From NCBI RefSeq assembly GCF_003725735.1, contig NZ_RJTM01000086.1, forward strand, positions 1 to 64,000: a stretch of 64,000 nt of DNA, read 5' to 3'. Positions 1-64,000 of this stretch are shown one piece after another. Each line of letters opens with the position of its first letter. Position 1 is the first letter of the stretch. A program made the translations under genes and the position numbers. This DNA comes from Sinomicrobium pectinilyticum (GTDB taxonomy: Bacteria > Bacteroidota > Bacteroidia > Flavobacteriales > Flavobacteriaceae). Under the pieces are notes generated by a model that saw only the letters and a list, made by a program, of their open reading frames with translations, ran no database searches and was not told where the DNA came from.

Positions 1-1
1 G

Positions 2-259
2 GAATGGGTTTGGCGTATACCCAATCCCTTAAATGGTACTATTCAGGCTTACCCGGGCATAAATAATCCCGTAGTTTCCTCCATCATCCTGATGAATACC
101 GGTAGTGCTTCCGGATTATCCTCGCAAGTGTTAGCCCGGTCGAAGGAGGCCTTTGGGAAAAATCCGAATGAGATTAAAGTCTTAAAAACACCTTTACTTT
201 CAAAAGTTCTAAACATTATTCATGTGCATTACTACTTTCCCGAAAAATATGACGGTTAA
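2..259 (+). other. possible 3' end of a truncated ORF at window edge
   Basis: The second frame of the plus strand is open from the window edge to a TAA at 257-259 (about 85 codons) and would overlap the 3' end of the minus-strand membrane-protein gene by 44 bases. I recognise no family in the translation, and the minus strand of the same stretch also has a moderately long open frame. It may be the end of a real gene that starts outside the window, or non-coding sequence. Nothing else is seen in bases 1-215. Confidence 0.2.
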
Positions 260-899
260 AAGGATTGAGAAAGATAAGGAAGAAAATGATCCCGAAAGCC
301 AGTTCATAAACCTCCCATTTTCTGTCGGCGGGAATAAGGCTTACCAGAATGGTACAAACGATAAAAGCTATCGTGTGCCTCCATTCCACTATCGGTACGG
401 CAAAGGTATCCGCCAGGTTTTTTATCCATCGGACCTTTTTGTACAGTAACGGAACAATGACCAGGTACAGGACCATGACGATCATTAGGAGCTGGCTGAA
501 TATTAATTTGTTTACTTTAGTGTCACCTACGACCAGGTTGTGAAGGTTAGTCTCCCCCTGGGCATTGTTCTCCAGGAAGAATTCTCCGGATTCCATTCCG
601 AAGATTCTTTGTCCCCAGGATATTTCTTCACCGGCAGCAAAGAAGAACAGAACGGCGAAAATCAGGGTGCCTGCCTTCCACAGGGGTTTCTTGAAATTCC
701 ACAGCTTGAAAAGATGATAGACACACAGTATGCTTATGGCGAGGAGCATCAGGGCGGTTTCGTTTTCCACAAGCCCGTCTTCCTGTGCATAATGTTCATT
801 AAAAAGAGCAGCATCGGTAAAACCGAAATAAAGGCTGTTCACGAAGGTAATGATAAGGAACATGTATCCGAAAACTTCTATTCTGCTTAAATTTTTCAT
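216..899 (-). CDS. hypothetical polytopic membrane protein
   Basis: This 227-residue protein has about six hydrophobic segments: near residues 8-30, 45-65, 75-92, 130-152, 172-190 and 198-215. A conserved-looking GEEISWGQR motif (about residues 90-98) follows the third segment and recurs in uncharacterised membrane proteins of many bacteria. No enzymatic domain is recognised. It lies downstream of, and on the same strand as, the GT2/LAB_N/GT39 glycosylation genes but about 96 bases away, so it may belong to the same transcript. An envelope function is inferred from context only. The start is the ATG at 897-899, and no better start is visible. Confidence 0.75.
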   Translation of the reverse strand: MKNLSRIEVFGYMFLIITFVNSLYFGFTDAALFNEHYAQEDGLVENETALMLLAISILCVYHLFKLWNFKKPLWKAGTLIFAVLFFFAAGEEISWGQRIFGMESGEFFLENNAQGETNLHNLVVGDTKVNKLIFSQLLMIVMVLYLVIVPLLYKKVRWIKNLADTFAVPIVEWRHTIAFIVCTILVSLIPADRKWEVYELAFGIIFFLIFLNPFNRHIFRESSNAHE

Positions 900-995
900 T
901 GTAGTTGTCTGTTTGTTTTCCGCAATGCCGGACCGGACCCGGGTATACCGAAAATTTCAGTGAATGTCCCGGAGGGCAAGTCACATTCGTTTTTG

Positions 996-2636
996 TTATT
1001 TTTTGGTTACGATATAATATTGGCTTACCAGCCTTTGCTTATAGTCCTTTTCCTTTTTCCCCGCAGTGTAGTTTATGTCAAAGACATCTTGCAGGCGGAG
1101 ATTAAAATCCGTTGCAAAGATACGTTTAAATTCCGTTTCACTTACGGGGGGGACCAAAACGCCGAAGCTGTTTTCCGCGGGGATTTTTATCCGGGAACGG
1201 GCATCTATCCTGGGGGCTATGGTTCCGTATTCCCAAATCGCTTCGGGAGCTATTTCCCCGAAGGAATAAACGGAGATACCTTCTTTTTGTGCTTTCTCTG
1301 CCAGGTGATTAATATTATGGAATCCTGTATTGTCATTACTGAAGGTATTTTCCAGGGGGAATCCGAAAAGAATGATTCCCAGTATAAAAGCAATAGTGAG
1401 TAAAAATACGTTTCTGATGTTTTTTCGGAACAGGTTCCTTAACATGAAGATGCCTGTGGCGCACAAAAATACCGAGACCAGCAGAAAAGATACCCGGAGT
1501 CCCTGTAATTCTTTTCCGAAAAAAATATACCCGGCTATTGGGAAAGCAATCCCTATAAGAGCTATTAAACCGAAGTTGAAATATACCGGAATAGTTTCCT
1601 TTCTATTTTTTAGAGTTGCAAATTCACGGACCAGGTACTCTATGTAGAAGGCAGTGTTCATCGCTAATGGTAATAGTACCGGAAGCAGGTAACGCGATTT
1701 TTTCTCGGGAATCACGGAAAGCAGTACTACGGAGCCCACGGTCCATAAAAAAGCAAATAAATAAGCTTTCTTATCACTTACCCTGTTCTTGAGGTAGGGA
1801 TACAGCAGTCCGGTAAATGCCGGGATAGTCCATATGCCGCTTTGTGTAAAGAAACTCCAGTAATAATAGAAAGGTCTTATGTTATAGCTGCCCCAGTTGG
1901 TTGCTTCCTCCGAAGCAATGGCGACAAAGGCTTCCGGATCGGCCAGTCGTACATATACAAACCACCAGAGGCCGGACAGGCTCATAATTATAATAAAGAA
2001 GATAAGTGGCAGCACCTTTCTGCGAAAACCGGAAAATTTGTAGACGATACCATACGCTATGATAAAAGGCAGGAAGAGTGTATATAGGGAAACGGGACCT
2101 TTGCTCAGAAAAGAAGCGCCGGCAAAGATTCCTGCAAGGAATGCATTTCTCCACAAATGTTCTCCCCGGAACATGGCGTAAAGAAAGTAAATGGAAGCGA
2201 TCATAAAAGCGTGGGTAAATATATCCCACTGCCCGTTCCGTCCCGAAAAGATCACGTAAAACGATGTGGCCAGGATAAGGCCGGTATAGAGGCTCAGTCG
2301 GTTGTTCCGATGTATCTTCAGGTTGAACCTGTACATCATATACACCATAAATGTGGCAGCAAGTGCTGCAGGAAGCCGGAGGGCAAACAGGTTTTCCATA
2401 CCGAAAGCAGCGGCCGAGAATGCCGTTAACCAAGTGGGTAAAGGCGGTTTTTCGTAGCGTGGCAGGCCGTTGAGGGTGGTAAGTAACCAGTTGTTCTCCG
2501 AAAGCATTTCCCTGGCCGTGATAAAATTACGGGCTTCCATAATATTTACATAAAGCTCGTCCAGGTTACAGAAAAAGATAATAAGGCATACCAGCAAAAG
2601 TGTAATTGCCGGATATCTTTCCAGTATTTTAACCAT
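996..2636 (-). CDS. GT39 (PMT/ArnT-like) glycosyltransferase
   Basis: This 546-residue integral membrane glycosyltransferase of the PMT/ArnT superfamily uses a polyprenyl-phosphate sugar as donor on the periplasmic side of the inner membrane. The first periplasmic loop carries the expected acidic EARN motif (about residues 34-37), followed by KPPLPTW (63-69), a hallmark of ArnT-like enzymes. About a dozen hydrophobic helices follow, then a soluble C-terminal part. It overlaps the LAB_N gene by 8 bases and lies downstream of a GT2 of the dolichol/undecaprenyl-phosphate transferase type, as in lipid A or glycan modification modules. The sugar and acceptor cannot be read from sequence. 4-amino-4-deoxy-arabinose specificity is not implied. 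Confidence 0.88.
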   Translation of the reverse strand: MVKILERYPAITLLLVCLIIFFCNLDELYVNIMEARNFITAREMLSENNWLLTTLNGLPRYEKPPLPTWLTAFSAAAFGMENLFALRLPAALAATFMVYMMYRFNLKIHRNNRLSLYTGLILATSFYVIFSGRNGQWDIFTHAFMIASIYFLYAMFRGEHLWRNAFLAGIFAGASFLSKGPVSLYTLFLPFIIAYGIVYKFSGFRRKVLPLIFFIIIMSLSGLWWFVYVRLADPEAFVAIASEEATNWGSYNIRPFYYYWSFFTQSGIWTIPAFTGLLYPYLKNRVSDKKAYLFAFLWTVGSVVLLSVIPEKKSRYLLPVLLPLAMNTAFYIEYLVREFATLKNRKETIPVYFNFGLIALIGIAFPIAGYIFFGKELQGLRVSFLLVSVFLCATGIFMLRNLFRKNIRNVFLLTIAFILGIILFGFPLENTFSNDNTGFHNINHLAEKAQKEGISVYSFGEIAPEAIWEYGTIAPRIDARSRIKIPAENSFGVLVPPVSETEFKRIFATDFNLRLQDVFDINYTAGKKEKDYKQRLVSQYYIVTKK

Positions 2637-3252
2637 GTTGTTTGTTTAATATCATCAGGTTTCTAACATAAATGACACTTCCGAACAGGTGGCCTATCAT
2701 CAGTACCGGGTCCTTTCTCAAAACGGCATAAGCCAGAATGAGTACCGCCCCGGTTAGGCTGAGAACCCAGAACCCTGTCGGCAGAACGGATTCCTTTTTT
2801 CTTTCCGAATATATCCATTGATAGATAAAGCGAAAAGTGAAAATAACCTGCGCTATACTCCCCATCATTAATAACCATAAAGGGATGTTTTCATTCTGAA
2901 ACAGGTTTTGAATATCTAGTTTATTGTTGTTGTAGTAATAAAGCACTATTATAAACGGAAAGAGCAATAAAAAAGTACGGAAGATCCAGGGGAATTTCGC
3001 CCATGCTCCCTGCATCTGCATGTTGCGGATGTATATAAAATACGTGAGTGCCTGTCCCAGCATAATGGCAAAATCATGGCGGAGATAACCGTAGATGAAC
3101 AGGAGAAACGATGCCAGCAGGCTGAGTTGCCAGAACAGGCGCGGAGTAAGCACCGTTTTGTTTTTTTCGGAAAGGATCCACTGCAGCAGCAATCTGCTGG
3201 AAAACAAAATTTGTGCAAGAAATCCGATGGCGTAAACGATCCAGTTTTGCAT
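2629..3252 (-). CDS. LAB_N (lipid-A-disaccharide synthase N-terminal-like) membrane protein, two repeats
   Basis: This 207-residue membrane protein has two copies of the small LAB_N unit. In each, a LxxRLLLQWxxSEK-type segment (about residues 20-32 and again near 140-152) is followed by PxxFWxLSL and a tyrosine-rich stretch ending in YIRN/YVRN. LAB_N is named after the N-terminus of lipid A disaccharide synthase but also occurs alone beside glycosyltransferases, where a role in moving lipid-linked sugar has been suggested. It sits exactly between a GT2 gene (its start is the base before the GT2 stop) and a GT39 gene (8-base overlap), so the three are probably translated together. Function is inferred from context. 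Confidence 0.85.
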   Translation of the reverse strand: MQNWIVYAIGFLAQILFSSRLLLQWILSEKNKTVLTPRLFWQLSLLASFLLFIYGYLRHDFAIMLGQALTYFIYIRNMQMQGAWAKFPWIFRTFLLLFPFIIVLYYYNNNKLDIQNLFQNENIPLWLLMMGSIAQVIFTFRFIYQWIYSERKKESVLPTGFWVLSLTGAVLILAYAVLRKDPVLMIGHLFGSVIYVRNLMILNKQHG

Positions 3253-3966
3253 TTATCCTTTCTTGGCTATGGTATAGTTGATATACTTTCTCTTCATCCA
3301 GAGGTATGCAAAACAGTCCATCAGGGGGCCGATCAGCCTGTTCCATAATCCGAACTTGGCTTCTCCGGCAGTCCTCGGGAAATGGCGGACGGGAATCTGG
3401 ACGATCTTTCCGTTTTGCAACAGTATCATAGCCGGCAGAAAACGGTGAAGGCCTTTGAACATGGGAATCCGTTTTGCATATTCTGTTTTGATGACCTTCA
3501 GCGGACATCCGGTATCATCCATGCCGTCATGGGTAAAAGTCCTTCTTATTTTATTGGCAATCAACGAAGACATGTTTTTTACAAAAGAATCTTTACGGTT
3601 GGCCCTTACACCTGTCACCAGGTCGTATTCCCCGATGTGCTCAAGGAGCAGGTTAAAATCTTCCGGGGATGTTTGCAGGTCAGAGTCCATATAGCCGAGA
3701 AGCGGGGTGTCTACATGATCGAAGCCCGCTTTTATGGCGGCGCTCAGCCCCCTGTTTTCTGCAAATTGCAAAAAATGAAAGGCTTCATTGCGTTGACAGA
3801 TGACCTCGATAAGTTCCTGGCTACGGTCTCCGGAACCGTCATTTATCAGAAGTACTTTTGTTGCTGTTTTTGTATTGGAAATATACCCGGTAAGCTCTTT
3901 TTCTAGACGTTCGAGATTATCTTCTTCGTTATAGATAGGAACAATAATGGTAAATTGGTAGTTCAT
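3253..3966 (-). CDS. family 2 glycosyltransferase (polyprenyl-phosphate type)
   Basis: This is a soluble GT-A fold transferase of about 237 residues, similar to dolichol-phosphate mannosyltransferase and ArnC. It has an N-terminal FTIIVPIYNEEDNL motif, the ND of INDGSGD near residues 42-47 for nucleotide binding, and DSD (94-96) for the metal-bound sugar nucleotide. It probably loads a sugar onto undecaprenyl phosphate for the GT39 protein encoded two genes downstream. I start it at the ATG at 3964-3966. An upstream ATG at 4023 adds 19 residues that do not resemble the family. It lacks the C-terminal membrane helices some ArnC-like proteins have; the neighbouring LAB_N protein may supply the membrane part. 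Confidence 0.87.
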   Translation of the reverse strand: MNYQFTIIVPIYNEEDNLERLEKELTGYISNTKTATKVLLINDGSGDRSQELIEVICQRNEAFHFLQFAENRGLSAAIKAGFDHVDTPLLGYMDSDLQTSPEDFNLLLEHIGEYDLVTGVRANRKDSFVKNMSSLIANKIRRTFTHDGMDDTGCPLKVIKTEYAKRIPMFKGLHRFLPAMILLQNGKIVQIPVRHFPRTAGEAKFGLWNRLIGPLMDCFAYLWMKRKYINYTIAKKG

Positions 3967-4110
3967 TCTCCGTTTAATAATCGCAGAAACCCGGTCCGGG
4001 TTTATTCTGGCCGCTTTTAACACGCAAAGATGTAAAAAAAATATGTGATTTCCTTCGGAAATGTTGAGGTGAGAGGTGAAAATGGGTTAAAATCTATGGA
4101 AAACAGTATT

Positions 4111-5187
4111 TTATCTGTCCCATAACTCCAGCAGTTTCCGGGCGGCGGCAAATGGTGTGGTCTCGTTTTTTTCAAGAGCCAGGAGCTCCTTGTCGAGTTG
4201 TCTTTTTATGTTTTCATCCTGGTAAAAGCGCATTTTAAGCCTGTCTTCAATGGTTTGAACCAACCAGTATTTATTCTGTTCCATTCGTTTGTGCCGGAAG
4301 TAACCGCTTTCCCTGGTTTCGGAGATGTAGCTTTCCACGAGTTCCCATATTTCCGTGATTCCCCGGTTTTCGAGGGCGGAAGCAGTGAGGACTTTCGGGG
4401 TCCATCCGTTTTCTTTGGGTGGGTAGAGGTGAAGTGCCCGGGCAAATTCACCCCTGGCTTTATCTGCGGCTTTTTTATTGTCCCCGTCGGCTTTATTGAT
4501 GACAATGGCATCTGCCATTTCCATAATCCCCCGTTTAATACCTTGTAGCTCGTCACCCGCACCCGCCAGTTTCAGCAACAGGAAAAAATCCACCATACTG
4601 TGTACGGCGGTTTCTCCCTGGCCCACCCCAACGGTTTCCACAATAATGGTATCAAAACCACAGGCTTCGCAGAGCAGTATGGTTTCCCTGGTTTTTCTCG
4701 CCACACCTCCGGGAGAATTACCGGAAGGGGAGGGACGTATAAAAGCATTTTTGTCTTTTACCAGTTCTTCCATACGTGTTTTGTCACCCAGGATACTGCC
4801 GCGGCTTATGGTACTGCTGGGATCTACCACCAGTACGGCAACTTTTTTCCCGACGGAGGTCAGGTGTTTTCCGAAAGTTTCTATGAAAGTGCTTTTCCCG
4901 GCCCCGGGAACTCCTGTAATGCCTATCCGGACGGAACGGTTGGCATGAGGAAGGCACTTTTCAATAACGGACTGTGCATTTTCGGCATGTGCGGGATTTG
5001 TACTTTCTACCAGGGTTATGGCCTGGCTAAGTGCCACCACATCTCCGGAAATGATCTTTTCGGCGAGTTTTTCGGGAGATATCTGTACTCTTTTAAATCT
5101 TTGAAGATCGGGTGCGACCGACTTTCCGGAGAGATTTTCTCCGGCAGCGCTTTGTTCTTTTGCTGTTGGTTTTCGTTTTTCGCTCAA
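4111..5187 (-). CDS. meaB: methylmalonyl-CoA mutase-associated GTPase MeaB
   Basis: This G3E-family P-loop GTPase (358 residues) chaperones adenosylcobalamin loading and protection of methylmalonyl-CoA mutase. Visible motifs are the P-loop GVPGAGKST (92-100), a Walker B-like ETVGVGQ (184-190), NKAD for guanine specificity (231-234) and the MeaB-typical RPSPSGNSPGGVARKTRE stretch (151-168). No in-frame ATG precedes the P-loop. The start is taken as the TTG at 5185-5187, which gives a family-like MSEKRKP N-terminus. The mutase subunits are not in this window. galM lies 100 bases upstream on the same strand. Confidence 0.93.
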   Translation of the reverse strand: MSEKRKPTAKEQSAAGENLSGKSVAPDLQRFKRVQISPEKLAEKIISGDVVALSQAITLVESTNPAHAENAQSVIEKCLPHANRSVRIGITGVPGAGKSTFIETFGKHLTSVGKKVAVLVVDPSSTISRGSILGDKTRMEELVKDKNAFIRPSPSGNSPGGVARKTRETILLCEACGFDTIIVETVGVGQGETAVHSMVDFFLLLKLAGAGDELQGIKRGIMEMADAIVINKADGDNKKAADKARGEFARALHLYPPKENGWTPKVLTASALENRGITEIWELVESYISETRESGYFRHKRMEQNKYWLVQTIEDRLKMRFYQDENIKRQLDKELLALEKNETTPFAAARKLLELWDR

Positions 5188-5287
5188 AGATCCGGGAGTT
5201 TCTTTTTGTAAAAATACAATTTCTTTCAGTGCATTCCGCAGGGATATTTCCCGCTTCTCAATGTTGTGTTTTCTCGAGGGGAAAAGA

Positions 5288-6244
5288 CTACCTCACATTG
5301 AATTGCAATACCGTTTCGTTCCTGTAAGTTTCTCCTGGTTCCAATACTGCCGAAGGAAAATCCGGCTTGTTCGGCGCATCCGGAAAGGTCTGGGCCTCGA
5401 AGCAGATCGAAGAAAAATTTCCGTATCGGGTACCGTTCAGGAACTCCGTTGTTCCGAGATCTTCCGGAGTGAAGACCACTGTTGCCCTTTGATTCGTACT
5501 TACCTTCATCTCAATTCCCGTTTCCGGGGAGTATAAGGTGGCCGCGGGGTCTTGTCCTTTCAATACAAAAACATCGTCTATCCCCGAAAATCCCGGTTTC
5601 GCTCCAATCACTTCAGGAGACAGAAAATCGTATGAGGTTCCCTTTACCGGCAAAAAGTCTCCCGTAGGCAGGAGCTTATCGTCCAGTTCAACAAAGACCT
5701 CGCTGTTTAGTTCTAATTCGTGGTTGAGAATGGAGTTTCTTCCTTCGAGATTAAAATACGCATGGTTGGTAAGATTAATGACCGTCGTTTTGTCTGTTGT
5801 GGCCTCATAGGTTATTTTAAGGCTGTTGCCGGTCAACCGGTAAGTAACGCTTACCTTTAGGGTGCCGGGATAACCTTCTTCGAGATCCGGACTGGTAACC
5901 GCATAGGTTACAAACGGGCTTTCCCCTTCTGTTTCCGCTTTTTCCAGCTTCCAGTTTTTCTTGTTCAGTCCGTTTCTGCCCCCGTGAAGGTGCACGCCGT
6001 TTTCCTGGTGTAGTTTGTAATCTGTACCGTTCAGGGAAAAGCCTCCCTGGCTTATCCTCCCGGCATAACGGCCTATGGAGGCCCCTATGTAAAATGGATT
6101 GTTCTTATAATCCTCTTCTGTCTCGAAACCGAGAACCACGTTGATGTCATTTCCGTTTTTGTCCTTGACAATCAGTTGTTGTATCGTAGCGCCATAATTA
6201 AAGGTAACCAGGCTAATATGGGAATTCTTTATGGTATGTTTCAC
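5288..6244 (-). CDS. galM: aldose 1-epimerase (galactose mutarotase)
   Basis: This 318-residue protein has the full-length fold of the aldose epimerases that interconvert alpha and beta anomers of hexoses. The catalytic histidines are visible in VHLHGG (84-89) and NLTNHAYFNL (157-166, His161), and the general-base glutamate in the C-terminal ICFEAQ (Glu283). No signal peptide is obvious, so a cytoplasmic enzyme is expected. It is upstream of meaB on the same strand with 100 bases between them, so co-transcription is possible but not shown. No sugar-utilisation neighbours are present, so the substrate remains general. Confidence 0.92.
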   Translation of the reverse strand: MKHTIKNSHISLVTFNYGATIQQLIVKDKNGNDINVVLGFETEEDYKNNPFYIGASIGRYAGRISQGGFSLNGTDYKLHQENGVHLHGGRNGLNKKNWKLEKAETEGESPFVTYAVTSPDLEEGYPGTLKVSVTYRLTGNSLKITYEATTDKTTVINLTNHAYFNLEGRNSILNHELELNSEVFVELDDKLLPTGDFLPVKGTSYDFLSPEVIGAKPGFSGIDDVFVLKGQDPAATLYSPETGIEMKVSTNQRATVVFTPEDLGTTEFLNGTRYGNFSSICFEAQTFPDAPNKPDFPSAVLEPGETYRNETVLQFNVR

Positions 6245-6314
6245 CGAAAATATCTTTTAAGGGTCCGGATTTCCCGCGGGAAATCAGAAATGTTTTTTTA
6301 TGGAAGGCTAAAAT

Positions 6315-6344
6315 ACGAAAACCCCGCATGCGCAGGGTTTTCGT
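6315..6344 (-). terminator. intrinsic terminator of the RND efflux operon
   Basis: A perfect 10-bp stem (ACGAAAACCC at 6315-6324 with GGGTTTTCGT at 6335-6344) encloses a loop that itself contains the palindrome CGCATGCG. On the minus strand the hairpin is followed by ATTTTAG. It lies 40 bases past the stop of the outer-membrane channel gene, at the end of the efflux operon and before galM. Confidence 0.7.
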
Positions 6345-6384
6345 GTTGTAAATAAAACGAATGTATATAGTGGAATGATAAAAA

Positions 6385-7824
6385 TTACTTCAGGGTCTCC
6401 GGAAACAGCCCTAGAGCCTGGATCAGCGAAACACGTCCGCTGAGCTCCTGGCCGAAGAGCTGTACGCTCAGGCGTTCTGCTTCCAGAACCTGCCGTTCGG
6501 CATCTACGACATCGATATAATTCACCAGTCCTTTTCGATATCGCTCACCTGTAAGGTTTGCGGCATCCCTGGCGGCAATGACAAATTGTTGCTGTGCCAG
6601 TAGCTGCTGATGGACCCATTGCAGCTGGGCATATGCATTTTCTACCTGGCGATAGGATTCGAGGGTGAGTTTGTTATAATTTTCCCGGGCTTCCTGTAAT
6701 TCACTTCGTCTCAGCTTTATCTCGGAACGTTTTCTTCCTCCTTCAAAAATAGGAAGGGAAGCGGATATCCCTGCAATCCAGGATCTGCCGTTAGTTTCTA
6801 TGAGAGTGCCGGCATCCCCGGAGAGGTAACCATATGAGCCGTTCAGATAAAATGATGGCAGGAGTTCTTTCCACTGTTTGCTTACCCTTTTATCCGAAGA
6901 TTGCAGTAACAACCGGGCCGCTTTTAAGTCCGGCCTGGAAAGGGCAAGGGAATCTTTCTCCATAAATGCTACGGAAGGCGGAAGATATCTGACCTTGCTA
7001 TGGGGAACCTGGAAAGTACTTGCATCCTCACCGGTCAATGTGGCGAGGATCAACTCTATTTCCGCCCGGAGCTGCCTGTTGTTCTTTAATTGCACCTGTA
7101 CGGACGAAAGTTCCGTTTTTGCCCTGAGCACGTCGATTTCGCTGACAAGGCCGGCTTCATACCGGGTTGAGGTGATTTCGAGATTGTCTTTCCGGGTTGT
7201 TTCCGTATGCTTCAGAAGATCGCTTTCCGCATCGAGTTGTAACAGCAGGAAGTAGTTCCGGGATACTTCAGCGATAACGGCGAGCAGGGTATTTTTGCGT
7301 TCCTCCTCACTTGCCCTGGACATGAGAGTACTGGCTTCCACGTTGTTGATATTCTTACCGAAAACATCCACTTCATAGGACAGGGTCACCGGTAGTTCAT
7401 ATGTGTTGAGCGTAGCCCTGTCCAGTTGTCCGCCAAACGGGTTCGGACGGTTCGGGGAAAACTCTTGCCTTACAAAAGACGGTTCCAGACGGATAGCGGG
7501 GAACATTGCGGCCAACGCTATTTTTTTGTTTGCCCTGGCCTGTTCTACTCTTGCCCCGGCAATCCTGAGGTCTATATTGTTAGCTAGTGCTTTTTGTACC
7601 AGGCTGTCCAGTTCAGTGTATCCGAATGCTTTCCACCAGGGGGCGCTATCCGTTACGGGGTCGGCATTTTTGGTAATGGTGTCGTTTCCTATATATAATA
7701 CTATGTTTTCCTGTGGTGGTTCCTGCCATTTCCAGCCCGTAAGGCTATCCTGTGCCTGTAAGGGAAGGATAGTCCATCCGGCGAGGATGACATAAGCAAA
7801 TTTCAAAAAATGGATCGTTTTCAT
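6385..7824 (-). CDS. RND efflux outer-membrane channel (TolC/OprM-like)
   Basis: This 479-residue member of the outer membrane efflux protein family forms the trimeric exit duct of tripartite pumps. It has a signal peptide ending near LPLQAQ without a lipobox cysteine. Two long helical OEP repeats follow, rich in ARVEQARANKK-type and RQVENAYAQLQW-type stretches, with GYLSGDAG and ISASLPIFEGGRKRSE typical of the beta-strand and equatorial segments. The chosen ATG (7822-7824) lies just after the pump gene's stop; an ATG at 7831-7833 would add three residues and overlap it. It is last in the adaptor-pump-channel operon, which ends at the hairpin 6315-6344. Confidence 0.92.
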   Translation of the reverse strand: MKTIHFLKFAYVILAGWTILPLQAQDSLTGWKWQEPPQENIVLYIGNDTITKNADPVTDSAPWWKAFGYTELDSLVQKALANNIDLRIAGARVEQARANKKIALAAMFPAIRLEPSFVRQEFSPNRPNPFGGQLDRATLNTYELPVTLSYEVDVFGKNINNVEASTLMSRASEEERKNTLLAVIAEVSRNYFLLLQLDAESDLLKHTETTRKDNLEITSTRYEAGLVSEIDVLRAKTELSSVQVQLKNNRQLRAEIELILATLTGEDASTFQVPHSKVRYLPPSVAFMEKDSLALSRPDLKAARLLLQSSDKRVSKQWKELLPSFYLNGSYGYLSGDAGTLIETNGRSWIAGISASLPIFEGGRKRSEIKLRRSELQEARENYNKLTLESYRQVENAYAQLQWVHQQLLAQQQFVIAARDAANLTGERYRKGLVNYIDVVDAERQVLEAERLSVQLFGQELSGRVSLIQALGLFPETLK

Positions 7825-7825
7825 A

Positions 7826-10800
7826 TTATGCATTTACATCAATAGTTTTAGTTTTTTTAATTCCCATTTTTCTACATAGAACATAGAATACGGGAGTAAA
7901 GAGAAGCCCGAAAAAGGTAACTCCCAGCATACCGCTGAATACGGCCGTACCGAGCGACCTTCTCATTTCGGAGCCTGCACCGGATGCCAAAACCAATGGT
8001 ACTACCCCCAGTATAAAGGCAAATGCGGTCATCAGAATGGGACGAAGGCGGAGTCTGGCCGCTTCTCTGGCTGCTTCTTCTAGGGCATAACCGCGGTCTT
8101 CCAGTTGTTTGGCAAACTCTACGATGAGAATGGCATTTTTACTGGCTAACCCCACCAGGACTACCAGTCCTATCTGGGTAAGGATGTTATTGTCCATACC
8201 TGCGATCCCCACACCCAGCATGGCGGAAAGGAGACACATGGGGACGATAAGAATAACGGCAAGCGGCAATACCCAGCTTTCGTACTGTGCGGCAAGCAGG
8301 AGAAAAACGAAAAGTACGGCAAGGGCAAAAGCAATACCTGCGGTATTACCTGACTGTTTCTGCTGATAAGCTATTTCCGTCCATTCGTAATCGATACCTT
8401 CCGGAAGGGTTTCGTCGGCGAGTTTTTCCAGGGCCTCAATGGCTTCCCCCGAACTGTATCCTGACGCGGTGTTACCAGTCAGGGCAAGGGCAGGGTAGAG
8501 GTTGTACCTGGGAACTCTTGCGGGGCCCGAAAAGTTTTCCAGTTCACCGATGGCCCCGAGTGGTATCATCTTGTTCTCTTTGTTCCGCACCCGGATACGG
8601 GTCAGGTCTTCCGGGCCATAACGGTAATCCCCGTCTGCCTGGGCGGTTACGCGGAATGTTTTCCCCAGAAGGTTAAAATCATTCACAAAAGCGGAGCCCA
8701 GATAAACTTCAATGGCACTGGATATTTCCTGGATGGGAATACCCAGTTTCTGCGCCCGTTCTTTGTCAATGTCAAAGAACAATTGGGGGGAACTTGTATT
8801 AAAAAAAGTAAATACATCGGTAAGAGCAGGATCCTGATTGGCTGCTGCCATTAGCGCATACCCGGCCTGGAGCAGTTGTTCGTTGCCCAGTCCGCCCCTG
8901 TCCTGGAGCATGAGTTTAAATCCCCCGGCATTTCCGATTCCGCTTACGGGAGGAGGAGGGATAACGACGATGAATGCATCTTCAAAAACTCCCAGGGCCT
9001 GGTTGAGTTTGGCCTGAATATCTTCATATGCGATTCCCTTGGATTTCCGGGTGTCAAAATCTTCCAGCACGGGGAATATAGCCCCGGCATTGGAAGCATT
9101 GGTAAAGGTTGCGGCATCAAAGCCCGTAAATGCGACAGCATCTTTTATCCCGTCGATTTTCATAATACTGTCAATGGCCTTTTTCACCACATTGTCCGTC
9201 CTTTCCAGGGAGGACCCGGGAGGTAACTGGATCACAGCTATAAAGTAACCCTGGTCCTGGGCCGGTATAAACCCGGAGGGAACGCGGTAAAAGGCAAAGA
9301 CAGTCAGCAGGATAAGTACTGCATATATGGCGAGGGCCCATGCGCGGATGCCAATAAATTTCTGGACTATTTTTCCGTAGCGGTCAGAAACCCAGTCCAT
9401 CATACGGTTGAACTGAGCAAAGAATGCGGATATAATACCCATTTTGACGGTTGCATGCTGCTCTTCTGCAGGTTTATGTTTTTTCATAACCAGGGCCGCT
9501 ATGGCCGGGCTGAGACTCAGGGATACGAATACGGAGATCATTGTGGCCACGGCAACCGTTACCCCGAACTGGCTGTAAAACTGTCCGCTGATACCTTCGA
9601 GGAATATGGTAGGCAGGAAAACCGCTACAAGGACCAGCCCCATGGATACCAACGCACCACCGACTTCGTTCATGGTCTTTTTAGCTGCTTTCCGGACACT
9701 CAGACCTTCTTCCAGGTTACGTTCCATGTTTTCCACGACGACAATAGCGTCGTCTACCACAATACCTATGGCCAGAACCAGTCCGAACAGGGTAAGATAG
9801 TTAAGGGAATACCCGAGGGCCTGCATAACCGCAAATGTACCTATGAGTGAAACAGGAATCGCGAGAATAGGAATAATGGCTGCCCGCCATGTCTGGAGGA
9901 ATAATATAATAACCAGCACAACAAGGAATACGGCTTCGTAGATGGTATGTTCCACTTCATCTACGGATTGCTGTATAAATTCCGTAGGGTTATAGGCAAT
10001 ACGGTATTCGATCCCCTGCGGAAAATCTTTGGCGGCCTCTGTCATGGTTGCCTTTATGGCTTCTGCGGTTTCCAGGGCATTGGTTCCGGGCCTTTGCGAG
10101 ATGGGCAGGGCCACGGCGGGGTACTGACTGAGGTATCCCTTGGTACTGTATGTGGCGGCGCCAAGTTCTACTCTTCCTATATCTTTGATACGGACCAGTT
10201 CACCTTCATCCCCGTTCCTTACGATAATATTCTCGAATTCTTCGATAGAATTGAGCCTGCCCTGGGTCTGAACATTTACCTCAAAGGCATTCTGGTTGGT
10301 CAGGGGTTGCTGGTTTAATGTCCCCCCGGCAATCTGGATGTTCTGTGATCTCAGGGCGGTGAGTATTTCATTGGGCGTCATATCCAGTGTGGCGATACGG
10401 TCAGGGTTGAGCCATATTCGCATGGAATACTGGTCACCACCAAACATCTGCACCGAACCTACTCCGTCAATACGGGAAAGACGGTCTGTAATCTGGAAAT
10501 TGGCAAAATTGGCCAGGTAGGTTTGGTCGTATGTATTGTCCGGTGATATCAGGTGGATAACCATCATGAGGTCCGGAGAGCTCTTTTCTGTGGTTACTCC
10601 GAGCCTTCGCACTTCCTCCGGGAGACGGGGTTCCGCAGTGGCAACCCGGTTCTGTACAAGTACCTGGGCATTGTCCACATCTACTCCCTGCTTAAAGGAG
10701 ACGGTGATCTGCAGGGCACCGTCATTGGAAGCCTGTGACGACATGTATATCATTCCTTCCACCCCGTTGATCTCCTGCTCCAGGGGAGTGGCTACGGTTT

Positions 10801-10981
10801 TGGAAATGGTCTCCGCGCTGGCCCCGGGATACACTGCCCGGACCACAACAGTGGGAGGAGCTACATCCGGATACTGCGATATCGGCAGGGAAAAATAGGC
10901 CAGGGCCCCGACGATCATGAGCAGGATGGAGATCACGATCGAAAGAATCGGCCTTTTGATAAAAGTATGACTGAATTTCAT
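7826..10981 (-). CDS. RND multidrug efflux transporter (HAE1, AcrB/MexB-like)
   Basis: This 1051-residue inner-membrane proton/drug antiporter is full length for the HAE1 family. The first helix (KRPILSIVISILLMIVGALAYF) precedes a large periplasmic loop. The second loop follows a second helix block (about 540-565). The proton-relay aspartate pair lies in GIVVDDAIVVVEN in helix 4, and the C-terminal block repeats the pattern with GLASKNAILIVEFAKQLEDRG. It should form a trimer with the adaptor (11129-12316) and the channel (6385-7824). The spectrum of exported compounds cannot be deduced. Expression is probably controlled by the TetR regulator at 12524-13120. Confidence 0.95.
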   Translation of the reverse strand: MKFSHTFIKRPILSIVISILLMIVGALAYFSLPISQYPDVAPPTVVVRAVYPGASAETISKTVATPLEQEINGVEGMIYMSSQASNDGALQITVSFKQGVDVDNAQVLVQNRVATAEPRLPEEVRRLGVTTEKSSPDLMMVIHLISPDNTYDQTYLANFANFQITDRLSRIDGVGSVQMFGGDQYSMRIWLNPDRIATLDMTPNEILTALRSQNIQIAGGTLNQQPLTNQNAFEVNVQTQGRLNSIEEFENIIVRNGDEGELVRIKDIGRVELGAATYSTKGYLSQYPAVALPISQRPGTNALETAEAIKATMTEAAKDFPQGIEYRIAYNPTEFIQQSVDEVEHTIYEAVFLVVLVIILFLQTWRAAIIPILAIPVSLIGTFAVMQALGYSLNYLTLFGLVLAIGIVVDDAIVVVENMERNLEEGLSVRKAAKKTMNEVGGALVSMGLVLVAVFLPTIFLEGISGQFYSQFGVTVAVATMISVFVSLSLSPAIAALVMKKHKPAEEQHATVKMGIISAFFAQFNRMMDWVSDRYGKIVQKFIGIRAWALAIYAVLILLTVFAFYRVPSGFIPAQDQGYFIAVIQLPPGSSLERTDNVVKKAIDSIMKIDGIKDAVAFTGFDAATFTNASNAGAIFPVLEDFDTRKSKGIAYEDIQAKLNQALGVFEDAFIVVIPPPPVSGIGNAGGFKLMLQDRGGLGNEQLLQAGYALMAAANQDPALTDVFTFFNTSSPQLFFDIDKERAQKLGIPIQEISSAIEVYLGSAFVNDFNLLGKTFRVTAQADGDYRYGPEDLTRIRVRNKENKMIPLGAIGELENFSGPARVPRYNLYPALALTGNTASGYSSGEAIEALEKLADETLPEGIDYEWTEIAYQQKQSGNTAGIAFALAVLFVFLLLAAQYESWVLPLAVILIVPMCLLSAMLGVGIAGMDNNILTQIGLVVLVGLASKNAILIVEFAKQLEDRGYALEEAAREAARLRLRPILMTAFAFILGVVPLVLASGAGSEMRRSLGTAVFSGMLGVTFFGLLFTPVFYVLCRKMGIKKTKTIDVNA

Positions 10982-11074
10982 TGGTTTACTACTTTTTGTT
11001 GTGGAAAGTTTCCCGGTGGAATAGCCTTCCGTTTTTAGTGATAAATAGTTTGAAAACAGGAAAATAAGATCCTT

Positions 11075-11098
11075 CTCCCGGCCATTGTATGCCGGGAG
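11075..11098 (-). other. intercistronic hairpin between efflux adaptor and pump
   Basis: CTCCCGGC (11075-11082) pairs perfectly with GCCGGGAG (11091-11098) around an 8-base loop, within the 147-base gap between adaptor and pump genes. On the minus strand it is followed by AAGGATCTTATTTTCC, not a run of T. It could act as a weak attenuator or an mRNA-stability element that sets different levels of adaptor and pump, or it could be incidental. Confidence 0.4.
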
Positions 11099-11128
11099 TA
11101 AGGAAACAAAATATTATGTCAGGAATTA

Positions 11129-12316
11129 TTAGCGCAGGGCTACGGAAACAGTGTCACGTGTGGTCACCGCGAAAGTTCCTTCCTTGGGGGCTACCTTCAT
11201 TCCCGGCCGTACTTTAAGCAGGTTGCCTGTTATAATGCGGTCTTCTTCCGTAAGTCCGCCTACGACAATCCTGTACTTCTCGCCATATAGCTTACCTATT
11301 CTTACGGGTTTTACCTGGACGGTACTGTCCGCACCGATGGTATAGACGATTTTCTGTGATTGGTTACTGCTTATGGCGGCCTCCGGAATGAGAATGGCAT
11401 CGGTCTTTGTTTCTTCGAGCAATCTCAGACGTCCAAACATCCCCGACTCCAGCTGCATATCCGGATTTTCAAATACGGCCCTGCCCCGGATGGTCCCGGT
11501 ATTCCTCCGGATTTCATTATCGACAAAATCCATATATCCTTCACGCGAATACTCTCCCTCTCCGGATAATTTCACAACCACGGGTTTTTTTATGGATGAA
11601 GTGTTACCATCCGAACCGGGGGAAGTGTGAAATTTCAGGAAATCGTTTTCATTCCCTTCGAAATAAAAATGGATTGGATTAACAGCGAGAATAGTGGTCA
11701 GGAGTGTGGCACTGGAAGCTCCGCCGGTTATGTAATTTCCGGAATTGACAAAATCTTCACTTATTTTTCCGCTTATGGGTGCCTTGATTTCCGTATAACT
11801 GAGGTCGAGACGGGCCTGTGCTAGTCGGGCATTGGCAGCCATAAGGCGTGCTTCGGCAGATTTGGCAATTTGCTTCCGCTGTTCTACTTCTTCGGCAGAT
11901 ACGGCGCGGGAATCCTGTACGGAAGCAATACGGTCATAATCGCTTTGCATACGGCGGAGATCAGCTTCGGCCTGTAGTTTTTCAGCTTCGGCCTGTTTCA
12001 GGGCTACATAATAAGGCCGCTGATCAATGATAAAGAGGGTCTGCCCTTTTTCGACCATATCACCGTCCCTGAAGTTGACGGATTGAATATATCCGTTTAC
12101 CCTGGAGCGTATTTCCACGCGCTCCGAAGCCTCAAAACGGCCTATATATTCACTCCAGTCCGTGATTTTATGAACAGCGGGATGAACGTAAGGCGCAGGA
12201 AGAGCCTGTGGCCCCTGTTCCGCAGCATTACCATCACTACAGGAAACAAAAACCGAAGTAACCAGCAGGAATGCCAACAGGGGAAGTACTGTAGTTTGAT
12301 ATTTGTAATTTTTCAT
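11129..12316 (-). CDS. RND efflux periplasmic adaptor lipoprotein (AcrA/MexA-like)
   Basis: This 395-residue membrane fusion protein links the RND pump to the outer-membrane channel. The signal peptide ends in a lipobox (FVSC, Cys26). The split lipoyl domain is seen in GYIQSVNFRDGDMVEKGQTLFIID (about 75-98) and SYTEIKAPISGKIS (about 172-185). An alpha-helical hairpin of about 60 residues lies between them, and the beta-barrel and membrane-proximal domains follow. It is the first gene of the operon and is followed 147 bases later by the pump. A copy of the probable TetR operator (12491-12506) lies 175 bases upstream. Confidence 0.93.
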   Translation of the reverse strand: MKNYKYQTTVLPLLAFLLVTSVFVSCSDGNAAEQGPQALPAPYVHPAVHKITDWSEYIGRFEASERVEIRSRVNGYIQSVNFRDGDMVEKGQTLFIIDQRPYYVALKQAEAEKLQAEADLRRMQSDYDRIASVQDSRAVSAEEVEQRKQIAKSAEARLMAANARLAQARLDLSYTEIKAPISGKISEDFVNSGNYITGGASSATLLTTILAVNPIHFYFEGNENDFLKFHTSPGSDGNTSSIKKPVVVKLSGEGEYSREGYMDFVDNEIRRNTGTIRGRAVFENPDMQLESGMFGRLRLLEETKTDAILIPEAAISSNQSQKIVYTIGADSTVQVKPVRIGKLYGEKYRIVVGGLTEEDRIITGNLLKVRPGMKVAPKEGTFAVTTRDTVSVALR

Positions 12317-12490
12317 AGCGTTTACTTTTTTTGGGAGGACAAAGCGCGGGCCGTGTGCTCCGATCTGATTTAATTTAAGTTTGAGAATGAATGTGGTTGA
12401 CTGTGGACGACATATTAATGAATATGATATCCTGGTGGAGAAATAGAATGTTTCATAAGTTCAGGGTTTAATGTTGGTATTTTTTGAAAT

Positions 12491-12506
12491 TGACCGGTCG
12501 TCTATA
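12491..12506. promoter_or_regulatory. probable TetR operator, efflux-operon copy
   Basis: The 16-mer TGACCGGTCGTCTATA, containing the palindrome GACCGGTC, occurs here and again at 13151-13166 upstream of the tetR gene. The two copies are identical. Placement between the regulator's stop and the first efflux gene fits repression of the operon. A possible -33 TTG precedes it on the minus strand, but the -7 box here is poor. Confidence 0.65.
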
Positions 12507-12523
12507 TAAAGTTCAAAAAAAGA

Positions 12524-13120
12524 TTACTTTAATATGAGCGTCTTTAAAAAGAACAGGAAGTTATCGAGGGGGCCGGCACTTTGGGTTTCTTTCATCGATA
12601 TCAGCATGCCTTTATAGGCATCTTCGATAAATGCAACAATGTTATCCGGGTCCACAGTATGATCTATTTCCTCGTCCATCTGCGCTTCAATGACCACATC
12701 CACAAGCTGCCGCCTTATTTTTTCTTCGTGGTTAACAATGGTTACACGTATTTTTTCACTGTGCTCGGACATTTCATTGCCTATGTTGGCTCCCATACAG
12801 CCCCACGTACAATTCAACTGGTCTTTCATGATATTCACCCGTTTTTCGTAGTAATTGTACAACCGTTGCGAAGGGGAGACAGACCGATCTTCCAATACTT
12901 CTGCAGTGGCCGCTCGCTTCAAGGCAAAATATCTGTCCAGAGCCTTAACAGTAAAATCTTCTTTAGAGTCAAAATAAAAATAGAATGAACCTTTGGGAAC
13001 ATCAGCTACCTTTACGATGTCATTGACACTGGTGCCGTTATAACCTTTACACCAAAGCAGTTCCAACCCCTTATCCAGGAGGAAATCTGTCTTTTCCTGA
13101 TGTTTGATTGTCTTTGACAC
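12524..13120 (-). CDS. TetR/AcrR-family transcriptional regulator
   Basis: This 198-residue repressor has an N-terminal TetR helix-turn-helix (about residues 10-55; GTSVNDIVKVADVPKGSFYFYFDSKEDF is characteristic). The C-terminal ligand domain carries CTWGCMGANIGNEMS, resembling the AcuR-type TetR_C class. The start is GTG at 13118-13120, as no in-frame ATG gives the HTH. It lies immediately upstream of the efflux operon on the same strand. Identical 16-mers in its own promoter (13151-13166) and before the adaptor gene suggest autoregulation and control of the pump. The inducing ligand is unknown. Confidence 0.9.
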   Translation of the reverse strand: MSKTIKHQEKTDFLLDKGLELLWCKGYNGTSVNDIVKVADVPKGSFYFYFDSKEDFTVKALDRYFALKRAATAEVLEDRSVSPSQRLYNYYEKRVNIMKDQLNCTWGCMGANIGNEMSEHSEKIRVTIVNHEEKIRRQLVDVVIEAQMDEEIDHTVDPDNIVAFIEDAYKGMLISMKETQSAGPLDNFLFFLKTLILK

Positions 13121-13423
13121 CGTTTACTCTTAATTTCAGATGCAAAAATATGACCGGTCGTCTATAAAAACCAAATGTCAAATGTTAAAATTTTGATAAG
13201 AAAAAGCCGGGAATATTTTTTCAGTATCTAAAAATAGTATTAATTTACTGTTTTACAGTGTTTTGCGGTTTTTGGTAGTGATTTTTATATCTTTTTTTTC
13301 AGGACAAAAGTATAAAATTGTCAAAAATCTGCAACACACTGTATTCCGGCTCGTCTATAAAGGTGAAAGCTACGGCGATCCGAGAGTATATCAAAACTAT
13401 AAAACCAGAACAAACCGGCCGGA
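13121..13423. other. divergent intergenic region, tetR / ECF sigma
   Basis: This 303-base AT-rich region separates the tetR gene from the divergent ECF sigma gene. The tetR promoter and operator occupy 13143-13174. On the plus-strand side I see several T-rich stretches but no convincing TAnnTTTG box before the sigma gene, which would fit an ECF-type promoter that I cannot identify. No short gene is evident. Confidence 0.5.
13143..13174 (-). promoter_or_regulatory. tetR promoter with embedded operator
   Basis: On the minus strand a -33 TTG (complement of 13172-13174) and a perfect -7 box TATTTTTG (complement of 13143-13150) are 21 bases apart. The repeated 16-mer TGACCGGTCGTCTATA (13151-13166) fills most of the spacer and touches the -7 box. 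Occupancy would block RNA polymerase, a common layout for an autoregulated repressor. Confidence 0.65.
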
Positions 13424-13963
13424 ATGTTTCAGACAGAACTTATTGAAAAGTGTAGAAATAACGACCGCAGGGCGCAATTAAAACTGTACCGGCAGTATTG
13501 CAGTGCCATGTTTTGTGTGGCCAAGCGTTACCTGGCCAGCAGGGAAGATGCAGAAGATGCCGTGCAGGAATCTTTTATAAAAGTTTTTAAAAATTTACAT
13601 CAATACAGGGAGGAAGTGGCTTTCGGGGCGTGGCTGAAACGCATTGTTATTAACCACTGTCTGGACAGAGTAAAGAAAGAAAAGGAAAAATTGCTGGCTT
13701 TAGAGGAGAAATATCTCAATGCCGTGGTGGAAGAAAACGGAAGCTGGCAGGTAGAAGACAGCGTAACCCCCAAAATGGTTGTACGTGCCATTGAGCAACT
13801 GCCGGAAAGTAGCAGATATGTGGTTATGCTCTTTTTACTCGAAGGGTACGATCATGAGGAGATAGCGCAGATCATGGGAATTACGGAAGTAAATTCCAGA
13901 ACATTGCTCTTCCGGGGTAAACAAAAACTCCGGGAAATACTTAGGGAGTATAAGGTGGTATGA
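13424..13963 (+). CDS. ECF-type RNA polymerase sigma factor
   Basis: This 179-residue sigma-70 family factor has only regions 2 and 4. Region 2 (about 10-80) shows RYLASREDAEDAVQESFIKVFKNLHQY and the promoter-melting AWLKRIVINHCLD. Region 4 (about 122-172) has LPESSRYVVMLFLLEGYDHEEIAQIMGITEVNSRT as the -35-binding HTH. The next gene, 56 bases downstream, encodes a protein with the topology of an anti-sigma factor, and the third a DUF4097-type protein, so the three probably form an envelope-stress style unit. The signal and target promoters are unknown. Confidence 0.92.
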   Translation: MFQTELIEKCRNNDRRAQLKLYRQYCSAMFCVAKRYLASREDAEDAVQESFIKVFKNLHQYREEVAFGAWLKRIVINHCLDRVKKEKEKLLALEEKYLNAVVEENGSWQVEDSVTPKMVVRAIEQLPESSRYVVMLFLLEGYDHEEIAQIMGITEVNSRTLLFRGKQKLREILREYKVV

Positions 13964-14019
13964 TAGTTTTATGGCGGGGGAATAATCTGTATTGAGAATA
14001 AAGTAAAAAGGACGGTCAA

Positions 14020-14625
14020 ATGAAAGACATCAGGGAATTACTGGAAAAGGGATATAAGGAACGGGAGAAGATGCCGGAAGATCATGAAGAACGTTTTCTG
14101 GCCAGGTTAGAGCGTGAATTGCCGGAAAGGAAAGTAAGACGGGTACATTTCGGATTGGGCAAGGTTTGGAAAATCGCCGCTTCTTTTTTAATCGTGGGAG
14201 GCATTACCGCTGTTCTTTTTTTCGGGATAAAACAAAAGGGTGCTGTTGCAGAGGGTACCCCGGTAGTTACGGATAAACAGAATCCGGTAAATGATGCCAA
14301 CAGGTTATCGCTCGGAGACCTTTCTCCCGACCTGAAAAAAGTAGAGGAATATTATGTGACTGCTATTAACTGGGAATTATCCCAGGTGGAAATTGACGAT
14401 GCGAACAAGCAGCTTTTTGATGAATATATGGCCAGGCTTGGCGAACTTAATGAGGAATATCAGACATTAAACCGGGAACTGAACGATATAGGGCCCAACG
14501 AGCAGACGGTTGTTGCTCTGATAGACAATTTGAAAATGCGGCTGCAATTGCTGTACCGCCTGAAAGACAAATTACAGGAATTAAAGAACAAAAACAATGA
14601 AGAAATATCCGATTTACAGGTTTAG
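14020..14625 (+). CDS. probable anti-sigma factor, single-pass membrane protein
   Basis: This 201-residue protein has a charged cytoplasmic N-terminus (1-48, with KDIRELLEKGYKEREKMPEDHEERF resembling anti-sigma peptides of Bacteroidota). One membrane helix follows (about 49-70), then a periplasmic part with a predicted coiled coil towards the C-terminus (about 130-195, rich in Leu, Glu, Lys and Asn). No catalytic motif is seen. Position directly after an ECF sigma gene and before a DUF4097-type gene, with a 29-base overlap into the latter, supports an anti-sigma role. That role is inferred from topology and context, since no ZAS zinc motif is visible. Confidence 0.72.
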   Translation: MKDIRELLEKGYKEREKMPEDHEERFLARLERELPERKVRRVHFGLGKVWKIAASFLIVGGITAVLFFGIKQKGAVAEGTPVVTDKQNPVNDANRLSLGDLSPDLKKVEEYYVTAINWELSQVEIDDANKQLFDEYMARLGELNEEYQTLNRELNDIGPNEQTVVALIDNLKMRLQLLYRLKDKLQELKNKNNEEISDLQV

Positions 14626-15916
14626 CGCATTGCTGCTGGGGTTTTTTGCCCTGCAGGTACAAGCGCAGAAAGAGTCTAAAACTTTCCGGGAAAACTTTCC
14701 GGTAAACAAGGACGTAACGGTTGAAGTAAATACCAGCCATTCCGATGTACAATTTGAGACGTGGGAGAAAAATACGGTTGAGGTCGTCGCGACCATAGAT
14801 GTGGAAGGACTCAACAGGGAAGAAGCAGAGAAATATTTTAAAAGCTGGGACTTTCGGGCTACCGGAGATAAAAACAAAATACAGGTGTCAACAAAACCCG
14901 GTAATGTATTTGTACTGTCTGCTTTCCCCGAGATCCCTGAAATGCCGGAACCCATAGAATTACCCATTCCCCCCGTACCTCCGGTTCCGCCCAAAATGCC
15001 GGATATGTCAGGTCTTACTTTTGATTATGAAGCATACCGGAAAGAAGGCGATGCCTATTTGGAGGAATGGAAAAAGAAAATGAAGAATATTTTCGACGAA
15101 GATTTCAGGGAAAATATGGAGGAATGGAAAAGAGAAATGGAAGAGCGTTCCGAAGAAATGCGATTAAACGCTAAGGAAATGCAATTAAATGCCGAAGAAA
15201 TAAAGGCACATGTCAAGGAGACCCAGAAGAACATGAAAATATTCTATTTTTCAGACGACGGAAGCAAGGGAGAAATGAAGATGCAGAACGGGCAATCCGG
15301 TAAACAACATATAAAGATCCGGAAAAGTATTCTTATCCGGATACCGAAAGAAGCGAAACTGAAAATGAACGTACGTCACGGGGAGGTTAAACTGGCAGAG
15401 AATTCCGAGAACATAAAGGCTACCCTTTCTCATGCGAGCCTGCTTGCCAATAAGGTAAAAGGTGAGGATACGTCTATAGAAACTTCATATGCTCCCGTTC
15501 TGGTCCACAACTGGAACGGGGGAACCCTGAAGGTAAATTATGTAAAGAAAGTAGCCCTGGAAAACGTTACAAGCATGAATCTTATATCCAAGGCGTCCGA
15601 CGTAACGGTAAATAACCTACTGTATACCGGGCATATACAGGGAACGTTAGGAAATTTACAGATCAATAAAATAGGAAAAGATTTCCGGAACCTGGACCTT
15701 ATGCTGGATAATGCTACTGCCGTAATTACATTGCCCCAAGCCGGTTTCCGGATTTCCGTGAACAGTGAAAATTCTGATATAAAAATACCCGCAGGCCTGA
15801 AGGTCTCGACTTCCGGAAATACGGACAATAAGGTAATCAGGGGCAATACCAGGGAAGGTGATTCCGACGGGCAGATCACCGTTCATGCCAAATACAGTAA
15901 TGTCAGGTTTAATTAA
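14597..15916 (+). CDS. exported DUF4097-like adhesin-fold protein with internal coiled coil
   Basis: This 439-residue protein has a signal peptide (to about residue 24). It begins with a DUF4097-like beta-helical segment (25-110), and the same fold resumes at about 230-439 with short repeats such as VRHGEVKLAENSENIKATLSHASL. Between them lie a proline-rich linker (111-137, repeated PxxPP) and a highly charged, likely coiled-coil insert (about 147-212, rich in Glu, Lys and Met). It overlaps the preceding anti-sigma-like gene by 29 bases. It is probably the periplasmic or surface output or sensor of the ECF system, but no function is established from sequence. Confidence 0.75.
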   Translation: MKKYPIYRFSALLLGFFALQVQAQKESKTFRENFPVNKDVTVEVNTSHSDVQFETWEKNTVEVVATIDVEGLNREEAEKYFKSWDFRATGDKNKIQVSTKPGNVFVLSAFPEIPEMPEPIELPIPPVPPVPPKMPDMSGLTFDYEAYRKEGDAYLEEWKKKMKNIFDEDFRENMEEWKREMEERSEEMRLNAKEMQLNAEEIKAHVKETQKNMKIFYFSDDGSKGEMKMQNGQSGKQHIKIRKSILIRIPKEAKLKMNVRHGEVKLAENSENIKATLSHASLLANKVKGEDTSIETSYAPVLVHNWNGGTLKVNYVKKVALENVTSMNLISKASDVTVNNLLYTGHIQGTLGNLQINKIGKDFRNLDLMLDNATAVITLPQAGFRISVNSENSDIKIPAGLKVSTSGNTDNKVIRGNTREGDSDGQITVHAKYSNVRFN

Positions 15917-15926
15917 CGCCCGGACA

Positions 15927-16715
15927 CTATTCCGGGGGAAGCACTTCCAGTAGTTTGGTATACTCATATCCTATAAGGAACATTTTCTCTGCTTTCGAAG
16001 CATCCAGTATAGGATAGTTATACAGTTCCGGCGGTTCTATATAAATATCACATTCTTCTTTTTTCCGGAAAGACGTGGATTCTACACTCAGGTGAAATGT
16101 CCTTGTGGCAATATCTATCAGGTTATTCAGCTTATCCGCTTTATGAGGCGGGGTGATATTTATGGCTATGATAGTATCGCATTTACCCTTCAGGGGGGCG
16201 ATGGGGATGTTGTCAAAAATACCGCCGTCTACATATTTTTTGCCATTTATTTTGACCGGTGAAAACAATATGGGAATAGATGAGGAAGCCTGTACTATTT
16301 TTCCCAGGTCACCTTTGTCAAAATATTCTATAATGCCATCATTAAGGTTGGATGCTGCTGCATAGAAAGGGATGGGAAGGTCTTCTATATTTTTGGCCGG
16401 GATATAGCGGGCAATAGTATGCCGGAGCTTATCAAAATTAAGAAGCCCGTCCCTGGGGAATTGTATACTGGTAAAGTTTCCCAGTCTGTTCTCCTTCATA
16501 ATGTCAAAAACTTCTTCGGGAGAAAAACCACCTGCGATAAAAGCGCCCACAATGGCCCCTGCACTTACTCCGGATATCATGTCCGGTTTAATGCCAATTT
16601 CCTCCAAAGCTTTGAGAACACCGAGATGTGCAAATCCCCGGGCACCACCTCCACCGAGTGCTATGCCGTAACGGTAGGGAGCGGATTTTTTCCTGGAGAA
16701 CAAGGACTTCAGCAT
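15927..16715 (-). CDS. patatin-like phospholipase
   Basis: This 262-residue patatin/RssA-type esterase has an oxyanion loop GGGGARG (21-27), the nucleophile elbow GVSAG (Ser51) and the catalytic-dyad aspartate in VDGGIFDN (about 193-200). Such enzymes hydrolyse acyl ester bonds of lipids. The ATG at 16713-16715 is preferred because it lies 19 bases after the upstream peptidase gene; an earlier ATG at 16799 would overlap that gene and add 28 residues unlike the family. No signal peptide is seen. Its 3' end faces the DUF4097 gene 10 bases away. Confidence 0.88.
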   Translation of the reverse strand: MLKSLFSRKKSAPYRYGIALGGGGARGFAHLGVLKALEEIGIKPDMISGVSAGAIVGAFIAGGFSPEEVFDIMKENRLGNFTSIQFPRDGLLNFDKLRHTIARYIPAKNIEDLPIPFYAAASNLNDGIIEYFDKGDLGKIVQASSSIPILFSPVKINGKKYVDGGIFDNIPIAPLKGKCDTIIAINITPPHKADKLNNLIDIATRTFHLSVESTSFRKKEECDIYIEPPELYNYPILDASKAEKMFLIGYEYTKLLEVLPPE

Positions 16716-16734
16716 AAACGGGTATGATTTGGCA

Positions 16735-18222
16735 TTAGTACCTGGCCGGTACGTTCTTTCCCGGCAGGGAGTTCTGTATGAATTCGCGGATATGGTCATT
16801 AGCGGTTTTGAGGTCTTCCTTACGCAGGTACATCATGTGTCCGCTGTGGTAGGCCTCAAAACGCATGCGGTCGGCAAATTTTCCTGCAGGGTCCATTTGC
16901 CACATGGTATACTTGGCATTGAAATACGTACATGCCCCGTCAAAATACCCGGATTGCACCATGACTTTCAGGTAAGGATTTTGCGCCATTGCCTGCCTCA
17001 AGTCATCTCCGGTATTGTCATTCGACCTGTCCCATGGGTGGACCGGTCCGAACATATTGTACTTGACATCAGTTTTGAAATTAAGGTGCTCCCTCACGTA
17101 ATAGTTTATAGCGGGGGTAAAGGAGTGCAGCCAGGAGGTAAGTTCTGCATTGTAATCGGGGGAATCTCCCGCATCTTCACGGTCTATGCCGAGATAACGG
17201 GAATCCAGCCGGCCTATGGTATAGCCTTTATCCCGGAGAAGCTCTTTCCAGAAAAAGCCATAAGATACGTTGAGATTGTGCTGTAACAATACCTTTTCGG
17301 ATAAGCCGGAATACCTGGCCATTTTTGAGGCGGCAGATTTTTTCTGTGCGTCATCCAGATGTCCTCCCTGTGCCAGTGCGGGGAGAAGTTCTTTGATCGT
17401 ATAATGTTCTACCTCCGGCAGTATTTCTTCGAGTTTTTTCTGTTGCAGGTCGGGGGGCAGCATCTTGTGAAACCATGCGGCTGCGGCAAAATATGGCAGG
17501 CGATTGGCTGTTTCCACAGGACCGTCCCTCTTGATGCCCAGTTCGGTCGGGGACACCAGGATAACGCCGTTTAGGTACATCCACTGCTGGTTTTGCAGGG
17601 CAAGGGCAAGTCCGGAAACGCGGGTTGTGCCATAGCTTTCACCAATCAGGTACTTCGGCGATTGCCAGCGGTTTGACCGGGAGACAAAAGTATTCAGCCA
17701 TTCCGCGAGATATTTGATATCGGCATTCACCCCGAAGAAATCGGATTTTTTCACTTCTTTGTCTTCGGTCCCGATGAGCCGGGAATAGCCGGTGTTTACA
17801 GGATTTACATATATGATATCTGCAACGTCGAGGATAGAATACGGATTTTCCTTAATGCCGTAAGGTTGTACCGGGTATCCTTCGTCATCGATGTTCAGCA
17901 GGCGGGGACCGGTATATGCAATATGCATCCACACGGAAGCTGATCCCGGTCCCCCGTTAAAGGAAATGACCAGGGGTCTGGAGGCCCTGTCCTTTATTCC
18001 GTTTCTCTCGTAATAAGTATAATATAAAGTAGCCGTAGGGTTGCCGCCTTCGTCCCAAACCGGTTGAGTGCCTGTAGTGGCAGTATAGGAAAAGCGGTTG
18101 CCGTTGACTGTTACCTCATGGGTGGTAGTAACCGTAGTATCGGCCGGAATAGTGCGTTTTTGAGCGAATAAAAGGGAACAGAAGAACAGCAATAAAAGGA
18201 AGGGGGTATTTCTCATTTTCAT
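16735..18222 (-). CDS. exported serine carboxypeptidase (peptidase family S10)
   Basis: This 495-residue protein has a signal peptide (to about residue 20) and an S10 alpha/beta-hydrolase domain. NGGPGSAS (89-96) forms the oxyanion hole, LIGESYGTTR carries the nucleophile Ser196, and the C-terminal QSGYFDGACTYFN and YHSGHMMY carry the Asp and His of the triad. S10 enzymes remove C-terminal residues from peptides at acidic pH. In bacteria they are mostly periplasmic and uncharacterised. It lies upstream of the patatin gene with a 19-base gap, so the two are probably one transcript. Confidence 0.92.
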   Translation of the reverse strand: MKMRNTPFLLLLFFCSLLFAQKRTIPADTTVTTTHEVTVNGNRFSYTATTGTQPVWDEGGNPTATLYYTYYERNGIKDRASRPLVISFNGGPGSASVWMHIAYTGPRLLNIDDEGYPVQPYGIKENPYSILDVADIIYVNPVNTGYSRLIGTEDKEVKKSDFFGVNADIKYLAEWLNTFVSRSNRWQSPKYLIGESYGTTRVSGLALALQNQQWMYLNGVILVSPTELGIKRDGPVETANRLPYFAAAAWFHKMLPPDLQQKKLEEILPEVEHYTIKELLPALAQGGHLDDAQKKSAASKMARYSGLSEKVLLQHNLNVSYGFFWKELLRDKGYTIGRLDSRYLGIDREDAGDSPDYNAELTSWLHSFTPAINYYVREHLNFKTDVKYNMFGPVHPWDRSNDNTGDDLRQAMAQNPYLKVMVQSGYFDGACTYFNAKYTMWQMDPAGKFADRMRFEAYHSGHMMYLRKEDLKTANDHIREFIQNSLPGKNVPARY

Positions 18223-18379
18223 AAAGTGATTTTTAACGGGTTACTGAGCTATTTGGGCTGCACCTAAATTACTATAAATTATCAAGAAACAATACCCGGA
18301 ACTTTGCAAATTTGCCCTGAACCGTTTAAGCCGGTACTCCATTAACCCGGGCGACGATTTTTAAAAGTCAGGGCAATCC

Positions 18380-18398
18380 CCTACGTGCGGGGATCACC
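18380..18398. other. hairpin downstream of TIGR02757 gene
   Basis: ATCCCC and GGGGAT arms around TACGTGC form a 6-bp GC-rich hairpin about 50 bases past the TIGR02757 stop. No T-run follows on the minus strand, so it is only a possible terminator. The remaining sequence between the hairpin and the S10 peptidase start shows nothing else. Confidence 0.3.
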
Positions 18399-18448
18399 GG
18401 AGCGGATAGTTTTAATCCTTTTGAAGACCGGTACATTCAAGGACAGGC

Positions 18449-19276
18449 CTAGAATTTTTCAAAGGCCCCGAGACCAAACAGTGCAAAATCGTATTTTACC
18501 GGATCGGAGGGGTCCAGTTCTCTAAGGTTGCCGTCCAGTTCTGTCAGTGCCCTGGCATCATTTTGTTTTCTTTTCAGTAACCCCAGCTTCCTTGCCACAT
18601 TGCCCGAATGCACATCCAGGGGGCAGGAAAGCTGGGAAGGGGATAGTTGTTTCCAGATACCGAAATCCACGCCGGTATTATCATTTCTTACCATCCACCT
18701 GAGGAACATATTAATGCGTTTGGCGGAAGAACCTTTTAAAGGATCGGAAACATGTTTCTCTGTTCTGGGTAAATGCGGGATCTCAAAAAATGATTTTTTA
18801 AAATGATGAATGGCATGCTGCAGTCCTCCTTCTCCGGCGTATTTGGCAAAAACGGTTTCCGGTCCCCCGTGTCTGCCATATATATGTCTCAGGGACTGCA
18901 CAAAGCACTTCAGGTCCGTTCCGTTAAAAGTGCGGTGCACAAACGTATTCAGCTTTTCCAGGTCATCCGCTTTGTGCGACATTACAAAATCGTAAGGAGC
19001 ATCTCCCATAAGGGCCATCATCTTGCGGGCATTGTTAATAATGCTTTTACGGTTTCCCCAGGCAATGGTGGCAGCAAGAAATCCGGCTATTTCTATATCT
19101 TCCTTACGTGTAAAGGCATGAGGGACCTGTATAGGGTCCGTATCAATAAAATCGGGTTTATTGTATTCTGCCGCTTTGGCATCGAGAAATTCCTTTAATT
19201 CGGAGGACGATAGCGGAGTTGTGTTATTCTTCAGTTCCAATATTTCCTGTTTCTGGTTTGTGACCCCGGAAAACAT
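18449..19276 (-). CDS. TIGR02757 (DUF2400) family protein
   Basis: This 275-residue protein of the DUF2400/TIGR02757 family is widespread in Bacteroidota and Spirochaetes and has no known function. Characteristic stretches are IEIAGFLAATIAWGNRKSIINNARKMM (about 60-86) and CPLDVHSGNVARKLGLLKRKQNDARALTELDGNLRELDPSDPVKYDFALFGLG near the C-terminus. The family is thought to be related to the HhH base-excision glycosylase fold, because of the helical LDVH...ARKLGL segment, but catalysis has not been shown. It is a lone gene divergent from the thioesterase, with 68 bases between starts. Confidence 0.88.
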   Translation of the reverse strand: MFSGVTNQKQEILELKNNTTPLSSSELKEFLDAKAAEYNKPDFIDTDPIQVPHAFTRKEDIEIAGFLAATIAWGNRKSIINNARKMMALMGDAPYDFVMSHKADDLEKLNTFVHRTFNGTDLKCFVQSLRHIYGRHGGPETVFAKYAGEGGLQHAIHHFKKSFFEIPHLPRTEKHVSDPLKGSSAKRINMFLRWMVRNDNTGVDFGIWKQLSPSQLSCPLDVHSGNVARKLGLLKRKQNDARALTELDGNLRELDPSDPVKYDFALFGLGAFEKF

Positions 19277-19344
19277 CCGGTGGTTCTGTTAGGTTATCTC
19301 GTGCAAAATAAATAATTTTAGAGGATAATCATAATGCGACAACT

Positions 19345-19734
19345 ATGAGATTTCACACCCGTAAATGGGTAAAACCCGAAGACCTGAACCCGAATGGAAC
19401 CCTTTTCGGGGGGCGCCTCTTGCAGTGGATAGACGAAGAAGCTGCATTATATGCCATTATTCAACTGGAAAATAAAAAGGTAGTCACCAAATTCATGTCC
19501 GATATCAATTTTATCGACTCGGCCAGGGAGGGCGATATTGTAGAAATAGGTATTGATGTGGTTAACTTCGGTAAAAGCTCCTTGGCCCTCCGGTGTGAGG
19601 TGAGAAATAAAATGACCAGGGCAACCATTATTTCCATAGAAAGGATAGTTATGGTAAATCTCGGCGATGACGGTAAACCCAAACCACATGGGAAGACCAA
19701 GATAGAATATGTGAAAGACCGCCTGGAAAAGTAA
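19345..19734 (+). CDS. acyl-CoA thioesterase, hotdog fold
   Basis: This 129-residue hotdog-fold protein of the YciA/BFIT type shows NPNGTLFGGRLLQWIDEEAA (about residues 14-33) with the conserved N-G-x-L-FGG-x-L and acidic residues of the active site, then KVVTKFMSDINFIDSAREGDIVE for the central helix and strand. Such enzymes hydrolyse acyl-CoA and are usually hexamers. The length is short for the family and ends in a Lys-rich tail. It stands alone, divergent from the TIGR02757 gene. Confidence 0.88.
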   Translation: MRFHTRKWVKPEDLNPNGTLFGGRLLQWIDEEAALYAIIQLENKKVVTKFMSDINFIDSAREGDIVEIGIDVVNFGKSSLALRCEVRNKMTRATIISIERIVMVNLGDDGKPKPHGKTKIEYVKDRLEK

Positions 19735-19846
19735 CGGTTTTATATGTTATGGAAATCCGGGTAGAAATATGTATGCATGATTTTGCAAATCAGTTAATTA
19801 GTAAATATTTAACGATTGCCTGAAATAATCGGTATGGAAAAATCGT

Positions 19847-19854
19847 TATATTTG
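19847..19854 (+). promoter_or_regulatory. -7 promoter box of the 65-aa protein gene
   Basis: TATATTTG is a perfect TAnnTTTG box, 56 bases before the ATG. No TTG lies at the ideal -33 distance. The leader contains a small GC hairpin (CCCGGC...GCCGGG, about 19867-19883). Confidence 0.55.
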
Positions 19855-19910
19855 ATATAATTATTACCCGGCCCGGTGCCGGGTCACTAACCCTAAAAAC
19901 GTTCATAATT

Positions 19911-20108
19911 ATGGCAAGAGCTATGTATGAGTATACCCAAGTCGTACTCCAGAAAGTGAGCTTTGATTCCGTTCTCTTTTGTAAAGAGGTAGAAAAAGCG
20001 GTTCACCGATTATTACCATATGAACTGGAAGAATTAAAAATCTGGCTTGATCAGTTTATATCCGGAAAACCTGAACTATCACAATGTCTAATTTATCTCA
20101 GGTCATAA
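19911..20108 (+). CDS. small conserved flavobacterial protein of unknown function
   Basis: This 65-residue soluble protein starts MARAMYEYTQ and is rich in Leu and Glu with one LLPYELEELKIWL helix (about 34-46). I recall near-identical small proteins annotated as hypothetical across Flavobacteriaceae, so conservation is expected. It has no known motif, signal peptide or cysteine pair. The gene has its own -7 box, a leader with a hairpin and a strong intrinsic terminator 8 bases after the stop, so it is an independent, probably highly expressed unit. Function unknown. Confidence 0.8.
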   Translation: MARAMYEYTQVVLQKVSFDSVLFCKEVEKAVHRLLPYELEELKIWLDQFISGKPELSQCLIYLRS

Positions 20109-20115
20109 AAATCTG

Positions 20116-20138
20116 AATCCCGCAAAAGCGGGATTTTT
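20116..20138 (+). terminator. intrinsic terminator of the 65-aa protein gene
   Basis: AATCCCGC (20116-20123) pairs with GCGGGATT (20128-20135) around AAAA and is followed by TTTTTGTTTT. This is a textbook rho-independent terminator. Confidence 0.9.
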
Positions 20139-20414
20139 TGTTTTAAAAGGGTAGTATTATTATTCAGGACCGGTACAAAAGTTCCGGGGCCAGGCAGGAA
20201 TCCTGCGGGAATTCTTTGGTTTGTTGTTAATAGCCTTCGAGCTGGTTGGGAAGGAGCGATTATTTATAACCCGGAACCGGAAATATTCACTACTATCCGA
20301 AAGATAACACCTATAGAAATACGGAAAAGCGGATTTTTTCAGATAGGAACTGTTGTTACTTTGAAACAACATAACTACCAACTAAAAAACTTCATAGCTA
20401 CCTCTCACTTTTCA

Positions 20415-21356
20415 TTATTTTTTACCTAAAGGGCTAATGATCTGTACATTCTGAAAAGCAATGGCACCGCGTATGACACCGGCGATCACTTCTTTCAGGG
20501 CCTCGATAATATGTAGTTTGAGCTCGCTTTTGTGATAAATGAGGCTAACTTCCCTTGCCGGGCTGGGATCGTTGAAAAAATGAAGGTGTTTTTTTTCTTT
20601 TTCATTGAGCCCGAGGGTATGAAGGTAAGGTAGTAATGTCATTCCCATCCCTTCATCGGCCAGTCTTATCATGGTTTCAAAACTTCCGCTTTCCAGTTGA
20701 AAACGATCGTCTTTAAAATCTTTTTCGGCATGGCACAGGTTGATAACCCCGTCACGGAAGCAGTGTCCGTCCTCGAGAAGCAGGACATCTTCTATCTTCA
20801 GATCGGCCGTATCGATTTTCATATTGGAGTGCAGGCGGTGATCCTCGGGGATATAAGCCACAAAAGGCTCATAGTACAATACCCGCTCTTTGATATTGAT
20901 GTTTTCCAGTGGTGTAGCGGCTATAGCGGCATCCAGGTGCCCGTCCGTAATTTTTTGAATGAGGGTTGCCGTATTCTGTTCCTCTATTTTTATATTGACT
21001 TTGGGGTATTTATTGATGAAATTTTTGAGGAACATGGGGAGCAGGGTTGGCATAACCGTCGGAATAATACCCAGCTTAAATTCCCCGCCGATATATCCTT
21101 TCTCCTGGTGAACAATATCTTTGATCCGCCCGGACTCACTGACAATATTCCTGGCCTGGGCAACGATTTTTTTCCCGACCTCCGTAAGCTGGATGGGCTT
21201 TTTGCTACGGTCAAAAATCAGGATGTCCAGTTCGTCTTCCAGCTTTTGTATCTGCATGCTCAGGGTGGGCTGGGTAACAAAGCTCTTTTCGGCGGCAAGC
21301 GTAAAATTCTGGTACTCGGCCACAGCCAGTACATATTGCAATTGTGTTATGGTCAT
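20415..21356 (-). CDS. oxyR: hydrogen-peroxide-sensing LysR regulator OxyR
   Basis: This 313-residue LysR-type regulator has an N-terminal winged HTH (1-60: TQLQYVLAVAEYQNFTLAAEKSFVTQPTLSMQIQKLE) and an effector domain. The effector domain carries EDGHCFRDGVINLC with cysteines at 199 and 208, the same positions and spacing as the redox disulfide pair of E. coli OxyR. It is divergent from the dps gene (184 bases between starts), a classic OxyR target, and an inverted repeat lies between them. Oxidation by peroxide should switch on dps. Confidence 0.94.
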   Translation of the reverse strand: MTITQLQYVLAVAEYQNFTLAAEKSFVTQPTLSMQIQKLEDELDILIFDRSKKPIQLTEVGKKIVAQARNIVSESGRIKDIVHQEKGYIGGEFKLGIIPTVMPTLLPMFLKNFINKYPKVNIKIEEQNTATLIQKITDGHLDAAIAATPLENINIKERVLYYEPFVAYIPEDHRLHSNMKIDTADLKIEDVLLLEDGHCFRDGVINLCHAEKDFKDDRFQLESGSFETMIRLADEGMGMTLLPYLHTLGLNEKEKKHLHFFNDPSPAREVSLIYHKSELKLHIIEALKEVIAGVIRGAIAFQNVQIISPLGKK

Positions 21357-21427
21357 TGTCGTATATTATGCTCTGTAAAAGAAGAGGAACCTGTTGTTTT
21401 CTGAGCTTTTCTCTCCCTGTTTTTTAC

Positions 21428-21459
21428 ATAGTTTTATTCGATAAAAATATAAAAACTAT
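21428..21459. promoter_or_regulatory. probable OxyR site between oxyR and dps
   Basis: ATAGTTTT (21428-21435) and AAAACTAT (21452-21459) form a perfect 8-bp inverted repeat. The outer ATAG/CTAT bases match the ATAG...CTAT elements of known OxyR sites. It ends 37 bases before the dps -7 box, a suitable distance for activation. Confidence 0.55.
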
Positions 21460-21496
21460 TGATAAATGTTATACATCTTCCCTCTGAAATAATCCG

Positions 21497-21504
21497 TAAA
21501 TTTG
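21497..21504 (+). promoter_or_regulatory. dps promoter -7 box
   Basis: TAAATTTG fits TAnnTTTG exactly and lies 36 bases before the dps ATG. No TTG stands at -33, consistent with a promoter that needs an activator such as OxyR. Confidence 0.6.
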
Positions 21505-21540
21505 TTGTAAATTGATAAGGAACTTAAAAATCATACTATT

Positions 21541-22020
21541 ATGGAACTAAACAGTTTAGGATTAGATGTTAAAAAAACCGGAAATCTGGTAAAAGATCTC
21601 AATAATCTACTGGCTAATTTTCAACTGTACTATCAGAACCTGAGAGGGATTCATTGGAATATACGCGGAAAGCGCTTTTTTGACCTTCACCCCAAGTTCG
21701 AGGAATTATACAATGACAGTCAGGAAAAAATAGACCTAATAGCGGAAAGGGTACTCACCCTGGGAGGTACACCTTTACATACTTTTGAGGATTACATCAA
21801 AGCCGGAAAAGTACCGGTTGGTAAGAATATTCATCAGGACGTAGCTGCCGTGACGCTTGTAGTGGATTCATTAACGGAATTGCTGAAAATAGAGCGGGTC
21901 ATCCTGGATGAATCTGACGATGCCGGCGATGAAGGTACCAACGCCATGATGAGTGATTTCATTACCGAACAGGAAAAAACCGTCTGGATGATGAAAGCAT
22001 GGCTGGACGAAAAGATATAA
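21541..22020 (+). CDS. dps: Dps/ferritin-like DNA-protection protein
   Basis: This 159-residue four-helix protein of the Dps family forms a dodecameric shell that oxidises and stores iron with peroxide and protects DNA. The inter-subunit ferroxidase ligands are visible: His38 in GIHWNIRG, His50 in FFDLHPKFEELYND, and Asp65 and Glu69 in KIDLIAERV. The protein begins MELNSLGLD, without a long Lys-rich DNA-binding tail. It is divergent from oxyR with a candidate OxyR site and a -7 box in between, and is followed by a strong terminator at 22051. Confidence 0.94.
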   Translation: MELNSLGLDVKKTGNLVKDLNNLLANFQLYYQNLRGIHWNIRGKRFFDLHPKFEELYNDSQEKIDLIAERVLTLGGTPLHTFEDYIKAGKVPVGKNIHQDVAAVTLVVDSLTELLKIERVILDESDDAGDEGTNAMMSDFITEQEKTVWMMKAWLDEKI

Positions 22021-22050
22021 TTTGTTCCAAATAAGAAAAGAACATGTGTA

Positions 22051-22077
22051 AGGCGCGGAATTCCGCGCCTTTATTTT
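22051..22077. terminator. bidirectional terminator after dps
   Basis: AGGCGCGG (22051-22058) and CCGCGCCT (22063-22070) form a perfect 8-bp stem with loop AATT, followed on the plus strand by TTATTTTT. It ends at the stop codon of the convergent minus-strand gene and probably serves both. Confidence 0.85.
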
Positions 22078-22421
22078 TGGAAAATCTCTTCAATTACCGA
22101 ATGCCCTTCGGATTCGTCCCCCGAAGTCCATTGCCAGGTTTCGTGGAGCCTTATCCTGCCATCGGATAGAATTTCAGGCACAGACCTGCATGTGCCGGTC
22201 ATTAACTCTCCCGAGGTGTTTACCTGGTGATAACGCATTTCTATAACTCCTTCGAAATCTACTATTCCTACCAGGTGACCGCAACGTATCTTTCCTCCTT
22301 TATATTCGGAAGTCAGGATATTTCCCTCTTGTTTATATAAAAAAACGGTTTCGGAAGAGGTCTCTCCGTTTTTCGTATTACTTACGGGGCGGAAAACCCG
22401 GTTGTCGTAATTGATTTTCAT
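22071..22421 (-). CDS. small conserved protein, often mislabelled N-acetylglutamate synthase
   Basis: This soluble 116-residue protein begins MKINYDNRVFRPVSNTKNGETSSETVF. Small proteins with this opening are common in flavobacteria and bacilli and often carry the database label N-acetylglutamate synthase, for which I see no basis (no GNAT motif). The pattern of YKQEGNILTSEYKGGKIRCGHLVGIV suggests a small beta-barrel, lipocalin-like fold. The ATG at 22419-22421 is preferred to an in-frame GTG one codon upstream. It lies alone, convergent with dps. Confidence 0.75.
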   Translation of the reverse strand: MKINYDNRVFRPVSNTKNGETSSETVFLYKQEGNILTSEYKGGKIRCGHLVGIVDFEGVIEMRYHQVNTSGELMTGTCRSVPEILSDGRIRLHETWQWTSGDESEGHSVIEEIFQK

Positions 22422-22537
22422 CACAGAATATTGTTTGTATGTTAAAATCGAATACCAAAATTAAGATCTTTATCTTTAAAGGAAAATCTGACCCGTTAAA
22501 TGGCGTGGCATAACTCTTACGGTTTTAACTATAATAG

Positions 22538-23869
22538 TTATAACAGTCCCCTGGCTTTTATCTCCAGGTATTTGTTAATGGTATCCACAGTAAGATTTTC
22601 CGGTGTGGTTAATATGGAATAGATACCGTATTTTCTCAGTTCATTGACAATAAGCCGTTTTTCGAAGGCAAATTTTTCTGCAATGACCTTGTCATAAACC
22701 TGCTGAATGGTTTCTGCCCGGTTTTGTATCAGATTATTGAGTTCGGTATTTTTAAAGAAAATAACTACGAGCAAGTGGTTTTTGGCGATACCTTTTAAAT
22801 AGGGTAACTGCCGGTGAAGCCCGTCCAGCGTTTCAAAGTTGGTGTAAAGCAGGATGAGGCTGCGGTTGGTAATACTGCGTTTAATATCGGCATATAAACG
22901 GCTGAAATCCGACTCAAAGAAATCTGTTTCTATATTGTAAAGTGTTTCCAGGATAAGCCCCATCTGGGAAGACCGTCGTTCCGCCACAACAATATTTTCC
23001 ACTTTTTTGGAAAAGGTGAACATACCCGCCTTATCCTGTTTTTTTAGCACAACATTGCTGATTACCAGGGTGGCATTAACGGCATAATCAAGTAGGCTCA
23101 GCCCTTCGAAAGGCATTTTCATCACGCGTCCCTTGTCTATTACGGAATAAACGGGTTGCGACTTTTCGTCCTGGAACTGGTTTACCATTAGCTGGTTTTT
23201 CTTGGCGGTAGCCTTCCAGTTCAACGTGCGAAGATCATCCCCTTGTACATATTCTTTTATCTGCTCAAATTCCATGGTATGGCCTATCCTGCGGATCTTT
23301 TTAATTCCGTACTGGTGCAGACGGTGGGAAAAGGCCATAAGATCGTACTTTCGGAGCTGGAGAAAAGAGGGATAGGTAGGCACCATGGCATCGTCTGAGA
23401 AAATATACCGTTTGGAGACCAGCCCTAATGCAGAAGAGATAAAAATATTCAGTTTCCCGAAATAATATTCGCCCCGTTGGGTAGGCCGCAGATCATATTC
23501 TAAGGTATGTGTGGCCGAAGCAGCCAGTTTCCGGTCGATCCGGAAATTACGCACCTGGAATTGTTCGGGAATTTCATCGATTATTCTGGCATAGACGGGA
23601 AAAGTATGGTAATTGTCTATGCTGATCTTTATGGGATTCTCATCGCCGTTGGACAATTTCTCCGGAAGTACCCGCTCTGCGTTTATGCCTGTTTTGGTGA
23701 AAAAGAGAATGAGAATATCCAGAAAAGTAAATGCCAGCAAAATAATAAGCCCTAATTGGGCAGGGAAAAACAGCCTGTTAAAAATGAAACTGATAATGAA
23801 CAGGACCATTACGATTATACAGCCGTAAAAAAAACGGTTTTGAAGATATAGAGGTTTTAAAAATTTCAA
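22538..23869 (-). CDS. DUF58 domain protein (MoxR-associated)
   Basis: This 443-residue protein has two N-terminal membrane helices (about 12-60). A DUF58 domain follows, marked by DLRTLNWKATAKKNQLMVNQFQDEKSQPVYSVIDKGRVMKMPFEG (about 212-258), and a vWA-like fold lies behind. DUF58 proteins accompany MoxR AAA ATPases and are thought to be their membrane-linked clients or adaptors. The start is TTG at 23867-23869, 30 bases after the moxR stop; no in-frame ATG lies near. It is last in the spoIIM-to-DUF58 operon. Confidence 0.9.
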   Translation of the reverse strand: MKFLKPLYLQNRFFYGCIIVMVLFIISFIFNRLFFPAQLGLIILLAFTFLDILILFFTKTGINAERVLPEKLSNGDENPIKISIDNYHTFPVYARIIDEIPEQFQVRNFRIDRKLAASATHTLEYDLRPTQRGEYYFGKLNIFISSALGLVSKRYIFSDDAMVPTYPSFLQLRKYDLMAFSHRLHQYGIKKIRRIGHTMEFEQIKEYVQGDDLRTLNWKATAKKNQLMVNQFQDEKSQPVYSVIDKGRVMKMPFEGLSLLDYAVNATLVISNVVLKKQDKAGMFTFSKKVENIVVAERRSSQMGLILETLYNIETDFFESDFSRLYADIKRSITNRSLILLYTNFETLDGLHRQLPYLKGIAKNHLLVVIFFKNTELNNLIQNRAETIQQVYDKVIAEKFAFEKRLIVNELRKYGIYSILTTPENLTVDTINKYLEIKARGLL

Positions 23870-23899
23870 TGCTCTTTTTTCTAAGTTGTGTTTATTCCG

Positions 23900-24988
23900 T
23901 TACCGGGGTATTTCAACCGCCTGTATGATCTGCTGTATTACCTGTTTACCGGTTACACCCTCCATTTCCCGCTCCGGGGTAATAATAATGCGGTGTTGCA
24001 GTACGGGGACGGCCACTTCTTTAATATCTTCGGGGGTGACAAAATCACGTCCGTTAATTGCGGCATAGGCTTTGGAAGCTTTCAGTATGGCAATAGATGC
24101 CCGCGGAGAAGCGCCGAGATATAAAAACGGATTGTTCCTGGTATTGATAATCAGTTCCGCTATGTACTTCAGCAAGTGCGGTTCTACCAGGACATCATTG
24201 ACCAGTTTCTGATAGGTAAATACCTGTTCCCTGGTAAGGAAAGCTGTTACTTTATCCGTTTTTTTGGTTTCCTTGAGCTGATGTTCCCTGGATATGATCT
24301 CTATTTCTTCTTCCAGGGAAGGGTATGCCACATTGATCTTAAAAAGAAAACGGTCGAGTTGTGCTTCCGGAAGCCGATATGTTCCTTCCTGTTCTACCGG
24401 GTTTTGGGTGGCCAGCACCATAAAAGGCGGCTCCAGGACATAACGCTGTCCGTCCATGGTAATCTGCCTTTCTTCCATCACCTCAAAGAGGGCGGCCTGG
24501 GTTTTGGCAGGTGCCCGGTTTATCTCATCGATCAGGAGCATGTTGGCGAATACAGGTCCTTTTTTAAATTCAAATTCCGATTTTTTCAGGTCAAATACCG
24601 AGGTCCCGAGTATGTCGGAAGGCATCAGGTCCGGTGTGAATTGGATCCGGCTGAAGTCTACCGTCAGCGCTTTGGAGAGCAGTTTTGCCGTAATGGTCTT
24701 GGCAACACCGGGAACACCCTCGATAAGAACATGCCCGTCAGCCAGCAATGCAGTAATGAGCATGTTTATCATATGTTTCTGCCCGACGATAACTTTGGAA
24801 AGCTCCCCCCTGATCTGTTCCACGGCAGACTGAAGCCCCGAGAGGTCTATGCGTGACCGGAATTCCAGTTCGCCGGAAGCAGAGGTTTTTCCTGTGTTGT
24901 TTTCTTCTTTCGGGATTTCGGTGTTTCCACTGTCCTGATTTATATTCTGTCCCGTAATTTCTTCAGGATTATGTTCTTGTTCGCTCAT
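23900..24988 (-). CDS. MoxR-family AAA+ ATPase
   Basis: This 362-residue AAA+ ATPase has, after an acidic Asn/Glu-rich N-terminus, Walker A GVPGVAKT, Walker B LLIDEINRAP, sensor-1 LATQNPVEQEGTYRLPEAQLDRFL and a C-terminal lid with GASPRASIAILKASKAYA. MoxR proteins act as chaperones in maturation of membrane or periplasmic complexes, together with vWA or DUF58 proteins. The ATG at 24986-24988 is chosen, 2 bases after the DUF4350 stop; the upstream ATG at 25072 lies inside that gene. It is followed by DUF58. Confidence 0.94.
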   Translation of the reverse strand: MSEQEHNPEEITGQNINQDSGNTEIPKEENNTGKTSASGELEFRSRIDLSGLQSAVEQIRGELSKVIVGQKHMINMLITALLADGHVLIEGVPGVAKTITAKLLSKALTVDFSRIQFTPDLMPSDILGTSVFDLKKSEFEFKKGPVFANMLLIDEINRAPAKTQAALFEVMEERQITMDGQRYVLEPPFMVLATQNPVEQEGTYRLPEAQLDRFLFKINVAYPSLEEEIEIISREHQLKETKKTDKVTAFLTREQVFTYQKLVNDVLVEPHLLKYIAELIINTRNNPFLYLGASPRASIAILKASKAYAAINGRDFVTPEDIKEVAVPVLQHRIIITPEREMEGVTGKQVIQQIIQAVEIPR

Positions 24989-24990
24989 AT

Positions 24991-26202
24991 TTATTTTTCT
25001 TTTCTGATATTGTTCCGGGAATGAAATTGTTCGATGGCCCGGTTTAGTTCCAGCAGGTCCTGTTCCGTACAATCGGGTTTGGATTGGAGCCGTATGATGC
25101 GGTCTACCAGTTTTTTTATAACATCTTTATTTTTGCCGGTCTTTGCGGCCAGGTTACGAACGAATTTATCGTTTAAATCGTTTGTTTCCAAATAATAATC
25201 GCTGCGTATCTTTTCCAGGAAATAGGTGATCTTCTTATCTACCAGGTTGGTGTGGTCCCTGGTTTCGTAATACAGGTTGCCTATGGTTTTGGTAAAGGCC
25301 ACAGTTGTGTTCTCCACGGGAGGAATAATTTTTACAATACGTTGCTTTCTCTTGGCGTTAAATATCATAAATACCAGTAATGCAGCCATACCGATATACC
25401 ATGCCCACCTCAGGGCCGGTTGTGATAAAATATACCGGAGCGGGGAATTTCCCAGTTCCGCACTCAGCCGGTCTTTGCAGTCGAAATAAAGTCCGCCCTG
25501 CGGCAGATAGGAGAGGACATCCGCTACATATTGATGATTATTACCTTTTAACAGATAATAATTGGTAAATATATAGGGGTAGGTATGCAACAGGAAATAT
25601 CCGTCCCCATAGGCTATCTTCACAAAATTGATCTTTTCTTTCCCGAAATTCTGGTATCCCAGAACAGTGGTGTTGACGGAATCCAGTTTGGAAAAACAGG
25701 TGCTCATCATGCCGTTATCCACAGGAATGGAATCTTTTTTCAACCGGGAATTGGCAAGGGTTATTTTTCCCTTGCTTTTCATACTGAAATCATATTCGGA
25801 AGCAAAACCCAGGGAATCCTGTAGTTCGGCAGGCATATTTTCGGACGCGATAAATACAGTATTCCCGGCGGCGGCATATCTGAGGAGTTCGCGGGTAGAA
25901 GTTTCGTCGGGTATATAATACCTGTTAATGTACAGGTAACTGTTGTCCGAAATATAGGTAGAATCGACCGGATCGCACAGATCGGCAATAAATTCATAGG
26001 GGGATACTTTTACGTCTTTTACTCCCCCGGCAAAGAAAGATGGTAATTCCGAGTACAATACCTTGAGTCCGTACGGTTTGGTATGCTTTTCATTAAAAGT
26101 GGGGCTCCAGTCTACCGGCTCCGGTCGTGAAAACTCGAATATGGTCACTACAATGATCAGCAGAACCAGAATCCCGGTATATAACTTTATCCTGTTGTTC
26201 AT
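24991..26202 (-). CDS. DUF4350 domain membrane protein
   Basis: This 403-residue protein has an N-terminal anchor (about 8-23) and a periplasmic DUF4350 segment (WSPTFNEKHTKPYGLKVLYSELPSFF is typical, about 32-57). A second membrane helix (about 268-288) and a charged cytoplasmic tail follow. DUF4350 proteins occur between DUF4129 and MoxR genes in bacteria and are of unknown function. It overlaps the DUF4129 gene by 4 bases and precedes moxR by 2 bases, so translation is probably coupled. Confidence 0.87.
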   Translation of the reverse strand: MNNRIKLYTGILVLLIIVVTIFEFSRPEPVDWSPTFNEKHTKPYGLKVLYSELPSFFAGGVKDVKVSPYEFIADLCDPVDSTYISDNSYLYINRYYIPDETSTRELLRYAAAGNTVFIASENMPAELQDSLGFASEYDFSMKSKGKITLANSRLKKDSIPVDNGMMSTCFSKLDSVNTTVLGYQNFGKEKINFVKIAYGDGYFLLHTYPYIFTNYYLLKGNNHQYVADVLSYLPQGGLYFDCKDRLSAELGNSPLRYILSQPALRWAWYIGMAALLVFMIFNAKRKQRIVKIIPPVENTTVAFTKTIGNLYYETRDHTNLVDKKITYFLEKIRSDYYLETNDLNDKFVRNLAAKTGKNKDVIKKLVDRIIRLQSKPDCTEQDLLELNRAIEQFHSRNNIRKEK

Positions 26203-26930
26203 TGGTTTACGGAGTTTATCAGCGCAGAAAAGGCACGGGCGGCATTGTCATACTGTGTACGGTCTATGTCAAACTCCCCGTACCAGATATAATTGTAGAG
26301 GTAGGAGGCATAACGGAAATCTTTTTGTAACCGGTGGTTTTCCAGTTCCCGGAGGTAATCGGAATTTGTTTTTTCGGCATCATAATCGATCAGCTCCCTT
26401 CCCGAGAGTTCTTTGAGCAGCCACAGATAGTAATACCGGACAGCTTCACGGTAATGTTGTCCGGAGACGGCATCGCTCACGAGTTGATGAAAATCCGTGG
26501 CGTGAATATTGTTTTCAATATCACGGGCAGCGATGATCTTGCGGTCGGACGGTTTGCGGAAAATCCATTGGCCTTCCCGGTTCATAATGGCCCTGACGAT
26601 AAAATAGACCACGGCAATGAAAATCAGGATGTAGAAAACCTTCAGGAAAATATCGGCAATATTTTCTGCCTGGTGCCTGGAACTGAGCTTAAAGAGATCG
26701 ATAAAGAACTGAATGATCGCTTCTTTGAGACGGGTAAACCAACCCGTGGCATTGGTTGTATCGTACTGGTATTCGGGCCCTGAATATTGTTGTCCGAAGC
26801 CTTCCGGAAATGTTCTTTTTTCCGGAGAAGAATTATCGATGCGCAAACTGTCCGCCGTCTCCCGGGCAAAGGACAGGGCGCCGAAGAAAAAACAGAAAAT
26901 AAAAGATAAAAAATACTTCTTCAACACCAT
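26199..26930 (-). CDS. DUF4129 domain membrane protein
   Basis: This 243-residue protein has a signal peptide or anchor at the N-terminus and a second membrane helix near 92-112. The C-terminal DUF4129 segment is visible as HYREAVRYYYLWLLKELSGRELIDYDAEKTNSDYLRELE (about 157-195), then IWYGEFDIDRTQYDNAARAF. DUF4129 is the C-terminal domain found after transglutaminase-like proteins and in MoxR clusters; function unknown. It overlaps the DUF4350 gene by 4 bases and sits 4 bases after the preceding membrane-protein gene. Confidence 0.87.
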   Translation of the reverse strand: MVLKKYFLSFIFCFFFGALSFARETADSLRIDNSSPEKRTFPEGFGQQYSGPEYQYDTTNATGWFTRLKEAIIQFFIDLFKLSSRHQAENIADIFLKVFYILIFIAVVYFIVRAIMNREGQWIFRKPSDRKIIAARDIENNIHATDFHQLVSDAVSGQHYREAVRYYYLWLLKELSGRELIDYDAEKTNSDYLRELENHRLQKDFRYASYLYNYIWYGEFDIDRTQYDNAARAFSALINSVNQ

Positions 26931-26934
26931 TTTT

Positions 26935-27888
26935 TTAATCCTCCGACCGGCCGATCTGATCTATGACCGAGGAGGTGTTTATATTTTCGCTTTCTTCTTT
27001 CAGACTAAAATAGATAATACCCTGGTTTATTTGTATGACAGTATTCCCCAGAAGACTTAGAAGAAAAGCAAACAAATAAACAAAGAGTATAAGTGTAAAA
27101 AATAACATGGCATTTTCTTCGGCATTGGCATCCAGCCCGGAGGGGCTTATCACAATGGAAAAAATACCCGCCATGTAGGGGATAAGCGTAACGGCACCTT
27201 GAATGATCTGTACCATCAGATAAAAGAGAGCCACACACCCTACCGATGTCCAGAAACGTTTGGTGGTTAACTGAAAACCATATCCGAAACAGTCAAATAC
27301 ACCTTTATCCGAATTAAGGTACTCCATCAGGGCATTGTTATATGTAAGCGTGATGGCCCCTAAAAGAACGGGTAGTAAAAATATTCCGATTATGGTAATG
27401 AACAGGATGAACATGGCAATCCCTGCCCCGAGAAAAACGGCCAGGGACAATAATACGGAAGCCAGTATGTAAATGATAAGTTTACCGATATTGTCTTTTA
27501 TAGCCTTAACAATATCCTTTCCCGTAAAGTCATTGGAACCTTTCCTGGAATAGAGCAGCATATATACCGGTGTATAGGTATAGGTCAGAAAAGCCACAAA
27601 AACGGCAACCGCTATAAACAAACAGAGAAAAATCAGGACAACGATACCATTGTTGTTAAAGTAATTCTCTATTGCCGTATCGGGGCTGCCACCGCCCGGG
27701 GTGAAGGACGATGTCATTAAAGAGGTATAAACCTTTATGAAAAAGTACATAAGTACCATAAGAATCAGTATAAACCCTCCGTTTATGACGAAAAAATGTT
27801 TGAAGAAATGTTTTCCGTTTTGCTTTATAAAAGCAAACGTATCGGAAAATAATTCCCCGAAATCCCTTTTCCTGTAAAGCTGTATCAT
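26935..27888 (-). CDS. polytopic membrane protein of the MoxR cluster
   Basis: This 317-residue protein has about six membrane helices and the N-terminal motif KRDFGELFSDTFAFIKQNGKHFFKHFF, which I know from flavobacterial proteins in the same position. The fold resembles the membrane region of glycerophosphodiester phosphodiesterase-linked proteins, but no catalytic domain is present. Its start overlaps the SpoIIM gene by 4 bases and its stop is 4 bases before the DUF4129 gene. Function unknown; probably part of the membrane complex that the MoxR protein serves. Confidence 0.82.
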   Translation of the reverse strand: MIQLYRKRDFGELFSDTFAFIKQNGKHFFKHFFVINGGFILILMVLMYFFIKVYTSLMTSSFTPGGGSPDTAIENYFNNNGIVVLIFLCLFIAVAVFVAFLTYTYTPVYMLLYSRKGSNDFTGKDIVKAIKDNIGKLIIYILASVLLSLAVFLGAGIAMFILFITIIGIFLLPVLLGAITLTYNNALMEYLNSDKGVFDCFGYGFQLTTKRFWTSVGCVALFYLMVQIIQGAVTLIPYMAGIFSIVISPSGLDANAEENAMLFFTLILFVYLFAFLLSLLGNTVIQINQGIIYFSLKEESENINTSSVIDQIGRSED

Positions 27889-28853
27889 AAATGCGGATTG
27901 ATTTTTCTGGTTACCATAAAAGGATAAAAAATATAATAGAAGGTAATGAACGCAAGAGTAGCAAGGATAATGGTTACCGAGAGCGCATTTGGCATGGCTG
28001 CGGAATAACGGGTAACAAAACCTTCCAGAAAACCGGCCATAACAAAGAAGGGAAAGGTGCTGAGAAGTATCTTTATCCCGTCTTTAAAAGCCATTTTAAA
28101 GGAAGTTTTTCTGGAATATGTACCAGGGAAGAGTATGCCCGCACCAAGAATAAAGCCGGCAGCACCTGTTACTACGATGGCAAATATTTCCATGGCACCG
28201 TGTATCCATATGCCGCGGACACTTTCCCACAAAACTCCTTCGGCCTGGAACATGTACTGAAATGCCCCCAGCATAATGCCGTTTTGCAATAATATCCACC
28301 CGGTGCCGAGTCCGCCGAAAATGCCATAGACAAATGCCCGCATTCCTACATAGATATTGTTAATGGTAATACCTATGAAACTGCCCCAGTTACTTCCGCT
28401 TTTGTAAACAGCTACCGGGTCCCCGTTCTGTATATTGTCGAGGGTCATGTTTACATAGCCGTCCCCGAGTATCAGGCGTACGAAAGTATCGTCATATGCA
28501 GCCGATACGGCTCCGATGGCCGCAAAGGCAAAAAAGAGAATAAAGGCATAGGCAAAATATCTCCGGTACTGATATACCGTCATCGGGACCTCCGTCCGGA
28601 AAAAATACAGGAATCGATTGGTCTCCTGTCGTTTAGTCCGGTATATTCGCTGAAAGGCCCGGGCTGCCAGTTGATTGAGATATGCTATGACCTTGCTTTT
28701 CGGGTAGTAGGTCTGGGCATACGACAGGTCATTGATGAGATGGATGTATAAAGTGGCCAGCTCATCCGGGTTTTTAAACCGTTGGTTGAAAACAGCTTTT
28801 TCAAAGTTGAGCCATTTTTCTTTATTTTGTTTTATGAAGGCTACTTCTCTCAT
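27885..28853 (-). CDS. SpoIIM-family (DUF95) membrane protein
   Basis: This 322-residue protein of the stage II sporulation M superfamily begins with a soluble helical part (1-100, MREVAFIKQNKEKWLNFEKAV is typical). Several membrane helices follow, with NNIYVGMRAFVYGIFGGLGTGWILLQNGIMLGAF and IWIHGAMEIFAIVVTGAAGFILGAGIL, which match the family's conserved core. In sporulators SpoIIM works with a peptidoglycan hydrolase. In non-sporulating Bacteroidota its role is unknown, but it regularly pairs with RDD and MoxR genes, as here. It is first in the operon, behind a good promoter at 28987-29017. Confidence 0.9.
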   Translation of the reverse strand: MREVAFIKQNKEKWLNFEKAVFNQRFKNPDELATLYIHLINDLSYAQTYYPKSKVIAYLNQLAARAFQRIYRTKRQETNRFLYFFRTEVPMTVYQYRRYFAYAFILFFAFAAIGAVSAAYDDTFVRLILGDGYVNMTLDNIQNGDPVAVYKSGSNWGSFIGITINNIYVGMRAFVYGIFGGLGTGWILLQNGIMLGAFQYMFQAEGVLWESVRGIWIHGAMEIFAIVVTGAAGFILGAGILFPGTYSRKTSFKMAFKDGIKILLSTFPFFVMAGFLEGFVTRYSAAMPNALSVTIILATLAFITFYYIFYPFMVTRKINPHL

Positions 28854-28986
28854 AGTCCTGGTTAAATGCTCGCGGTATTGAGTAGTTCCGCCGGAGACAT
28901 GCGATAGTACGTCAAATAAGGCGTGTTGAAAGTGTAAAGTTAAAATAAAACTGATACTTTTACATCGGGCGCACGGTTATTTTGTT

Positions 28987-29017
28987 CAAATATACCGGAT
29001 TTAAGGGATGGATACAA
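28987..29017 (-). promoter_or_regulatory. promoter of the spoIIM-moxR operon
   Basis: On the minus strand TTG (complement of 29015-29017), 20 bases, then the perfect -7 box TATATTTG (complement of 28987-28994). The leader to the SpoIIM start is about 130 bases. Confidence 0.7.
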
Positions 29018-29106
29018 TGACTGCCGGTACAGTAATTTAGAGGTGAAAAATAATGCTATACGGCAATTGCCGCTCCGCATGCGATTAAATATCAGAAGAC
29101 AGTGAT

Positions 29107-29850
29107 ATGGCAGAACTACAAATAAATACAACCCAGAACGTTAATATCAGTTTTACTGCTGCTTCCGTAGGAGAACGTATCCTTGCCTATATTATTGATA
29201 TGCTCATAAAAGTGGCCTATGCCGTGGTGGTTTACCAGATATTGTTCCGGCTTCTGGCGTTTGACCGTTTACTGAGCGGAATGGACCAATGGTCGCAGAT
29301 AGCTGTTGTACTGATCTTCTTTCTGCCTTTTATATTCTATACCCTTTTGTTCGAATCCATGCTCGAAGGGCAAACCCCCGGCAAGAGGCTGCTCAAGATT
29401 AAAGTAGTGAAAATAGACGGTTATCAGGCTTCGTTCCCGGATTATCTCATCCGATGGTTTCTCAGGATAGTGGATATCAATATGCTTAGTGGTATCATTG
29501 CCATTATCAGTATTGTGGCCAGTGAAAAAAGCCAGCGGCTGGGCGATATGACAGCGGGTACTTCGGTAATAAGTCTGAAAAACAAGGTAACCATAGACCA
29601 CACGATCCTGGAAAACCTGCAGGAAGGCTACCAGCCTGTATATCCTTCCGTGATCCGTTTATCCGATAATGATACACGGATTATTAAAGAGACCTTTTTG
29701 TCAGCCAAAAAATCAAGGGACAGACTGGTGATGCTGAAACTGAAGACAAAAATAGAAGAAGTGATACAGGTGAAGGCGGTGGAGCCGGATGTGAACTCAT
29801 TTATAGACAGGGTACTTAAGGATTATAATTATTTTACTCAAAAAATGTAG
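29107..29850 (+). CDS. RDD-family membrane protein
   Basis: This 247-residue protein has the RDD domain in its first 150 residues. ASVGERILAYIIDMLIK carries the N-terminal Arg and Asp, and EGQTPGKRLLKIKVVKIDG and RWFLRIVD complete the three conserved positions. There are four membrane helices, then a charged cytoplasmic tail (about 160-247). RDD proteins may be transporters or regulators; function is unsettled. It is divergent from the SpoIIM-MoxR operon, with 253 bases between starts, and the two are a recurring pair in flavobacteria. Confidence 0.9.
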   Translation: MAELQINTTQNVNISFTAASVGERILAYIIDMLIKVAYAVVVYQILFRLLAFDRLLSGMDQWSQIAVVLIFFLPFIFYTLLFESMLEGQTPGKRLLKIKVVKIDGYQASFPDYLIRWFLRIVDINMLSGIIAIISIVASEKSQRLGDMTAGTSVISLKNKVTIDHTILENLQEGYQPVYPSVIRLSDNDTRIIKETFLSAKKSRDRLVMLKLKTKIEEVIQVKAVEPDVNSFIDRVLKDYNYFTQKM

Positions 29851-29919
29851 AAGCGGAAGCAATCCGCTGCAGATAGACCAATCAAACGGATGCCTGAAAA
29901 CCCATAAACCCAAATTGGA

Positions 29920-30534
29920 ATGTTTTACCTTGTTATAGATCTTCTCGGTGTGGTATCCTTTGCCATATCGGGCGTTCTGGCGGCTTTGCAGAAAAAACTG
30001 GATATTTTCGGCGTTTTTATTATTGCTTTTGTCACGGCCGTAGGGGGCGGAACTATCCGCGATATCCTCATCGGAACGGAACCTGTCACCTGGCTCCAGG
30101 ACAATGTATATATGTACACAATTATCATAACGGTAATTTTTGCGTTGATCTTTAAGGAAAAGCTGAAGTATCTGCGTACGTCCCTTTTTCTTTTTGATAC
30201 CATAGGAATAGGCCTTTATACATTAGTGGGGATAGAAAAAGGTCTGGCAGTGGAATTGAGTGCCGTAATGTGCGTTGTTCTGGGCACCATTACCGCCTGC
30301 TTCGGAGGGGTCGTCCGCGATATTTTATGTAATGATATCCCTGTGATCTTCCATAGGGAGATCTATGCCACCGCATGTGTAGTGGGGGCAGTGGCTTATT
30401 TTTTGTTGAGGTCACTGCCGGTATCCGATGATGTGGTTTTTATAGCATCCATTCTTATCGTTATTGCCATAAGGTTACTGGCGGTGAAATTTCAACTTGC
30501 CCTTCCGAGTATCTATGGAAAAAACGGGAAGTGA
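29920..30534 (+). CDS. trimeric intracellular cation (TRIC) channel family protein
   Basis: This 204-residue membrane protein of the UPF0126/TRIC family has seven helices in two repeats with GGGTIRDILIG (about 43-53) and GGVVRDILCNDIPVIF (about 129-144). These conserved glycine-arginine-aspartate motifs line the potassium-permeable pore in characterised TRIC channels. It lies 69 bases after the RDD gene and ends in a stem-loop that covers its own stop codon. Confidence 0.9.
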   Translation: MFYLVIDLLGVVSFAISGVLAALQKKLDIFGVFIIAFVTAVGGGTIRDILIGTEPVTWLQDNVYMYTIIITVIFALIFKEKLKYLRTSLFLFDTIGIGLYTLVGIEKGLAVELSAVMCVVLGTITACFGGVVRDILCNDIPVIFHREIYATACVVGAVAYFLLRSLPVSDDVVFIASILIVIAIRLLAVKFQLALPSIYGKNGK

Positions 30535-30580
30535 GTTATTGTCCTCCGGCCTTAATCCCACCTGAGTTTTCCCGTTTTTT
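30519..30580 (+). terminator. terminator-like stem after TRIC gene
   Basis: AAAAAACGGGAA (30519-30530) and TTCCCGTTTTTT (30569-30580) form a perfect 12-bp stem with a 38-base loop containing the stop codon of the TRIC gene. The 3' arm ends in a T run. The long loop makes it atypical. Confidence 0.55.
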
Positions 30581-30632
30581 AGTGCTTTTATAAATCTCCT
30601 TTTTTACCTTTACGCGCAGAAATAAATTTCGT

Positions 30633-31511
30633 ATGCATCTACATTGTATTGGAATAGGAGAAGACAAACTATATACTCTTGCCCGCGCCCTGCGGGAATG
30701 TGGATATGTGGTAAGTGGCAGTGGTGAGGATATCTCCGCTGCGCAAAAATCCGAAATGGAAGAAGAGGGATGGCCGGTAACCGGTGAGACCCCTTCGGCC
30801 GGACAGATACACACCGGACTGGAAGGAGTAATAACCGGGGCCCATGTAAAACCGGATCACCCGGAATTGCTGAAAGCTGCTGATCTGGAAATAAAAATTT
30901 ATTCCGTTCCGGAATTCTTGTATGAATTTGCCCGCTATAAGACCCGGGTAGTTATAGGAGGCGATTCGGGAAGGGCTGCCATAGCATCCGTAATACTGCA
31001 CGTGCTGGAATATCACAACAGGGAAGTAGACCATGTAATCTCCGGTGAACCGGAGCATACGGCACACCTTACGAAAGACAATGACTTTATACTTCTTACG
31101 GGTAATGACCTGCCTTCGTCTGAAACGGATAAAACCCCGGAATTTCACTGGTACCGGCCCAATATTGCCCTGTTAAGCGGAATGGGTGCGGAAACGGAAA
31201 CCGAAGAACATTTCCGGATTTTTGTAGACCGTATAGTTAAGGGAGGCATTGCAGTCTATAACGAGGAAGATGAAAAACTGAAAACCATAGTGGAAACGTC
31301 CGAAAATCCTATCCGCAAACATCCGTACGGCCGACCGGAATACGAAGAGGAGAACGGGGCTATTATACTGGATACACCGGAAGGACCGATGCCTCTCGAA
31401 CTGCCGGATGAACTGGCATTGCATCACCTTGCCGGCGCAAAATGGATCTGTCAGCATATGGGAGTAGATGAAGACGATTTTTATGAAGCGATCGCTGCAT
31501 ATGGTATGTAA
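30633..31511 (+). CDS. Mur-ligase-like protein (Mpl relative), probably inactive and truncated
   Basis: This 292-residue protein is clearly related to flavobacterial Mpl/MurC-type ligases of about 450 residues: segments GGIAVYNEEDEKLK, ENPIRKHPY and HLAGAKWICQHMGVDEDDFYEAIA are close to what I recall of active homologues. Yet the ATP-binding GSHGKTT is replaced by GDSGRAA (110-116), so the P-loop Lys and Thr are gone. The AWDHINVF region reads MGAETETEEH, and the whole C-terminal domain is missing because a stop follows EAIAAYGM. The frame is otherwise intact and well composed, so it may be a retained pseudoenzyme and not a decaying gene. It is followed by radC. Family comparison is from memory. 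Confidence 0.72.
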   Translation: MHLHCIGIGEDKLYTLARALRECGYVVSGSGEDISAAQKSEMEEEGWPVTGETPSAGQIHTGLEGVITGAHVKPDHPELLKAADLEIKIYSVPEFLYEFARYKTRVVIGGDSGRAAIASVILHVLEYHNREVDHVISGEPEHTAHLTKDNDFILLTGNDLPSSETDKTPEFHWYRPNIALLSGMGAETETEEHFRIFVDRIVKGGIAVYNEEDEKLKTIVETSENPIRKHPYGRPEYEEENGAIILDTPEGPMPLELPDELALHHLAGAKWICQHMGVDEDDFYEAIAAYGM

Positions 31512-31544
31512 AGGTTAAAACGGGTTTTTCATGTGTGGGTAAAT

Positions 31545-31576
31545 TTGTAAAAATCCCATCAAAAACTTTATCTTTA
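31545..31576 (+). promoter_or_regulatory. radC promoter candidate
   Basis: TTG (31545-31547), 21 bases, then TATCTTTA (31569-31576, seven of eight positions incl. spacer), 16 bases before the radC ATG. A perfect TAAATTTG box at 31540-31547 is an alternative. Confidence 0.45.
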
Positions 31577-31592
31577 TGCAAAATACGACCGC

Positions 31593-32288
31593 ATGGAAAA
31601 AACGGCATCCTTTTCCATAAAGAACTGGAAAGAAGATGACAGACCACGAGAAAAGTTATCACAGAAAGGCAGGGAAGTACTCACCGATGCCGAACTCATA
31701 GCCATACTGTTAGGAAGCGGCAATAAAGATGAAAGTGCCGTAGGACTTTCCAAGCGGATATTGTCTGCTGCAAATAACAACCTCAATGAACTGGGGAAAT
31801 TTTCCATAAGACAGCTCACACAGTTCAAAGGAATAGGGGATGCCAAGGCTATTACTATTGCTGCTGCTCTCGAACTGGGCAGGAGACGACGGAAGGAAGA
31901 GGCCCTGGAGCGGATGAAAATAATCAGCAGCAAATCGGTATTTGAACTTATGCAGCCCATAGTGGGAGAACTCCCTCATGAAGAGTTCTGGATCATATAT
32001 CTCAACAATTCCAATAAGGTCATACAATATGTTCAATTGAGCAAAGGAGGGATTACGGGGACATTGGTAGATGTTAGGCTGGTGATGAAACGCGCCCTCG
32101 AACTGGGAGCTACCGCCATAGTACTGGTACATAATCATCCTTCGGGTACTTTGCTGCCGAGTGAAGCAGATAAACAACTCACACAAAAGCTGAAAACAGC
32201 CTCCGAAAGCCTGGATATCAGTGTTCTGGATCATTTGATCATTACGGAAGAAAACTATTTCAGTTTTGCGGACCAGAGAATACTGTGA
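31593..32288 (+). CDS. radC: RadC/JAB-domain DNA-repair-associated protein
   Basis: This 231-residue protein of the RadC family has an N-terminal helix-hairpin-helix (about residues 15-95: LTDAELIAILLGSG and FKGIGDAKAITIAAALELGRR). The C-terminal JAB1/MPN+ metalloprotease-like domain carries HNHPSGTLLPSEAD (H-x-H-P-S-G ... S-x-x-D), so the zinc ligands are intact. The original DNA-repair role of RadC is doubtful; the family function is uncertain. It stands between a Mur-ligase-like gene and a polysaccharide-deacetylase-like gene. Confidence 0.93.
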   Translation: MEKTASFSIKNWKEDDRPREKLSQKGREVLTDAELIAILLGSGNKDESAVGLSKRILSAANNNLNELGKFSIRQLTQFKGIGDAKAITIAAALELGRRRRKEEALERMKIISSKSVFELMQPIVGELPHEEFWIIYLNNSNKVIQYVQLSKGGITGTLVDVRLVMKRALELGATAIVLVHNHPSGTLLPSEADKQLTQKLKTASESLDISVLDHLIITEENYFSFADQRIL

Positions 32289-32402
32289 GCCCGGAATGCG
32301 AGATACCGTTTTTGAAGCATTCGCAGAGAAAAGGTATGTATACGGGCTTGCCGGGTCTGTGGTTGTTGCCATAGCTGTCAAATGCCAACGGAAAGAACAG
32401 GA

Positions 32403-33713
32403 ATGTTATTAGTCTATACACATAAGATCACGCCGAGGGTTACTTATATCATGAAGCACGTTTTTAAGAATATGCTTCAGACAGAAGTTGCCATAACGGC
32501 CAAAGTAGAAGACTTCATTGCACATACGGGACCGAAGATCACCTATACCCGGCATCCGCTGCAAAATGAGTTTTTCGTGCGCAGCCATGATATCCTTTTT
32601 GAACAGGGCATTACCACCCTGGAAATCAATGTGCAATCATGGGAAGATGTCCCCTGCTTTTTCGGCATAGGGGATAAAGGAAGCATCCCTTTTGATATTT
32701 TTGCCGCCAGTTTTTATCTTTTGAGCAGGTACGAGGAATATCTGCCCCACGTAAAAGACGAGCACGGAAGATATCCCGCCAGGGAAAGCCTTGCCTGGGA
32801 GCACGGTTTCCTGGAGGTGCCGGTCATCGATTACTGGGTAAGAAAATTAGCCGTGGCCCTGAGCAAAAGGTTCCCGGAAGAAAATTTCGGGAAAAGGAAA
32901 ACCGGGTATGTTTCGGTTATGGATATTGCTGTGGCCTATGCTTACAGGAAAAAGGGAATTATCCGTACCCTGGCCGGGACATTAATGGATATAACTGCCT
33001 TTAAGATCAACAAGGTGCTGGAAAGATACATGGTGTTACTGGGACTGAAAAAGGACCCTTATGACTATTTTGAGGAGTTGATCGAGGCGCATAAAAAATA
33101 CGGAACGGAAGCCCTCTTTTTCTTCCTGCTGGGTGATTATTCGGCATTTGACAAGAACATACCTTATAATAAGGGATCATTTCGGACGCTGATTAAGTCG
33201 GTAGCTGATTACCATATTGTGTCGCTTATGATGTCGTATTATGCCGTAAATGATGTGGCACGGCTTAAGAAGGAGCGAAAACGCCTGATAAATATTATTA
33301 ACAGGCCGGTGAAAAGGGCAAGGGCCCGCTATAACCGCCTCCTTATACCCGATACCTTTAAAGATGAGGTAGAAGCCGGGTTTAATGAAGATTATACTAT
33401 GGGATATTCCAATTTTCCGGGGTTCCGGGCGGGAACCTGTACCCCTTTTCATTTTTATGATATTAGTTACGAGATACAGCTTCCGTTGAAAATAAATCCG
33501 TTTTGTGTCCAGGATTCTGCCCTGACAGCCTTTGAAAGCGGAGAAAAGGCGATAGCAAAAATGCAGGAACTCTATAGCAGAATACAACAGGTAGGAGGGG
33601 ATTTTATTACCGTATTTTCCAACGAAAGGTGGATAGAAGAAACACAGGTGAATTTACGGAATGTATATATGCGGTGGATAGCATATGTTGCGGAAAATGG
33701 AACGGATGAATAA
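32403..33713 (+). CDS. polysaccharide-deacetylase-like protein, catalytic residues apparently lost
   Basis: This 436-residue protein matches a flavobacterial family annotated as polysaccharide deacetylase: the N-terminus MLLVYTHKITPRVTYI and FDIFAASFYLLSRYEEYLPHVKDEHGRYPA are familiar. In members I recall, metal and catalytic residues lie in IDVDMAY, LHPSY, SRQH and WHNE. Here those stretches read MDIAVAY (173-179), LMMSY (275-279), RARARY (305-310) and FSNE (405-408), so the second Asp and the three His are absent. The frame is intact. ATG 32403 is preferred over 32382. It follows radC by 114 bases and may be a non-catalytic binding protein. Confidence 0.7.
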   Translation: MLLVYTHKITPRVTYIMKHVFKNMLQTEVAITAKVEDFIAHTGPKITYTRHPLQNEFFVRSHDILFEQGITTLEINVQSWEDVPCFFGIGDKGSIPFDIFAASFYLLSRYEEYLPHVKDEHGRYPARESLAWEHGFLEVPVIDYWVRKLAVALSKRFPEENFGKRKTGYVSVMDIAVAYAYRKKGIIRTLAGTLMDITAFKINKVLERYMVLLGLKKDPYDYFEELIEAHKKYGTEALFFFLLGDYSAFDKNIPYNKGSFRTLIKSVADYHIVSLMMSYYAVNDVARLKKERKRLINIINRPVKRARARYNRLLIPDTFKDEVEAGFNEDYTMGYSNFPGFRAGTCTPFHFYDISYEIQLPLKINPFCVQDSALTAFESGEKAIAKMQELYSRIQQVGGDFITVFSNERWIEETQVNLRNVYMRWIAYVAENGTDE

Positions 33714-33750
33714 TAAAACACTGGCAACAGGCCAACCAAAAAGAAATTCA

Positions 33751-34458
33751 ATGAGTACAACACAGTGGAGAGGAAATAACAAGATAACGGATGTCTTCTT
33801 TGACCTGGACCACACCCTGTGGGATTTTGAAAAAAACTCGGCACTGACTTTCGGACATCTCCTGGAAAAACATCGTATGGGAATCCCTCTCGGAGACTTC
33901 CTGGAGGTATATGTGCCGGTGAACCGCAAGTGCTGGGAAGAGTACCGGGAAGGGAGGATAGACCAGATAGAACTGCGCCGCCGCAGGCTCAGGGAGACTT
34001 TCTTTACCCTGGGAGCATCGGTAGAACATAACTTTATAGACCAGTTATCCGAAGATTATATCCGTTACCTTACGAAATACAACCATCTCTTCGATCATAC
34101 CACCGAAATATTGTCTTATCTCAAGCCCGGATACCGATTGCATATTATTACCAACGGTTTTGACAAGGTGCAGGATAAAAAACTGTTTAATTCCGGGATC
34201 CACACTTATTTTACACATGTGGTCAATTCCGAAACTGCAGGGGTTAAAAAACCGCATCCCGCCATTTTTGAACACGCCCTGCAAAGGGCAGGTATAAAGG
34301 CGGAAAATTCCGTAATGATCGGTGATGATTTTGTGGCCGATATACAAGGGGCCATGAAAGTGGGAATGCATGCGATCCATTACAATACCCGGAAAGAAAG
34401 GGGAGGAGAGGAAGTTATTACCATCCATGACCTTCTGGAGATAAAAAAATATTTATAA
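33751..34458 (+). CDS. YjjG-family HAD phosphatase
   Basis: This HAD-superfamily hydrolase of about 235 residues has motif I FDLDHTLWDF (nucleophile Asp18 and Asp20), motif II ITNG, a motif III lysine in TAGVKKPHPAIF and motif IV GDDFVADIQGA. FDLDHTLWD with a helical cap is typical of YjjG-like nucleotide phosphatases (noncanonical pyrimidine nucleoside monophosphates). The ATG at 33751 is preferred. Upstream ATGs at 33685-33705 overlap the previous gene and add residues unlike the family. Its stop overlaps the next ATG by one base. Confidence 0.86.
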   Translation: MSTTQWRGNNKITDVFFDLDHTLWDFEKNSALTFGHLLEKHRMGIPLGDFLEVYVPVNRKCWEEYREGRIDQIELRRRRLRETFFTLGASVEHNFIDQLSEDYIRYLTKYNHLFDHTTEILSYLKPGYRLHIITNGFDKVQDKKLFNSGIHTYFTHVVNSETAGVKKPHPAIFEHALQRAGIKAENSVMIGDDFVADIQGAMKVGMHAIHYNTRKERGGEEVITIHDLLEIKKYL

Positions 34459-35003
34459 TGAGATTCAGGACACTGTATATTGCTCTCCTGTTACTGTCCG
34501 TATGCTGTATTACGGTATCCTGTCTTAAGGATGTGGACTTTGACCAGGTAAACGAATTTGAAATGAACCCCGTGGTGGAGAGCAGCCTGGTCCATTCTGA
34601 ACTTCCCGTACCTGTAGTGGACAGCATTCCTTTTTCCCTGGTTTTGTCCGATACTACCCGCATAGAGTTGTTTTCCGATTCTTTTTCCGTAGATAACCTG
34701 GAAAAAGCGGAACTTTATTTTGAGACTTTAAGCACCGTCAGCCAGTCCTTGTCCGTAGACATACAGCTACTGGACGATTATTATATAGTCCTCGACGAAT
34801 TGTCGATGTCCCTGCCGCCTTCAAACGGAGAAGAAGAGAGTTCCGTGGCAGAATTGATCTATACGGAGGAAAATATCGATAAACTTACCAATGTCACCCA
34901 AATCATTTTTTATATAACCATCCCCTATTTAGAAAACAGGAATGAAGAAGCTTATGTTAAATTAAAGTCGAAAGGGACCTTTTATTTACATATAGAGGGA
35001 TGA
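34458..35003 (+). CDS. hypothetical lipoprotein
   Basis: This 181-residue protein has a lipoprotein signal ending TVSC (Cys22), then an all-beta-looking, acidic chain (EMNPVVESSLVHSELPVPVVDSIPFSLVL...). No known domain is recognised. It overlaps the HAD gene by one base and the DUF5723 gene by four. That coupling with an outer-membrane-type protein suggests the pair acts at the outer membrane. Function unknown. Confidence 0.8.
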   Translation: MRFRTLYIALLLLSVCCITVSCLKDVDFDQVNEFEMNPVVESSLVHSELPVPVVDSIPFSLVLSDTTRIELFSDSFSVDNLEKAELYFETLSTVSQSLSVDIQLLDDYYIVLDELSMSLPPSNGEEESSVAELIYTEENIDKLTNVTQIIFYITIPYLENRNEEAYVKLKSKGTFYLHIEG

Positions 35004-36430
35004 GAAAAATATACCGGATAATTTTATGGAGTATGGTTTCCTTTTCTGCTTTAGGCCAGAACAAACCGGTATTGTATGATTTTACCGGAATACCCCAGTC
35101 CCTGCTCCTGAACCCGGGGGCCGAAGTGGATAATCGCTGGTATACGGGAATACCATTGTTGTCGGGAGTTCGCGCAAGCTTTGGTTCGGACGGGTTTTCG
35201 GTATATGATCTTTTTGCCGATAATGAAGTGAGCTTCAACGACAAGGTACGGGATCTTTTATTCCGTTTATCTTCCCGCGATGCCGTTATGGTCAACCAGC
35301 AACTGGAAATATTTAATATAGGCTTCAAGAATAACTGGAAGGGGAGGTATTATTATTCTTTCGGGATGTACCAGGAAGCAGATGCTTTTATGTACTGGCC
35401 GAAAGACCTGGCCATCCTGGCACATGAAGGAAACCGGGACTATCTGGGCAAACGTTTTAATTTCGGGCATCTTAACGCTTCAGCAGAAATGCTCACGGTG
35501 CTGCATTTCGGAGTTCGTAAAAAAGTCAGCGAACGTTTGTATGTAGGTGCCCGTGCCAAGCTATATTCCGGAATGATTAATTTTAATTCCACCGACAATT
35601 CGGGCTATTTTGTCACCGAGACCGGAGAAGAGAACTTCTACAGGCACCGGGTGGTTTCGGATGCGGTGTTGCATACTTCGGGCTATGTTTCGCTGAGGGA
35701 AATAGAAGAAGATGGAAACCAGGTGAAGAACGGTTGGAAAGAATTGCGCAGCCGTGCACTGTTCAGCGGAAATATGGGGCTGGGACTGGACTTCGGATTT
35801 ACGTATCACCCCGCTAAGCAATGGACGGTTACGGGAAGTCTGCAGGACCTGGGATTTATCCGGTATACGGAAGATGTGGAGTCTTACAGCCTTAAAGGAA
35901 GTTATGAACTGGAAGGAATAGAGCTGATATTTCCTTCTATTATAGATGGTTCCGGAGAGGTCAGGGATTACTGGGAAGATCTTCGAAATGATATAGAGGA
36001 ACAATTGCCCTATGATACGCTGCACAACAAGTATACGCTTATGCGACCGTGGAAACTGAACGGCTCCGTCCGTTATTCTTTCGGCATAAGGAGAAATAAA
36101 AAACGGTATTACCTGACCGATTATGAAAATTATGTCAACACCGTGGGGGCACAGTTTTTTATAGTAAACCGCCCCAGGGGGCCTTTACCTTCCGTTACCG
36201 GGTTTTTCAGCAGGAAACTGATGAAATCGCTGGAAGTAAAAGTCACGTATACCGCCGATAAATTTTCACAGACCAATATAGGGGCAGGGCTTTCCGCTTA
36301 TATGAAAAATGTTCACTTTTACCTGCTTGCGGATAATATCCCCGGATTGTTCGACCTGGCTAAAACACATTACGCGTCTTTACAGTTCGGGTTTAATTAT
36401 GTTTTTCCGCACTCGGGAGAACCTTATTAA
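35000..36430 (+). CDS. DUF5723 outer-membrane-type protein
   Basis: This 476-residue protein has a signal peptide (to about residue 19) and the family opening YDFTGIPQSLLLNPGAEVDNRWYTGIPLLSGVRASFGSDGFSVYDLFA, which I associate with DUF5723. The rest is strings of alternating hydrophobic and polar residues (KWTVTGSLQDLGFIRY, VKVTYTADKFSQTNIGAGLSAYMKNVHFYLLADN), as in outer-membrane beta-barrels, ending in a Phe-containing C-terminus. Its start overlaps the lipoprotein gene by four bases. Transport or adhesion roles have not been established. Confidence 0.85.
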   Translation: MRKIYRIILWSMVSFSALGQNKPVLYDFTGIPQSLLLNPGAEVDNRWYTGIPLLSGVRASFGSDGFSVYDLFADNEVSFNDKVRDLLFRLSSRDAVMVNQQLEIFNIGFKNNWKGRYYYSFGMYQEADAFMYWPKDLAILAHEGNRDYLGKRFNFGHLNASAEMLTVLHFGVRKKVSERLYVGARAKLYSGMINFNSTDNSGYFVTETGEENFYRHRVVSDAVLHTSGYVSLREIEEDGNQVKNGWKELRSRALFSGNMGLGLDFGFTYHPAKQWTVTGSLQDLGFIRYTEDVESYSLKGSYELEGIELIFPSIIDGSGEVRDYWEDLRNDIEEQLPYDTLHNKYTLMRPWKLNGSVRYSFGIRRNKKRYYLTDYENYVNTVGAQFFIVNRPRGPLPSVTGFFSRKLMKSLEVKVTYTADKFSQTNIGAGLSAYMKNVHFYLLADNIPGLFDLAKTHYASLQFGFNYVFPHSGEPY

Positions 36431-36636
36431 GATAAGGAAAGGTGAAAAATCACTGACAGCATTGGATTGTCATTCTGTCTATATGTTTAATTTTATGCAA
36501 GAGGTTTACGGTAGCCCGGGCTGATTAACATAAGTAACGTTAACAGGCCCCCCTGTAAACTTTCAAGACCCTTTATGCAAGTAGTAGTGTTTGTACTAAA
36601 TACCGGATGTATGAGCAACCGGGAAATTCTTAACCT

Positions 36637-37764
36637 ATGATATTAGAAAATAAAAAAGATTTTTTTCATATTCCCGATGAAGTGACCTACCTGAACTGTT
36701 CCTACATGTCGCCGTTGTTGTATAGTGTTGAGCAGGCAGGGATAGACGGATTACAGTTGCGAAAAACTCCGTGGGAGTTAAAACCGGAAGACTGGTTTGC
36801 GCCTGCGGAAGAACTCAGAACGCTGTTTGCCCGTGTTATTAACGGAGATAAAGAACAGGTGGCACTGGTGCCTTCGGCCAGTTATGGTATTGCTATAGCC
36901 GCAAATAACATATTACCGGAACGCGGCCAGAATATAGTGGTGCTGGAACAGCAGTATCCATCCAATATCTACGCCTGGAGGGAACTTGCGAAACGATCGG
37001 GAGCAAAGATCATTACAGTGAAGAAGCGGCCGGAGCAAACGTGGACCCGGGCGGTACTCGAAAAAATAGATGACCGTACATGTCTTGTTGCCGTCCCCAA
37101 TTGCCACTGGACGGACGGGGCAGTACTGGACCTGGAGCAAATAGGAGCAAGAACCCGGTCGGCAGGGGCCAAACTGGTGGTGGACGGAAGCCAGTCAGTA
37201 GGAGCTTATCCGCTGGACATCGCCAAAATACAGCCGGATTTTCTGGTCACCGTAGGTTACAAATGGCTTCTCGGGCCTTATGGGCTGGGTTATCTTTATG
37301 CCGATAAAAAATATACGGAAAACGGCCAGCCTATCGAATTTTCCTGGCTCAATAAGAAGGAAAGTGAGAATTTTTCTGGCCTGGTGGATTATAAGGATGC
37401 TTACCGGCCGGGAGCAAGAAGATTTGATTTCGGAGAGTTTTCAAGTACTATTCAGCTTCCCATGGCTGTTTCGGCACTTGCCCGGATATTGGAGTGGGGT
37501 GTTGAAAATATCCAGGAGACCATTTCGCTACTGACAGATGAAATAGAAAAGAGAGCGCTGGCATCGGAATATGAGACTGTTAAGAAATCAGATCGTGTGG
37601 GACATATGACAGGGATAAAAATTCCCGGCGATAAATCCCGGTCTCTCAAAAGCGAATTGGACAAACATAAAATCCATGTCAGTTTCCGGGGTGATAACAT
37701 GCGGGTTGCCCCACACATTTATAACAATATGGGAGATATAGACAAGTTGTTTGCACTTTTGTAG
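36637..37764 (+). CDS. class V aminotransferase
   Basis: This PLP enzyme of fold type I, class V (375 residues), has the PLP-binding aspartate in VVDGSQSVGA (Asp183) and the Schiff-base lysine in TVGYKWLLGPYGLGYLY (Lys209), spaced as in cysteine-desulfurase and isopenicillin-epimerase-like proteins. No desulfurase active-site cysteine loop is obvious, so I assign only the class. It is preceded by 206 bases without a clear gene or promoter and converges on the DUF192 gene with a one-base gap. Confidence 0.9.
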   Translation: MILENKKDFFHIPDEVTYLNCSYMSPLLYSVEQAGIDGLQLRKTPWELKPEDWFAPAEELRTLFARVINGDKEQVALVPSASYGIAIAANNILPERGQNIVVLEQQYPSNIYAWRELAKRSGAKIITVKKRPEQTWTRAVLEKIDDRTCLVAVPNCHWTDGAVLDLEQIGARTRSAGAKLVVDGSQSVGAYPLDIAKIQPDFLVTVGYKWLLGPYGLGYLYADKKYTENGQPIEFSWLNKKESENFSGLVDYKDAYRPGARRFDFGEFSSTIQLPMAVSALARILEWGVENIQETISLLTDEIEKRALASEYETVKKSDRVGHMTGIKIPGDKSRSLKSELDKHKIHVSFRGDNMRVAPHIYNNMGDIDKLFALL

Positions 37765-37765
37765 G

Positions 37766-38248
37766 CTACCGGGCGAAATTCATATAATCCCCGGTCTGTA
37801 ACCCCCATTTTTCGGCAAGTCCGGCATTAATTTCCAGTACATACCGGGCGGGTTCTCCGGAAGGCAGGGATTTTTCGTTTAAGGGTTCCGCATTAGCCCG
37901 AATACTCACTATTTTTTTGTCGGAATCAAAATAAATGATATCCAGGGGAATATTGGTGTTTTTCATATAGAAATAGCGGGGCTCTTCATCTTCAAAAATA
38001 AACAGCATTCCCCTGTTTTCCTTCATGGCAGTACGATACATAAGCCCTGTCTGTATTTTATATTCGTCATCTGCTATCTCTATTTCCAGTTTTTTTATGA
38101 ACGTGCTGTCTGCCTTGTATAATTGCAGCTCACCATCCTTGGTAAAACTTACTTCCTGTTTTTTTACTGCATTGTGCTGCTTTTTATCTTTACAGGAAAA
38201 CAGGGCAAGGCCTGTGAGAAGCAACAGATATACAGGTAATTTGTACAT
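37766..38248 (-). CDS. DUF192 lipoprotein
   Basis: This 160-residue lipoprotein has a lipobox LFSC (Cys19), a Lys-rich linker and a DUF192 domain (about 45-160) marked by LMYRTAMKENRGMLFIFEDEEPRYFYMKNTNIPLDIIYFDSDKKIV. DUF192 proteins are small beta-barrel proteins of unknown function. The gene follows lgt by 18 bases on the same strand, so the lipoprotein and the enzyme that modifies lipoproteins are probably co-transcribed. Confidence 0.88.
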   Translation of the reverse strand: MYKLPVYLLLLTGLALFSCKDKKQHNAVKKQEVSFTKDGELQLYKADSTFIKKLEIEIADDEYKIQTGLMYRTAMKENRGMLFIFEDEEPRYFYMKNTNIPLDIIYFDSDKKIVSIRANAEPLNEKSLPSGEPARYVLEINAGLAEKWGLQTGDYMNFAR

Positions 38249-38266
38249 AACTTCTTGTATTGGGGT

Positions 38267-39097
38267 TTATGGATTAGCTGTTTTTTCGGAATTCCTGCTC
38301 CTATATATGAGGTAGAATCCTATGAGAATGAACGGAATGCTCAGCCATTGCCCCATATTCAGTGAAAGCTGGTCTTCGAAGGCAACCTGGTTTTCTTTAA
38401 AGAACTCTACGATAAACCGTACGGTCCAGAGAAGAACAAGGAACAATCCGAAGATATAACCGAGGTGCTTTCTCTTATCTGTTTTCCAGTAAGTATACCA
38501 GAGTACCAGAAATACGATGATGTACCCGGCAGCTTCATATAACTGGGAAGGATGACGGGGAAATGTCTCCCCGAGTTTCTGGAAAACCACCCCGTAATCA
38601 CTATTGGTAGGCTTGCCGATAATTTCGGAGTTCATAAAATTCCCGAGACGTACAAAAACACCACCGCAGGCAACCGGAATAACCACACGGTCCAGTATCC
38701 ATAAAACAGGTTTGTGGATAACTTTTTTACTGTAATAATACATGGCAATAATAATACCGATAGCGGCACCGTGACTTGCCAGTCCCCGAAAGCCTACAAT
38801 ACGGAATTTCGGGCTGAACTCTACGGGGAGAAATATATGAAGCGGGTCTTTGATGAACATTTCGGGTTCATAAAAGAGGAAATGCCCCAGTCTGGCGCCG
38901 ATCAACGTAGCAAGGACGGTATAGATGAACAAAGAGTCCAGTTCTTTTACGGTAAGACCTTCCCGCAGGTATATTTTTTTCATCAGGAACCATCCGAGGA
39001 CAAAGGCGACTACAAACATCAGGCTGTAAAATCGCAGCATAAAAAAACCGAGATCAATACCTTCGCTCGGATTCCAGTTTATACTTAAAAGATGCAT
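38267..39097 (-). CDS. lgt: prolipoprotein diacylglyceryl transferase
   Basis: This 276-residue membrane enzyme transfers diacylglycerol from phosphatidylglycerol to the lipobox cysteine of prolipoproteins. Seven hydrophobic segments are seen, with the family signatures GARLGHFLFYE (about 84-94), GVFVRLGNFMNSEIIGKP (about 150-167) and HPSQLYEAAGYIIVFL (about 185-200). It is full length. Its -7 box may be a TATATTTA on the minus strand near 39123. It is upstream of the DUF192 lipoprotein gene. Confidence 0.95.
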   Translation of the reverse strand: MHLLSINWNPSEGIDLGFFMLRFYSLMFVVAFVLGWFLMKKIYLREGLTVKELDSLFIYTVLATLIGARLGHFLFYEPEMFIKDPLHIFLPVEFSPKFRIVGFRGLASHGAAIGIIIAMYYYSKKVIHKPVLWILDRVVIPVACGGVFVRLGNFMNSEIIGKPTNSDYGVVFQKLGETFPRHPSQLYEAAGYIIVFLVLWYTYWKTDKRKHLGYIFGLFLVLLWTVRFIVEFFKENQVAFEDQLSLNMGQWLSIPFILIGFYLIYRSRNSEKTANP

Positions 39098-39191
39098 GGT
39101 TTTTTATTTTGTAGGTGTAAATATAGGGAAACCCGGGCGAAATGAATACAAACGAAAAACTAAATTAAATGTATTATCTTAACAAAAATAA

Positions 39192-39218
39192 TGTCACGTA
39201 TGGTTTTACTTGATTGTC
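39192..39218 (+). promoter_or_regulatory. probable ECF41-dependent promoter of the sigma gene
   Basis: TGTCACG (39192-39198), 16 bases, then TGTC (39215-39218). The same elements at the same spacing occur before the downstream partner gene. The published ECF41 consensus, as I recall it, is TGTCACA-N16-CGTC. Confidence 0.65.
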
Positions 39219-39254
39219 CGGATATATTGAGCTTTAATTAGTGCTAAGACTAAG

Positions 39255-40112
39255 ATGGTAATAGAAACTTACAGACCTTTATTGGAAACATATGCTTATA
39301 ACATCCTCGGTTCGTATGAAGATGCGAAAGATGTAGTTCAGGATGTGTGGCTGAAGCAACTGGAAAAACCGGTTGAGGACATGGAAAATCCCCGGGCGTA
39401 CCTCGTCCGGTCGGTGATCAATCACGCTATTAATGTGAAAAAGCGGCAACATAAATTTCGTAAGGATTATCCGGGAAACTGGTTGCCGGAGCCGATAGCC
39501 ACAGACCGGGCGGATATATTTCTGGAACGCCGGGAGATACTGTCGTATTCCCTGATGGTTTTGATGGAGCGGCTCACCCCTAAGGAGAGGGGGGTATTTA
39601 TCCTGAAGGAAGCTTATAATTACTCGCACAAAGAAATCGCCGAAACGCTGGATATTTCCATAGATAATTCAAGGCAGCTTTACCGGAGGGGAAAAGACAA
39701 ACTCCGGGGGGAAGAAGTTTTTACGGAAAAGGATACGCAAAACCCGGAGCAACTGGAGCAATTGCTTTTTGCCATACAAAACGGGGAAATGGCCGATCTG
39801 GAAGTACTGCTGCATAAGGATATCAGTATAACTTCGGATGGCGGAGGTAAAGTTTCCGCTGCTTTGAATGTAGTATCGGGTACAAAGAGTGCTTCGAAAT
39901 TTCTCTTCGGAATATTCAGGAAATTTTACGAAAATGTACCGGAGGTCACTATTGCCATTTCCGAGGTTAATAACCGGCCGGCCCTGTTTTATTCTTATGA
40001 AAACAAGGTAGTTAATTGTATGTTTCTGGATATGAAAGAAGGAAAAATAGCGAATGTTTATTTTGTCCGTAACCCCGAGAAACTAAAAAATCTCCGGAAA
40101 AATAATATTTGA
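39255..40112 (+). CDS. ECF41-group RNA polymerase sigma factor (SigJ-like)
   Basis: This 285-residue factor has sigma region 2 (about 5-65) and region 4 (about 95-150: LTPKERGVFILKEAYNYSHKEIAETLDISIDNSRQ), then a C-terminal SnoaL-like extension. The three ECF41 hallmarks are present: WLPEP in the linker (76-80), DGGGK (195-199) and NPEKL (273-277). In ECF41 factors the extension works as a built-in regulator instead of a separate anti-sigma protein. The next gene encodes a carboxymuconolactone-decarboxylase-like protein, the usual partner. Matching promoters before both genes support autoregulation. Confidence 0.92.
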   Translation: MVIETYRPLLETYAYNILGSYEDAKDVVQDVWLKQLEKPVEDMENPRAYLVRSVINHAINVKKRQHKFRKDYPGNWLPEPIATDRADIFLERREILSYSLMVLMERLTPKERGVFILKEAYNYSHKEIAETLDISIDNSRQLYRRGKDKLRGEEVFTEKDTQNPEQLEQLLFAIQNGEMADLEVLLHKDISITSDGGGKVSAALNVVSGTKSASKFLFGIFRKFYENVPEVTIAISEVNNRPALFYSYENKVVNCMFLDMKEGKIANVYFVRNPEKLKNLRKNNI

Positions 40113-40139
40113 TGTCACGTTTCTTTCCGTTCGTTTGTC
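40113..40139 (+). promoter_or_regulatory. probable ECF41-dependent promoter of the CMD gene
   Basis: TGTCACG (40113-40119) begins at the base after the sigma gene's stop codon. Sixteen bases later comes TGTC (40136-40139), followed by TATGG. Elements and spacing equal those at 39192-39218. Confidence 0.65.
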
Positions 40140-40171
40140 TATGGTATATATAACTTAAAAAAACAAATGTC

Positions 40172-40624
40172 ATGGAAAGAATCAGCTATGGGGAATTGCC
40201 CAAAGGAATGTACCAGGTATTGGTGGAGGTCGAGAATTACATACACCGGAGCGGACTGGATCTGCGATTGGTGGAACTATTGAAATACCGTGTATCTCAA
40301 CTCAACCACTGTGCTTACTGCCTGGATATGCATTATAAAGAAGCGCTGCATATGGGAGAAGAACCTTTACGGTTGTATTCTGTTGCAGCCTGGAGGGAAT
40401 GCCCGTATTACTCGGAACAAGAACGTGCGGCACTGGAATTTGCGGAAGCTCTTACGGATTTGCCGCACGAGCATATTGATGATGCCCTATTTGAAAATAT
40501 GCAACGCTTTTTCAACAAACAGGAAATATCCCTTCTTACACTGGTCATAGCCCAGATAAATACCTGGAACCGTATTCAACAGGTGGTACGGACCAAACCG
40601 GGTGAGTACAAGGTAAGAGGTTAA
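40172..40624 (+). CDS. carboxymuconolactone decarboxylase / AhpD-like protein
   Basis: This 150-residue AhpD-fold protein has the redox and proton-relay motif HCAYCLDMH (Cys47, Cys50, His54). Members are alkylhydroperoxidase-like or decarboxylase-like. The presence of CxxC with the following His favours a peroxidase-type redox protein. It is 59 bases downstream of the ECF41 sigma gene with its own matching promoter. This pair (sigma plus CMD, oxidoreductase or epimerase) is the hallmark context of ECF41. The substrate is unknown. Confidence 0.9.
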   Translation: MERISYGELPKGMYQVLVEVENYIHRSGLDLRLVELLKYRVSQLNHCAYCLDMHYKEALHMGEEPLRLYSVAAWRECPYYSEQERAALEFAEALTDLPHEHIDDALFENMQRFFNKQEISLLTLVIAQINTWNRIQQVVRTKPGEYKVRG

Positions 40625-40652
40625 AAAGATTCAGGGAACTCAGCCCAGCGGT

Positions 40653-40690
40653 AAAAGAGAGACGAGAATTTTTATTGTCGTTTCTCTTTT
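40653..40690. terminator. terminator between CMD gene and yidD
   Basis: AAAAGAGAGACGA (40653-40665) pairs with TCGTTTCTCTTTT (40678-40690): 13 bp with one G-T wobble, loop 12 bases, T-rich on either strand. It lies between convergent genes and can serve both. Confidence 0.75.
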
Positions 40691-40785
40691 CTGTTCAATA
40701 TGTAAAATGAATGATGCGGAAAAAATGAGTTACCGGAACTTTCCGGGCGAAATGCGGGATGTAAACACCGGGATTTTAAGATATC

Positions 40786-41031
40786 TCAGTTCTCCTCTTT
40801 TTCTGGAACCGGATCATAACCGGAACCTCCCCAGGGGTGACAACTGAATATCCTCTTTATGGCAAGCCTTCCGCCTTTTATCAGTCCGTGCTTTTGAAGG
40901 GCTTCTACCGTATAATGTGAGCAGGTAGGCGTATACCTGCAGGTGGCGGGAGTTAAAGGCGAAATAAGGTACTGGTATATTTTTACTAAAAATATAAACG
41001 GGTAGGCGAGTATTTTCAGTAAAAATTTCAT
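40786..41031 (-). CDS. yidD: membrane protein insertion efficiency factor YidD
   Basis: This 81-residue protein has an N-terminal amphipathic or hydrophobic helix (about 5-22) and the YidD core [19 protein letters not shown]...[21 protein letters not shown] with its three conserved cysteines and HPWGGxGxDPVP end. YidD assists insertion of membrane proteins together with YidC. In this window it is downstream of cysS and folE, 29 bases after cysS, not in the rnpA-yidC locus. Confidence 0.93.
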
Positions 41032-41060
41032 GCGTATACGGATTTCCGGGCTTCGGGTTA

Positions 41061-42548
41061 TCAGGAGACGGAGAAAGTAGTCCCTTCTTTCCCGTCTTTT
41101 AACTGTATTCCCATAGCCGCGAGTTCATCTCTTATTTTGTCGGATGTGGCGAAGTCTTTATTGGCCCTGGCTTCGGCGCGGAGATTGATGAGCAGTTCTA
41201 CCACTCCGGAAAGCTTATCGGCCCCGTTTTCTTCGGAAACCGTTATGTCGACCAAGCCAAGGACATCAAAAACAAAAGCGTGGACCGTGTTTTTAAGGGA
41301 TGCCAGGTCCTCTTCCGATATTCCGGCTTTTCCTTCTTTTGCCTGGTTGACGAATCTGACCATGTCGAACAGGTTGGCAATGAGTACCGGGCTGTTAAAG
41401 TCGTCATTCATGGCATCGTAGCACTTCTGTTGCCATTGGGCCATATCAATGCCGGACGTTTCCGGAGAAACGGGGAGTTCTTCCAGGAGGTGAATGGCTT
41501 CCATGAGCCTGTTAAACCCTTTTTCCGAAGCGATGAGTGCATCGTTGCTGAAGTCCAGTACACTACGGTAATGGGCCTGCAATATAAAGAACCGCACAAC
41601 TGCCGGTGAAAAAGGCTTGCTCAATATGTCGTTGTCCCCGGTAAAAATCTGGTTGGGTAGTATGTTGTTCCCGGTGGATTTAGCCATTTTTTTACCGTTC
41701 AGTGTAAGCATATTGGCATGCATCCAGTAATTTACGGGAGAGTGCCCGTTACAGGCTTCGGCCTGTGCTATTTCACATTCGTGATGTGGGAATTTCAAGT
41801 CCATTCCGCCCCCGTGAATATCAAATTTTTCCCCGAGATATTTGGTGCTCATTGCGGTACATTCCAGGTGCCAGCCGGGAAAACCATCGCTCCACGGGGA
41901 AGGCCAGCGCATGATGTGCTGGGGCTCCGCTTTTTTCCACAAGGCAAAGTCCTGAGGGTTTTTCTTGTCGCTCTGGCCGTCCAGTTCACGGGTATTGTGG
42001 ATGAGGTCCTCAATATTCCGCCCGCTTAATTTTCCGTATTTGGTACTTTTGTTGAATTTTATCACATCAAAATAGACCGATCCGTTGACTTCGTAGGCAA
42101 ACCCTTTATCCAGAATTTCCCGGATAATATCTATCTGCTCGATAATATGCCCGGTGGCTGTAGGTTCTATACTGGGCGGGAGATTGTTGAAGCGGTTGAG
42201 TGTGTTGTGAAAATCCACGGTATAACGCTGTACTACTTCCATCGGCTCGATCTGCTCCAGACGCGCTTTTTTGGCAATGCGGTCTTCTCCTTCGTCCGCA
42301 TCGTTTTCAAGGTGGCCGGCATCGGTAATGTTCCGCACGTAGCGCACTTTGTAACCGAGATGTTTCAGATAGCGGAAAATCAGGTCAAAGGAGATAAAAG
42401 TCCTGCAGTTCCCCAGGTGTACGTAATTGTATACCGTGGGGCCGCAGACATACATGCCTACATGGCTTTCGTTAATGGGTTCGAATATCTCTTTGTTTCC
42501 TGTAAGTGAGTTATAGATCTTCAGCTTTTGATTTTGGTACAGTTGCAT
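41061..42548 (-). CDS. cysS: cysteinyl-tRNA synthetase
   Basis: This class I aminoacyl-tRNA synthetase (495 residues) charges tRNA-Cys. It has the HIGH-equivalent VHLGN in [17 protein letters not shown] (about 34-50) with the zinc-binding Cys34, the [10 protein letters not shown] signature (about 225-234), zinc ligands in [18 protein letters not shown] and the KMSKS loop KKMAKS (about 286-291). The length is full. It is 28 bases downstream of folE on the same strand. Confidence 0.97.
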
Positions 42549-42576
42549 TCTCGGTTACTTGAATTTTGGGCTATAA

Positions 42577-43257
42577 TTAAAATTCGGTTTCTAATTTGAT
42601 GTAATCCAGAAATTCTCTTCTTACGGCCGGATCTTTGAATTTACCCCCGAACTCTGCTGTTACCGTACTGCTTTCTATATCGCGTATTCCTCTGGAATTC
42701 ACACACAGGTGTTTGGCATCTATCACACAGGCAACATCTTTGGTGCCGAGTGCCTTTTGTAATTCCTGTACGATCTGCATGGTCATCCTTTCCTGTACCT
42801 GGGGCCGCTTGGCATAGTAGTCTACAATCCGGTTCATCTTGGAAAGGCCTATGACATTTCCTTTGGATATATAGGCTACGTGGGCCCTCCCTACGATGGG
42901 TAATAAATGGTGCTCACAGGTGGAATAAACGGTGATATTCTTTTCCACGAGCATTTCGCCGTATTTGTATTTGTTCTGAAAAGTGGATGCTTTGGGTTTT
43001 CTTTCCGGGTGGAGTCCGCCAAATATCTCCTTTACAAACATTTTGGCCACTCTTCTCGGTGTCCCTCTGAGGCTGTCATCCGTAAGGTCCAGTCCCAGGG
43101 TTTCCATAATGTTATATACGTCCTGTTGTATTTTTTCTATTTTTTCATCGTCAGACAGATCAAAAGCATCTTCCCTCAAAGGCGTGTCTGCGGATGATGA
43201 AACATGGTTGTCACCGATCTCTTCAAAATGTTCTTCCAAGGCTTTGTCTATTTTCAT
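42577..43257 (-). CDS. folE: GTP cyclohydrolase I
   Basis: This enzyme (226 residues) converts GTP to 7,8-dihydroneopterin triphosphate, the first step of folate synthesis. The zinc and catalytic residues are seen in STCEHHLLPIVGRAHVAYI (about 115-133) and AKHLCVNSRGIRD (about 182-194), plus the QERMT motif. An acidic N-terminal extension of about 40 residues precedes the domain. It is the first gene of folE-cysS-yidD, with a perfect -7 box at 43338-43345. Confidence 0.96.
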   Translation of the reverse strand: MKIDKALEEHFEEIGDNHVSSSADTPLREDAFDLSDDEKIEKIQQDVYNIMETLGLDLTDDSLRGTPRRVAKMFVKEIFGGLHPERKPKASTFQNKYKYGEMLVEKNITVYSTCEHHLLPIVGRAHVAYISKGNVIGLSKMNRIVDYYAKRPQVQERMTMQIVQELQKALGTKDVACVIDAKHLCVNSRGIRDIESSTVTAEFGGKFKDPAVRREFLDYIKLETEF

Positions 43258-43337
43258 CGTTTCGGAATTTATATGTTCCTGAAAACAAACGCATAATTCT
43301 GTTTTTATATGCTTGTTTGTGTTTTGCTACTATGTCG

Positions 43338-43345
43338 CAAATATA
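43338..43345 (-). promoter_or_regulatory. -7 box of the folE-cysS-yidD operon
   Basis: On the minus strand TATATTTG, a perfect TAnnTTTG, 80 bases before the folE ATG. No clear -33 TTG. Confidence 0.55.
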
Positions 43346-43524
43346 AGGTTTTTGTGACAGGCATTCTTCACACTACGGCAAGAAAATTGTCTTTCAAAAA
43401 CCTCCATGCTCCTCCGAAGCAAAAGGAAAGGCAAAGATAGTTATTTATACAGGACAATTTATTTTTTGAAGTATAGATAATGATAATGGTTCTATAACTT
43501 TAATTTACTTTTAACGGAATGTCT

Positions 43525-43561
43525 TATCCTTCCCGGTGGGTCATTCATACCGGGAAGGATA
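43525..43561 (-). terminator. stem-loop at the end of the OmpP1 gene
   Basis: TATCCTTCCCGGT (43525-43537) pairs perfectly with ACCGGGAAGGATA (43549-43561), loop 11 bases. It begins 10 bases after the OmpP1 stop. A T run precedes rather than follows it on the minus strand, so it may end transcription or protect the 3' end. Confidence 0.6.
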
Positions 43562-43571
43562 AAAAAATCTC

Positions 43572-45092
43572 CTAAAGATTGAATGTGAGCGACAGCGTTA
43601 CGTTGGTATTTCTGTTCTCAATGTCTGCCGCGGAGGTAAGTCCGGTTTCATATAACTGCGACTTGTAATCTCTCATAAACTGATTAAAGGCGGCATCCAG
43701 CCTGGCTGCACCGAAATCATACCCCAGTCCGAAGGAATAGCCATTGAGATCTCCCATCATATCGTTGTCATAAGGACTTTGCTCATAGAGGTAACCCGCA
43801 CGCAGGCTGAATTGCCGTATCCTGTACTCGCCGCCTAGCCGAACGGTAGATACGGCTTGCAGAACATCGCTCATATAATCATTTTCTGCTGCGAAATCCG
43901 GATTTGATGTGGGTTTCAGCTTGGCATTGCTCATATCCTGGTAACTGTAATCCAGGCTTATGAGTCCCTGTTTCCCGAAAACGACAGCCATACTACCGGT
44001 GTATTTGGCCGGGATCTGTATTTTGTGATCGGGGAAGACACTTACAAGGTTGAAGTTAATAAATTCGATATCCGGATTTTGTTCTAATGCCTGATCTGTG
44101 ATGATACGTTGCGAGAGTTCATCAGTTAACCTGTACCAGGTAGGCGATTGGTATGTTAATCCCACTCTTACCATTTCCCCTACACGTGCAATCCCCCCTA
44201 AAGAAAAGGAGAAACCGTTTCCGTCAGTACGAAGAAGGTTGTCAAAATTTATGTATTCCAGGTTACTTCCGGGGCCATAACCATCCTCATCCAGTTGGGT
44301 GTATTTTTCGTATCGAACATCGTGGAAGTTGAGGGATGCCCCCAGGTAGAAATCTTCCAGGTATTGTCCTGCAAAGTTAACGGTGAATTTATTATTGTAC
44401 CCGGAAGTACTTTGAAGGAAACGTTGACTGACAGTATTATAGTTAACATTGGAGACGTATTCTGTATTGCTATTTATATCCTGCACCGGATCAGTTATAT
44501 ATGCCTGGTAGCCTAAAAATGCCTGTTGGGGAACAAAACCCAGGTTTGGATCGGAAAAAATATTCAGATATGCCTCTTCTATTACCTCGTTTGATCCGAC
44601 ACCTAGAACGCCAAGAGGAACTCCTTGGGAAAACGTTAGAAAATATTGATCTATAGAAGTATCTCCATGACCTGCGGCCAGGAATTCGTTTTCGAAGTTG
44701 TTTGCTTTCTCAAAATTAAAAGCCAGGGAAAATTTTCGCCATCCCGCATTGTTTTTTGTATTGTGGAAAACCAGTACGCCTCCCAGCTGGTTGAGGTCGA
44801 AGTCGGAAACATCGGTAGAGGTCCGTCCCCCGAAATAATTGGTTTTATTCTTTGTGTTATAACTGGTACCGGAGATGGTAAGGCTCCCGTTGGTAAAGAC
44901 AGCCGATCCGGCGGGATTGGTATTCAAAGCGGAAAGGTCTCCTCCCAGGGCACCGAATGCGCCGCTCATGGATTGATACCTTGCCGTACCCTGCAAATTC
45001 TCCGATCCGTATCGTAATACGTCGTTAATGGTCTGTGCCTTTGCCTGTGTAGCAGCACCAAAGATTACAAGTATTGCCAGTATTTTTTTCAT
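43572..45092 (-). CDS. OmpP1/FadL-family outer-membrane transporter
   Basis: This 506-residue outer-membrane beta-barrel of the FadL/TodX family has a signal peptide (MKKILAILVIFGAATQAKA) and the N-terminal hatch motif QGTARYQSMSGAFGALGGDLSALNTNPAGSAVF (about 36-68). Many amphipathic strands follow and the C-terminus is NVTLSLTFNL, ending in an aromatic-containing strand for Bam recognition. Family members import hydrophobic compounds such as fatty acids. The ATG at 45090-45092 gives the proper signal peptide, so the upstream ATG at 45164 is rejected. It follows a Gly/Tyr-rich lipoprotein gene as in other flavobacteria. Confidence 0.9.
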   Translation of the reverse strand: MKKILAILVIFGAATQAKAQTINDVLRYGSENLQGTARYQSMSGAFGALGGDLSALNTNPAGSAVFTNGSLTISGTSYNTKNKTNYFGGRTSTDVSDFDLNQLGGVLVFHNTKNNAGWRKFSLAFNFEKANNFENEFLAAGHGDTSIDQYFLTFSQGVPLGVLGVGSNEVIEEAYLNIFSDPNLGFVPQQAFLGYQAYITDPVQDINSNTEYVSNVNYNTVSQRFLQSTSGYNNKFTVNFAGQYLEDFYLGASLNFHDVRYEKYTQLDEDGYGPGSNLEYINFDNLLRTDGNGFSFSLGGIARVGEMVRVGLTYQSPTWYRLTDELSQRIITDQALEQNPDIEFINFNLVSVFPDHKIQIPAKYTGSMAVVFGKQGLISLDYSYQDMSNAKLKPTSNPDFAAENDYMSDVLQAVSTVRLGGEYRIRQFSLRAGYLYEQSPYDNDMMGDLNGYSFGLGYDFGAARLDAAFNQFMRDYKSQLYETGLTSAADIENRNTNVTLSLTFNL

Positions 45093-45208
45093 GAGAATTC
45101 TTTTTGATAAAAAACAATATGTTTGTTCCAGGTAAAAAATAACCATGATATTGGGGTATATCATGATTATTTTTCTGCTTTTGCAATGATGAATACGTTG
45201 TTATGTTC

Positions 45209-46333
45209 CTAGCCTCTTCCCCGGCCGCCACCTCTGGATGAAGAAGAGCGCGTGGCTCCTCCCGAGGATCTCGACGGTGAAGAAGAACGCATAGAGGATC
45301 CGCTGGACCTTGTAGATCGCGCAGGTGTGCTGTAGGACCTCCTTGTAGTAGAGGAAGAGCGTGTGGCCCTTGTCGGCGTAGACCGGCTACGGCTATTATA
45401 GTTAGGGTTGCTGCTTCTGTATGTTCTTCTGTTGGTGCCGCTTCTGTTGGCATCTACATTAGAACTGTTCCTGTATGTCCTTCGGCCGGTACTGTTTCTG
45501 TCCGTACCCACATTGGCACTGTTACGATATGTTCTTCTGCTGGTGCTGCTTCTGTTTGTTCCCACATCAGCACTGTTCCGGTACGATCTCCTGTTTGTAG
45601 AAGAATTTCTGTAGGAAGATGAATTTCTTCTGCTTGTACTGGCGATGTTGCTCCGGTTATAATATCTCCTGGAATTGGTGTAGGCATAGGTTCTTCTGGG
45701 ATAGTTATAGTAGTATGGACGATGGTAATAGTACCCGGGATATCCGCCCCAATAACTCCAACCGAGACCCCAGCCCCAGCCGGCACCATACCAGCCACCG
45801 CCCCATCCGGGACCGTACCAGCCACCCCATCCGGCGCCCCAGTAGGGATCATACCAGCCCATTCCCCATCCGGGACCGTACCAGCCGCCCCATCCGGCTC
45901 CATACCAGTTACCCCATCCCCAGGAATTATTATAAATATTCACTGAAGTGGATTGCGGATTATCACCCCATCCGGGATATCCGCCCTGGTAATTGTAGTT
46001 ATAATTATCGGCTACGATATCTGTCGAATCGTTTACCTCATTACTGGAATAGGAATCGATATCCGTAAATATATAGTCATTGCTGGTTATCTGCTCGAAT
46101 TGCTCGGACTGTCTTGCGAAGTAAGCCTCGTAATTCGAAGAAGGCGAAGATTGTGCAGCCCTGTTGTTCTGCGGCCTTTCGCTATAGCTGTAATCAGTGG
46201 CATCTCCGTAAATGCCATCGGAGTCGTAATACGAAGCCTGCTGATAAGAACCGCAGGAAACGAGCAAAACTCCGGCTACTGCACTGGTCAGTAGAAAACG
46301 GATTTTTTTAATATGTTTTAAAGTATTCATCAT
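45209..46333 (-). CDS. low-complexity lipoprotein: Gly/Trp/Tyr-rich core and Arg/Ser-rich repeats
   Basis: This 374-residue lipoprotein (lipobox LVSC, Cys27) has three zones. The first is polar and acidic (28-115). The second is a Gly/Trp/Tyr-rich core (about 116-205) made of WGxGWYGPGWGGG-like units. The third is a basic Arg/Ser/Asn/Thr tail (about 210-374). The tail holds three 18-residue repeats of the type RRTYRNSxNVGTxRxSTx, encoded by three 54-base direct repeats at 45417-45578. It is probably surface- or peptidoglycan-associated. Similar genes lie beside OmpP1 and proS in flavobacteria, and some databases label them vitellogenin-like for composition only. Confidence 0.82.
   Translation of the reverse strand: MMNTLKHIKKIRFLLTSAVAGVLLVSCGSYQQASYYDSDGIYGDATDYSYSERPQNNRAAQSSPSSNYEAYFARQSEQFEQITSNDYIFTDIDSYSSNEVNDSTDIVADNYNYNYQGGYPGWGDNPQSTSVNIYNNSWGWGNWYGAGWGGWYGPGWGMGWYDPYWGAGWGGWYGPGWGGGWYGAGWGWGLGWSYWGGYPGYYYHRPYYYNYPRRTYAYTNSRRYYNRSNIASTSRRNSSSYRNSSTNRRSYRNSADVGTNRSSTSRRTYRNSANVGTDRNSTGRRTYRNSSNVDANRSGTNRRTYRSSNPNYNSRSRSTPTRATRSSSTTRRSYSTPARSTRSSGSSMRSSSPSRSSGGATRSSSSRGGGRGRG
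45417..45578 (-). repeat. three 54-bp direct repeats within the lipoprotein gene
   Basis: The units are 45417-45470, 45471-45524 and 45525-45578, each encoding 18 residues beginning RR(S/T)YRNS. They differ at several mostly third-position or conservative sites, so they are old and under coding constraint. Confidence 0.8.
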
Positions 46334-46358
46334 TGCAAAATTTTATTGTTGAACATAA

Positions 46359-46388
46359 CAAAAATAGTTAGTTTTGCCAAACTATTTT
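46359..46388. promoter_or_regulatory. lipoprotein -7 box overlapping an inverted repeat
   Basis: TATTTTTG on the minus strand (complement of 46359-46366) is a perfect -7 box, 26 bases before the lipoprotein ATG. AAAATAGTT (46361-46369) and AACTATTTT (46380-46388) form a 9-bp inverted repeat across the divergent region towards proS. A 7/8 -7 box AATATTTG for proS lies near 46408. Confidence 0.45.
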
Positions 46389-46430
46389 CTACTTTAACAA
46401 AAGCGCAATATTTGTGCCAAACTTCTGATA

Positions 46431-47906
46431 ATGGGTAAGAACTTAACAAAACGAAGCGAAGACTATTCCAAATGGTATAACGAACTGGTGGTAAAGGCAG
46501 ATCTTGCTGAAAACTCGGGGGTAAGGGGATGTATGGTGATAAAGCCCTATGGCTATGCCATATGGGAAAAAATGCAGGCCGAACTGGACCGTATGTTTAA
46601 GGAAACGGGACATCAGAATGCTTATTTTCCGCTTTTCATACCAAAATCCTACCTCAGTAAGGAGGCCGACCACGTAGAAGGTTTTGCAAAGGAATGTGCC
46701 GTAGTAACCCATTATCGCCTCAAGAATGCGGAAGACGGAAGCGGAGTCATAGTAGACCCGGATGCCAAGCTGGAAGAAGAACTTATTGTCCGCCCGACAT
46801 CCGAGACCATTATCTGGGATACGTACCGGAAATGGATACAGTCTTATCGCGATTTGCCCTTACTGGTAAACCAGTGGGCTAATGTAGTGCGGTGGGAAAT
46901 GCGCACGCGACTGTTCCTGCGTACGGCAGAATTTTTATGGCAGGAAGGGCATACGGCCCACGCTACCCGCGAAGAAGCGGTTGCAGAAGCAGAACAAATG
47001 ATGCACGTATATGCGGATTTTGCTGAAAATTTTATGGCAATGCCGGTAATTAAGGGGGTGAAGTCGGAAAGTGAGCGTTTTGCCGGAGCAGTAGAGACTT
47101 ATTGTATTGAAGCCTTAATGCAGGATGGCAAGGCATTACAGGCCGGGACATCCCATTTCCTGGGGCAGAATTTTGCCAGGGCATTTGATGTGAAATTTGC
47201 TAATAAAGAAGGAAAGCAGGATTATGTTTGGGCCACTTCTTGGGGGGTATCTACCCGTCTTATGGGAGCTTTGATCATGACACATAGCGATGATAACGGT
47301 CTTGTGTTACCTCCTAAACTGGCACCTATACAGGTTGTAATCGTGCCTATATACAAAGGAGAAGAACAACTGAGTGCCATTTCGGAAAAGGTAGCACCTC
47401 TTGTACGCGAATTACGCAGTAAGGGGATTTCGGTAAAATACGATAACCGGGACACACATAAACCGGGATGGAAATTTAACGAATACGAATTGAAAGGGGT
47501 TCCGGTCCGTCTGGCCATCGGCCAGCGCGATATGGAGAACGGTACTTATGAAGTGGCACGTCGGGATACCCTGGAAAAAGAAACGGTACATGAAGATGAT
47601 GTAGTGTCCAGGATAGAAAACCTTCTGGAAGATATTCAGCAACGGATATACCAAAAGGCTCTTGAACATCGGAGGACTCATATTACCGAGGTCAATTCTT
47701 TCGAGGAATTCAAAGAGGTACTGGAAAGCAAGGGAGGGTTCCTCTCTGCGCATTGGGATGGTACCGCGGAAACGGAAGATACCATCAAAGAACTGACCAA
47801 GGCAACGATCCGCTGCATCCCGCTGGATGCTGAAGAGGAAGAAGGTAAGTGTATATACAGTGGCAAACCTTCGGGAAGAAGGGTATTGTTTGCCAAAGCA
47901 TATTAA
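46431..47906 (+). CDS. proS: prolyl-tRNA synthetase (archaeal/eukaryotic-type)
   Basis: This class II synthetase (491 residues) charges tRNA-Pro. Class II motif 2 reads [26 protein letters not shown] and motif 3 reads [31 protein letters not shown]. An anticodon-binding domain follows (about 300-400), then the extra C-terminal zinc-type domain. The absence of the editing insertion and the total length fit the short ProS form usual in Bacteroidota. It is divergent from the repeat lipoprotein gene and convergent with bTHX. Confidence 0.96.
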
Positions 47907-47918
47907 CCGTATTAAACG

Positions 47919-47948
47919 AAAGAGGCACACCTGTAGGTACGCCTCTTT
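47919..47948. terminator. terminator between proS and bTHX
   Basis: AAAGAGGC (47919-47926) and GCCTCTTT (47941-47948) form an 8-bp stem with a 14-base loop between convergent genes. The 3' arm ends in TTT on either strand. Confidence 0.6.
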
Positions 47949-47970
47949 CCAAATACTTTACCGCTAACGT

Positions 47971-48108
47971 TTATTTGTCCGCATCATTGACGGTCTCGCC
48001 TTTGACATGCTTAGGGCGGACCTTGAATTTTCGACGCTTGGGGCGTAATTTTCCGTAAGACCCCATGATTATTTTACCTCTTTTCGTTTTTTTGTCTCCT
48101 TTTCCCAT
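47971..48108 (-). CDS. 30S ribosomal protein bTHX
   Basis: This 45-residue, highly basic protein reads MGKGDKKTKRGKIIMGSYGK and then LRPKRRKFKVRPKHVKG, ending ETVNDADK. The opening MGKGDKK(T/S)KRGKI and GSYGKLRP are the signature of bTHX (Thx), a small 30S protein found at the head of the subunit in Thermus and kept in Bacteroidota. The gene runs from ATG (48106-48108) to TAA (47971-47973) and is convergent with proS. It has 16 Lys or Arg in 45 residues. It is easily missed because of its length. Confidence 0.92.
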   Translation of the reverse strand: MGKGDKKTKRGKIIMGSYGKLRPKRRKFKVRPKHVKGETVNDADK

Positions 48109-48464
48109 ATTTTAATCATTTGGTTAAACTTCGTCACAAGTTAATAAATTATGATTAAACGGCTAAATGTATGGAGGTTTTGCCCGGAATAAACGTATCA
48201 CAAAATATAACAAGTTTTGTTTCTATGTTTAATACCCGAAGTTGCAGGTTGCAGTTGGCTGAGCCAAAACGAAGGCGGCTGAGTGCCCCGGACTCCGATC
48301 GGGATGTATCGAAGCCCGGGATTCACGGATATATAATATATTGGTCATTTTACAGTGATTCGTATACCCGTGGTTAAACAGACATCCGGTGTACTCCGCA
48401 ACGTCTAAACTTTTTATCACCCTTAGATTTTCGGAGTATAATACATTTGCCCCGGATCGACCTG
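48109..48464. other. non-coding region with possible dispersed-repeat fragment
   Basis: This 356-base region between bTHX and trpA holds no convincing gene. Bases 48238-48260 (GAAGTTGCAGGTTGCAGTTGG) and 48285-48320 (CCCCGGACTCCGATCGGGATG and flanks) resemble short GC-rich segments that recur between genes in flavobacteria. A related phrase (ACAAGTTGCAGGTTACAGG) is at 63472-63490. No terminator for the trp operon is evident. Confidence 0.35.
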
Positions 48465-49232
48465 CTACCGGATAGAATTTACGAATTCCGGTATCCGTTC
48501 TTTTCCTTTCTCATTCAGGAACTTTATGAATGCAGAACCGATAATAGCCCCTTTGGCCAGTTCTGTGGCAGCCAGGAATGTGTCTTCATTACTGATACCA
48601 AAACCTACGATCTGCGGGTTTTTTAACCGGAGGTTGTGAATGCGTTCGAAATATTGCTTCTGAATGGCCCCGAAAGTATTCTTTGCCCCGGTTACACTTG
48701 CAGAGCTTACCATATAAATAAAGCCATCCGAAACCGAATCGATAAACCGTACCCGTTCGTTGGGGGTTTGCGGGGTAATGAGAAATATATTGGCCAGGCC
48801 ATATTTTTCAAACAGGCTTTTGTATTCCTCCTCATAAACGTCTACCGGAAGATCGGGAATGATCAGGCCGTCTATCCCTGTTTCCGCACATCTGGAACAG
48901 AAATTCTCTACCCCGTATTGCATTATGGGGTTGAAGTATCCCATAATAATAAGAGGGATATGCACTGTCTCACGAATATTTTCCAGTTGTTTGAAAAGCC
49001 TGGTTGTGGTCATACCGTTTTTCAGGGCGCGGGTAGAACTTTCCTGTATGGTGGGACCATCGGCCAGGGGATCGCTGAAAGGGAGCCCTATTTCTATCAT
49101 ATCCACCCCGCTCTCCTGAAGGTTTTCTATAATGGGAACGGTATCTTCAAGATCGGGATAACCTGCAGTAAAGTATATGGACAGGATTTTTTTATCTTCC
49201 CGTAACTTTTGATGTATCCTGTTTGTCGTCAT
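48465..49232 (-). CDS. trpA: tryptophan synthase alpha subunit
   Basis: This 255-residue TIM-barrel enzyme splits indole-3-glycerol phosphate to indole and glyceraldehyde 3-phosphate. The catalytic Glu and Asp are in MIEIGLPFSDPLADGPTIQ (about 45-63), and the phosphate-binding stretches YMVSSASVTGAKNTF and VGFGISN are present. It is the last gene of the trp operon, 34 bases after trpB, and forms the alpha-beta-beta-alpha complex with TrpB. Confidence 0.97.
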   Translation of the reverse strand: MTTNRIHQKLREDKKILSIYFTAGYPDLEDTVPIIENLQESGVDMIEIGLPFSDPLADGPTIQESSTRALKNGMTTTRLFKQLENIRETVHIPLIIMGYFNPIMQYGVENFCSRCAETGIDGLIIPDLPVDVYEEEYKSLFEKYGLANIFLITPQTPNERVRFIDSVSDGFIYMVSSASVTGAKNTFGAIQKQYFERIHNLRLKNPQIVGFGISNEDTFLAATELAKGAIIGSAFIKFLNEKGKERIPEFVNSIR

Positions 49233-49266
49233 GTTTTTCTGATTAATTGTCTGTATTTTTTTGAGA

Positions 49267-50499
49267 TTATAACCCGAAATGGTCGATATACGTATTGAGA
49301 TCTTTGTCCCCTCTTCCGGAGAGAGCTACCACCACGATATTGTCCTTCTCAAACCTGGTGTTCTCGAAAATGGCAAGGGCGTGACTGGATTCTATGGCAG
49401 GAATGATACCTTCCAGTTTGCACAGTTCCAGTCCGGCTTTCATAGCCTCGTCGTCAGTGATGGATTTAAAAGTTGCCCTTCCCGAAGTATAGAGATGGGA
49501 ATGCATAGGCCCTACACCAGGATAGTCCAGTCCGGCGGAAATAGAATAGGGTTCGGTAATTTGTCCGTCATCGGTTTGCATAAGCAGGGTTTTACACCCG
49601 TGAATGATGCCTTTATGACCCAATACGGAAGTTGCCGCGCTTTCACCGGAATCTATACCTTTACCGGCAGCTTCTACGGCAATAATACCTACTTCTTCTT
49701 TGTCCAGGAAATGGTAAAAAGTACCGGCGGCATTACTGCCACCTCCTATACAGGCCACAACATAATCCGGATTTTCCCGTCCTTCTTTTTCCTTTAACTG
49801 AATCCTGATCTCTTCGGAAATAACACTTTGAAAGCGGGTAACCATATCCGGATACGGATGCGGGCCTATAGCCGATCCTATAATATAATGTGTGTCTACC
49901 GGGTTGTTTATCCAGTCGCGGATAGCTTCGTTGGTCGCATCTTTAAGGGTGCGGCTACCGGAAAGTGCCGGGCGTACTTCGGCCCCGAGCATTTTCATGC
50001 GCGCCACGTTAGGTGCCTGGCGCGCTATATCTATTTCGCCCATGTACACTACGCATTCCATGCCCATAAGCGCACATACTGTGGCAGTAGCTACCCCATG
50101 TTGCCCGGCCCCGGTCTCTGCAATGATCCTGTTTTTGCCGAGGCGTCTGGCCATGAGTATCTGGCCAATGGTGTTGTTGATCTTATGCGCTCCCGTGTGA
50201 TTGAGGTCTTCCCGTTTCAGGTATATCCTGGTACCGTATTTTTCGGACATCCGTTTTGCGAAATAAAGGGGAGAAGGCCGCCCTACATAATCTTTCAAAA
50301 GCTGGTTAAACTCTTCCTTAAACGAAGGATCACTCATTACTTCCAGGTACTTCTGGCGGAGTTGCTCTACATTGGGGTAGAGCATTTCCGGGATAAATGC
50401 CCCTCCGAACTCGCCGTAATAACCTTTTTCACTCACGTGATAGGAGCCCGATCCCGCAGCTCCACCGATAGGAACAGCAGTTTTTACTGGTGTTGACAT
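49267..50499 (-). CDS. trpB: tryptophan synthase beta subunit
   Basis: This 410-residue PLP enzyme joins indole with serine. It has the PLP lysine in [10 protein letters not shown] (about 99-108), the allosteric AETGAGQHG loop and the phosphate-binding GGGSNAAG (about 247-254). The N-terminus ([18 protein letters not shown]) is longer than usual, then [17 protein letters not shown] as in TrpB1. The start overlaps trpF by 16 bases. Confidence 0.97.
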
Positions 50500-51170
50500 A
50501 GTATTTTTGATTTAAATTCTTTTAATTTTTCGGTGTTTTTGGACCCGGGTTCCGTTTCAAACCTGCTGTTCACATCAATAGCGTAACAGAGGGCGGATAC
50601 GTTGCGGTATTCCTGATTATGGAGAAAGTCCTGAACTTTCTCCGTTTCTTTCGGACCTATTCCGCCACTCAGAAAATAGGGTTTCCCGGACGGATAATTT
50701 TTAAGAAGTTTCCAGTCAAAGGTGTAACCGTTACCTCCCGGCTGTTTTCCTTTGGTATCGAAAAGGAAATAATCTGCGGTGTTTTCAAAAGGAAGAAGTT
50801 GCGCGAAATCGAATTCGTCCTTTACGGAGAACACTTTGATGATTTCTATACGGGGTAAGGCATCCCGGAGTTCCCTGCAAAATTCTGCCGTTTCCCCGCC
50901 ATGTAATTGCACGGCGTGTAAATGGTAGCGGGTGACTTTTTCGATAATTTCTACAATGGAGGAGTTTACAAACACCCCCGTTTTTCGTATTGCTACCGGG
51001 AGATCATCCGGTATTTCTCCTTTAAAGTACCTCGGGGATTTCCCGTGAAAAATAAATCCCATGTAATCGGGATGCAGGCTTGCAACCGCCCGGATATTTT
51101 CCGGATATTTCATGCCGCAGACCTTTAGCCTAGGGATGTTGTAACCGGTATGTTGAATATTTTCTGCCAT
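50484..51170 (-). CDS. trpF: phosphoribosylanthranilate isomerase
   Basis: This 228-residue TIM barrel carries out the Amadori rearrangement of phosphoribosylanthranilate. The catalytic cysteine is in [14 protein letters not shown] (about 16-29), and the catalytic aspartate-containing FLFDTKG and the SGGIGPKE phosphate site follow. Its start codon directly follows trpC's stop and its end overlaps trpB by 16 bases. Confidence 0.95.
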
Positions 51171-51959
51171 TTAGTTTTTCAGTTTCCCGATGAATATTTC
51201 CGCACTTTGTCCCGGGTTTTCGGTTTTCATAAAGTTTTCCCCTACCAGAAAGCCTTTGTAACCGTAATGTTGCAGGTCTTTAATTGTTTCCGGGTCGCTT
51301 ATGCCGCTCTCGGATACTTTTACAAAATCGTCGGGAATAATGCCGGATAGTTGTTTACTGGTATCGATGCTTACTTCGAAGGTTTTCAGGTTCCGGTTGT
51401 TCACGCCGAGCATATCGAGGGTGGGCATAAGGGATTTATGCAATTCTTCTTCATTGTGCACTTCGAGGAGGACATCCAGGCTCAGGCTTTTGGCCAATTG
51501 AGAGAGGTTTTTTATTTCATCCCGCGATAATACTGCAGCTATAAGGAGTATGACATCTGCCCCGTGTGCTTTGGCTTCGAGAAGCTGATATTCGTCAATG
51601 ATAAATTCCTTGCGCAATAAGGGGAATTTTGCCACGGCCCTGGCCTGCAGCAGATCTTCCAGAGAACCCCCGAAATACTTGCCGTCGGTAAGTACCGACA
51701 TACCACAGGCACCTGCCTTTTCATATCCGCTAGCCACATCGGCAACACTAAGGCTTTGATTAATAACGGACCTGGACGGTGACCGTCTTTTGTGCTCGGC
51801 TATAATACCCGTATCGCTGTTTTTCAGGTTATATGCCAGGGAAACCGTATTGCGTCCGAAAAGCGCCGAAGATTCCAGCTGGGAAACCGGAACGATATTT
51901 TTTTTAAGTTCTGTTTCTTTGCGCTTATCGGCTATTATTTTGTCTAATATGTTAGACAT
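51171..51959 (-). CDS. trpC: indole-3-glycerol phosphate synthase
   Basis: This 262-residue TIM barrel closes the indole ring. Signature segments are MSNILDKIIADKRKE (N-terminal), IIAEHKRRSPSRSVI with the catalytic lysine, LLRKEFIIDEYQLLEAKAHGADVILLIAAVL, LGVNNRNLKTFEV and SESGI. The gap to trpD upstream is 274 bases, unusually long for this operon, and contains a gene remnant and a repeat array. Confidence 0.96.
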   Translation of the reverse strand: MSNILDKIIADKRKETELKKNIVPVSQLESSALFGRNTVSLAYNLKNSDTGIIAEHKRRSPSRSVINQSLSVADVASGYEKAGACGMSVLTDGKYFGGSLEDLLQARAVAKFPLLRKEFIIDEYQLLEAKAHGADVILLIAAVLSRDEIKNLSQLAKSLSLDVLLEVHNEEELHKSLMPTLDMLGVNNRNLKTFEVSIDTSKQLSGIIPDDFVKVSESGISDPETIKDLQHYGYKGFLVGENFMKTENPGQSAEIFIGKLKN

Positions 51960-52069
51960 GTGATTGTGATTTTTAGATGTTAATTAATGTTTTTGTACGA
52001 TGACCGATGATGGGGAACGGTGTTCGGTACTGTGTTATCGCAAGCTGTTTTTACAGGCGATTAATTTGT

Positions 52070-52168
52070 TCATCGAGGAAAACGTTCAGAAAGTAATTGT
52101 ATATTTTCTCCCAGATCCATAGCTTCCTGCCAGACAATTAATTTTTCAAATTTAAACTTAGCTTCCAT
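52070..52168 (-). pseudogene. remnant of a four-helix-bundle (IVP/S23-like) gene
   Basis: A 32-codon frame starting at ATG 52166-52168 reads MEAKFKFEKLIVWQEAMDL, then GENIQLLSERFPR and a TGA. The opening matches the N-terminus of the four-helix-bundle family related to 23S rRNA intervening-sequence proteins (FEKLxVWxEAMxL...FP). After the stop, another frame reads DEQINRL and stops, as expected after a frameshift. The remaining 80 or so residues are missing. It lies between trpD and trpC on the same strand. Confidence 0.7.
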
Positions 52169-52206
52169 TTTTTATGTAGTGTATCGGTTCGTCTAAATTA
52201 ATTTTG

Positions 52207-52234
52207 CACCCGTCACCCGTCACCCGTCACCCGT
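52207..52234. repeat. CACCCGT heptamer array
   Basis: Four exact tandem copies of CACCCGT, then a partial CACC, abut the trpD stop codon (TGA, complement of 52234-52236). On the minus strand it is TGACGGG repeated, with stop codons in all three frames. Such heptamer arrays occur between genes in flavobacteria. Confidence 0.85.
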
Positions 52235-53226
52235 CACCGACTAATCTCCTGTAATTTTTTAAGAGCGGTCAGGGCTTTTCCGGAGAAGAGGCTTTCCCGC
52301 GCTATTTCAAAACCTTCCTTCGGTTGCAGGTTTCTGACGGTGGCAATGGCCATCCCGGCGTTGGCGCATACGACATTGTTTTGAGCTTCCGTTCCTTTTC
52401 CACTTATGACATCCATAAAAATAGCTGCGGAGTCTTCTATGGTTTCTCCTCCCTTTATAGCCTCCCGGTCCAGTTGTTCCGTTCCGAAATCGGCCGGGGT
52501 CAGCATTTGTTCCGATTGGTTGCGAATGGCTTTTGCCGGACCGGTAAGCGATAGTTCGTCATAGCCGTCGAGGGCGTGAAGTATGGTGTAGTTTTTATCC
52601 GTATTCTGGTAAAGATATCCGTACATGCGTGCCAGTTCCAGGTTAAATACGCCCACCATCTGGTTCTTAGGGAAGGCCGGATTCACCATGGGGCCCAGCA
52701 TATTGAAGAAAGTCTTCACTGCAAGTTCTTTGCGGATAGGCCCTACATTTTTCATGGCAGGGTGGAACAGGGGAGCGTGTAATACACAGATATTCGCCTC
52801 CCCGATAGACCGTTTCAGGAAATCAGGGTCATTGGAAAATTTAATACCGAGAAACTCCATTACATTGCTGGAGCCGCATTTGGAAGAAACCCCGTAATTG
52901 CCGTGTTTGGTAACGGGAATCCCGGCACCTGCGGTTATGAATGATGCCAATGTGGAAATATTGAAAGTGTCTTTACCATCGCCCCCGGTACCGCAGAGGT
53001 CAATGGCTTCGTAGCCGTTGAGGTCTACCGCGATACAAAGTTCAAGGAGGGCATCGCGAAAACCTTCCAGTTCTTCGACGGTAATACTCCGCATCATGTA
53101 GACGGTAAGAAAAGCGGCAATCTGGCTGGTGTTATAGGACCCTTTGGATATGTTGACCAGTACGTTCCTGGCCTCTTCCTTGGAGATGGTTTCGTGGTTT
53201 ATAAGCCTGTTGAGTATTTCTTTCAT
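52234..53226 (-). CDS. trpD: anthranilate phosphoribosyltransferase
   Basis: This 330-residue enzyme transfers the phosphoribosyl group of PRPP to anthranilate. The signature IDLCGTGGDGKDTFNISTLASF (about 76-97) binds PRPP and magnesium; KHGNYGVSSKCGSSNVMEFLG and HPAMKNVGPIRKELAVKTFFNMLGPMVNP form the anthranilate site. Its stop sits in the CACCCGT array. It lies 104 bases downstream of trpG, a gap that has two palindromes. Confidence 0.96.
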   Translation of the reverse strand: MKEILNRLINHETISKEEARNVLVNISKGSYNTSQIAAFLTVYMMRSITVEELEGFRDALLELCIAVDLNGYEAIDLCGTGGDGKDTFNISTLASFITAGAGIPVTKHGNYGVSSKCGSSNVMEFLGIKFSNDPDFLKRSIGEANICVLHAPLFHPAMKNVGPIRKELAVKTFFNMLGPMVNPAFPKNQMVGVFNLELARMYGYLYQNTDKNYTILHALDGYDELSLTGPAKAIRNQSEQMLTPADFGTEQLDREAIKGGETIEDSAAIFMDVISGKGTEAQNNVVCANAGMAIATVRNLQPKEGFEIARESLFSGKALTALKKLQEISR

Positions 53227-53248
53227 TTTGAAAGGTTTTTTAGTTAAA

Positions 53249-53297
53249 ACGTACAGTCGTACGTCTTTGTGTTAGTTGAGGTGTACGGCCGTACACC
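53249..53297. repeat. twin palindromes between trpG and trpD
   Basis: ACGTACAGTCGTACGT (53249-53264) and GGTGTACGGCCGTACACC (53280-53297) share the core GTAC-N4-GTAC. Their centres are 32 bases apart, about three helical turns. They could be operators, a processing site or small repeats. Confidence 0.6.
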
Positions 53298-53330
53298 TTT
53301 ACCTGTTAGTTAGAGAAGCAAAGCCTCTCT

Positions 53331-53909
53331 TTACGGAGTTGATTTCAGCCAGTTTTTAAGTATCCTTTTCCCGTCCGGAGTAAGTACCGACTCGGGGTGG
53401 TACTGTACGCCCTTCACATCGTATTCCCGGTGCCTGAGGGACATTACCTGCCCGTTTTCATCGAAAGATGTGGCTTCCAGTGAAGCGGGGAGTTCAGGAT
53501 CAACGACCCAGGAGTGATAGCGCCCCGCTTCGATCTCCTGTTCGAGGCCTTCGAAGAGCGGTTCGTCCTTAACGGTTATTTTTACCTTAGTGGCCACACC
53601 GTGGTATACTTTGTTCAGGTTAATGATCTTTCCGCCGAACACTTCGCCTATGGCCTGTTGTCCGAGACATACGCCCAAGATGCTTTTGGTGGGGGCATAC
53701 TTTTTGATAATTGCTTTTAAAAGTCCGGCTTCATCAGGAATTCCGGGGCCGGGGGAAAGGAGTATTTTGTCAAATGGTGCCGCTTCTTCCAGTTCGAGCT
53801 GGTCATTCCGCTTTACGGTAACTTCACAGCCCAGGTCTTCGAGATAGTGCACGAGGTTATATGTAAAACTGTCGTAATTATCTATAACCAGTATTTTTTG
53901 TGTTTTCAT
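53331..53909 (-). CDS. trpG: anthranilate synthase component II (glutamine amidotransferase)
   Basis: This 192-residue class I amidotransferase supplies ammonia to TrpE. The nucleophile Cys is in GVCLGQQAIGE (about 79-89), the His and Glu in VQYHPESVLTPDG (about 169-181), and the oxyanion loop in LSPGPGIPDEAG. It is single-domain, separate from TrpD, 31 bases after trpE. Confidence 0.96.
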   Translation of the reverse strand: MKTQKILVIDNYDSFTYNLVHYLEDLGCEVTVKRNDQLELEEAAPFDKILLSPGPGIPDEAGLLKAIIKKYAPTKSILGVCLGQQAIGEVFGGKIINLNKVYHGVATKVKITVKDEPLFEGLEQEIEAGRYHSWVVDPELPASLEATSFDENGQVMSLRHREYDVKGVQYHPESVLTPDGKRILKNWLKSTP

Positions 53910-53940
53910 CGGTTCTTGTATTCTTATTAATAAGGACGGG

Positions 53941-55335
53941 TTAAATACTTTCGGCCAGGCTCATGGCTGTGTTGAGGGCTCCGAGTTTGTTATATACTTC
54001 CTGTAATTCGCTTTCGGCACTGGATTCGGAGACCACCCCGGCCCCGGCCTGGTAATGCAACCTGTGATTCTTACTGAGGAAGGTCCGTATCATAATGGCG
54101 TGATTAAAATTTCCTTCAAAATCCATAAAACCTATGGCGCCACCGTAAAAGTTACGGTTACAGTTCTCATACTTGTCTATCAATTGCATGGCCATGTGTT
54201 TGGGTGCCCCGCTGAGTGTTCCTGCCGGAAAGGTATCGGCCACTACCTGCATGGTAGATGCATGGTCGTGTAATTTTCCCGTGACCTTGGATACCAGGTG
54301 AATAACATGAGAGAAGAACTGTACTTCCCTGTAGGTCTCCACTTTAACTTCATGGCCGTGCCTGCTGAGGTCATTCCTTGCCAGGTCAACCAGCATAACA
54401 TGCTCGGCATTTTCTTTGGCATCTTCGGCAAGCTGCCTGGCCAGGACGGTATCCTGTTCATCATTTCCCGTCCGCCGAAAGGTACCGGCTATGGGATGTA
54501 TTTCCGCTTTTCTGTTCTTAACCACCAGTTGCGCTTCGGGGGAAGAACCGAATATCTTGAAGTTACCGTAGTCAAAGAAAAAGAGGTAAGGGGAAGGGTT
54601 TATGCTGCGGAGCGCGCGATATACATTAAATTCGTCTCCCTTAAATTCCTGGGAGAACCTTTTGGACAAGACCAGTTGAAATACATCTCCCCTGTAACAA
54701 TGCTTTTTGGCATATTCCACACTTTTTTTGTATTCTTCATCCGTAAGGTTGGAAACCGCATCGCCTACTTTGGTAAAGTTGTAGGTAGCGAAATTTTTGG
54801 ATTGAAGCAATTGTTCTATTTCGGGGATATTGTTGGCACCATCTGCACTGTGACAGAAAATATAAGCTTCGTTTTTGAAGTGATTGATGGCGATGATGTT
54901 TTGATATACGGCATAATAAATATCCGGGATATCCAAGGTTTCTTCTTTTTCCGAAATCTCGATATCCTCGAAATAGCGGACACCGTCGTAGGCAATATAA
55001 CCGAACAGGCCCTTGTTGATGAACTTAAAGCCGTTGTCTTTGGATTTAAAGGCACTGGCAAAATTATGTATGGCCAGGGGTATATTGGTGTCCTCTCCTA
55101 TAGAGGTTTGTGTTGTAGCCCCGTCCGGATATGATTCGGTGATGGTCCCTTTTTTTATTTCGATACTGGCTATAGGGTTACAGCATATATAGGAGAAACT
55201 GTTGTTGTTCGCATGATAATCGCTGCTTTCCAGCAAGAGACTGCCGGGATACCTGTCGCGTATTTTAAGGTAAACGCTTACCGGGGTTATGGTATCTGCG
55301 AGTATCTGTTTGTAATTTGTGGTCAGATGTATCAT
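53941..55335 (-). CDS. trpE: anthranilate synthase component I
   Basis: This 464-residue chorismate-binding enzyme makes anthranilate with TrpG. The feedback site LLLESSD (about 34-40) should bind tryptophan. The chorismate domain shows EIHPIAGTFRRTG, NAEHVMLVDLARNDLSRHG, ADTFPAGTLSGAPKHMAMQLID and GGAIGFMDFEGNFNHAIMIRTFL. It is the first structural gene, 94 bases after the leader peptide. Regulation is probably dual: feedback inhibition and attenuation. Confidence 0.97.
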   Translation of the reverse strand: MIHLTTNYKQILADTITPVSVYLKIRDRYPGSLLLESSDYHANNNSFSYICCNPIASIEIKKGTITESYPDGATTQTSIGEDTNIPLAIHNFASAFKSKDNGFKFINKGLFGYIAYDGVRYFEDIEISEKEETLDIPDIYYAVYQNIIAINHFKNEAYIFCHSADGANNIPEIEQLLQSKNFATYNFTKVGDAVSNLTDEEYKKSVEYAKKHCYRGDVFQLVLSKRFSQEFKGDEFNVYRALRSINPSPYLFFFDYGNFKIFGSSPEAQLVVKNRKAEIHPIAGTFRRTGNDEQDTVLARQLAEDAKENAEHVMLVDLARNDLSRHGHEVKVETYREVQFFSHVIHLVSKVTGKLHDHASTMQVVADTFPAGTLSGAPKHMAMQLIDKYENCNRNFYGGAIGFMDFEGNFNHAIMIRTFLSKNHRLHYQAGAGVVSESSAESELQEVYNKLGALNTAMSLAESI

Positions 55336-55361
55336 TATATTTTGAAATTAAAAGGTCCGGA

Positions 55362-55395
55362 AAACAAAAAAGGCCTGTCGTGATTGACAAGCCTT
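55362..55395 (-). terminator. trp attenuator (terminator form)
   Basis: On the minus strand AAGGCTTGTC and GACAGGCCTT (55370-55379 with 55386-55395) form a 10-bp stem with one G-T pair, followed by TTTTTGTTTT. It lies between the leader peptide and trpE. Confidence 0.88.
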
Positions 55396-55425
55396 CTGTA
55401 TTTTGATTTTAAAAATACTTTACAG
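55396..55425 (-). promoter_or_regulatory. candidate trp antiterminator segment
   Basis: On the minus strand CTGTA (complement of 55421-55425) can pair with TACAG (complement of 55396-55400), immediately 5' to the terminator. Upstream CC could also pair with GG of the terminator's 5' arm, which would compete with the terminator. An inner GTATTTT/AAAATAC pair is an alternative. Confidence 0.45.
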
Positions 55426-55429
55426 GGGT

Positions 55430-55492
55430 CTAGCTCACGACGTTTCGACGTAAGTTGCTCCACCACCAAGTATTGTTTAAAATAGTATGCAT
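55430..55492 (-). CDS. trpL: trp operon leader peptide
   Basis: This 20-codon open frame on the minus strand runs from ATG 55490-55492 to TAG 55430-55432. It reads MHTILNNTWWWSNLRRNVVS, with three consecutive TGG codons at 9-11. It lies directly before an intrinsic terminator and trpE, and behind a good promoter. Ribosome stalling at the Trp codons under tryptophan shortage should favour antitermination, as in classical attenuation. A GACGT/ACGTC-type dyad follows the Trp codons and could form the pause hairpin. Confidence 0.88.
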   Translation of the reverse strand: MHTILNNTWWWSNLRRNVVS

Positions 55493-55509
55493 TTTCTTTT
55501 ATTTGGATA

Positions 55510-55539
55510 CAAATATAGAAAGGAAAATGATAACTGCAA
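55510..55539 (-). promoter_or_regulatory. trp operon promoter
   Basis: On the minus strand TTG (complement of 55537-55539), 19 bases, then TATATTTG (complement of 55510-55517), a perfect Bacteroidota -33/-7 pair. It lies 17 bases before the leader-peptide ATG. Confidence 0.78.
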
Positions 55540-55585
55540 GTGGTAAAATGCTTTTATAACATTTTTTTTGTGTATCCTTATAAAA

Positions 55586-55609
55586 GGCTCCTTTCTGCCA
55601 AAAGGAGCC
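55586..55609 (-). terminator. intrinsic terminator after the YceI gene
   Basis: GGCTCCTTT (55586-55594) and AAAGGAGCC (55601-55609) pair perfectly with a 6-base loop; on the minus strand TTTTATAAGG follows. It lies 36 bases past the YceI stop. Confidence 0.8.
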
Positions 55610-55645
55610 CGGATTCTTTATTATAGCTATTTTTTCCCGATCCGG

Positions 55646-56224
55646 TTAAAAGTTCAGGTCTACGACCAGGTCAAATTCGTCATAAATGGTTTTATCTCCC
55701 AGGTTGTCGAAAAAACTTCCGGAACCATAACGGACATCGTATTTGGACCGGTCTATCTTCAAAGCGCCTGTTGCTTTATTTCCGTAAACAGAAAGATCAA
55801 AAGTTACGGGATGCGTTTTTCCCTTAATGGTAAGATCGCCGGTAACTTTATAGGCATTTTTTCCGGAAGCTTTTACTTTCGTTATTATCAATTTGGAAGT
55901 CGGATGTGTTTCCACCCCAAAAAAATCGTCTGATTTCAGGTGACCATCCAGTTTGCTCCGGGAATCTCCTTCAAGGTCTGTACTGGTAAGAGAGGTCATA
56001 TCTACCACGAATTCTCCTCCGGTAAGTTTATCCCCTTCAAAAATGAGAGAACCTTCTTTGAGACTTATAACACCTTCGTGAGATCCGGTTACTTTATAAC
56101 CTTTCCAGGTAATTTTACTGGTGGTTACATCAACTTTTTTTTCTTCTTTATCTACGGGTGTAAAGGCGGTAGCACCTATAGCTATAACCAGGGTCAATGC
56201 TGCTTTTGCGAATTTGTTTTTCAT
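55646..56224 (-). CDS. YceI-family periplasmic lipid-binding protein
   Basis: This 192-residue protein has a signal peptide (to about residue 22). The YceI lipocalin-like domain is visible as KITWKGYKVTGSHEGVISLKEGSLIFEGDKLTGGEFVVDMTSL and GSGSFFDNLGDKTIYDEFDLVVDLNF. YceI proteins bind isoprenoid-type lipids; some respond to stress. It follows the nitroreductase gene by 45 bases in a MarR-nitroreductase-YceI order common in flavobacteria, and ends in a strong terminator. Confidence 0.93.
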   Translation of the reverse strand: MKNKFAKAALTLVIAIGATAFTPVDKEEKKVDVTTSKITWKGYKVTGSHEGVISLKEGSLIFEGDKLTGGEFVVDMTSLTSTDLEGDSRSKLDGHLKSDDFFGVETHPTSKLIITKVKASGKNAYKVTGDLTIKGKTHPVTFDLSVYGNKATGALKIDRSKYDVRYGSGSFFDNLGDKTIYDEFDLVVDLNF

Positions 56225-56269
56225 GTTTTTCAGAAATTTGTGTTATGAGTTTGAACTTTTTATTTGTGA

Positions 56270-56902
56270 TTATATGGAGGTAAATAATTCTTCCGACGGT
56301 TTTCTTACTTTCGGGAGATGCTGCATTTCATCTTCAGAAGAACGATAACCTATAGTGGCAATGACCGCGGCATTTAATCCTTTTTCTTTAAGTCCGAGTA
56401 TCTTGTTGTACCCTTCGGCATCAAATCCTTCCATCGGGCAAGCGTCTATCTGAAGTTGGGCGGCGGAAGCCAGGAGATTTCCCAATGCTATGTATGCCTG
56501 TTTGGCAGCCCAGGTACTCTTTACTTCCTGCGGTAGTGATATGACCGAATTATTTATCATATTGCTGAAGCCTGAAAGACTTTCTACCGGGATGTTTCTC
56601 GTTTTACTGATGTTATTCATATATGCCTCGGTGTCTTTGGCGGTAACATCGGTCTTACTGGCAAAGACAATAAGGTGGGAGGCATCGGTTATCTGCGGTT
56701 GTCCCCAGGAAGCCTCTTTGAGTTGCCTGCGGATTTCCGGGTCTTCTATGACAAAGACTTCGTAGGGCTGCATACCATAGGAAGAAGCGGACAAACGGAT
56801 GGCTTCTTTAAGGGTGTTGAGGTCTTCGGCTGATACTTTTGCGGACGGATCAAATTTCTTGGTCGCGTATCTCCAGTTCAATGATTCGATAATAGTGCTC
56901 AT
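56270..56902 (-). CDS. NAD(P)H-dependent nitroreductase-family oxidoreductase
   Basis: This 210-residue flavoprotein of the nitroreductase family (NfsB-like) has LNWRYATKKFDPSAKVSAEDLNTLKEAIRLSASSYGMQPYEVFVIEDPEIRRQL at the N-terminus, with the FMN-binding RYATKKFD and S-S-Y-G-M-QP. The DACPMEGFD motif and the C-terminal IGYRSSEDE follow. It reduces nitro- or quinone compounds with FMN. The ATG at 56900-56902 is taken; the one at 56989 overlaps the MarR gene and adds an unlikely tail. It is probably in one transcript with the marR gene upstream. Confidence 0.92.
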   Translation of the reverse strand: MSTIIESLNWRYATKKFDPSAKVSAEDLNTLKEAIRLSASSYGMQPYEVFVIEDPEIRRQLKEASWGQPQITDASHLIVFASKTDVTAKDTEAYMNNISKTRNIPVESLSGFSNMINNSVISLPQEVKSTWAAKQAYIALGNLLASAAQLQIDACPMEGFDAEGYNKILGLKEKGLNAAVIATIGYRSSEDEMQHLPKVRKPSEELFTSI

Positions 56903-56936
56903 ATTAAATTGAATTATATTTGGTTCTACATAATGT

Positions 56937-57386
56937 TTAACTTCGCATGGTGTCGAGCATCCGGTTGAAGGTTTCCAGCTGTTCTTCATCCAGTTTGTTT
57001 ATGATCTTTTTTTCCACGTTGGCTACGGCAATATTCATTTCTTCCAGGAGGGCCATACCGTCTTTGGTTATAAAGATCTCAACCTTTCTCCTGTTTTGCG
57101 GGCATTGAGTTCTTTTTACAAGGCCTTTATCTATCAATTTGTCCACAATCCGGGTGGTATTGCTCATTTTGGCAATCATCCGTTCCTGTATGGTAGACAG
57201 GTTTGCAGGCTGTCCTTTTTGTCCCTTCAGTATCCGCAAGACATTAAATTGCGGTATAGAAATGTCATAAGGTTTGACCGCATCGGCAACTTTACCACTT
57301 ATTTCGCTCGCCGTGTATATCAGGTTTATTATTGTCCTGGTATGGCTTTGCATATTTTGTGATTTGACAACTTCTTCAATTTTCAT
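56937..57386 (-). CDS. MarR-family transcriptional regulator
   Basis: This 149-residue MarR-type winged-helix protein has ISIPQFNVLRILKGQKGQPANLSTIQERMIAKMSNTTRIVDKLIDKGLVKRTQCPQNRRKVEIFITKDGMALLEEM, covering the recognition helix and wing with the conserved D-x-R equivalent (CPQNRRKVE). It probably represses itself and the following nitroreductase and YceI genes. A 16-bp perfect dyad overlapping its -7 box supports this. Confidence 0.92.
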   Translation of the reverse strand: MKIEEVVKSQNMQSHTRTIINLIYTASEISGKVADAVKPYDISIPQFNVLRILKGQKGQPANLSTIQERMIAKMSNTTRIVDKLIDKGLVKRTQCPQNRRKVEIFITKDGMALLEEMNIAVANVEKKIINKLDEEQLETFNRMLDTMRS

Positions 57387-57398
57387 TGTTCATACAAC

Positions 57399-57441
57399 AT
57401 TTGTAGGTACAAATATAAATTTGTTTTTTATTTCCCTGCAA
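57399..57441 (-). promoter_or_regulatory. marR promoter with overlapping operator dyad
   Basis: On the minus strand TTG (complement of 57439-57441), 21 bases, then TATATTTG (complement of 57410-57417). ATTTGTA and TACAAAT arms around 2 bases form a perfect 16-bp dyad at 57399-57414, covering the -7 box and the start site. Confidence 0.7.
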
Positions 57442-57621
57442 CTTTTTGTTTGATAATTTTTTGTTAAATTACTTGCTTCCCGACTGCTTGTGTTTATCTT
57501 TATATGATACGGTGCCCGGGCTAATTGTTTAATAATTAGTGATTAGTACTGTTTGTAATTGGTTTTTGTTGAAAAGTCCCGGAATGATGACAAAATGCTG
57601 GTCCCGATATAAAATTCGGGG

Positions 57622-57629
57622 TATTTTTG
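57622..57629 (+). promoter_or_regulatory. -7 box of the thioredoxin-fold gene pair
   Basis: TATTTTTG, a perfect TAnnTTTG, 25 bases before the ATG at 57655. A second candidate farther upstream is TTG-N19-TATCTTTA (57473-57502). Confidence 0.5.
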
Positions 57630-57654
57630 CTGGTTCCGGATAAAAATTCCAGAG

Positions 57655-58218
57655 ATGAAACTACATATTACCTGTGCGTTTTTTGTAATTTTGATTTCCT
57701 GTAAGACCGACGGAAGCAAGAAAGCTGAGATAGCGGAGGCAGGGGAGACAGTCCGTAAACTTCCGCCCAAAGAAGCGGTAACGGACGGTGACCTTGAAAT
57801 CGATGTATATGATTTTGCCGGTTTTGAGCAGTTTTTGCACCGGCAGGACGGCAAAACGTATGTTGTTAATTTTTGGGCGACCTGGTGTAAACCATGTGTC
57901 GCCGAATTGCCTTATTTCGAACGTCTCGGGAGGGAATATGCAGATAAAGGAGTAGAGGTAGTGCTGGTGAGCCTGGATTTGCACGGGACTTTTGAAAAAA
58001 AACTGCTTCCTTTTGTCAGGGAGAAAAAACTGGAATCACAGGTGATTGTCCTGGACGATCCGAAACAGAACGACTGGATTCCCCAGGTAAATGAAGCATG
58101 GTCGGGTGCCATACCGGCAACACTTATGTATAATAAAACAAACCGGATGTTTTACGAATCGTCTTTGACGTATGAAGATCTGGAAAACAACCTGAAAGCT
58201 TTAATCGATACGAAATGA
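57655..58218 (+). CDS. TlpA-like thioredoxin-fold lipoprotein
   Basis: This 187-residue protein has a short signal peptide with a lipobox-like LISC (Cys16), a Lys/Glu-rich linker and a TlpA/ResA-type thioredoxin domain with NFWATWCKPCVAELPYF (Cys78 and Cys81). It is probably a membrane-anchored periplasmic thiol reductant. Its end overlaps the next gene by 4 bases (ATGA), so the two thioredoxin-fold proteins are translationally coupled and likely act together. Confidence 0.9.
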   Translation: MKLHITCAFFVILISCKTDGSKKAEIAEAGETVRKLPPKEAVTDGDLEIDVYDFAGFEQFLHRQDGKTYVVNFWATWCKPCVAELPYFERLGREYADKGVEVVLVSLDLHGTFEKKLLPFVREKKLESQVIVLDDPKQNDWIPQVNEAWSGAIPATLMYNKTNRMFYESSLTYEDLENNLKALIDTK

Positions 58219-58829
58219 AAACAATCAGAATTTTCTTATTGCTCACCGTTGTACTGGCAATGAGTTCTTTTTCGGTAGATATCCCTGCCGATGACGAGGG
58301 GTACCGGATAGGGGATCTTGCTGAAGATTTCAATCTGAAGAACGTGGATGGCAAAATGGTCTCGCTGGCGGATTATAAGGACGCGAGAGGCTACCTGGTA
58401 ATATTTACCTGTAACACCTGCCCTTATGCTCAGGCATATGAAGACAGGATCATTGCCCTGGACAAAAAATATAAGAAAAAAGGGGTCCCTGTTATAGCTA
58501 TTAACCCGAATAGCCCGGAGAAATCTCCAAAGGACAGCTTTGAGGATATGCAGGTGCGGGCTACCGAGAAGGGGTTCAGCTTTCCGTATTTGCTGGATGA
58601 AGGACAGGAAATCTACCCGAAGTACGGGGCTACCCGTACCCCTCATGTTTTCCTGCTGGAAAAGAAGGATAAGGGAAATGAGGTGCGGTATATAGGAGCC
58701 ATAGATGATAATTACCAGGATGAGACTTCAGTGGAAACCCGTTATGTGGAGGATGCGGTAGATGCCATGCTGGGGGGAGAAGAAATAAGAATAACAACCA
58801 CCAAGGCAATAGGGTGTAGTATTAAATAA
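58215..58829 (+). CDS. exported thioredoxin/AhpC-TSA-like protein
   Basis: This 204-residue protein has a signal peptide (to about residue 21) and a redoxin domain of the AhpC/TSA-like type. The redox-active segment is FTCNTCPYAQAYEDRI (Cys66 and Cys69, CxxC), then PVIAINPNSPEKSPKDSFEDMQ and TRTPHVFLLEKKDKGNEVRYIGAIDDN. The CNTCPYA active site is typical of the thiol-disulfide family next to TlpA-like proteins. It is coupled to the previous gene by overlap and followed by a terminator. Confidence 0.9.
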   Translation: MKTIRIFLLLTVVLAMSSFSVDIPADDEGYRIGDLAEDFNLKNVDGKMVSLADYKDARGYLVIFTCNTCPYAQAYEDRIIALDKKYKKKGVPVIAINPNSPEKSPKDSFEDMQVRATEKGFSFPYLLDEGQEIYPKYGATRTPHVFLLEKKDKGNEVRYIGAIDDNYQDETSVETRYVEDAVDAMLGGEEIRITTTKAIGCSIK

Positions 58830-58892
58830 TTGTGATGTCTCCTCTCCGCCGGCTGACCGGTTGAGAACGGGAAAAAATATCAGCTAAATAAT

Positions 58893-58918
58893 CCGGGACT
58901 CCTTGTTCCGGTTTTTTT
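58893..58918 (+). terminator. terminator of the thioredoxin-fold gene pair
   Basis: CCGGGA (58893-58898) pairs with TTCCGG (58906-58911) with one G-T wobble, followed by TTTTTTT (58912-58918). It overlaps the start of the rhodanese promoter region. Confidence 0.65.
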
Positions 58919-58934
58919 GTTTTGTGTAATTTTG
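58903..58934 (+). promoter_or_regulatory. rhodanese gene promoter
   Basis: TTG (58903-58905), 21 bases, then TAATTTTG (58927-58934), a perfect -7 box, 16 bases before the ATG. Confidence 0.65.
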
Positions 58935-58950
58935 AAAAAAAGAAAATACT

Positions 58951-59262
58951 ATGGCAGATTTAATTCAAGAGGAATGGGCGGAACAACTGGAAAATGATAA
59001 AAACGCCATTGTCCTGGACGTCCGTACCGAGGAGGAATTTGAGGAAGGATATATTCCCAACGCGATAAATATAGACATTCGTCAGGGGCAGGATTTTATT
59101 GATGAACTGGAGAAACTCGATAAGTCCAAAACCTATTACGTTTATTGCCGTTCCGGGGCCAGAAGTGCAAAGGCCTGCGCTATTATGGACCAGTTGGGGT
59201 TTGAAGAAGCCCATAACCTCCTGGGAGGTATTATGGAATGGGAAGGCGACATTGCAGAATAA
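58951..59262 (+). CDS. rhodanese-domain protein
   Basis: This 103-residue single-domain rhodanese has VLDVRTEEEFEEGYIPNAINIDI (CH2A-type motif) and the active-site loop YCRSGARS with catalytic Cys66, then the C-terminal NLLGGIMEWEG. No signal peptide, so cytoplasmic; sulfur transfer is likely. It has its own promoter and a 14-bp hairpin after the stop. Confidence 0.93.
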   Translation: MADLIQEEWAEQLENDKNAIVLDVRTEEEFEEGYIPNAINIDIRQGQDFIDELEKLDKSKTYYVYCRSGARSAKACAIMDQLGFEEAHNLLGGIMEWEGDIAE

Positions 59263-59268
59263 TGATAC

Positions 59269-59310
59269 ATCCCGTCTTTTCCCTTTGAGGGCAGGTGGAA
59301 AAGACGGGAT
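59269..59310. terminator. hairpin between rhodanese and creD
   Basis: ATCCCGTCTTTTCC (59269-59282) and GGAAAAGACGGGAT (59297-59310) pair perfectly over 14 bp with a 14-base loop between convergent genes. No T run follows, so it may work with rho or as a 3' protector. Confidence 0.65.
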
Positions 59311-59321
59311 ATGTCTGACCC

Positions 59322-60698
59322 TTAACTGTTGCCCCAGTCGATCTTCCTGGACACGAACATTATAATGGCCAGTATGAGGAACAGTCCTGTACTTCCTACC
59401 AGGAGAGCATAGTTTTCCAGTTGTATGATTACATATATGAAGGAATACAGTGCGGTAAGGGACAGGAATATAAACATGGGAAAGCTTCTGGACCTTAAAA
59501 TAGAGACAGAGTAGGCTGTGATAAGTGCCACGACAGAAATTCCGGCAACCAGGTAGGCCTTAAAGAAATTACTGTGCTCGGAAATGGAAATCAGCAGGGT
59601 GTAGAACATCGTGAGGGCAAGTCCTATCATCAGGTACTGGAAAGGGTGTATGTTAATTCCGCTCATGGTCTGGATAAGAAAAAACACCAGGAAAGTAAGA
59701 CAGATAACCATAAAACCGTACTTGGCAGACCTCTCGCTTTTTTGGTATTCATCAACCGGGATCATAAAGTTTACCCCGAAAGCATAGGAATTTAACCGGG
59801 GAAGCTGATTAAAGTATTGTTGTGAAAACGGACGGTTGATATCCAGTATTTTCCACCGCGCGTCAAAACCGTTCTCGTGAACCTTGTCGTCGTTATAGGG
59901 AAGAAATTCGCCGAAAAAATTCGCTGTTTTCCAATCGGAAACCATATTTACCGTAGTTTGTTTGCCGGCGGGAATAAAACTTATCTGTTGACTGCCCTTG
60001 ATGTTGAGCTTCATGCTGAAGTCGGAAGTGTGCTCCATAGGGATGTCCTCCTTTTTTAACAAAGAACTTTCGAGGGTATTAAGTGCGGGAAAATCGCTTT
60101 CATAAACATCATCCGTAGTGTACCTGGATTTAAAGGCATAAGCATTGGCCCCGAGCCGGATCTCCACTTTGTTGCTGACTCCTTTCTGATTGGACATCCT
60201 GAAAACTATCTTGGCCTTGTCCCACAATATATGTTTCTCTTCTACTTCTTTTTCGCTGAAATCCGGTTTGGTGAAAGAGCCCGATATGTTCATCGAACTT
60301 TCGTAAACACTGGTCTTATAGATGCCGTAATATTTTTCTTCCGGATCTACCTTGGTGTCGATATCCAGCGTTTCCGGGAAAAAATAGGCGTACTCAACAC
60401 TTTCTATGGTTTCGGTATATATTTTTTTTGTGCTTTCGTCAACTACTGTTTTTTCCTGGAAGGTTTTAAAAGGTATTTCCATAACGGGGCCGTAAAACAG
60501 GACTTCACCGCCCCATTTTTTACTGATCTCTTTCATTACATCCTGTTTTCGCTGTGATCTTTCCCGTATCAGGTCTTTAATAAAGGTAAGGGGAATGAGC
60601 AAAACAAGTATTAAAATGCCTATCATAAACATTCGTGCGGTAACCGATGTCCTGATCCAGTTTCCTAATTTGCCGGTGTTTTTTTGAGATTGTTCCAT
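59322..60698 (-). CDS. creD: cell envelope integrity protein CreD
   Basis: This 458-residue inner-membrane protein of the CreD family has an N-terminal helix (about 22-42: SVTARMFMIGILILVLLIPLTFIKDLI), a large periplasmic domain (about 50-310) and five or six C-terminal helices. The N-terminal ERSQRKQDVMKEISKKWGGEVLFYGPVM stretch is a family signature. CreD contributes to resistance to colicins in E. coli; its biochemical role is unknown. The gene lies 51 bases downstream of the regulator gene and has its own copy of the operator containing a -7 box (60711-60736). Confidence 0.93.
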   Translation of the reverse strand: MEQSQKNTGKLGNWIRTSVTARMFMIGILILVLLIPLTFIKDLIRERSQRKQDVMKEISKKWGGEVLFYGPVMEIPFKTFQEKTVVDESTKKIYTETIESVEYAYFFPETLDIDTKVDPEEKYYGIYKTSVYESSMNISGSFTKPDFSEKEVEEKHILWDKAKIVFRMSNQKGVSNKVEIRLGANAYAFKSRYTTDDVYESDFPALNTLESSLLKKEDIPMEHTSDFSMKLNIKGSQQISFIPAGKQTTVNMVSDWKTANFFGEFLPYNDDKVHENGFDARWKILDINRPFSQQYFNQLPRLNSYAFGVNFMIPVDEYQKSERSAKYGFMVICLTFLVFFLIQTMSGINIHPFQYLMIGLALTMFYTLLISISEHSNFFKAYLVAGISVVALITAYSVSILRSRSFPMFIFLSLTALYSFIYVIIQLENYALLVGSTGLFLILAIIMFVSRKIDWGNS

Positions 60699-60710
60699 AG
60701 TGTATTTGAT

Positions 60711-60736
60711 TTAAAGTACTTTGAAATTCAAAGTTA
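60711..60736 (-). promoter_or_regulatory. operator/promoter copy before creD
   Basis: This 26-base motif contains the perfect 17-bp palindrome ACTTTGAAATTCAAAGT and a second AAAGTACTTT palindrome. On the minus strand TAACTTTG (complement of 60729-60736) is a perfect -7 box. 25 of 26 bases recur at 61660-61685. Confidence 0.68.
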
Positions 60737-60749
60737 ATGAGTAAAAAAA

Positions 60750-61046
60750 TTATTCGCTTCTGTTAATGAGTTTTTCGAGGGCATTCAGGTGTTGCCTGAA
60801 GGCCGTTTTCCCTGCCGAAGTAGCAATATACCTCGTGTTGGGTTTACGGCCTATGAATTGCTTTTGAACCGTTATATATCCGGCCTGTTCCAGGGCTTTG
60901 GCGTGGCTGGCCAGGTTGCCATCCGTCACATCCAGGATTTCTTTTAGTCCCGTAAAATCCATATATTCGTTTACCATGAGCACAGACATTATTCCCAGGC
61001 GTACACGGTGATCAAAAGTTTTGTTTATATCATCTATTATGCTCAA
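60750..61046 (-). CDS. small winged-helix transcriptional regulator
   Basis: This 98-residue winged-helix protein of the MarR/ArsR-like DNA-binding type seen next to creD-like genes has DHRVRLGIMSVLMVNEYMDFTGLKEILDVTDGNLASHAKALEQAGYITVQKQFIGRKPNTRYIATSAGK, covering HTH and wing. It has no extended effector domain. The start is TTG at 61044-61046, 3 bases after the upstream gene's stop; no ATG is suitable. It probably represses its own operon and creD through the repeated operator at 60711-60736 and 61660-61685. Confidence 0.85.
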   Translation of the reverse strand: MSIIDDINKTFDHRVRLGIMSVLMVNEYMDFTGLKEILDVTDGNLASHAKALEQAGYITVQKQFIGRKPNTRYIATSAGKTAFRQHLNALEKLINRSE

Positions 61047-61049
61047 AAC

Positions 61050-61658
61050 CTATGCCTTGTCGTATTTATAATACATGAGGAATCCGTATATAATGTGCAT
61101 CACGCCAAAACCGGCTACCCATAACCAGAACCCGTAACCGGGCAGCAGGGCGCAAACGAGCCCAAGCAGGATTTCTATATACCCAAGGTACCGGATGTCC
61201 CCGATACTGTATTTAGATGCATTCACCAGGGCAAGTCCGTAAAAGATAAGCATTAGGGCCGCGGTCTGTCCGTATTTTTGCTGATCCAGTATGATGAGTA
61301 TATAGAGGCCACCTGCAACCATAGGGATCATGAAATTGACGATCAGCCTGCGGGAGGAACTGTCCCAGGCCTTTTCCCCGTTTTTTTTGGCCTTCCGTGT
61401 GGTCAGGAAAATAGCTGTAACAATACTGAAAAATGCCACGAGAAACAGGTCGAGGAGTATCATTCTGAAGGTATAGCCATCAAGAATGAGATATTGCCGG
61501 GCAGATTTCGTCACCAGCAGGTAAGCTATGGCGGCACCGATAAGGGCATATACTCCTGCGAGTATCCCGGACAGTCCGCTGAGTGAAATAAAGCGGGAGG
61601 ACTTTTGCATCAGGTCCTTAATGTCGCTTATGTCCTTTAAGTATTTATTTGAGTCCAC
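61050..61658 (-). CDS. hypothetical membrane protein of the creD locus
   Basis: This 202-residue protein has five or six membrane helices (about 28-48, 62-82, 105-125, 130-148, 155-172, 175-195) and a conserved-looking N-terminus MDSNKYLKDISDIKDLMQKSSRFISLSGLSGILAGVYAL. I recall such proteins next to the winged-helix regulator in flavobacteria. The start is GTG at 61656-61658. It is first in the operon; its stop is 3 bases before the regulator's start. Function unknown. Confidence 0.8.
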   Translation of the reverse strand: MDSNKYLKDISDIKDLMQKSSRFISLSGLSGILAGVYALIGAAIAYLLVTKSARQYLILDGYTFRMILLDLFLVAFFSIVTAIFLTTRKAKKNGEKAWDSSSRRLIVNFMIPMVAGGLYILIILDQQKYGQTAALMLIFYGLALVNASKYSIGDIRYLGYIEILLGLVCALLPGYGFWLWVAGFGVMHIIYGFLMYYKYDKA

Positions 61659-61659
61659 T

Positions 61660-61704
61660 TTAAAGTACTTTGAAATGCAAAGTTATTGTTTAAAATGACA
61701 TGAG
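61660..61704 (-). promoter_or_regulatory. promoter/operator of the membrane protein-regulator operon
   Basis: On the minus strand TTG (complement of 61705-61707 or just below), 19 bases, then TAACTTTG (complement of 61678-61685). The box lies within the second operator copy (61660-61685), which differs from the creD copy at one base. It lies about 20 bases before the GTG start. Confidence 0.65.
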
Positions 61705-61707
61705 CAA

Positions 61708-62044
61708 TTTTTTTTGAAAAAAATGAAGGATTTTGAAATTGATGTGTTTGGAAAATCCTCTTTTTATGGTCGGGTTAAAGGTTAAAGCTGCCCGCCGTCC
61801 GTAACTTCATAGCTGTTACTTTAGTTCCTGCAAATTTCAGACACGGAATTCTCTGAAAATATGGGTACATTCCCCCATAAGATCCGGGCAAGCGGGGACA
61901 AAACAGATCTTTCGTCAGTTGTAAAAATTACGGACTCTTATCCGGTAATGTGGTTTCCACCCCGAACTCCGGACCCAAAAGCGGATTTGCACCGAACAGT
62001 TCGGGCTTTAAGATGCGTTTGTCCCGTGTGAGTCTTCCTGACTT
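61708..62044. other. intergenic stretch without recognised gene
   Basis: This is the main part of the 480-base gap between the creD-locus operon and the DUF2851 gene. A 64-codon minus-strand frame (61928-62122) and a plus-strand frame (61861-62030) are both open, but neither resembles a known protein. No RNA gene or repeat is seen. Confidence 0.4.
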
Positions 62045-62075
62045 TTGGTCTAATTGTCTCAATTTTATATATTTA
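62045..62075 (+). promoter_or_regulatory. DUF2851 gene promoter candidate
   Basis: TTG (62045-62047), 20 bases, then TATATTTA (62068-62075), one mismatch to TAnnTTTG, 63 bases before the ATG. Confidence 0.4.
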
Positions 62076-62138
62076 TTCGTTTTTTGACAGAAAGTTGCTT
62101 TACGGGAATTATTAATTATCATTCTTTTTCTGGTATAT

Positions 62139-63413
62139 ATGAAAGAAGACTTTTTGCATTACCTGTGGAAATTTCAGAAGTTTCGGGGGGAATCACTTTA
62201 TACCTCGGCCCGTGAAAAAGTAGAGGTGTTGGTATCGGGGCAGCACAACACCTTGTCCGGTCCGGATTTTTTCAATGCGAAGCTTCGTATAGACGGGCAA
62301 TTATGGGCGGGGAATGTGGAGGTTCATGTTAAGTCTTCGGATTGGTACGTGCACCATCATGAAAAGGATATGGCCTATGACAATGTAATACTTCATGTGG
62401 TATGGGACGATGACATGCCCGTTTTCCGTAATGACAATTCCGTGGTCCCCGCCGTGGAATTAAAGCATCTTGTGCCCGAAACGGTTTATGAGAATTATGA
62501 CAGTCTACTGAAAAACGGGCATAACTTTATTAACTGCGAAAGAGAAATCGGCGAAGTGGACCGTTTTTTACGTGATAATTACCTGGAAAGGCTGTTTTTC
62601 GAACGACTGGAACAAAAATCCTTTGCCGTTTTCCGGGACCTGGAAGATTCTAAAAATGACTGGGAAGCCGTCTTTTTCCGGAACCTGATGAAGAATTTCG
62701 GGCTTAAGGTTAACGGAGATTCCTTCCGGAGTATAGCCGATTCCGTAAGTTATAATATTGTCCGTAAAGTGCAGGAAGACCCCTTGCAGCTGGAAGCTCT
62801 TCTTTTTGGTCAGGCAGGCCTGCTGGAAGAGAACGAAGCGCCCGATTCTTATATGAAAGCGTTGAAAAAGGAATACGCGTACCTGAAAAGGAAATTTGAT
62901 CTTTCCCGGACAGGAATAGTCCCTCCCCGTTTTCACAGGCTGCGTCCGGCAAACTTTCCGACCCTGCGGTTATCCCAACTGGCCGACTTGTATTTTACCA
63001 GGAGAACTTTATTCGCTTCCGCAATGGAGGCGGATGGTGTAAGTGATTTCTATGATCTTTTTGACGGCAAGGCTTCGGAGTACTGGGAGAATCATTATAC
63101 CTTCGGGAAAATTTCCGGGAACCGGGCAAAATCCATTAGCAGGAGTTTTATAGACCTGTTACTGATAAACACCGTAATTCCCGTTAAATTTTGTTATGCA
63201 CGGCATCACGGAAAAGATGTCAATGCGGCGATACTCGATATAGCAGCCAACCTGAACCCGGAAAAGAACAGGATCACGGATAAATATGGCGCATTGGGCG
63301 TGAAGGCGGAAAATGCGAGAGACAGCCAGGCCTTACTGCAGTTGTATAATACCTATTGTTCGGAAAACCGTTGCGTGGAGTGCACCATAGGCCACCAACT
63401 GCTGAAACAGTAG
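62139..63413 (+). CDS. DUF2851 family protein
   Basis: This 424-residue protein of DUF2851 is a family nearly restricted to Bacteroidota. The opening MKEDFLHYLWKFQKFRGESLYTSAREKVEVLVSGQHNTLSGPDFFNAKLRIDGQLWAGNVEVHVKSSDWYVHHHEKDMAYDNVILHVVWDDDMPVFR is characteristic. The GPDF...AGNVEVHVKSSDWYVHHH segment has PD-(D/E)XK-nuclease-like acidic and His positions, which suggests, but does not show, nuclease ancestry. The C-terminus has a possible zinc knuckle, YCSENRCVECTIGHQLL. Function unknown. Single-gene unit. Confidence 0.9.
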   Translation: MKEDFLHYLWKFQKFRGESLYTSAREKVEVLVSGQHNTLSGPDFFNAKLRIDGQLWAGNVEVHVKSSDWYVHHHEKDMAYDNVILHVVWDDDMPVFRNDNSVVPAVELKHLVPETVYENYDSLLKNGHNFINCEREIGEVDRFLRDNYLERLFFERLEQKSFAVFRDLEDSKNDWEAVFFRNLMKNFGLKVNGDSFRSIADSVSYNIVRKVQEDPLQLEALLFGQAGLLEENEAPDSYMKALKKEYAYLKRKFDLSRTGIVPPRFHRLRPANFPTLRLSQLADLYFTRRTLFASAMEADGVSDFYDLFDGKASEYWENHYTFGKISGNRAKSISRSFIDLLLINTVIPVKFCYARHHGKDVNAAILDIAANLNPEKNRITDKYGALGVKAENARDSQALLQLYNTYCSENRCVECTIGHQLLKQ

Positions 63414-63735
63414 GCGGTGGAATTGCAGGGCAAACGCATTAAAAAAGCTATAATTGCAACGTATAATGGTTACAAGTTGCAGGTTACAGGTTTGTTTGGC
63501 ACATGCTGATAATGGGAACTAAATTTGGGAATCCCGGAGTACTGGAGTTTTGTAGAGAAGGTTTCTGTTTCAACTCCCTAACTAACCAACTCCGAACTCA
63601 TCAACAACCGGAAAACCGGAAACACCCCATAAGCTTTTAACCTTAAATGAAATTACTCAATTATAATTCGTTTGCCCCTGGGTGGAGTTGTAGTATTTGA
63701 AGGTGTATTTTTAATTATTGTTTATCTTAGCATCC
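63414..63735. other. intergenic region before the PspC gene
   Basis: This region of about 320 bases holds no gene that I can support. Bases 63468-63490 (TTACAAGTTGCAGGTTACAGG) resemble the short repeat in 48238-48260. The rest is AT-rich with no clear promoter. Confidence 0.4.
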
Positions 63736-63963
63736 GTGAAAACACTGAACAACATCCGGTATTTTTTTGAAAAGCACGGCTTTGCCGTATCTTCCCGTCT
63801 TGCGGACAGATTAGGAATGAAGGCAAAAAACGTGCGATTGTTTTTTATATATGTTTCCTTTGCTACCTTCGGGATATGGTTTGCAGTTTATCTTACCCTG
63901 GCTTTTGTGCTTAAACTCAAGGATATGGTATACACCAAAAGGACTTCTGTCTTTGATCTGTAG
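63736..63963 (+). CDS. small PspC-domain protein
   Basis: This 75-residue protein has a PspC-like core: the HGFAVSSRLADRLGMKAKNVRLFFIYVSFATFGIWFAVYLTLAFVLKL segment combines the soluble AxRLG-type helix with one transmembrane helix (about 38-60). PspC proteins relate to the phage-shock envelope response, but a stand-alone short form like this is of unknown role in flavobacteria. The start is GTG at 63736-63738 (VKTLNN); an upstream TTG at 63718 would add six residues. It is the last gene in the window. Confidence 0.8.
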   Translation: MKTLNNIRYFFEKHGFAVSSRLADRLGMKAKNVRLFFIYVSFATFGIWFAVYLTLAFVLKLKDMVYTKRTSVFDL

Positions 63964-64000
63964 TAGAATAGCGTATCATTTCATTTCGGGAAAAATATTT

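Follow-up and report, generated by a model that had tools for sequence, protein, structure and literature searches.

Mur ligases are textbook three-domain enzymes. A gene of Sinomicrobium pectinilyticum encodes a relative that ends after 292 residues and carries none of the ligase motifs in recognizable form, which raises the question of what such a protein is for and why its frame has stayed open. All coordinates refer to the window, i.e., the whole stretch of 64,000 nucleotides that was analysed. The relevant features are:

29920..30534, + strand: Gly_transporter (PF03458) membrane protein, upstream neighbour in the window genus; context only
30633..31511, + strand: short Mpl/MurC-like protein of 292 aa, lacking ligase motifs; coordinates include the stop
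30633..30938, + strand: domain 1, residues 1-102, in Mur ligases the UDP-MurNAc-binding Rossmann domain; eroded (PF01225)
30939..31508, + strand: domain 2, residues 103-292, Mur ligase middle domain; retained in the short forms read
30960..30980, + strand: former P-loop, GDSGRAA in place of GSHGKTT
31098..31112, + strand: former EGDEY (Mg1 Glu and neighbouring Glu), now TGNDL
31182..31202, + strand: former WDH loop (Mg2 His), shortened, no His
31233..31508, + strand: tail of domain 2 (residues 201-292), where the family's 22 short proteins are most conserved; includes GAKWICQHMGVDEDDFYEAI
31404..31430, + strand: former FGxHNxxN adenine site, now PDELALHHL
31593..32288, + strand: radC, identified by Pfam and NCBIfam; context only

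The preliminary description had seen here an undisrupted Mur-ligase relative beside radC without the P-loop lysine and the C-terminal domain. Reading of the frame (ATG start, no internal stop, 292 codons), the alignment and the RadC models agree with this. The gene is separated from radC by 81 bases, and radC is the downstream neighbour in the window genus and in several related genera, for short and full-length forms alike. In the window genus and at several other loci, radC is adjoined by a gene for a DUF7033 protein (32382-33710 in the window), whose match to the VimE deacetylase model is sub-threshold (136.4 bits, cut-off 440).

The window protein was aligned to 105 full-length relatives; two sequences cut by contig ends (L003, L067) and two short Salegentibacter copies (L051, L069) were left out of that set. 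GGSHGKTT has become GGDSGRAA, EGDEY TGNDL and FGxHNxxN PDELALHH, and the WDH loop is altered and shortened; LAGAKWICQHMGVDEDDFYEAI is retained. The P-loop change, the altered WDH loop and the long ligase-typical stretches of the preliminary description thus stand, and the loop has in addition lost its histidine. The ATP-, Mg- and adenine-binding residues of Mpl/MurC are listed in PMC3060825, and their pairing with alignment columns was made here, by motif. On this basis the P-loop of the window protein has Arg and Ala in place of Lys and Thr and does not conform to GxxGK(T/S), the Mg1 Glu is Thr156, the His of WDH has no counterpart, and the adenine-site His and Asn are Leu261 and His265. In domain 1, GIGG reads GIGE and the UDP-diphosphate Asp31 is Gly; nevertheless PF01225 is found, as the only Pfam match (31.4 bits, cut-off 21). 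The frame ends together with domain 2 at residue 292, where the full-length relatives continue to about 450 aa; the stop had been placed correctly at the expected start of the third domain. Having lost these motifs and the peptide domain, the protein should not be a ligase, as far as its sequence can tell.

An intact ligase elsewhere in the genome was looked for, as the preliminary description had suggested. Searched with the window protein (E <= 10), the window genome gave its own locus as the sole match, and the third domain of the full-length family found no match at E <= 1e-12. PF01225 exceeded its cut-off in four places; one is the window gene, and the frames at the other three are 452-488 aa long. 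It had also been considered that orthologues might keep GSHGKTT and that this copy might be a sequencing artefact. Such orthologues exist, but an artefact or assembly break is ruled out, as all six genomes of the genus have the short form with an open frame.

Ancestry was assessed by curated models and by fold. The best curated family by score was MurC (UDP-N-acetylmuramate--L-alanine ligase; TIGR01082), with 64.4 bits far under the cut-off of 335.1; mpl (TIGR01081) scored 39.4 bits against a cut-off of 388.7, so neither family accepts the protein. A search of PDB sequences retrieved MurC and Mpl with E-values down to 2.1e-9. An AlphaFold2 model of the window protein (pLDDT 85, pTM 0.85) had its best Foldseek match in domains 1 and 2 of Mpl (3eag_A, TM 0.80 by query length, E 5.7e-17), so in predicted models the fold is that of domains 1 and 2 of Mpl/MurC-type ligases. 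Compared with Mpl as described in PMC3060825, the window protein shares this fold but is without P-loop Lys/Thr, Mg1 Glu, Mg2 His, adenine His/Asn and third domain; compared with MurC, fold and losses are the same. The ancestor belongs to the Mpl/MurC-like ligases found in most of the family. The preliminary description had named Mpl; this name is likely but not certain, since the only full-length relative scanned (L109) stays below both curated cut-offs (murC 225 of 335.1 bits, mpl 169 of 388.7 bits), and we call the ancestor Mpl-like. The substrate of that relative (L109:1501-2856) is likewise not certain; it may be a distinct peptide ligase of Bacteroidia. Modelled alone, residues 92-292 reached at best pLDDT 84 and pTM 0.84, the pLDDT of the five models ranging from 66 to 84, and Foldseek found a resemblance to the MurC/Mpl middle domain; the middle domain is predicted to fold on its own.

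Shortened relatives turned out to be recurrent. In a scan of named genomes, nearly all of the best 80 of 572 loci had frames of about 450 aa with GSHGKT(T/S), and among these 80 two Salegentibacter copies (L051, L069) resemble the window gene in ending early, after 307 aa; the P-loop reads GSQGNTT in one of them and GSHGKTT in the other. Of 397 genomes sampled evenly across the family (f1), 376 matched the window protein at 1e-10, and 365 gave a match at 1e-12 when a full-length relative's third domain was the query; each genome had one match except G236, among the matches listed. At least 12 genomes, again among the matches listed, had the first part of the gene and no third domain. Two of these candidates (G308, G020) lay at contig edges and were dropped, and the remaining short-form genomes, at least ten, fall in six genera (g1, g24, g32, g53, g119, g229). 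Four of 15 genomes of the Salegentibacter group g32 carry the short form and 11 the full one; two stages are visible there, with an intact P-loop (GSHGKTT) in G402, which is 100 % identical to L069 of S. flavus, and GSQGNTT in G411. Three sequences of this group (L134, L135, L136) suggest that the third domain was lost first and the P-loop changed afterwards. Genus g119 (17 genomes) has eight short forms of 185-191 aa, which start right before the K-T-R-V-V strand, seven full forms and two genomes without a convincing copy (G418, no match; G417, a weak match to a full-size frame only). Both g24 genomes retain a shortened domain 1.

The phylum was searched with a profile of the 22 short cores of the family; 214 of 395 genomes matched. 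Short frames among the matches listed came from family f2 (G694, 185 aa), family f8 (G473, G602, G563) and family f12 (G758, 309 aa), and f2 and f8 were then searched as whole families. In f2, 141 of 148 genomes matched. Their frames fall into two classes, short (39 frames, 125-223 aa) and full (102 frames, 443-470 aa), and none is of intermediate length. Genus g239 of this family has the short form in 20 of 21 genomes and no match in the remaining one, and genus g481 is mixed (two short, five full). In f8, 127 of 148 genomes matched; there are 19 short frames (182-232 aa, 297 in G473) and two of 279 and 292 aa, a count that leaves out three genomes with frames of 373-386 aa (G814, G863, G807). 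Both family-wide searches gave one match per genome, except for G807 and G824 in f8. A genome with both a full and a short form was not seen among the listed matches of the family sample nor in the f2 and f8 searches.

In total, 83 short forms were read (22 of the family, five from the phylum search, 56 from the f2 and f8 searches), from 30 genera of four families (f1 six, f2 13, f8 ten, f12 one). Among them, G998 is cut by a contig end and G910 has its stop just inside the matched stretch. 67 of the 83 are 217 aa or shorter and are essentially the middle domain alone. Database models recognize them poorly. Outside the window, four of 12 short proteins had a Pfam Mur domain above cut-off (G473, G602, G758, G885) and eight had none, and none of ten was accepted by NCBIfam at cut-off, with weak murC matches in G473, G758, G907 and G850.

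The loss of the catalytic motifs is general. All of the 111 full-length proteins, which were selected by length, contain P-loop, EGDEY, WDH and GxHNxxN. In the 83 short forms, a strict P-loop occurred three times (G402, G885, G808), a looser GxxGK-like stretch six times, EGDE(Y/F) once (as EGDEF), W(D/T)H never and GxHNxxN once. Single catalytic residues survive more often: of the family's 22 short proteins, eight have Lys in the P-loop Lys column, 16 the Mg1 Glu, 12 the second Glu and nine the adenine Asn. What is conserved lies elsewhere. In 82 aligned short cores, Arg105 and Gly205 are invariant where the column is present, Phe283 reaches 94 %, and Lys103 and Gly277 89 %, next to hydrophobic positions; these residues may serve the fold alone. 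Residue conservation in the full-length proteins is 0.91 for the core and 0.84 for the tail; the order is reversed in the 22 short forms, with 0.54 for the core and 0.65 for the tail.

Where loci could be compared, the short gene sits in the place of the full one. In g229 the short form of G387 and the full form of G233 have identical neighbours on both sides, thus the reduction happened in place. The short and full forms of g119 have the upstream neighbour in common. At the nine loci compared in f2 and f8, too, neighbours are common to short and full genes. Remnants of the third domain were searched for within 0.9-1.5 kb 3' of the 22 short genes of the family, where no match was better than E 0.009 and that one lay on the other strand; five loci outside the family gave none at E <= 0.01. 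A tree of 72 middle domains required at fewest seven changes (bootstrap 5-7), of which the starred branches force only three. The tree has several long branches. It joins the short forms of g1, g24 and g229 (91/98) and places G694 of f2 among g119, although g229 includes a full-length species and G694 shares its tail and its neighbours with full-length f2 genes. As both joins contradict the taxonomy, we read them as long-branch attraction; otherwise they could mean fewer losses. Both forms occur within one genus in four genera (g32, g119, g229, g481), and further lineages, at other places in the taxonomy, come from g1, g239 and f8. Five to seven losses are a fair range and the true number is probably higher, on the assumption that no lost domain has been regained and that the groups are natural.

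The reduced genes are under purifying selection. Of 27 short pairs tried with a counting method for dN/dS, 24 were computable; the others were saturated (G000-G002 of the window genus, G256-G028, G886-G930). 23 of the 24 had values of 0.04-0.28 at dS 0.08-2.7, and the remaining pair (G414-G415), nearly identical at dS 0.02, had 0.38. Two computable pairs of the window genus gave 0.11-0.12; with dS at about 1.8 or not computable, dN/dS of this genus is weak evidence. Short pairs of g32 had values of 0.14-0.19, compared to 0.06-0.10 for full-length pairs of this genus and 0.011-0.013 for radC in the same short pairs (0.011-0.052 for g32 and g1 together). Hence the constraint on the short genes is real but weaker than that on the full-length genes and radC. 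Split by part, the short forms of g32 showed 0.23-0.37 in domain 1, 0.12-0.20 in the core and 0.06-0.08 in the tail. One g1 pair had a lower value in the core than in the tail (0.06 and 0.10), and in one g119 pair the two were close (0.27 and 0.17). Domain 1 had the highest value in four of five comparable pairs; in the fifth the core was not computable and its dN was higher. With 0.227 changes per base, which is half the dS of one pair, an open frame survived simulated neutral change (substitutions only) in 17 of 20000 runs; with 0.454 it survived in one of 20000.

Among the alternatives, a residual sensor fares best. The protein would still bind UDP-MurNAc or a nucleotide and report the level of wall precursors, similar to the peptide or nucleotide sensing in wall recycling that the preliminary description had proposed. 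Domain 1 is still present in the window protein, where PF01225 exceeds its cut-off, and in some relatives, and most short-form genomes still have a recycling-type gene. The L,D-carboxypeptidase PF02016 was present in 28 of 28 full-length and in 20 of 27 short-form genomes of a chosen sample (Fisher p 0.004, for genomes that are related, not independent, and few in number), a hint that some short-form lineages are abandoning wall-peptide recycling, in line with the loss of the ligase. Peptide sensing is opposed by the absence of the peptide domain, nucleotide sensing by the broken ATP site, and UDP-MurNAc binding by the changes of Asp31 and of the second loop glycine; domain 1 is also the least constrained part in four of five pairs, and 67 of the 83 short forms have no room for it. 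Because most short forms lack the UDP-binding domain and the window protein has it in eroded form, the sensing idea is unsupported and we regard it as unlikely, while domain 1 may have a residual binding role in the window genus alone.

Slow decay would explain the same proteins as pseudogenes that have lost the ligase function, with the ends deleted first and the middle on its way out. The faster evolution of short forms relative to full-length forms and radC would fit, as would the stages in g32, the absence of domain 1 in many short forms, and the genomes without a convincing copy or match in g119 (two of 17) and g239 (one of 21). Against decay, frames are open in the 83 short proteins (with the provisos for G910 and G998), none of these, all read as search-matched frames, is a frameshifted copy, and dN/dS is 0.04-0.28 in all computable pairs but one. 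Moreover, whole genera retain the short form at great divergence, g239 in all but one genome, the frame lengths in f2 are sharply bimodal, and the end point is identical each time. Decay is strongly disfavoured and in our view very improbable. The claim of the preliminary description that a non-catalytic protein is kept, rather than freshly decaying, is in agreement with the open frame throughout the genus and, as dS in the window genus is saturated, with the values far below 1 in closer short pairs elsewhere.

A split ligase, with the third domain or the ATP site supplied in trans, is disfavoured and has hardly any chance of being correct. The PDB contains folded two-domain chains of Mpl and MurC with about 300 residues (3eag, 5vvw), but a third domain was matched neither in the window genome (E <= 1e-12) nor near the gene, and the P-loop, Mg and adenine residues that the window protein has lost belong to domain 2 itself. 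Conservation as a DNA or RNA element, e.g., a radC promoter, would suit the position just upstream of radC in the window genus and in g32, but is disfavoured as the least credible reading, since the constraint is on amino acids (dN much below dS) and the short forms of g119, f2 and f8 with checked surroundings have no adjoining radC.

We prefer, with a probability of about 0.6, to see the window gene as a pseudoenzyme, whose Mur-ligase middle domain is kept for a non-catalytic, probably protein-binding role. An enzyme homologue has lost its catalytic residues, and the short forms as a group are under purifying selection, with dS saturated in the window genus. The gene would have derived in place from an Mpl/MurC-like UDP-MurNAc:peptide ligase, losing P-loop, both Mg-site motifs, adenine site and peptide-binding domain; of the middle domain, the fold, the entry strand (K-T-R-V-V) and the C-terminal part, made up of a beta-hairpin and two helices, are retained. 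Most likely the middle domain would act as scaffold or regulator by docking on a cytoplasmic partner that is itself conserved, and the full-length ligase of other Bacteroidia probably already has the same docking role. A docking role shared with the enzyme would explain why lineages dropping peptide ligation delete the catalytic ends and keep the middle domain, and also why the two forms were not seen in one genome. A binding role that the enzyme would share is the best explanation for a fold without ATP site, metal site and substrate domain that has replaced the full enzyme. By residue, the most conserved part of the full-length proteins is the core rather than the tail, hence a second role there is one that we only infer. 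The neighbours of the short forms vary by family (radC; an acyltransferase and a NUDIX gene; an exonuclease), thus gene context points to no partner, and PADLOC gave no match to defence systems for three proteins.

Mur middle domains outside classical ligases are known from MurT/GatD and from CapB/PgsB-type proteins; these keep the ATP site, the short forms described here do not. The model of the isolated middle domain matched MurT/GatD (9sq9_A, Foldseek rank 49) and chain 9epc_Q (rank 34, TM 0.70 by query length), which we take to be PAP11. As a subunit of the plastid-encoded RNA polymerase, the plant MurE homologue PAP11 is an example of a Mur ligase fold re-used as peripheral subunit, according to PMC12681378, which also reports that PAP11 retains many important catalytic residues in most streptophytes. 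PAP11 descends from MurE and the window protein from Mpl/MurC, and a common descent of role or partner is not claimed. Among the listed matches in the open-licence PMC literature, no report of a shortened or non-catalytic Mpl/MurC in Bacteroidia was found.

For the Bacteroidia, this may mean that the constant job of the protein is a non-enzymatic role of the middle domain, and that ligation was dispensable and has repeatedly been stripped away, so that in many cases only a free-standing domain of about 170-220 aa is left; we consider the odds of this wider view to be even. If true, the free-standing middle domain is a protein family largely missed by Pfam (8 of 12) and NCBIfam (10 of 10). Where this gene is annotated, its product may not be a route for the recycling of wall peptides. 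The parallel reduction to the same motif-less domain in several families, at its own locus where examined, is a natural experiment on which part of the protein the cell needs once the chemistry is abandoned. A hidden second role of a cell-wall ligase becomes directly testable, as full-length, two-domain and one-domain forms can be swapped.
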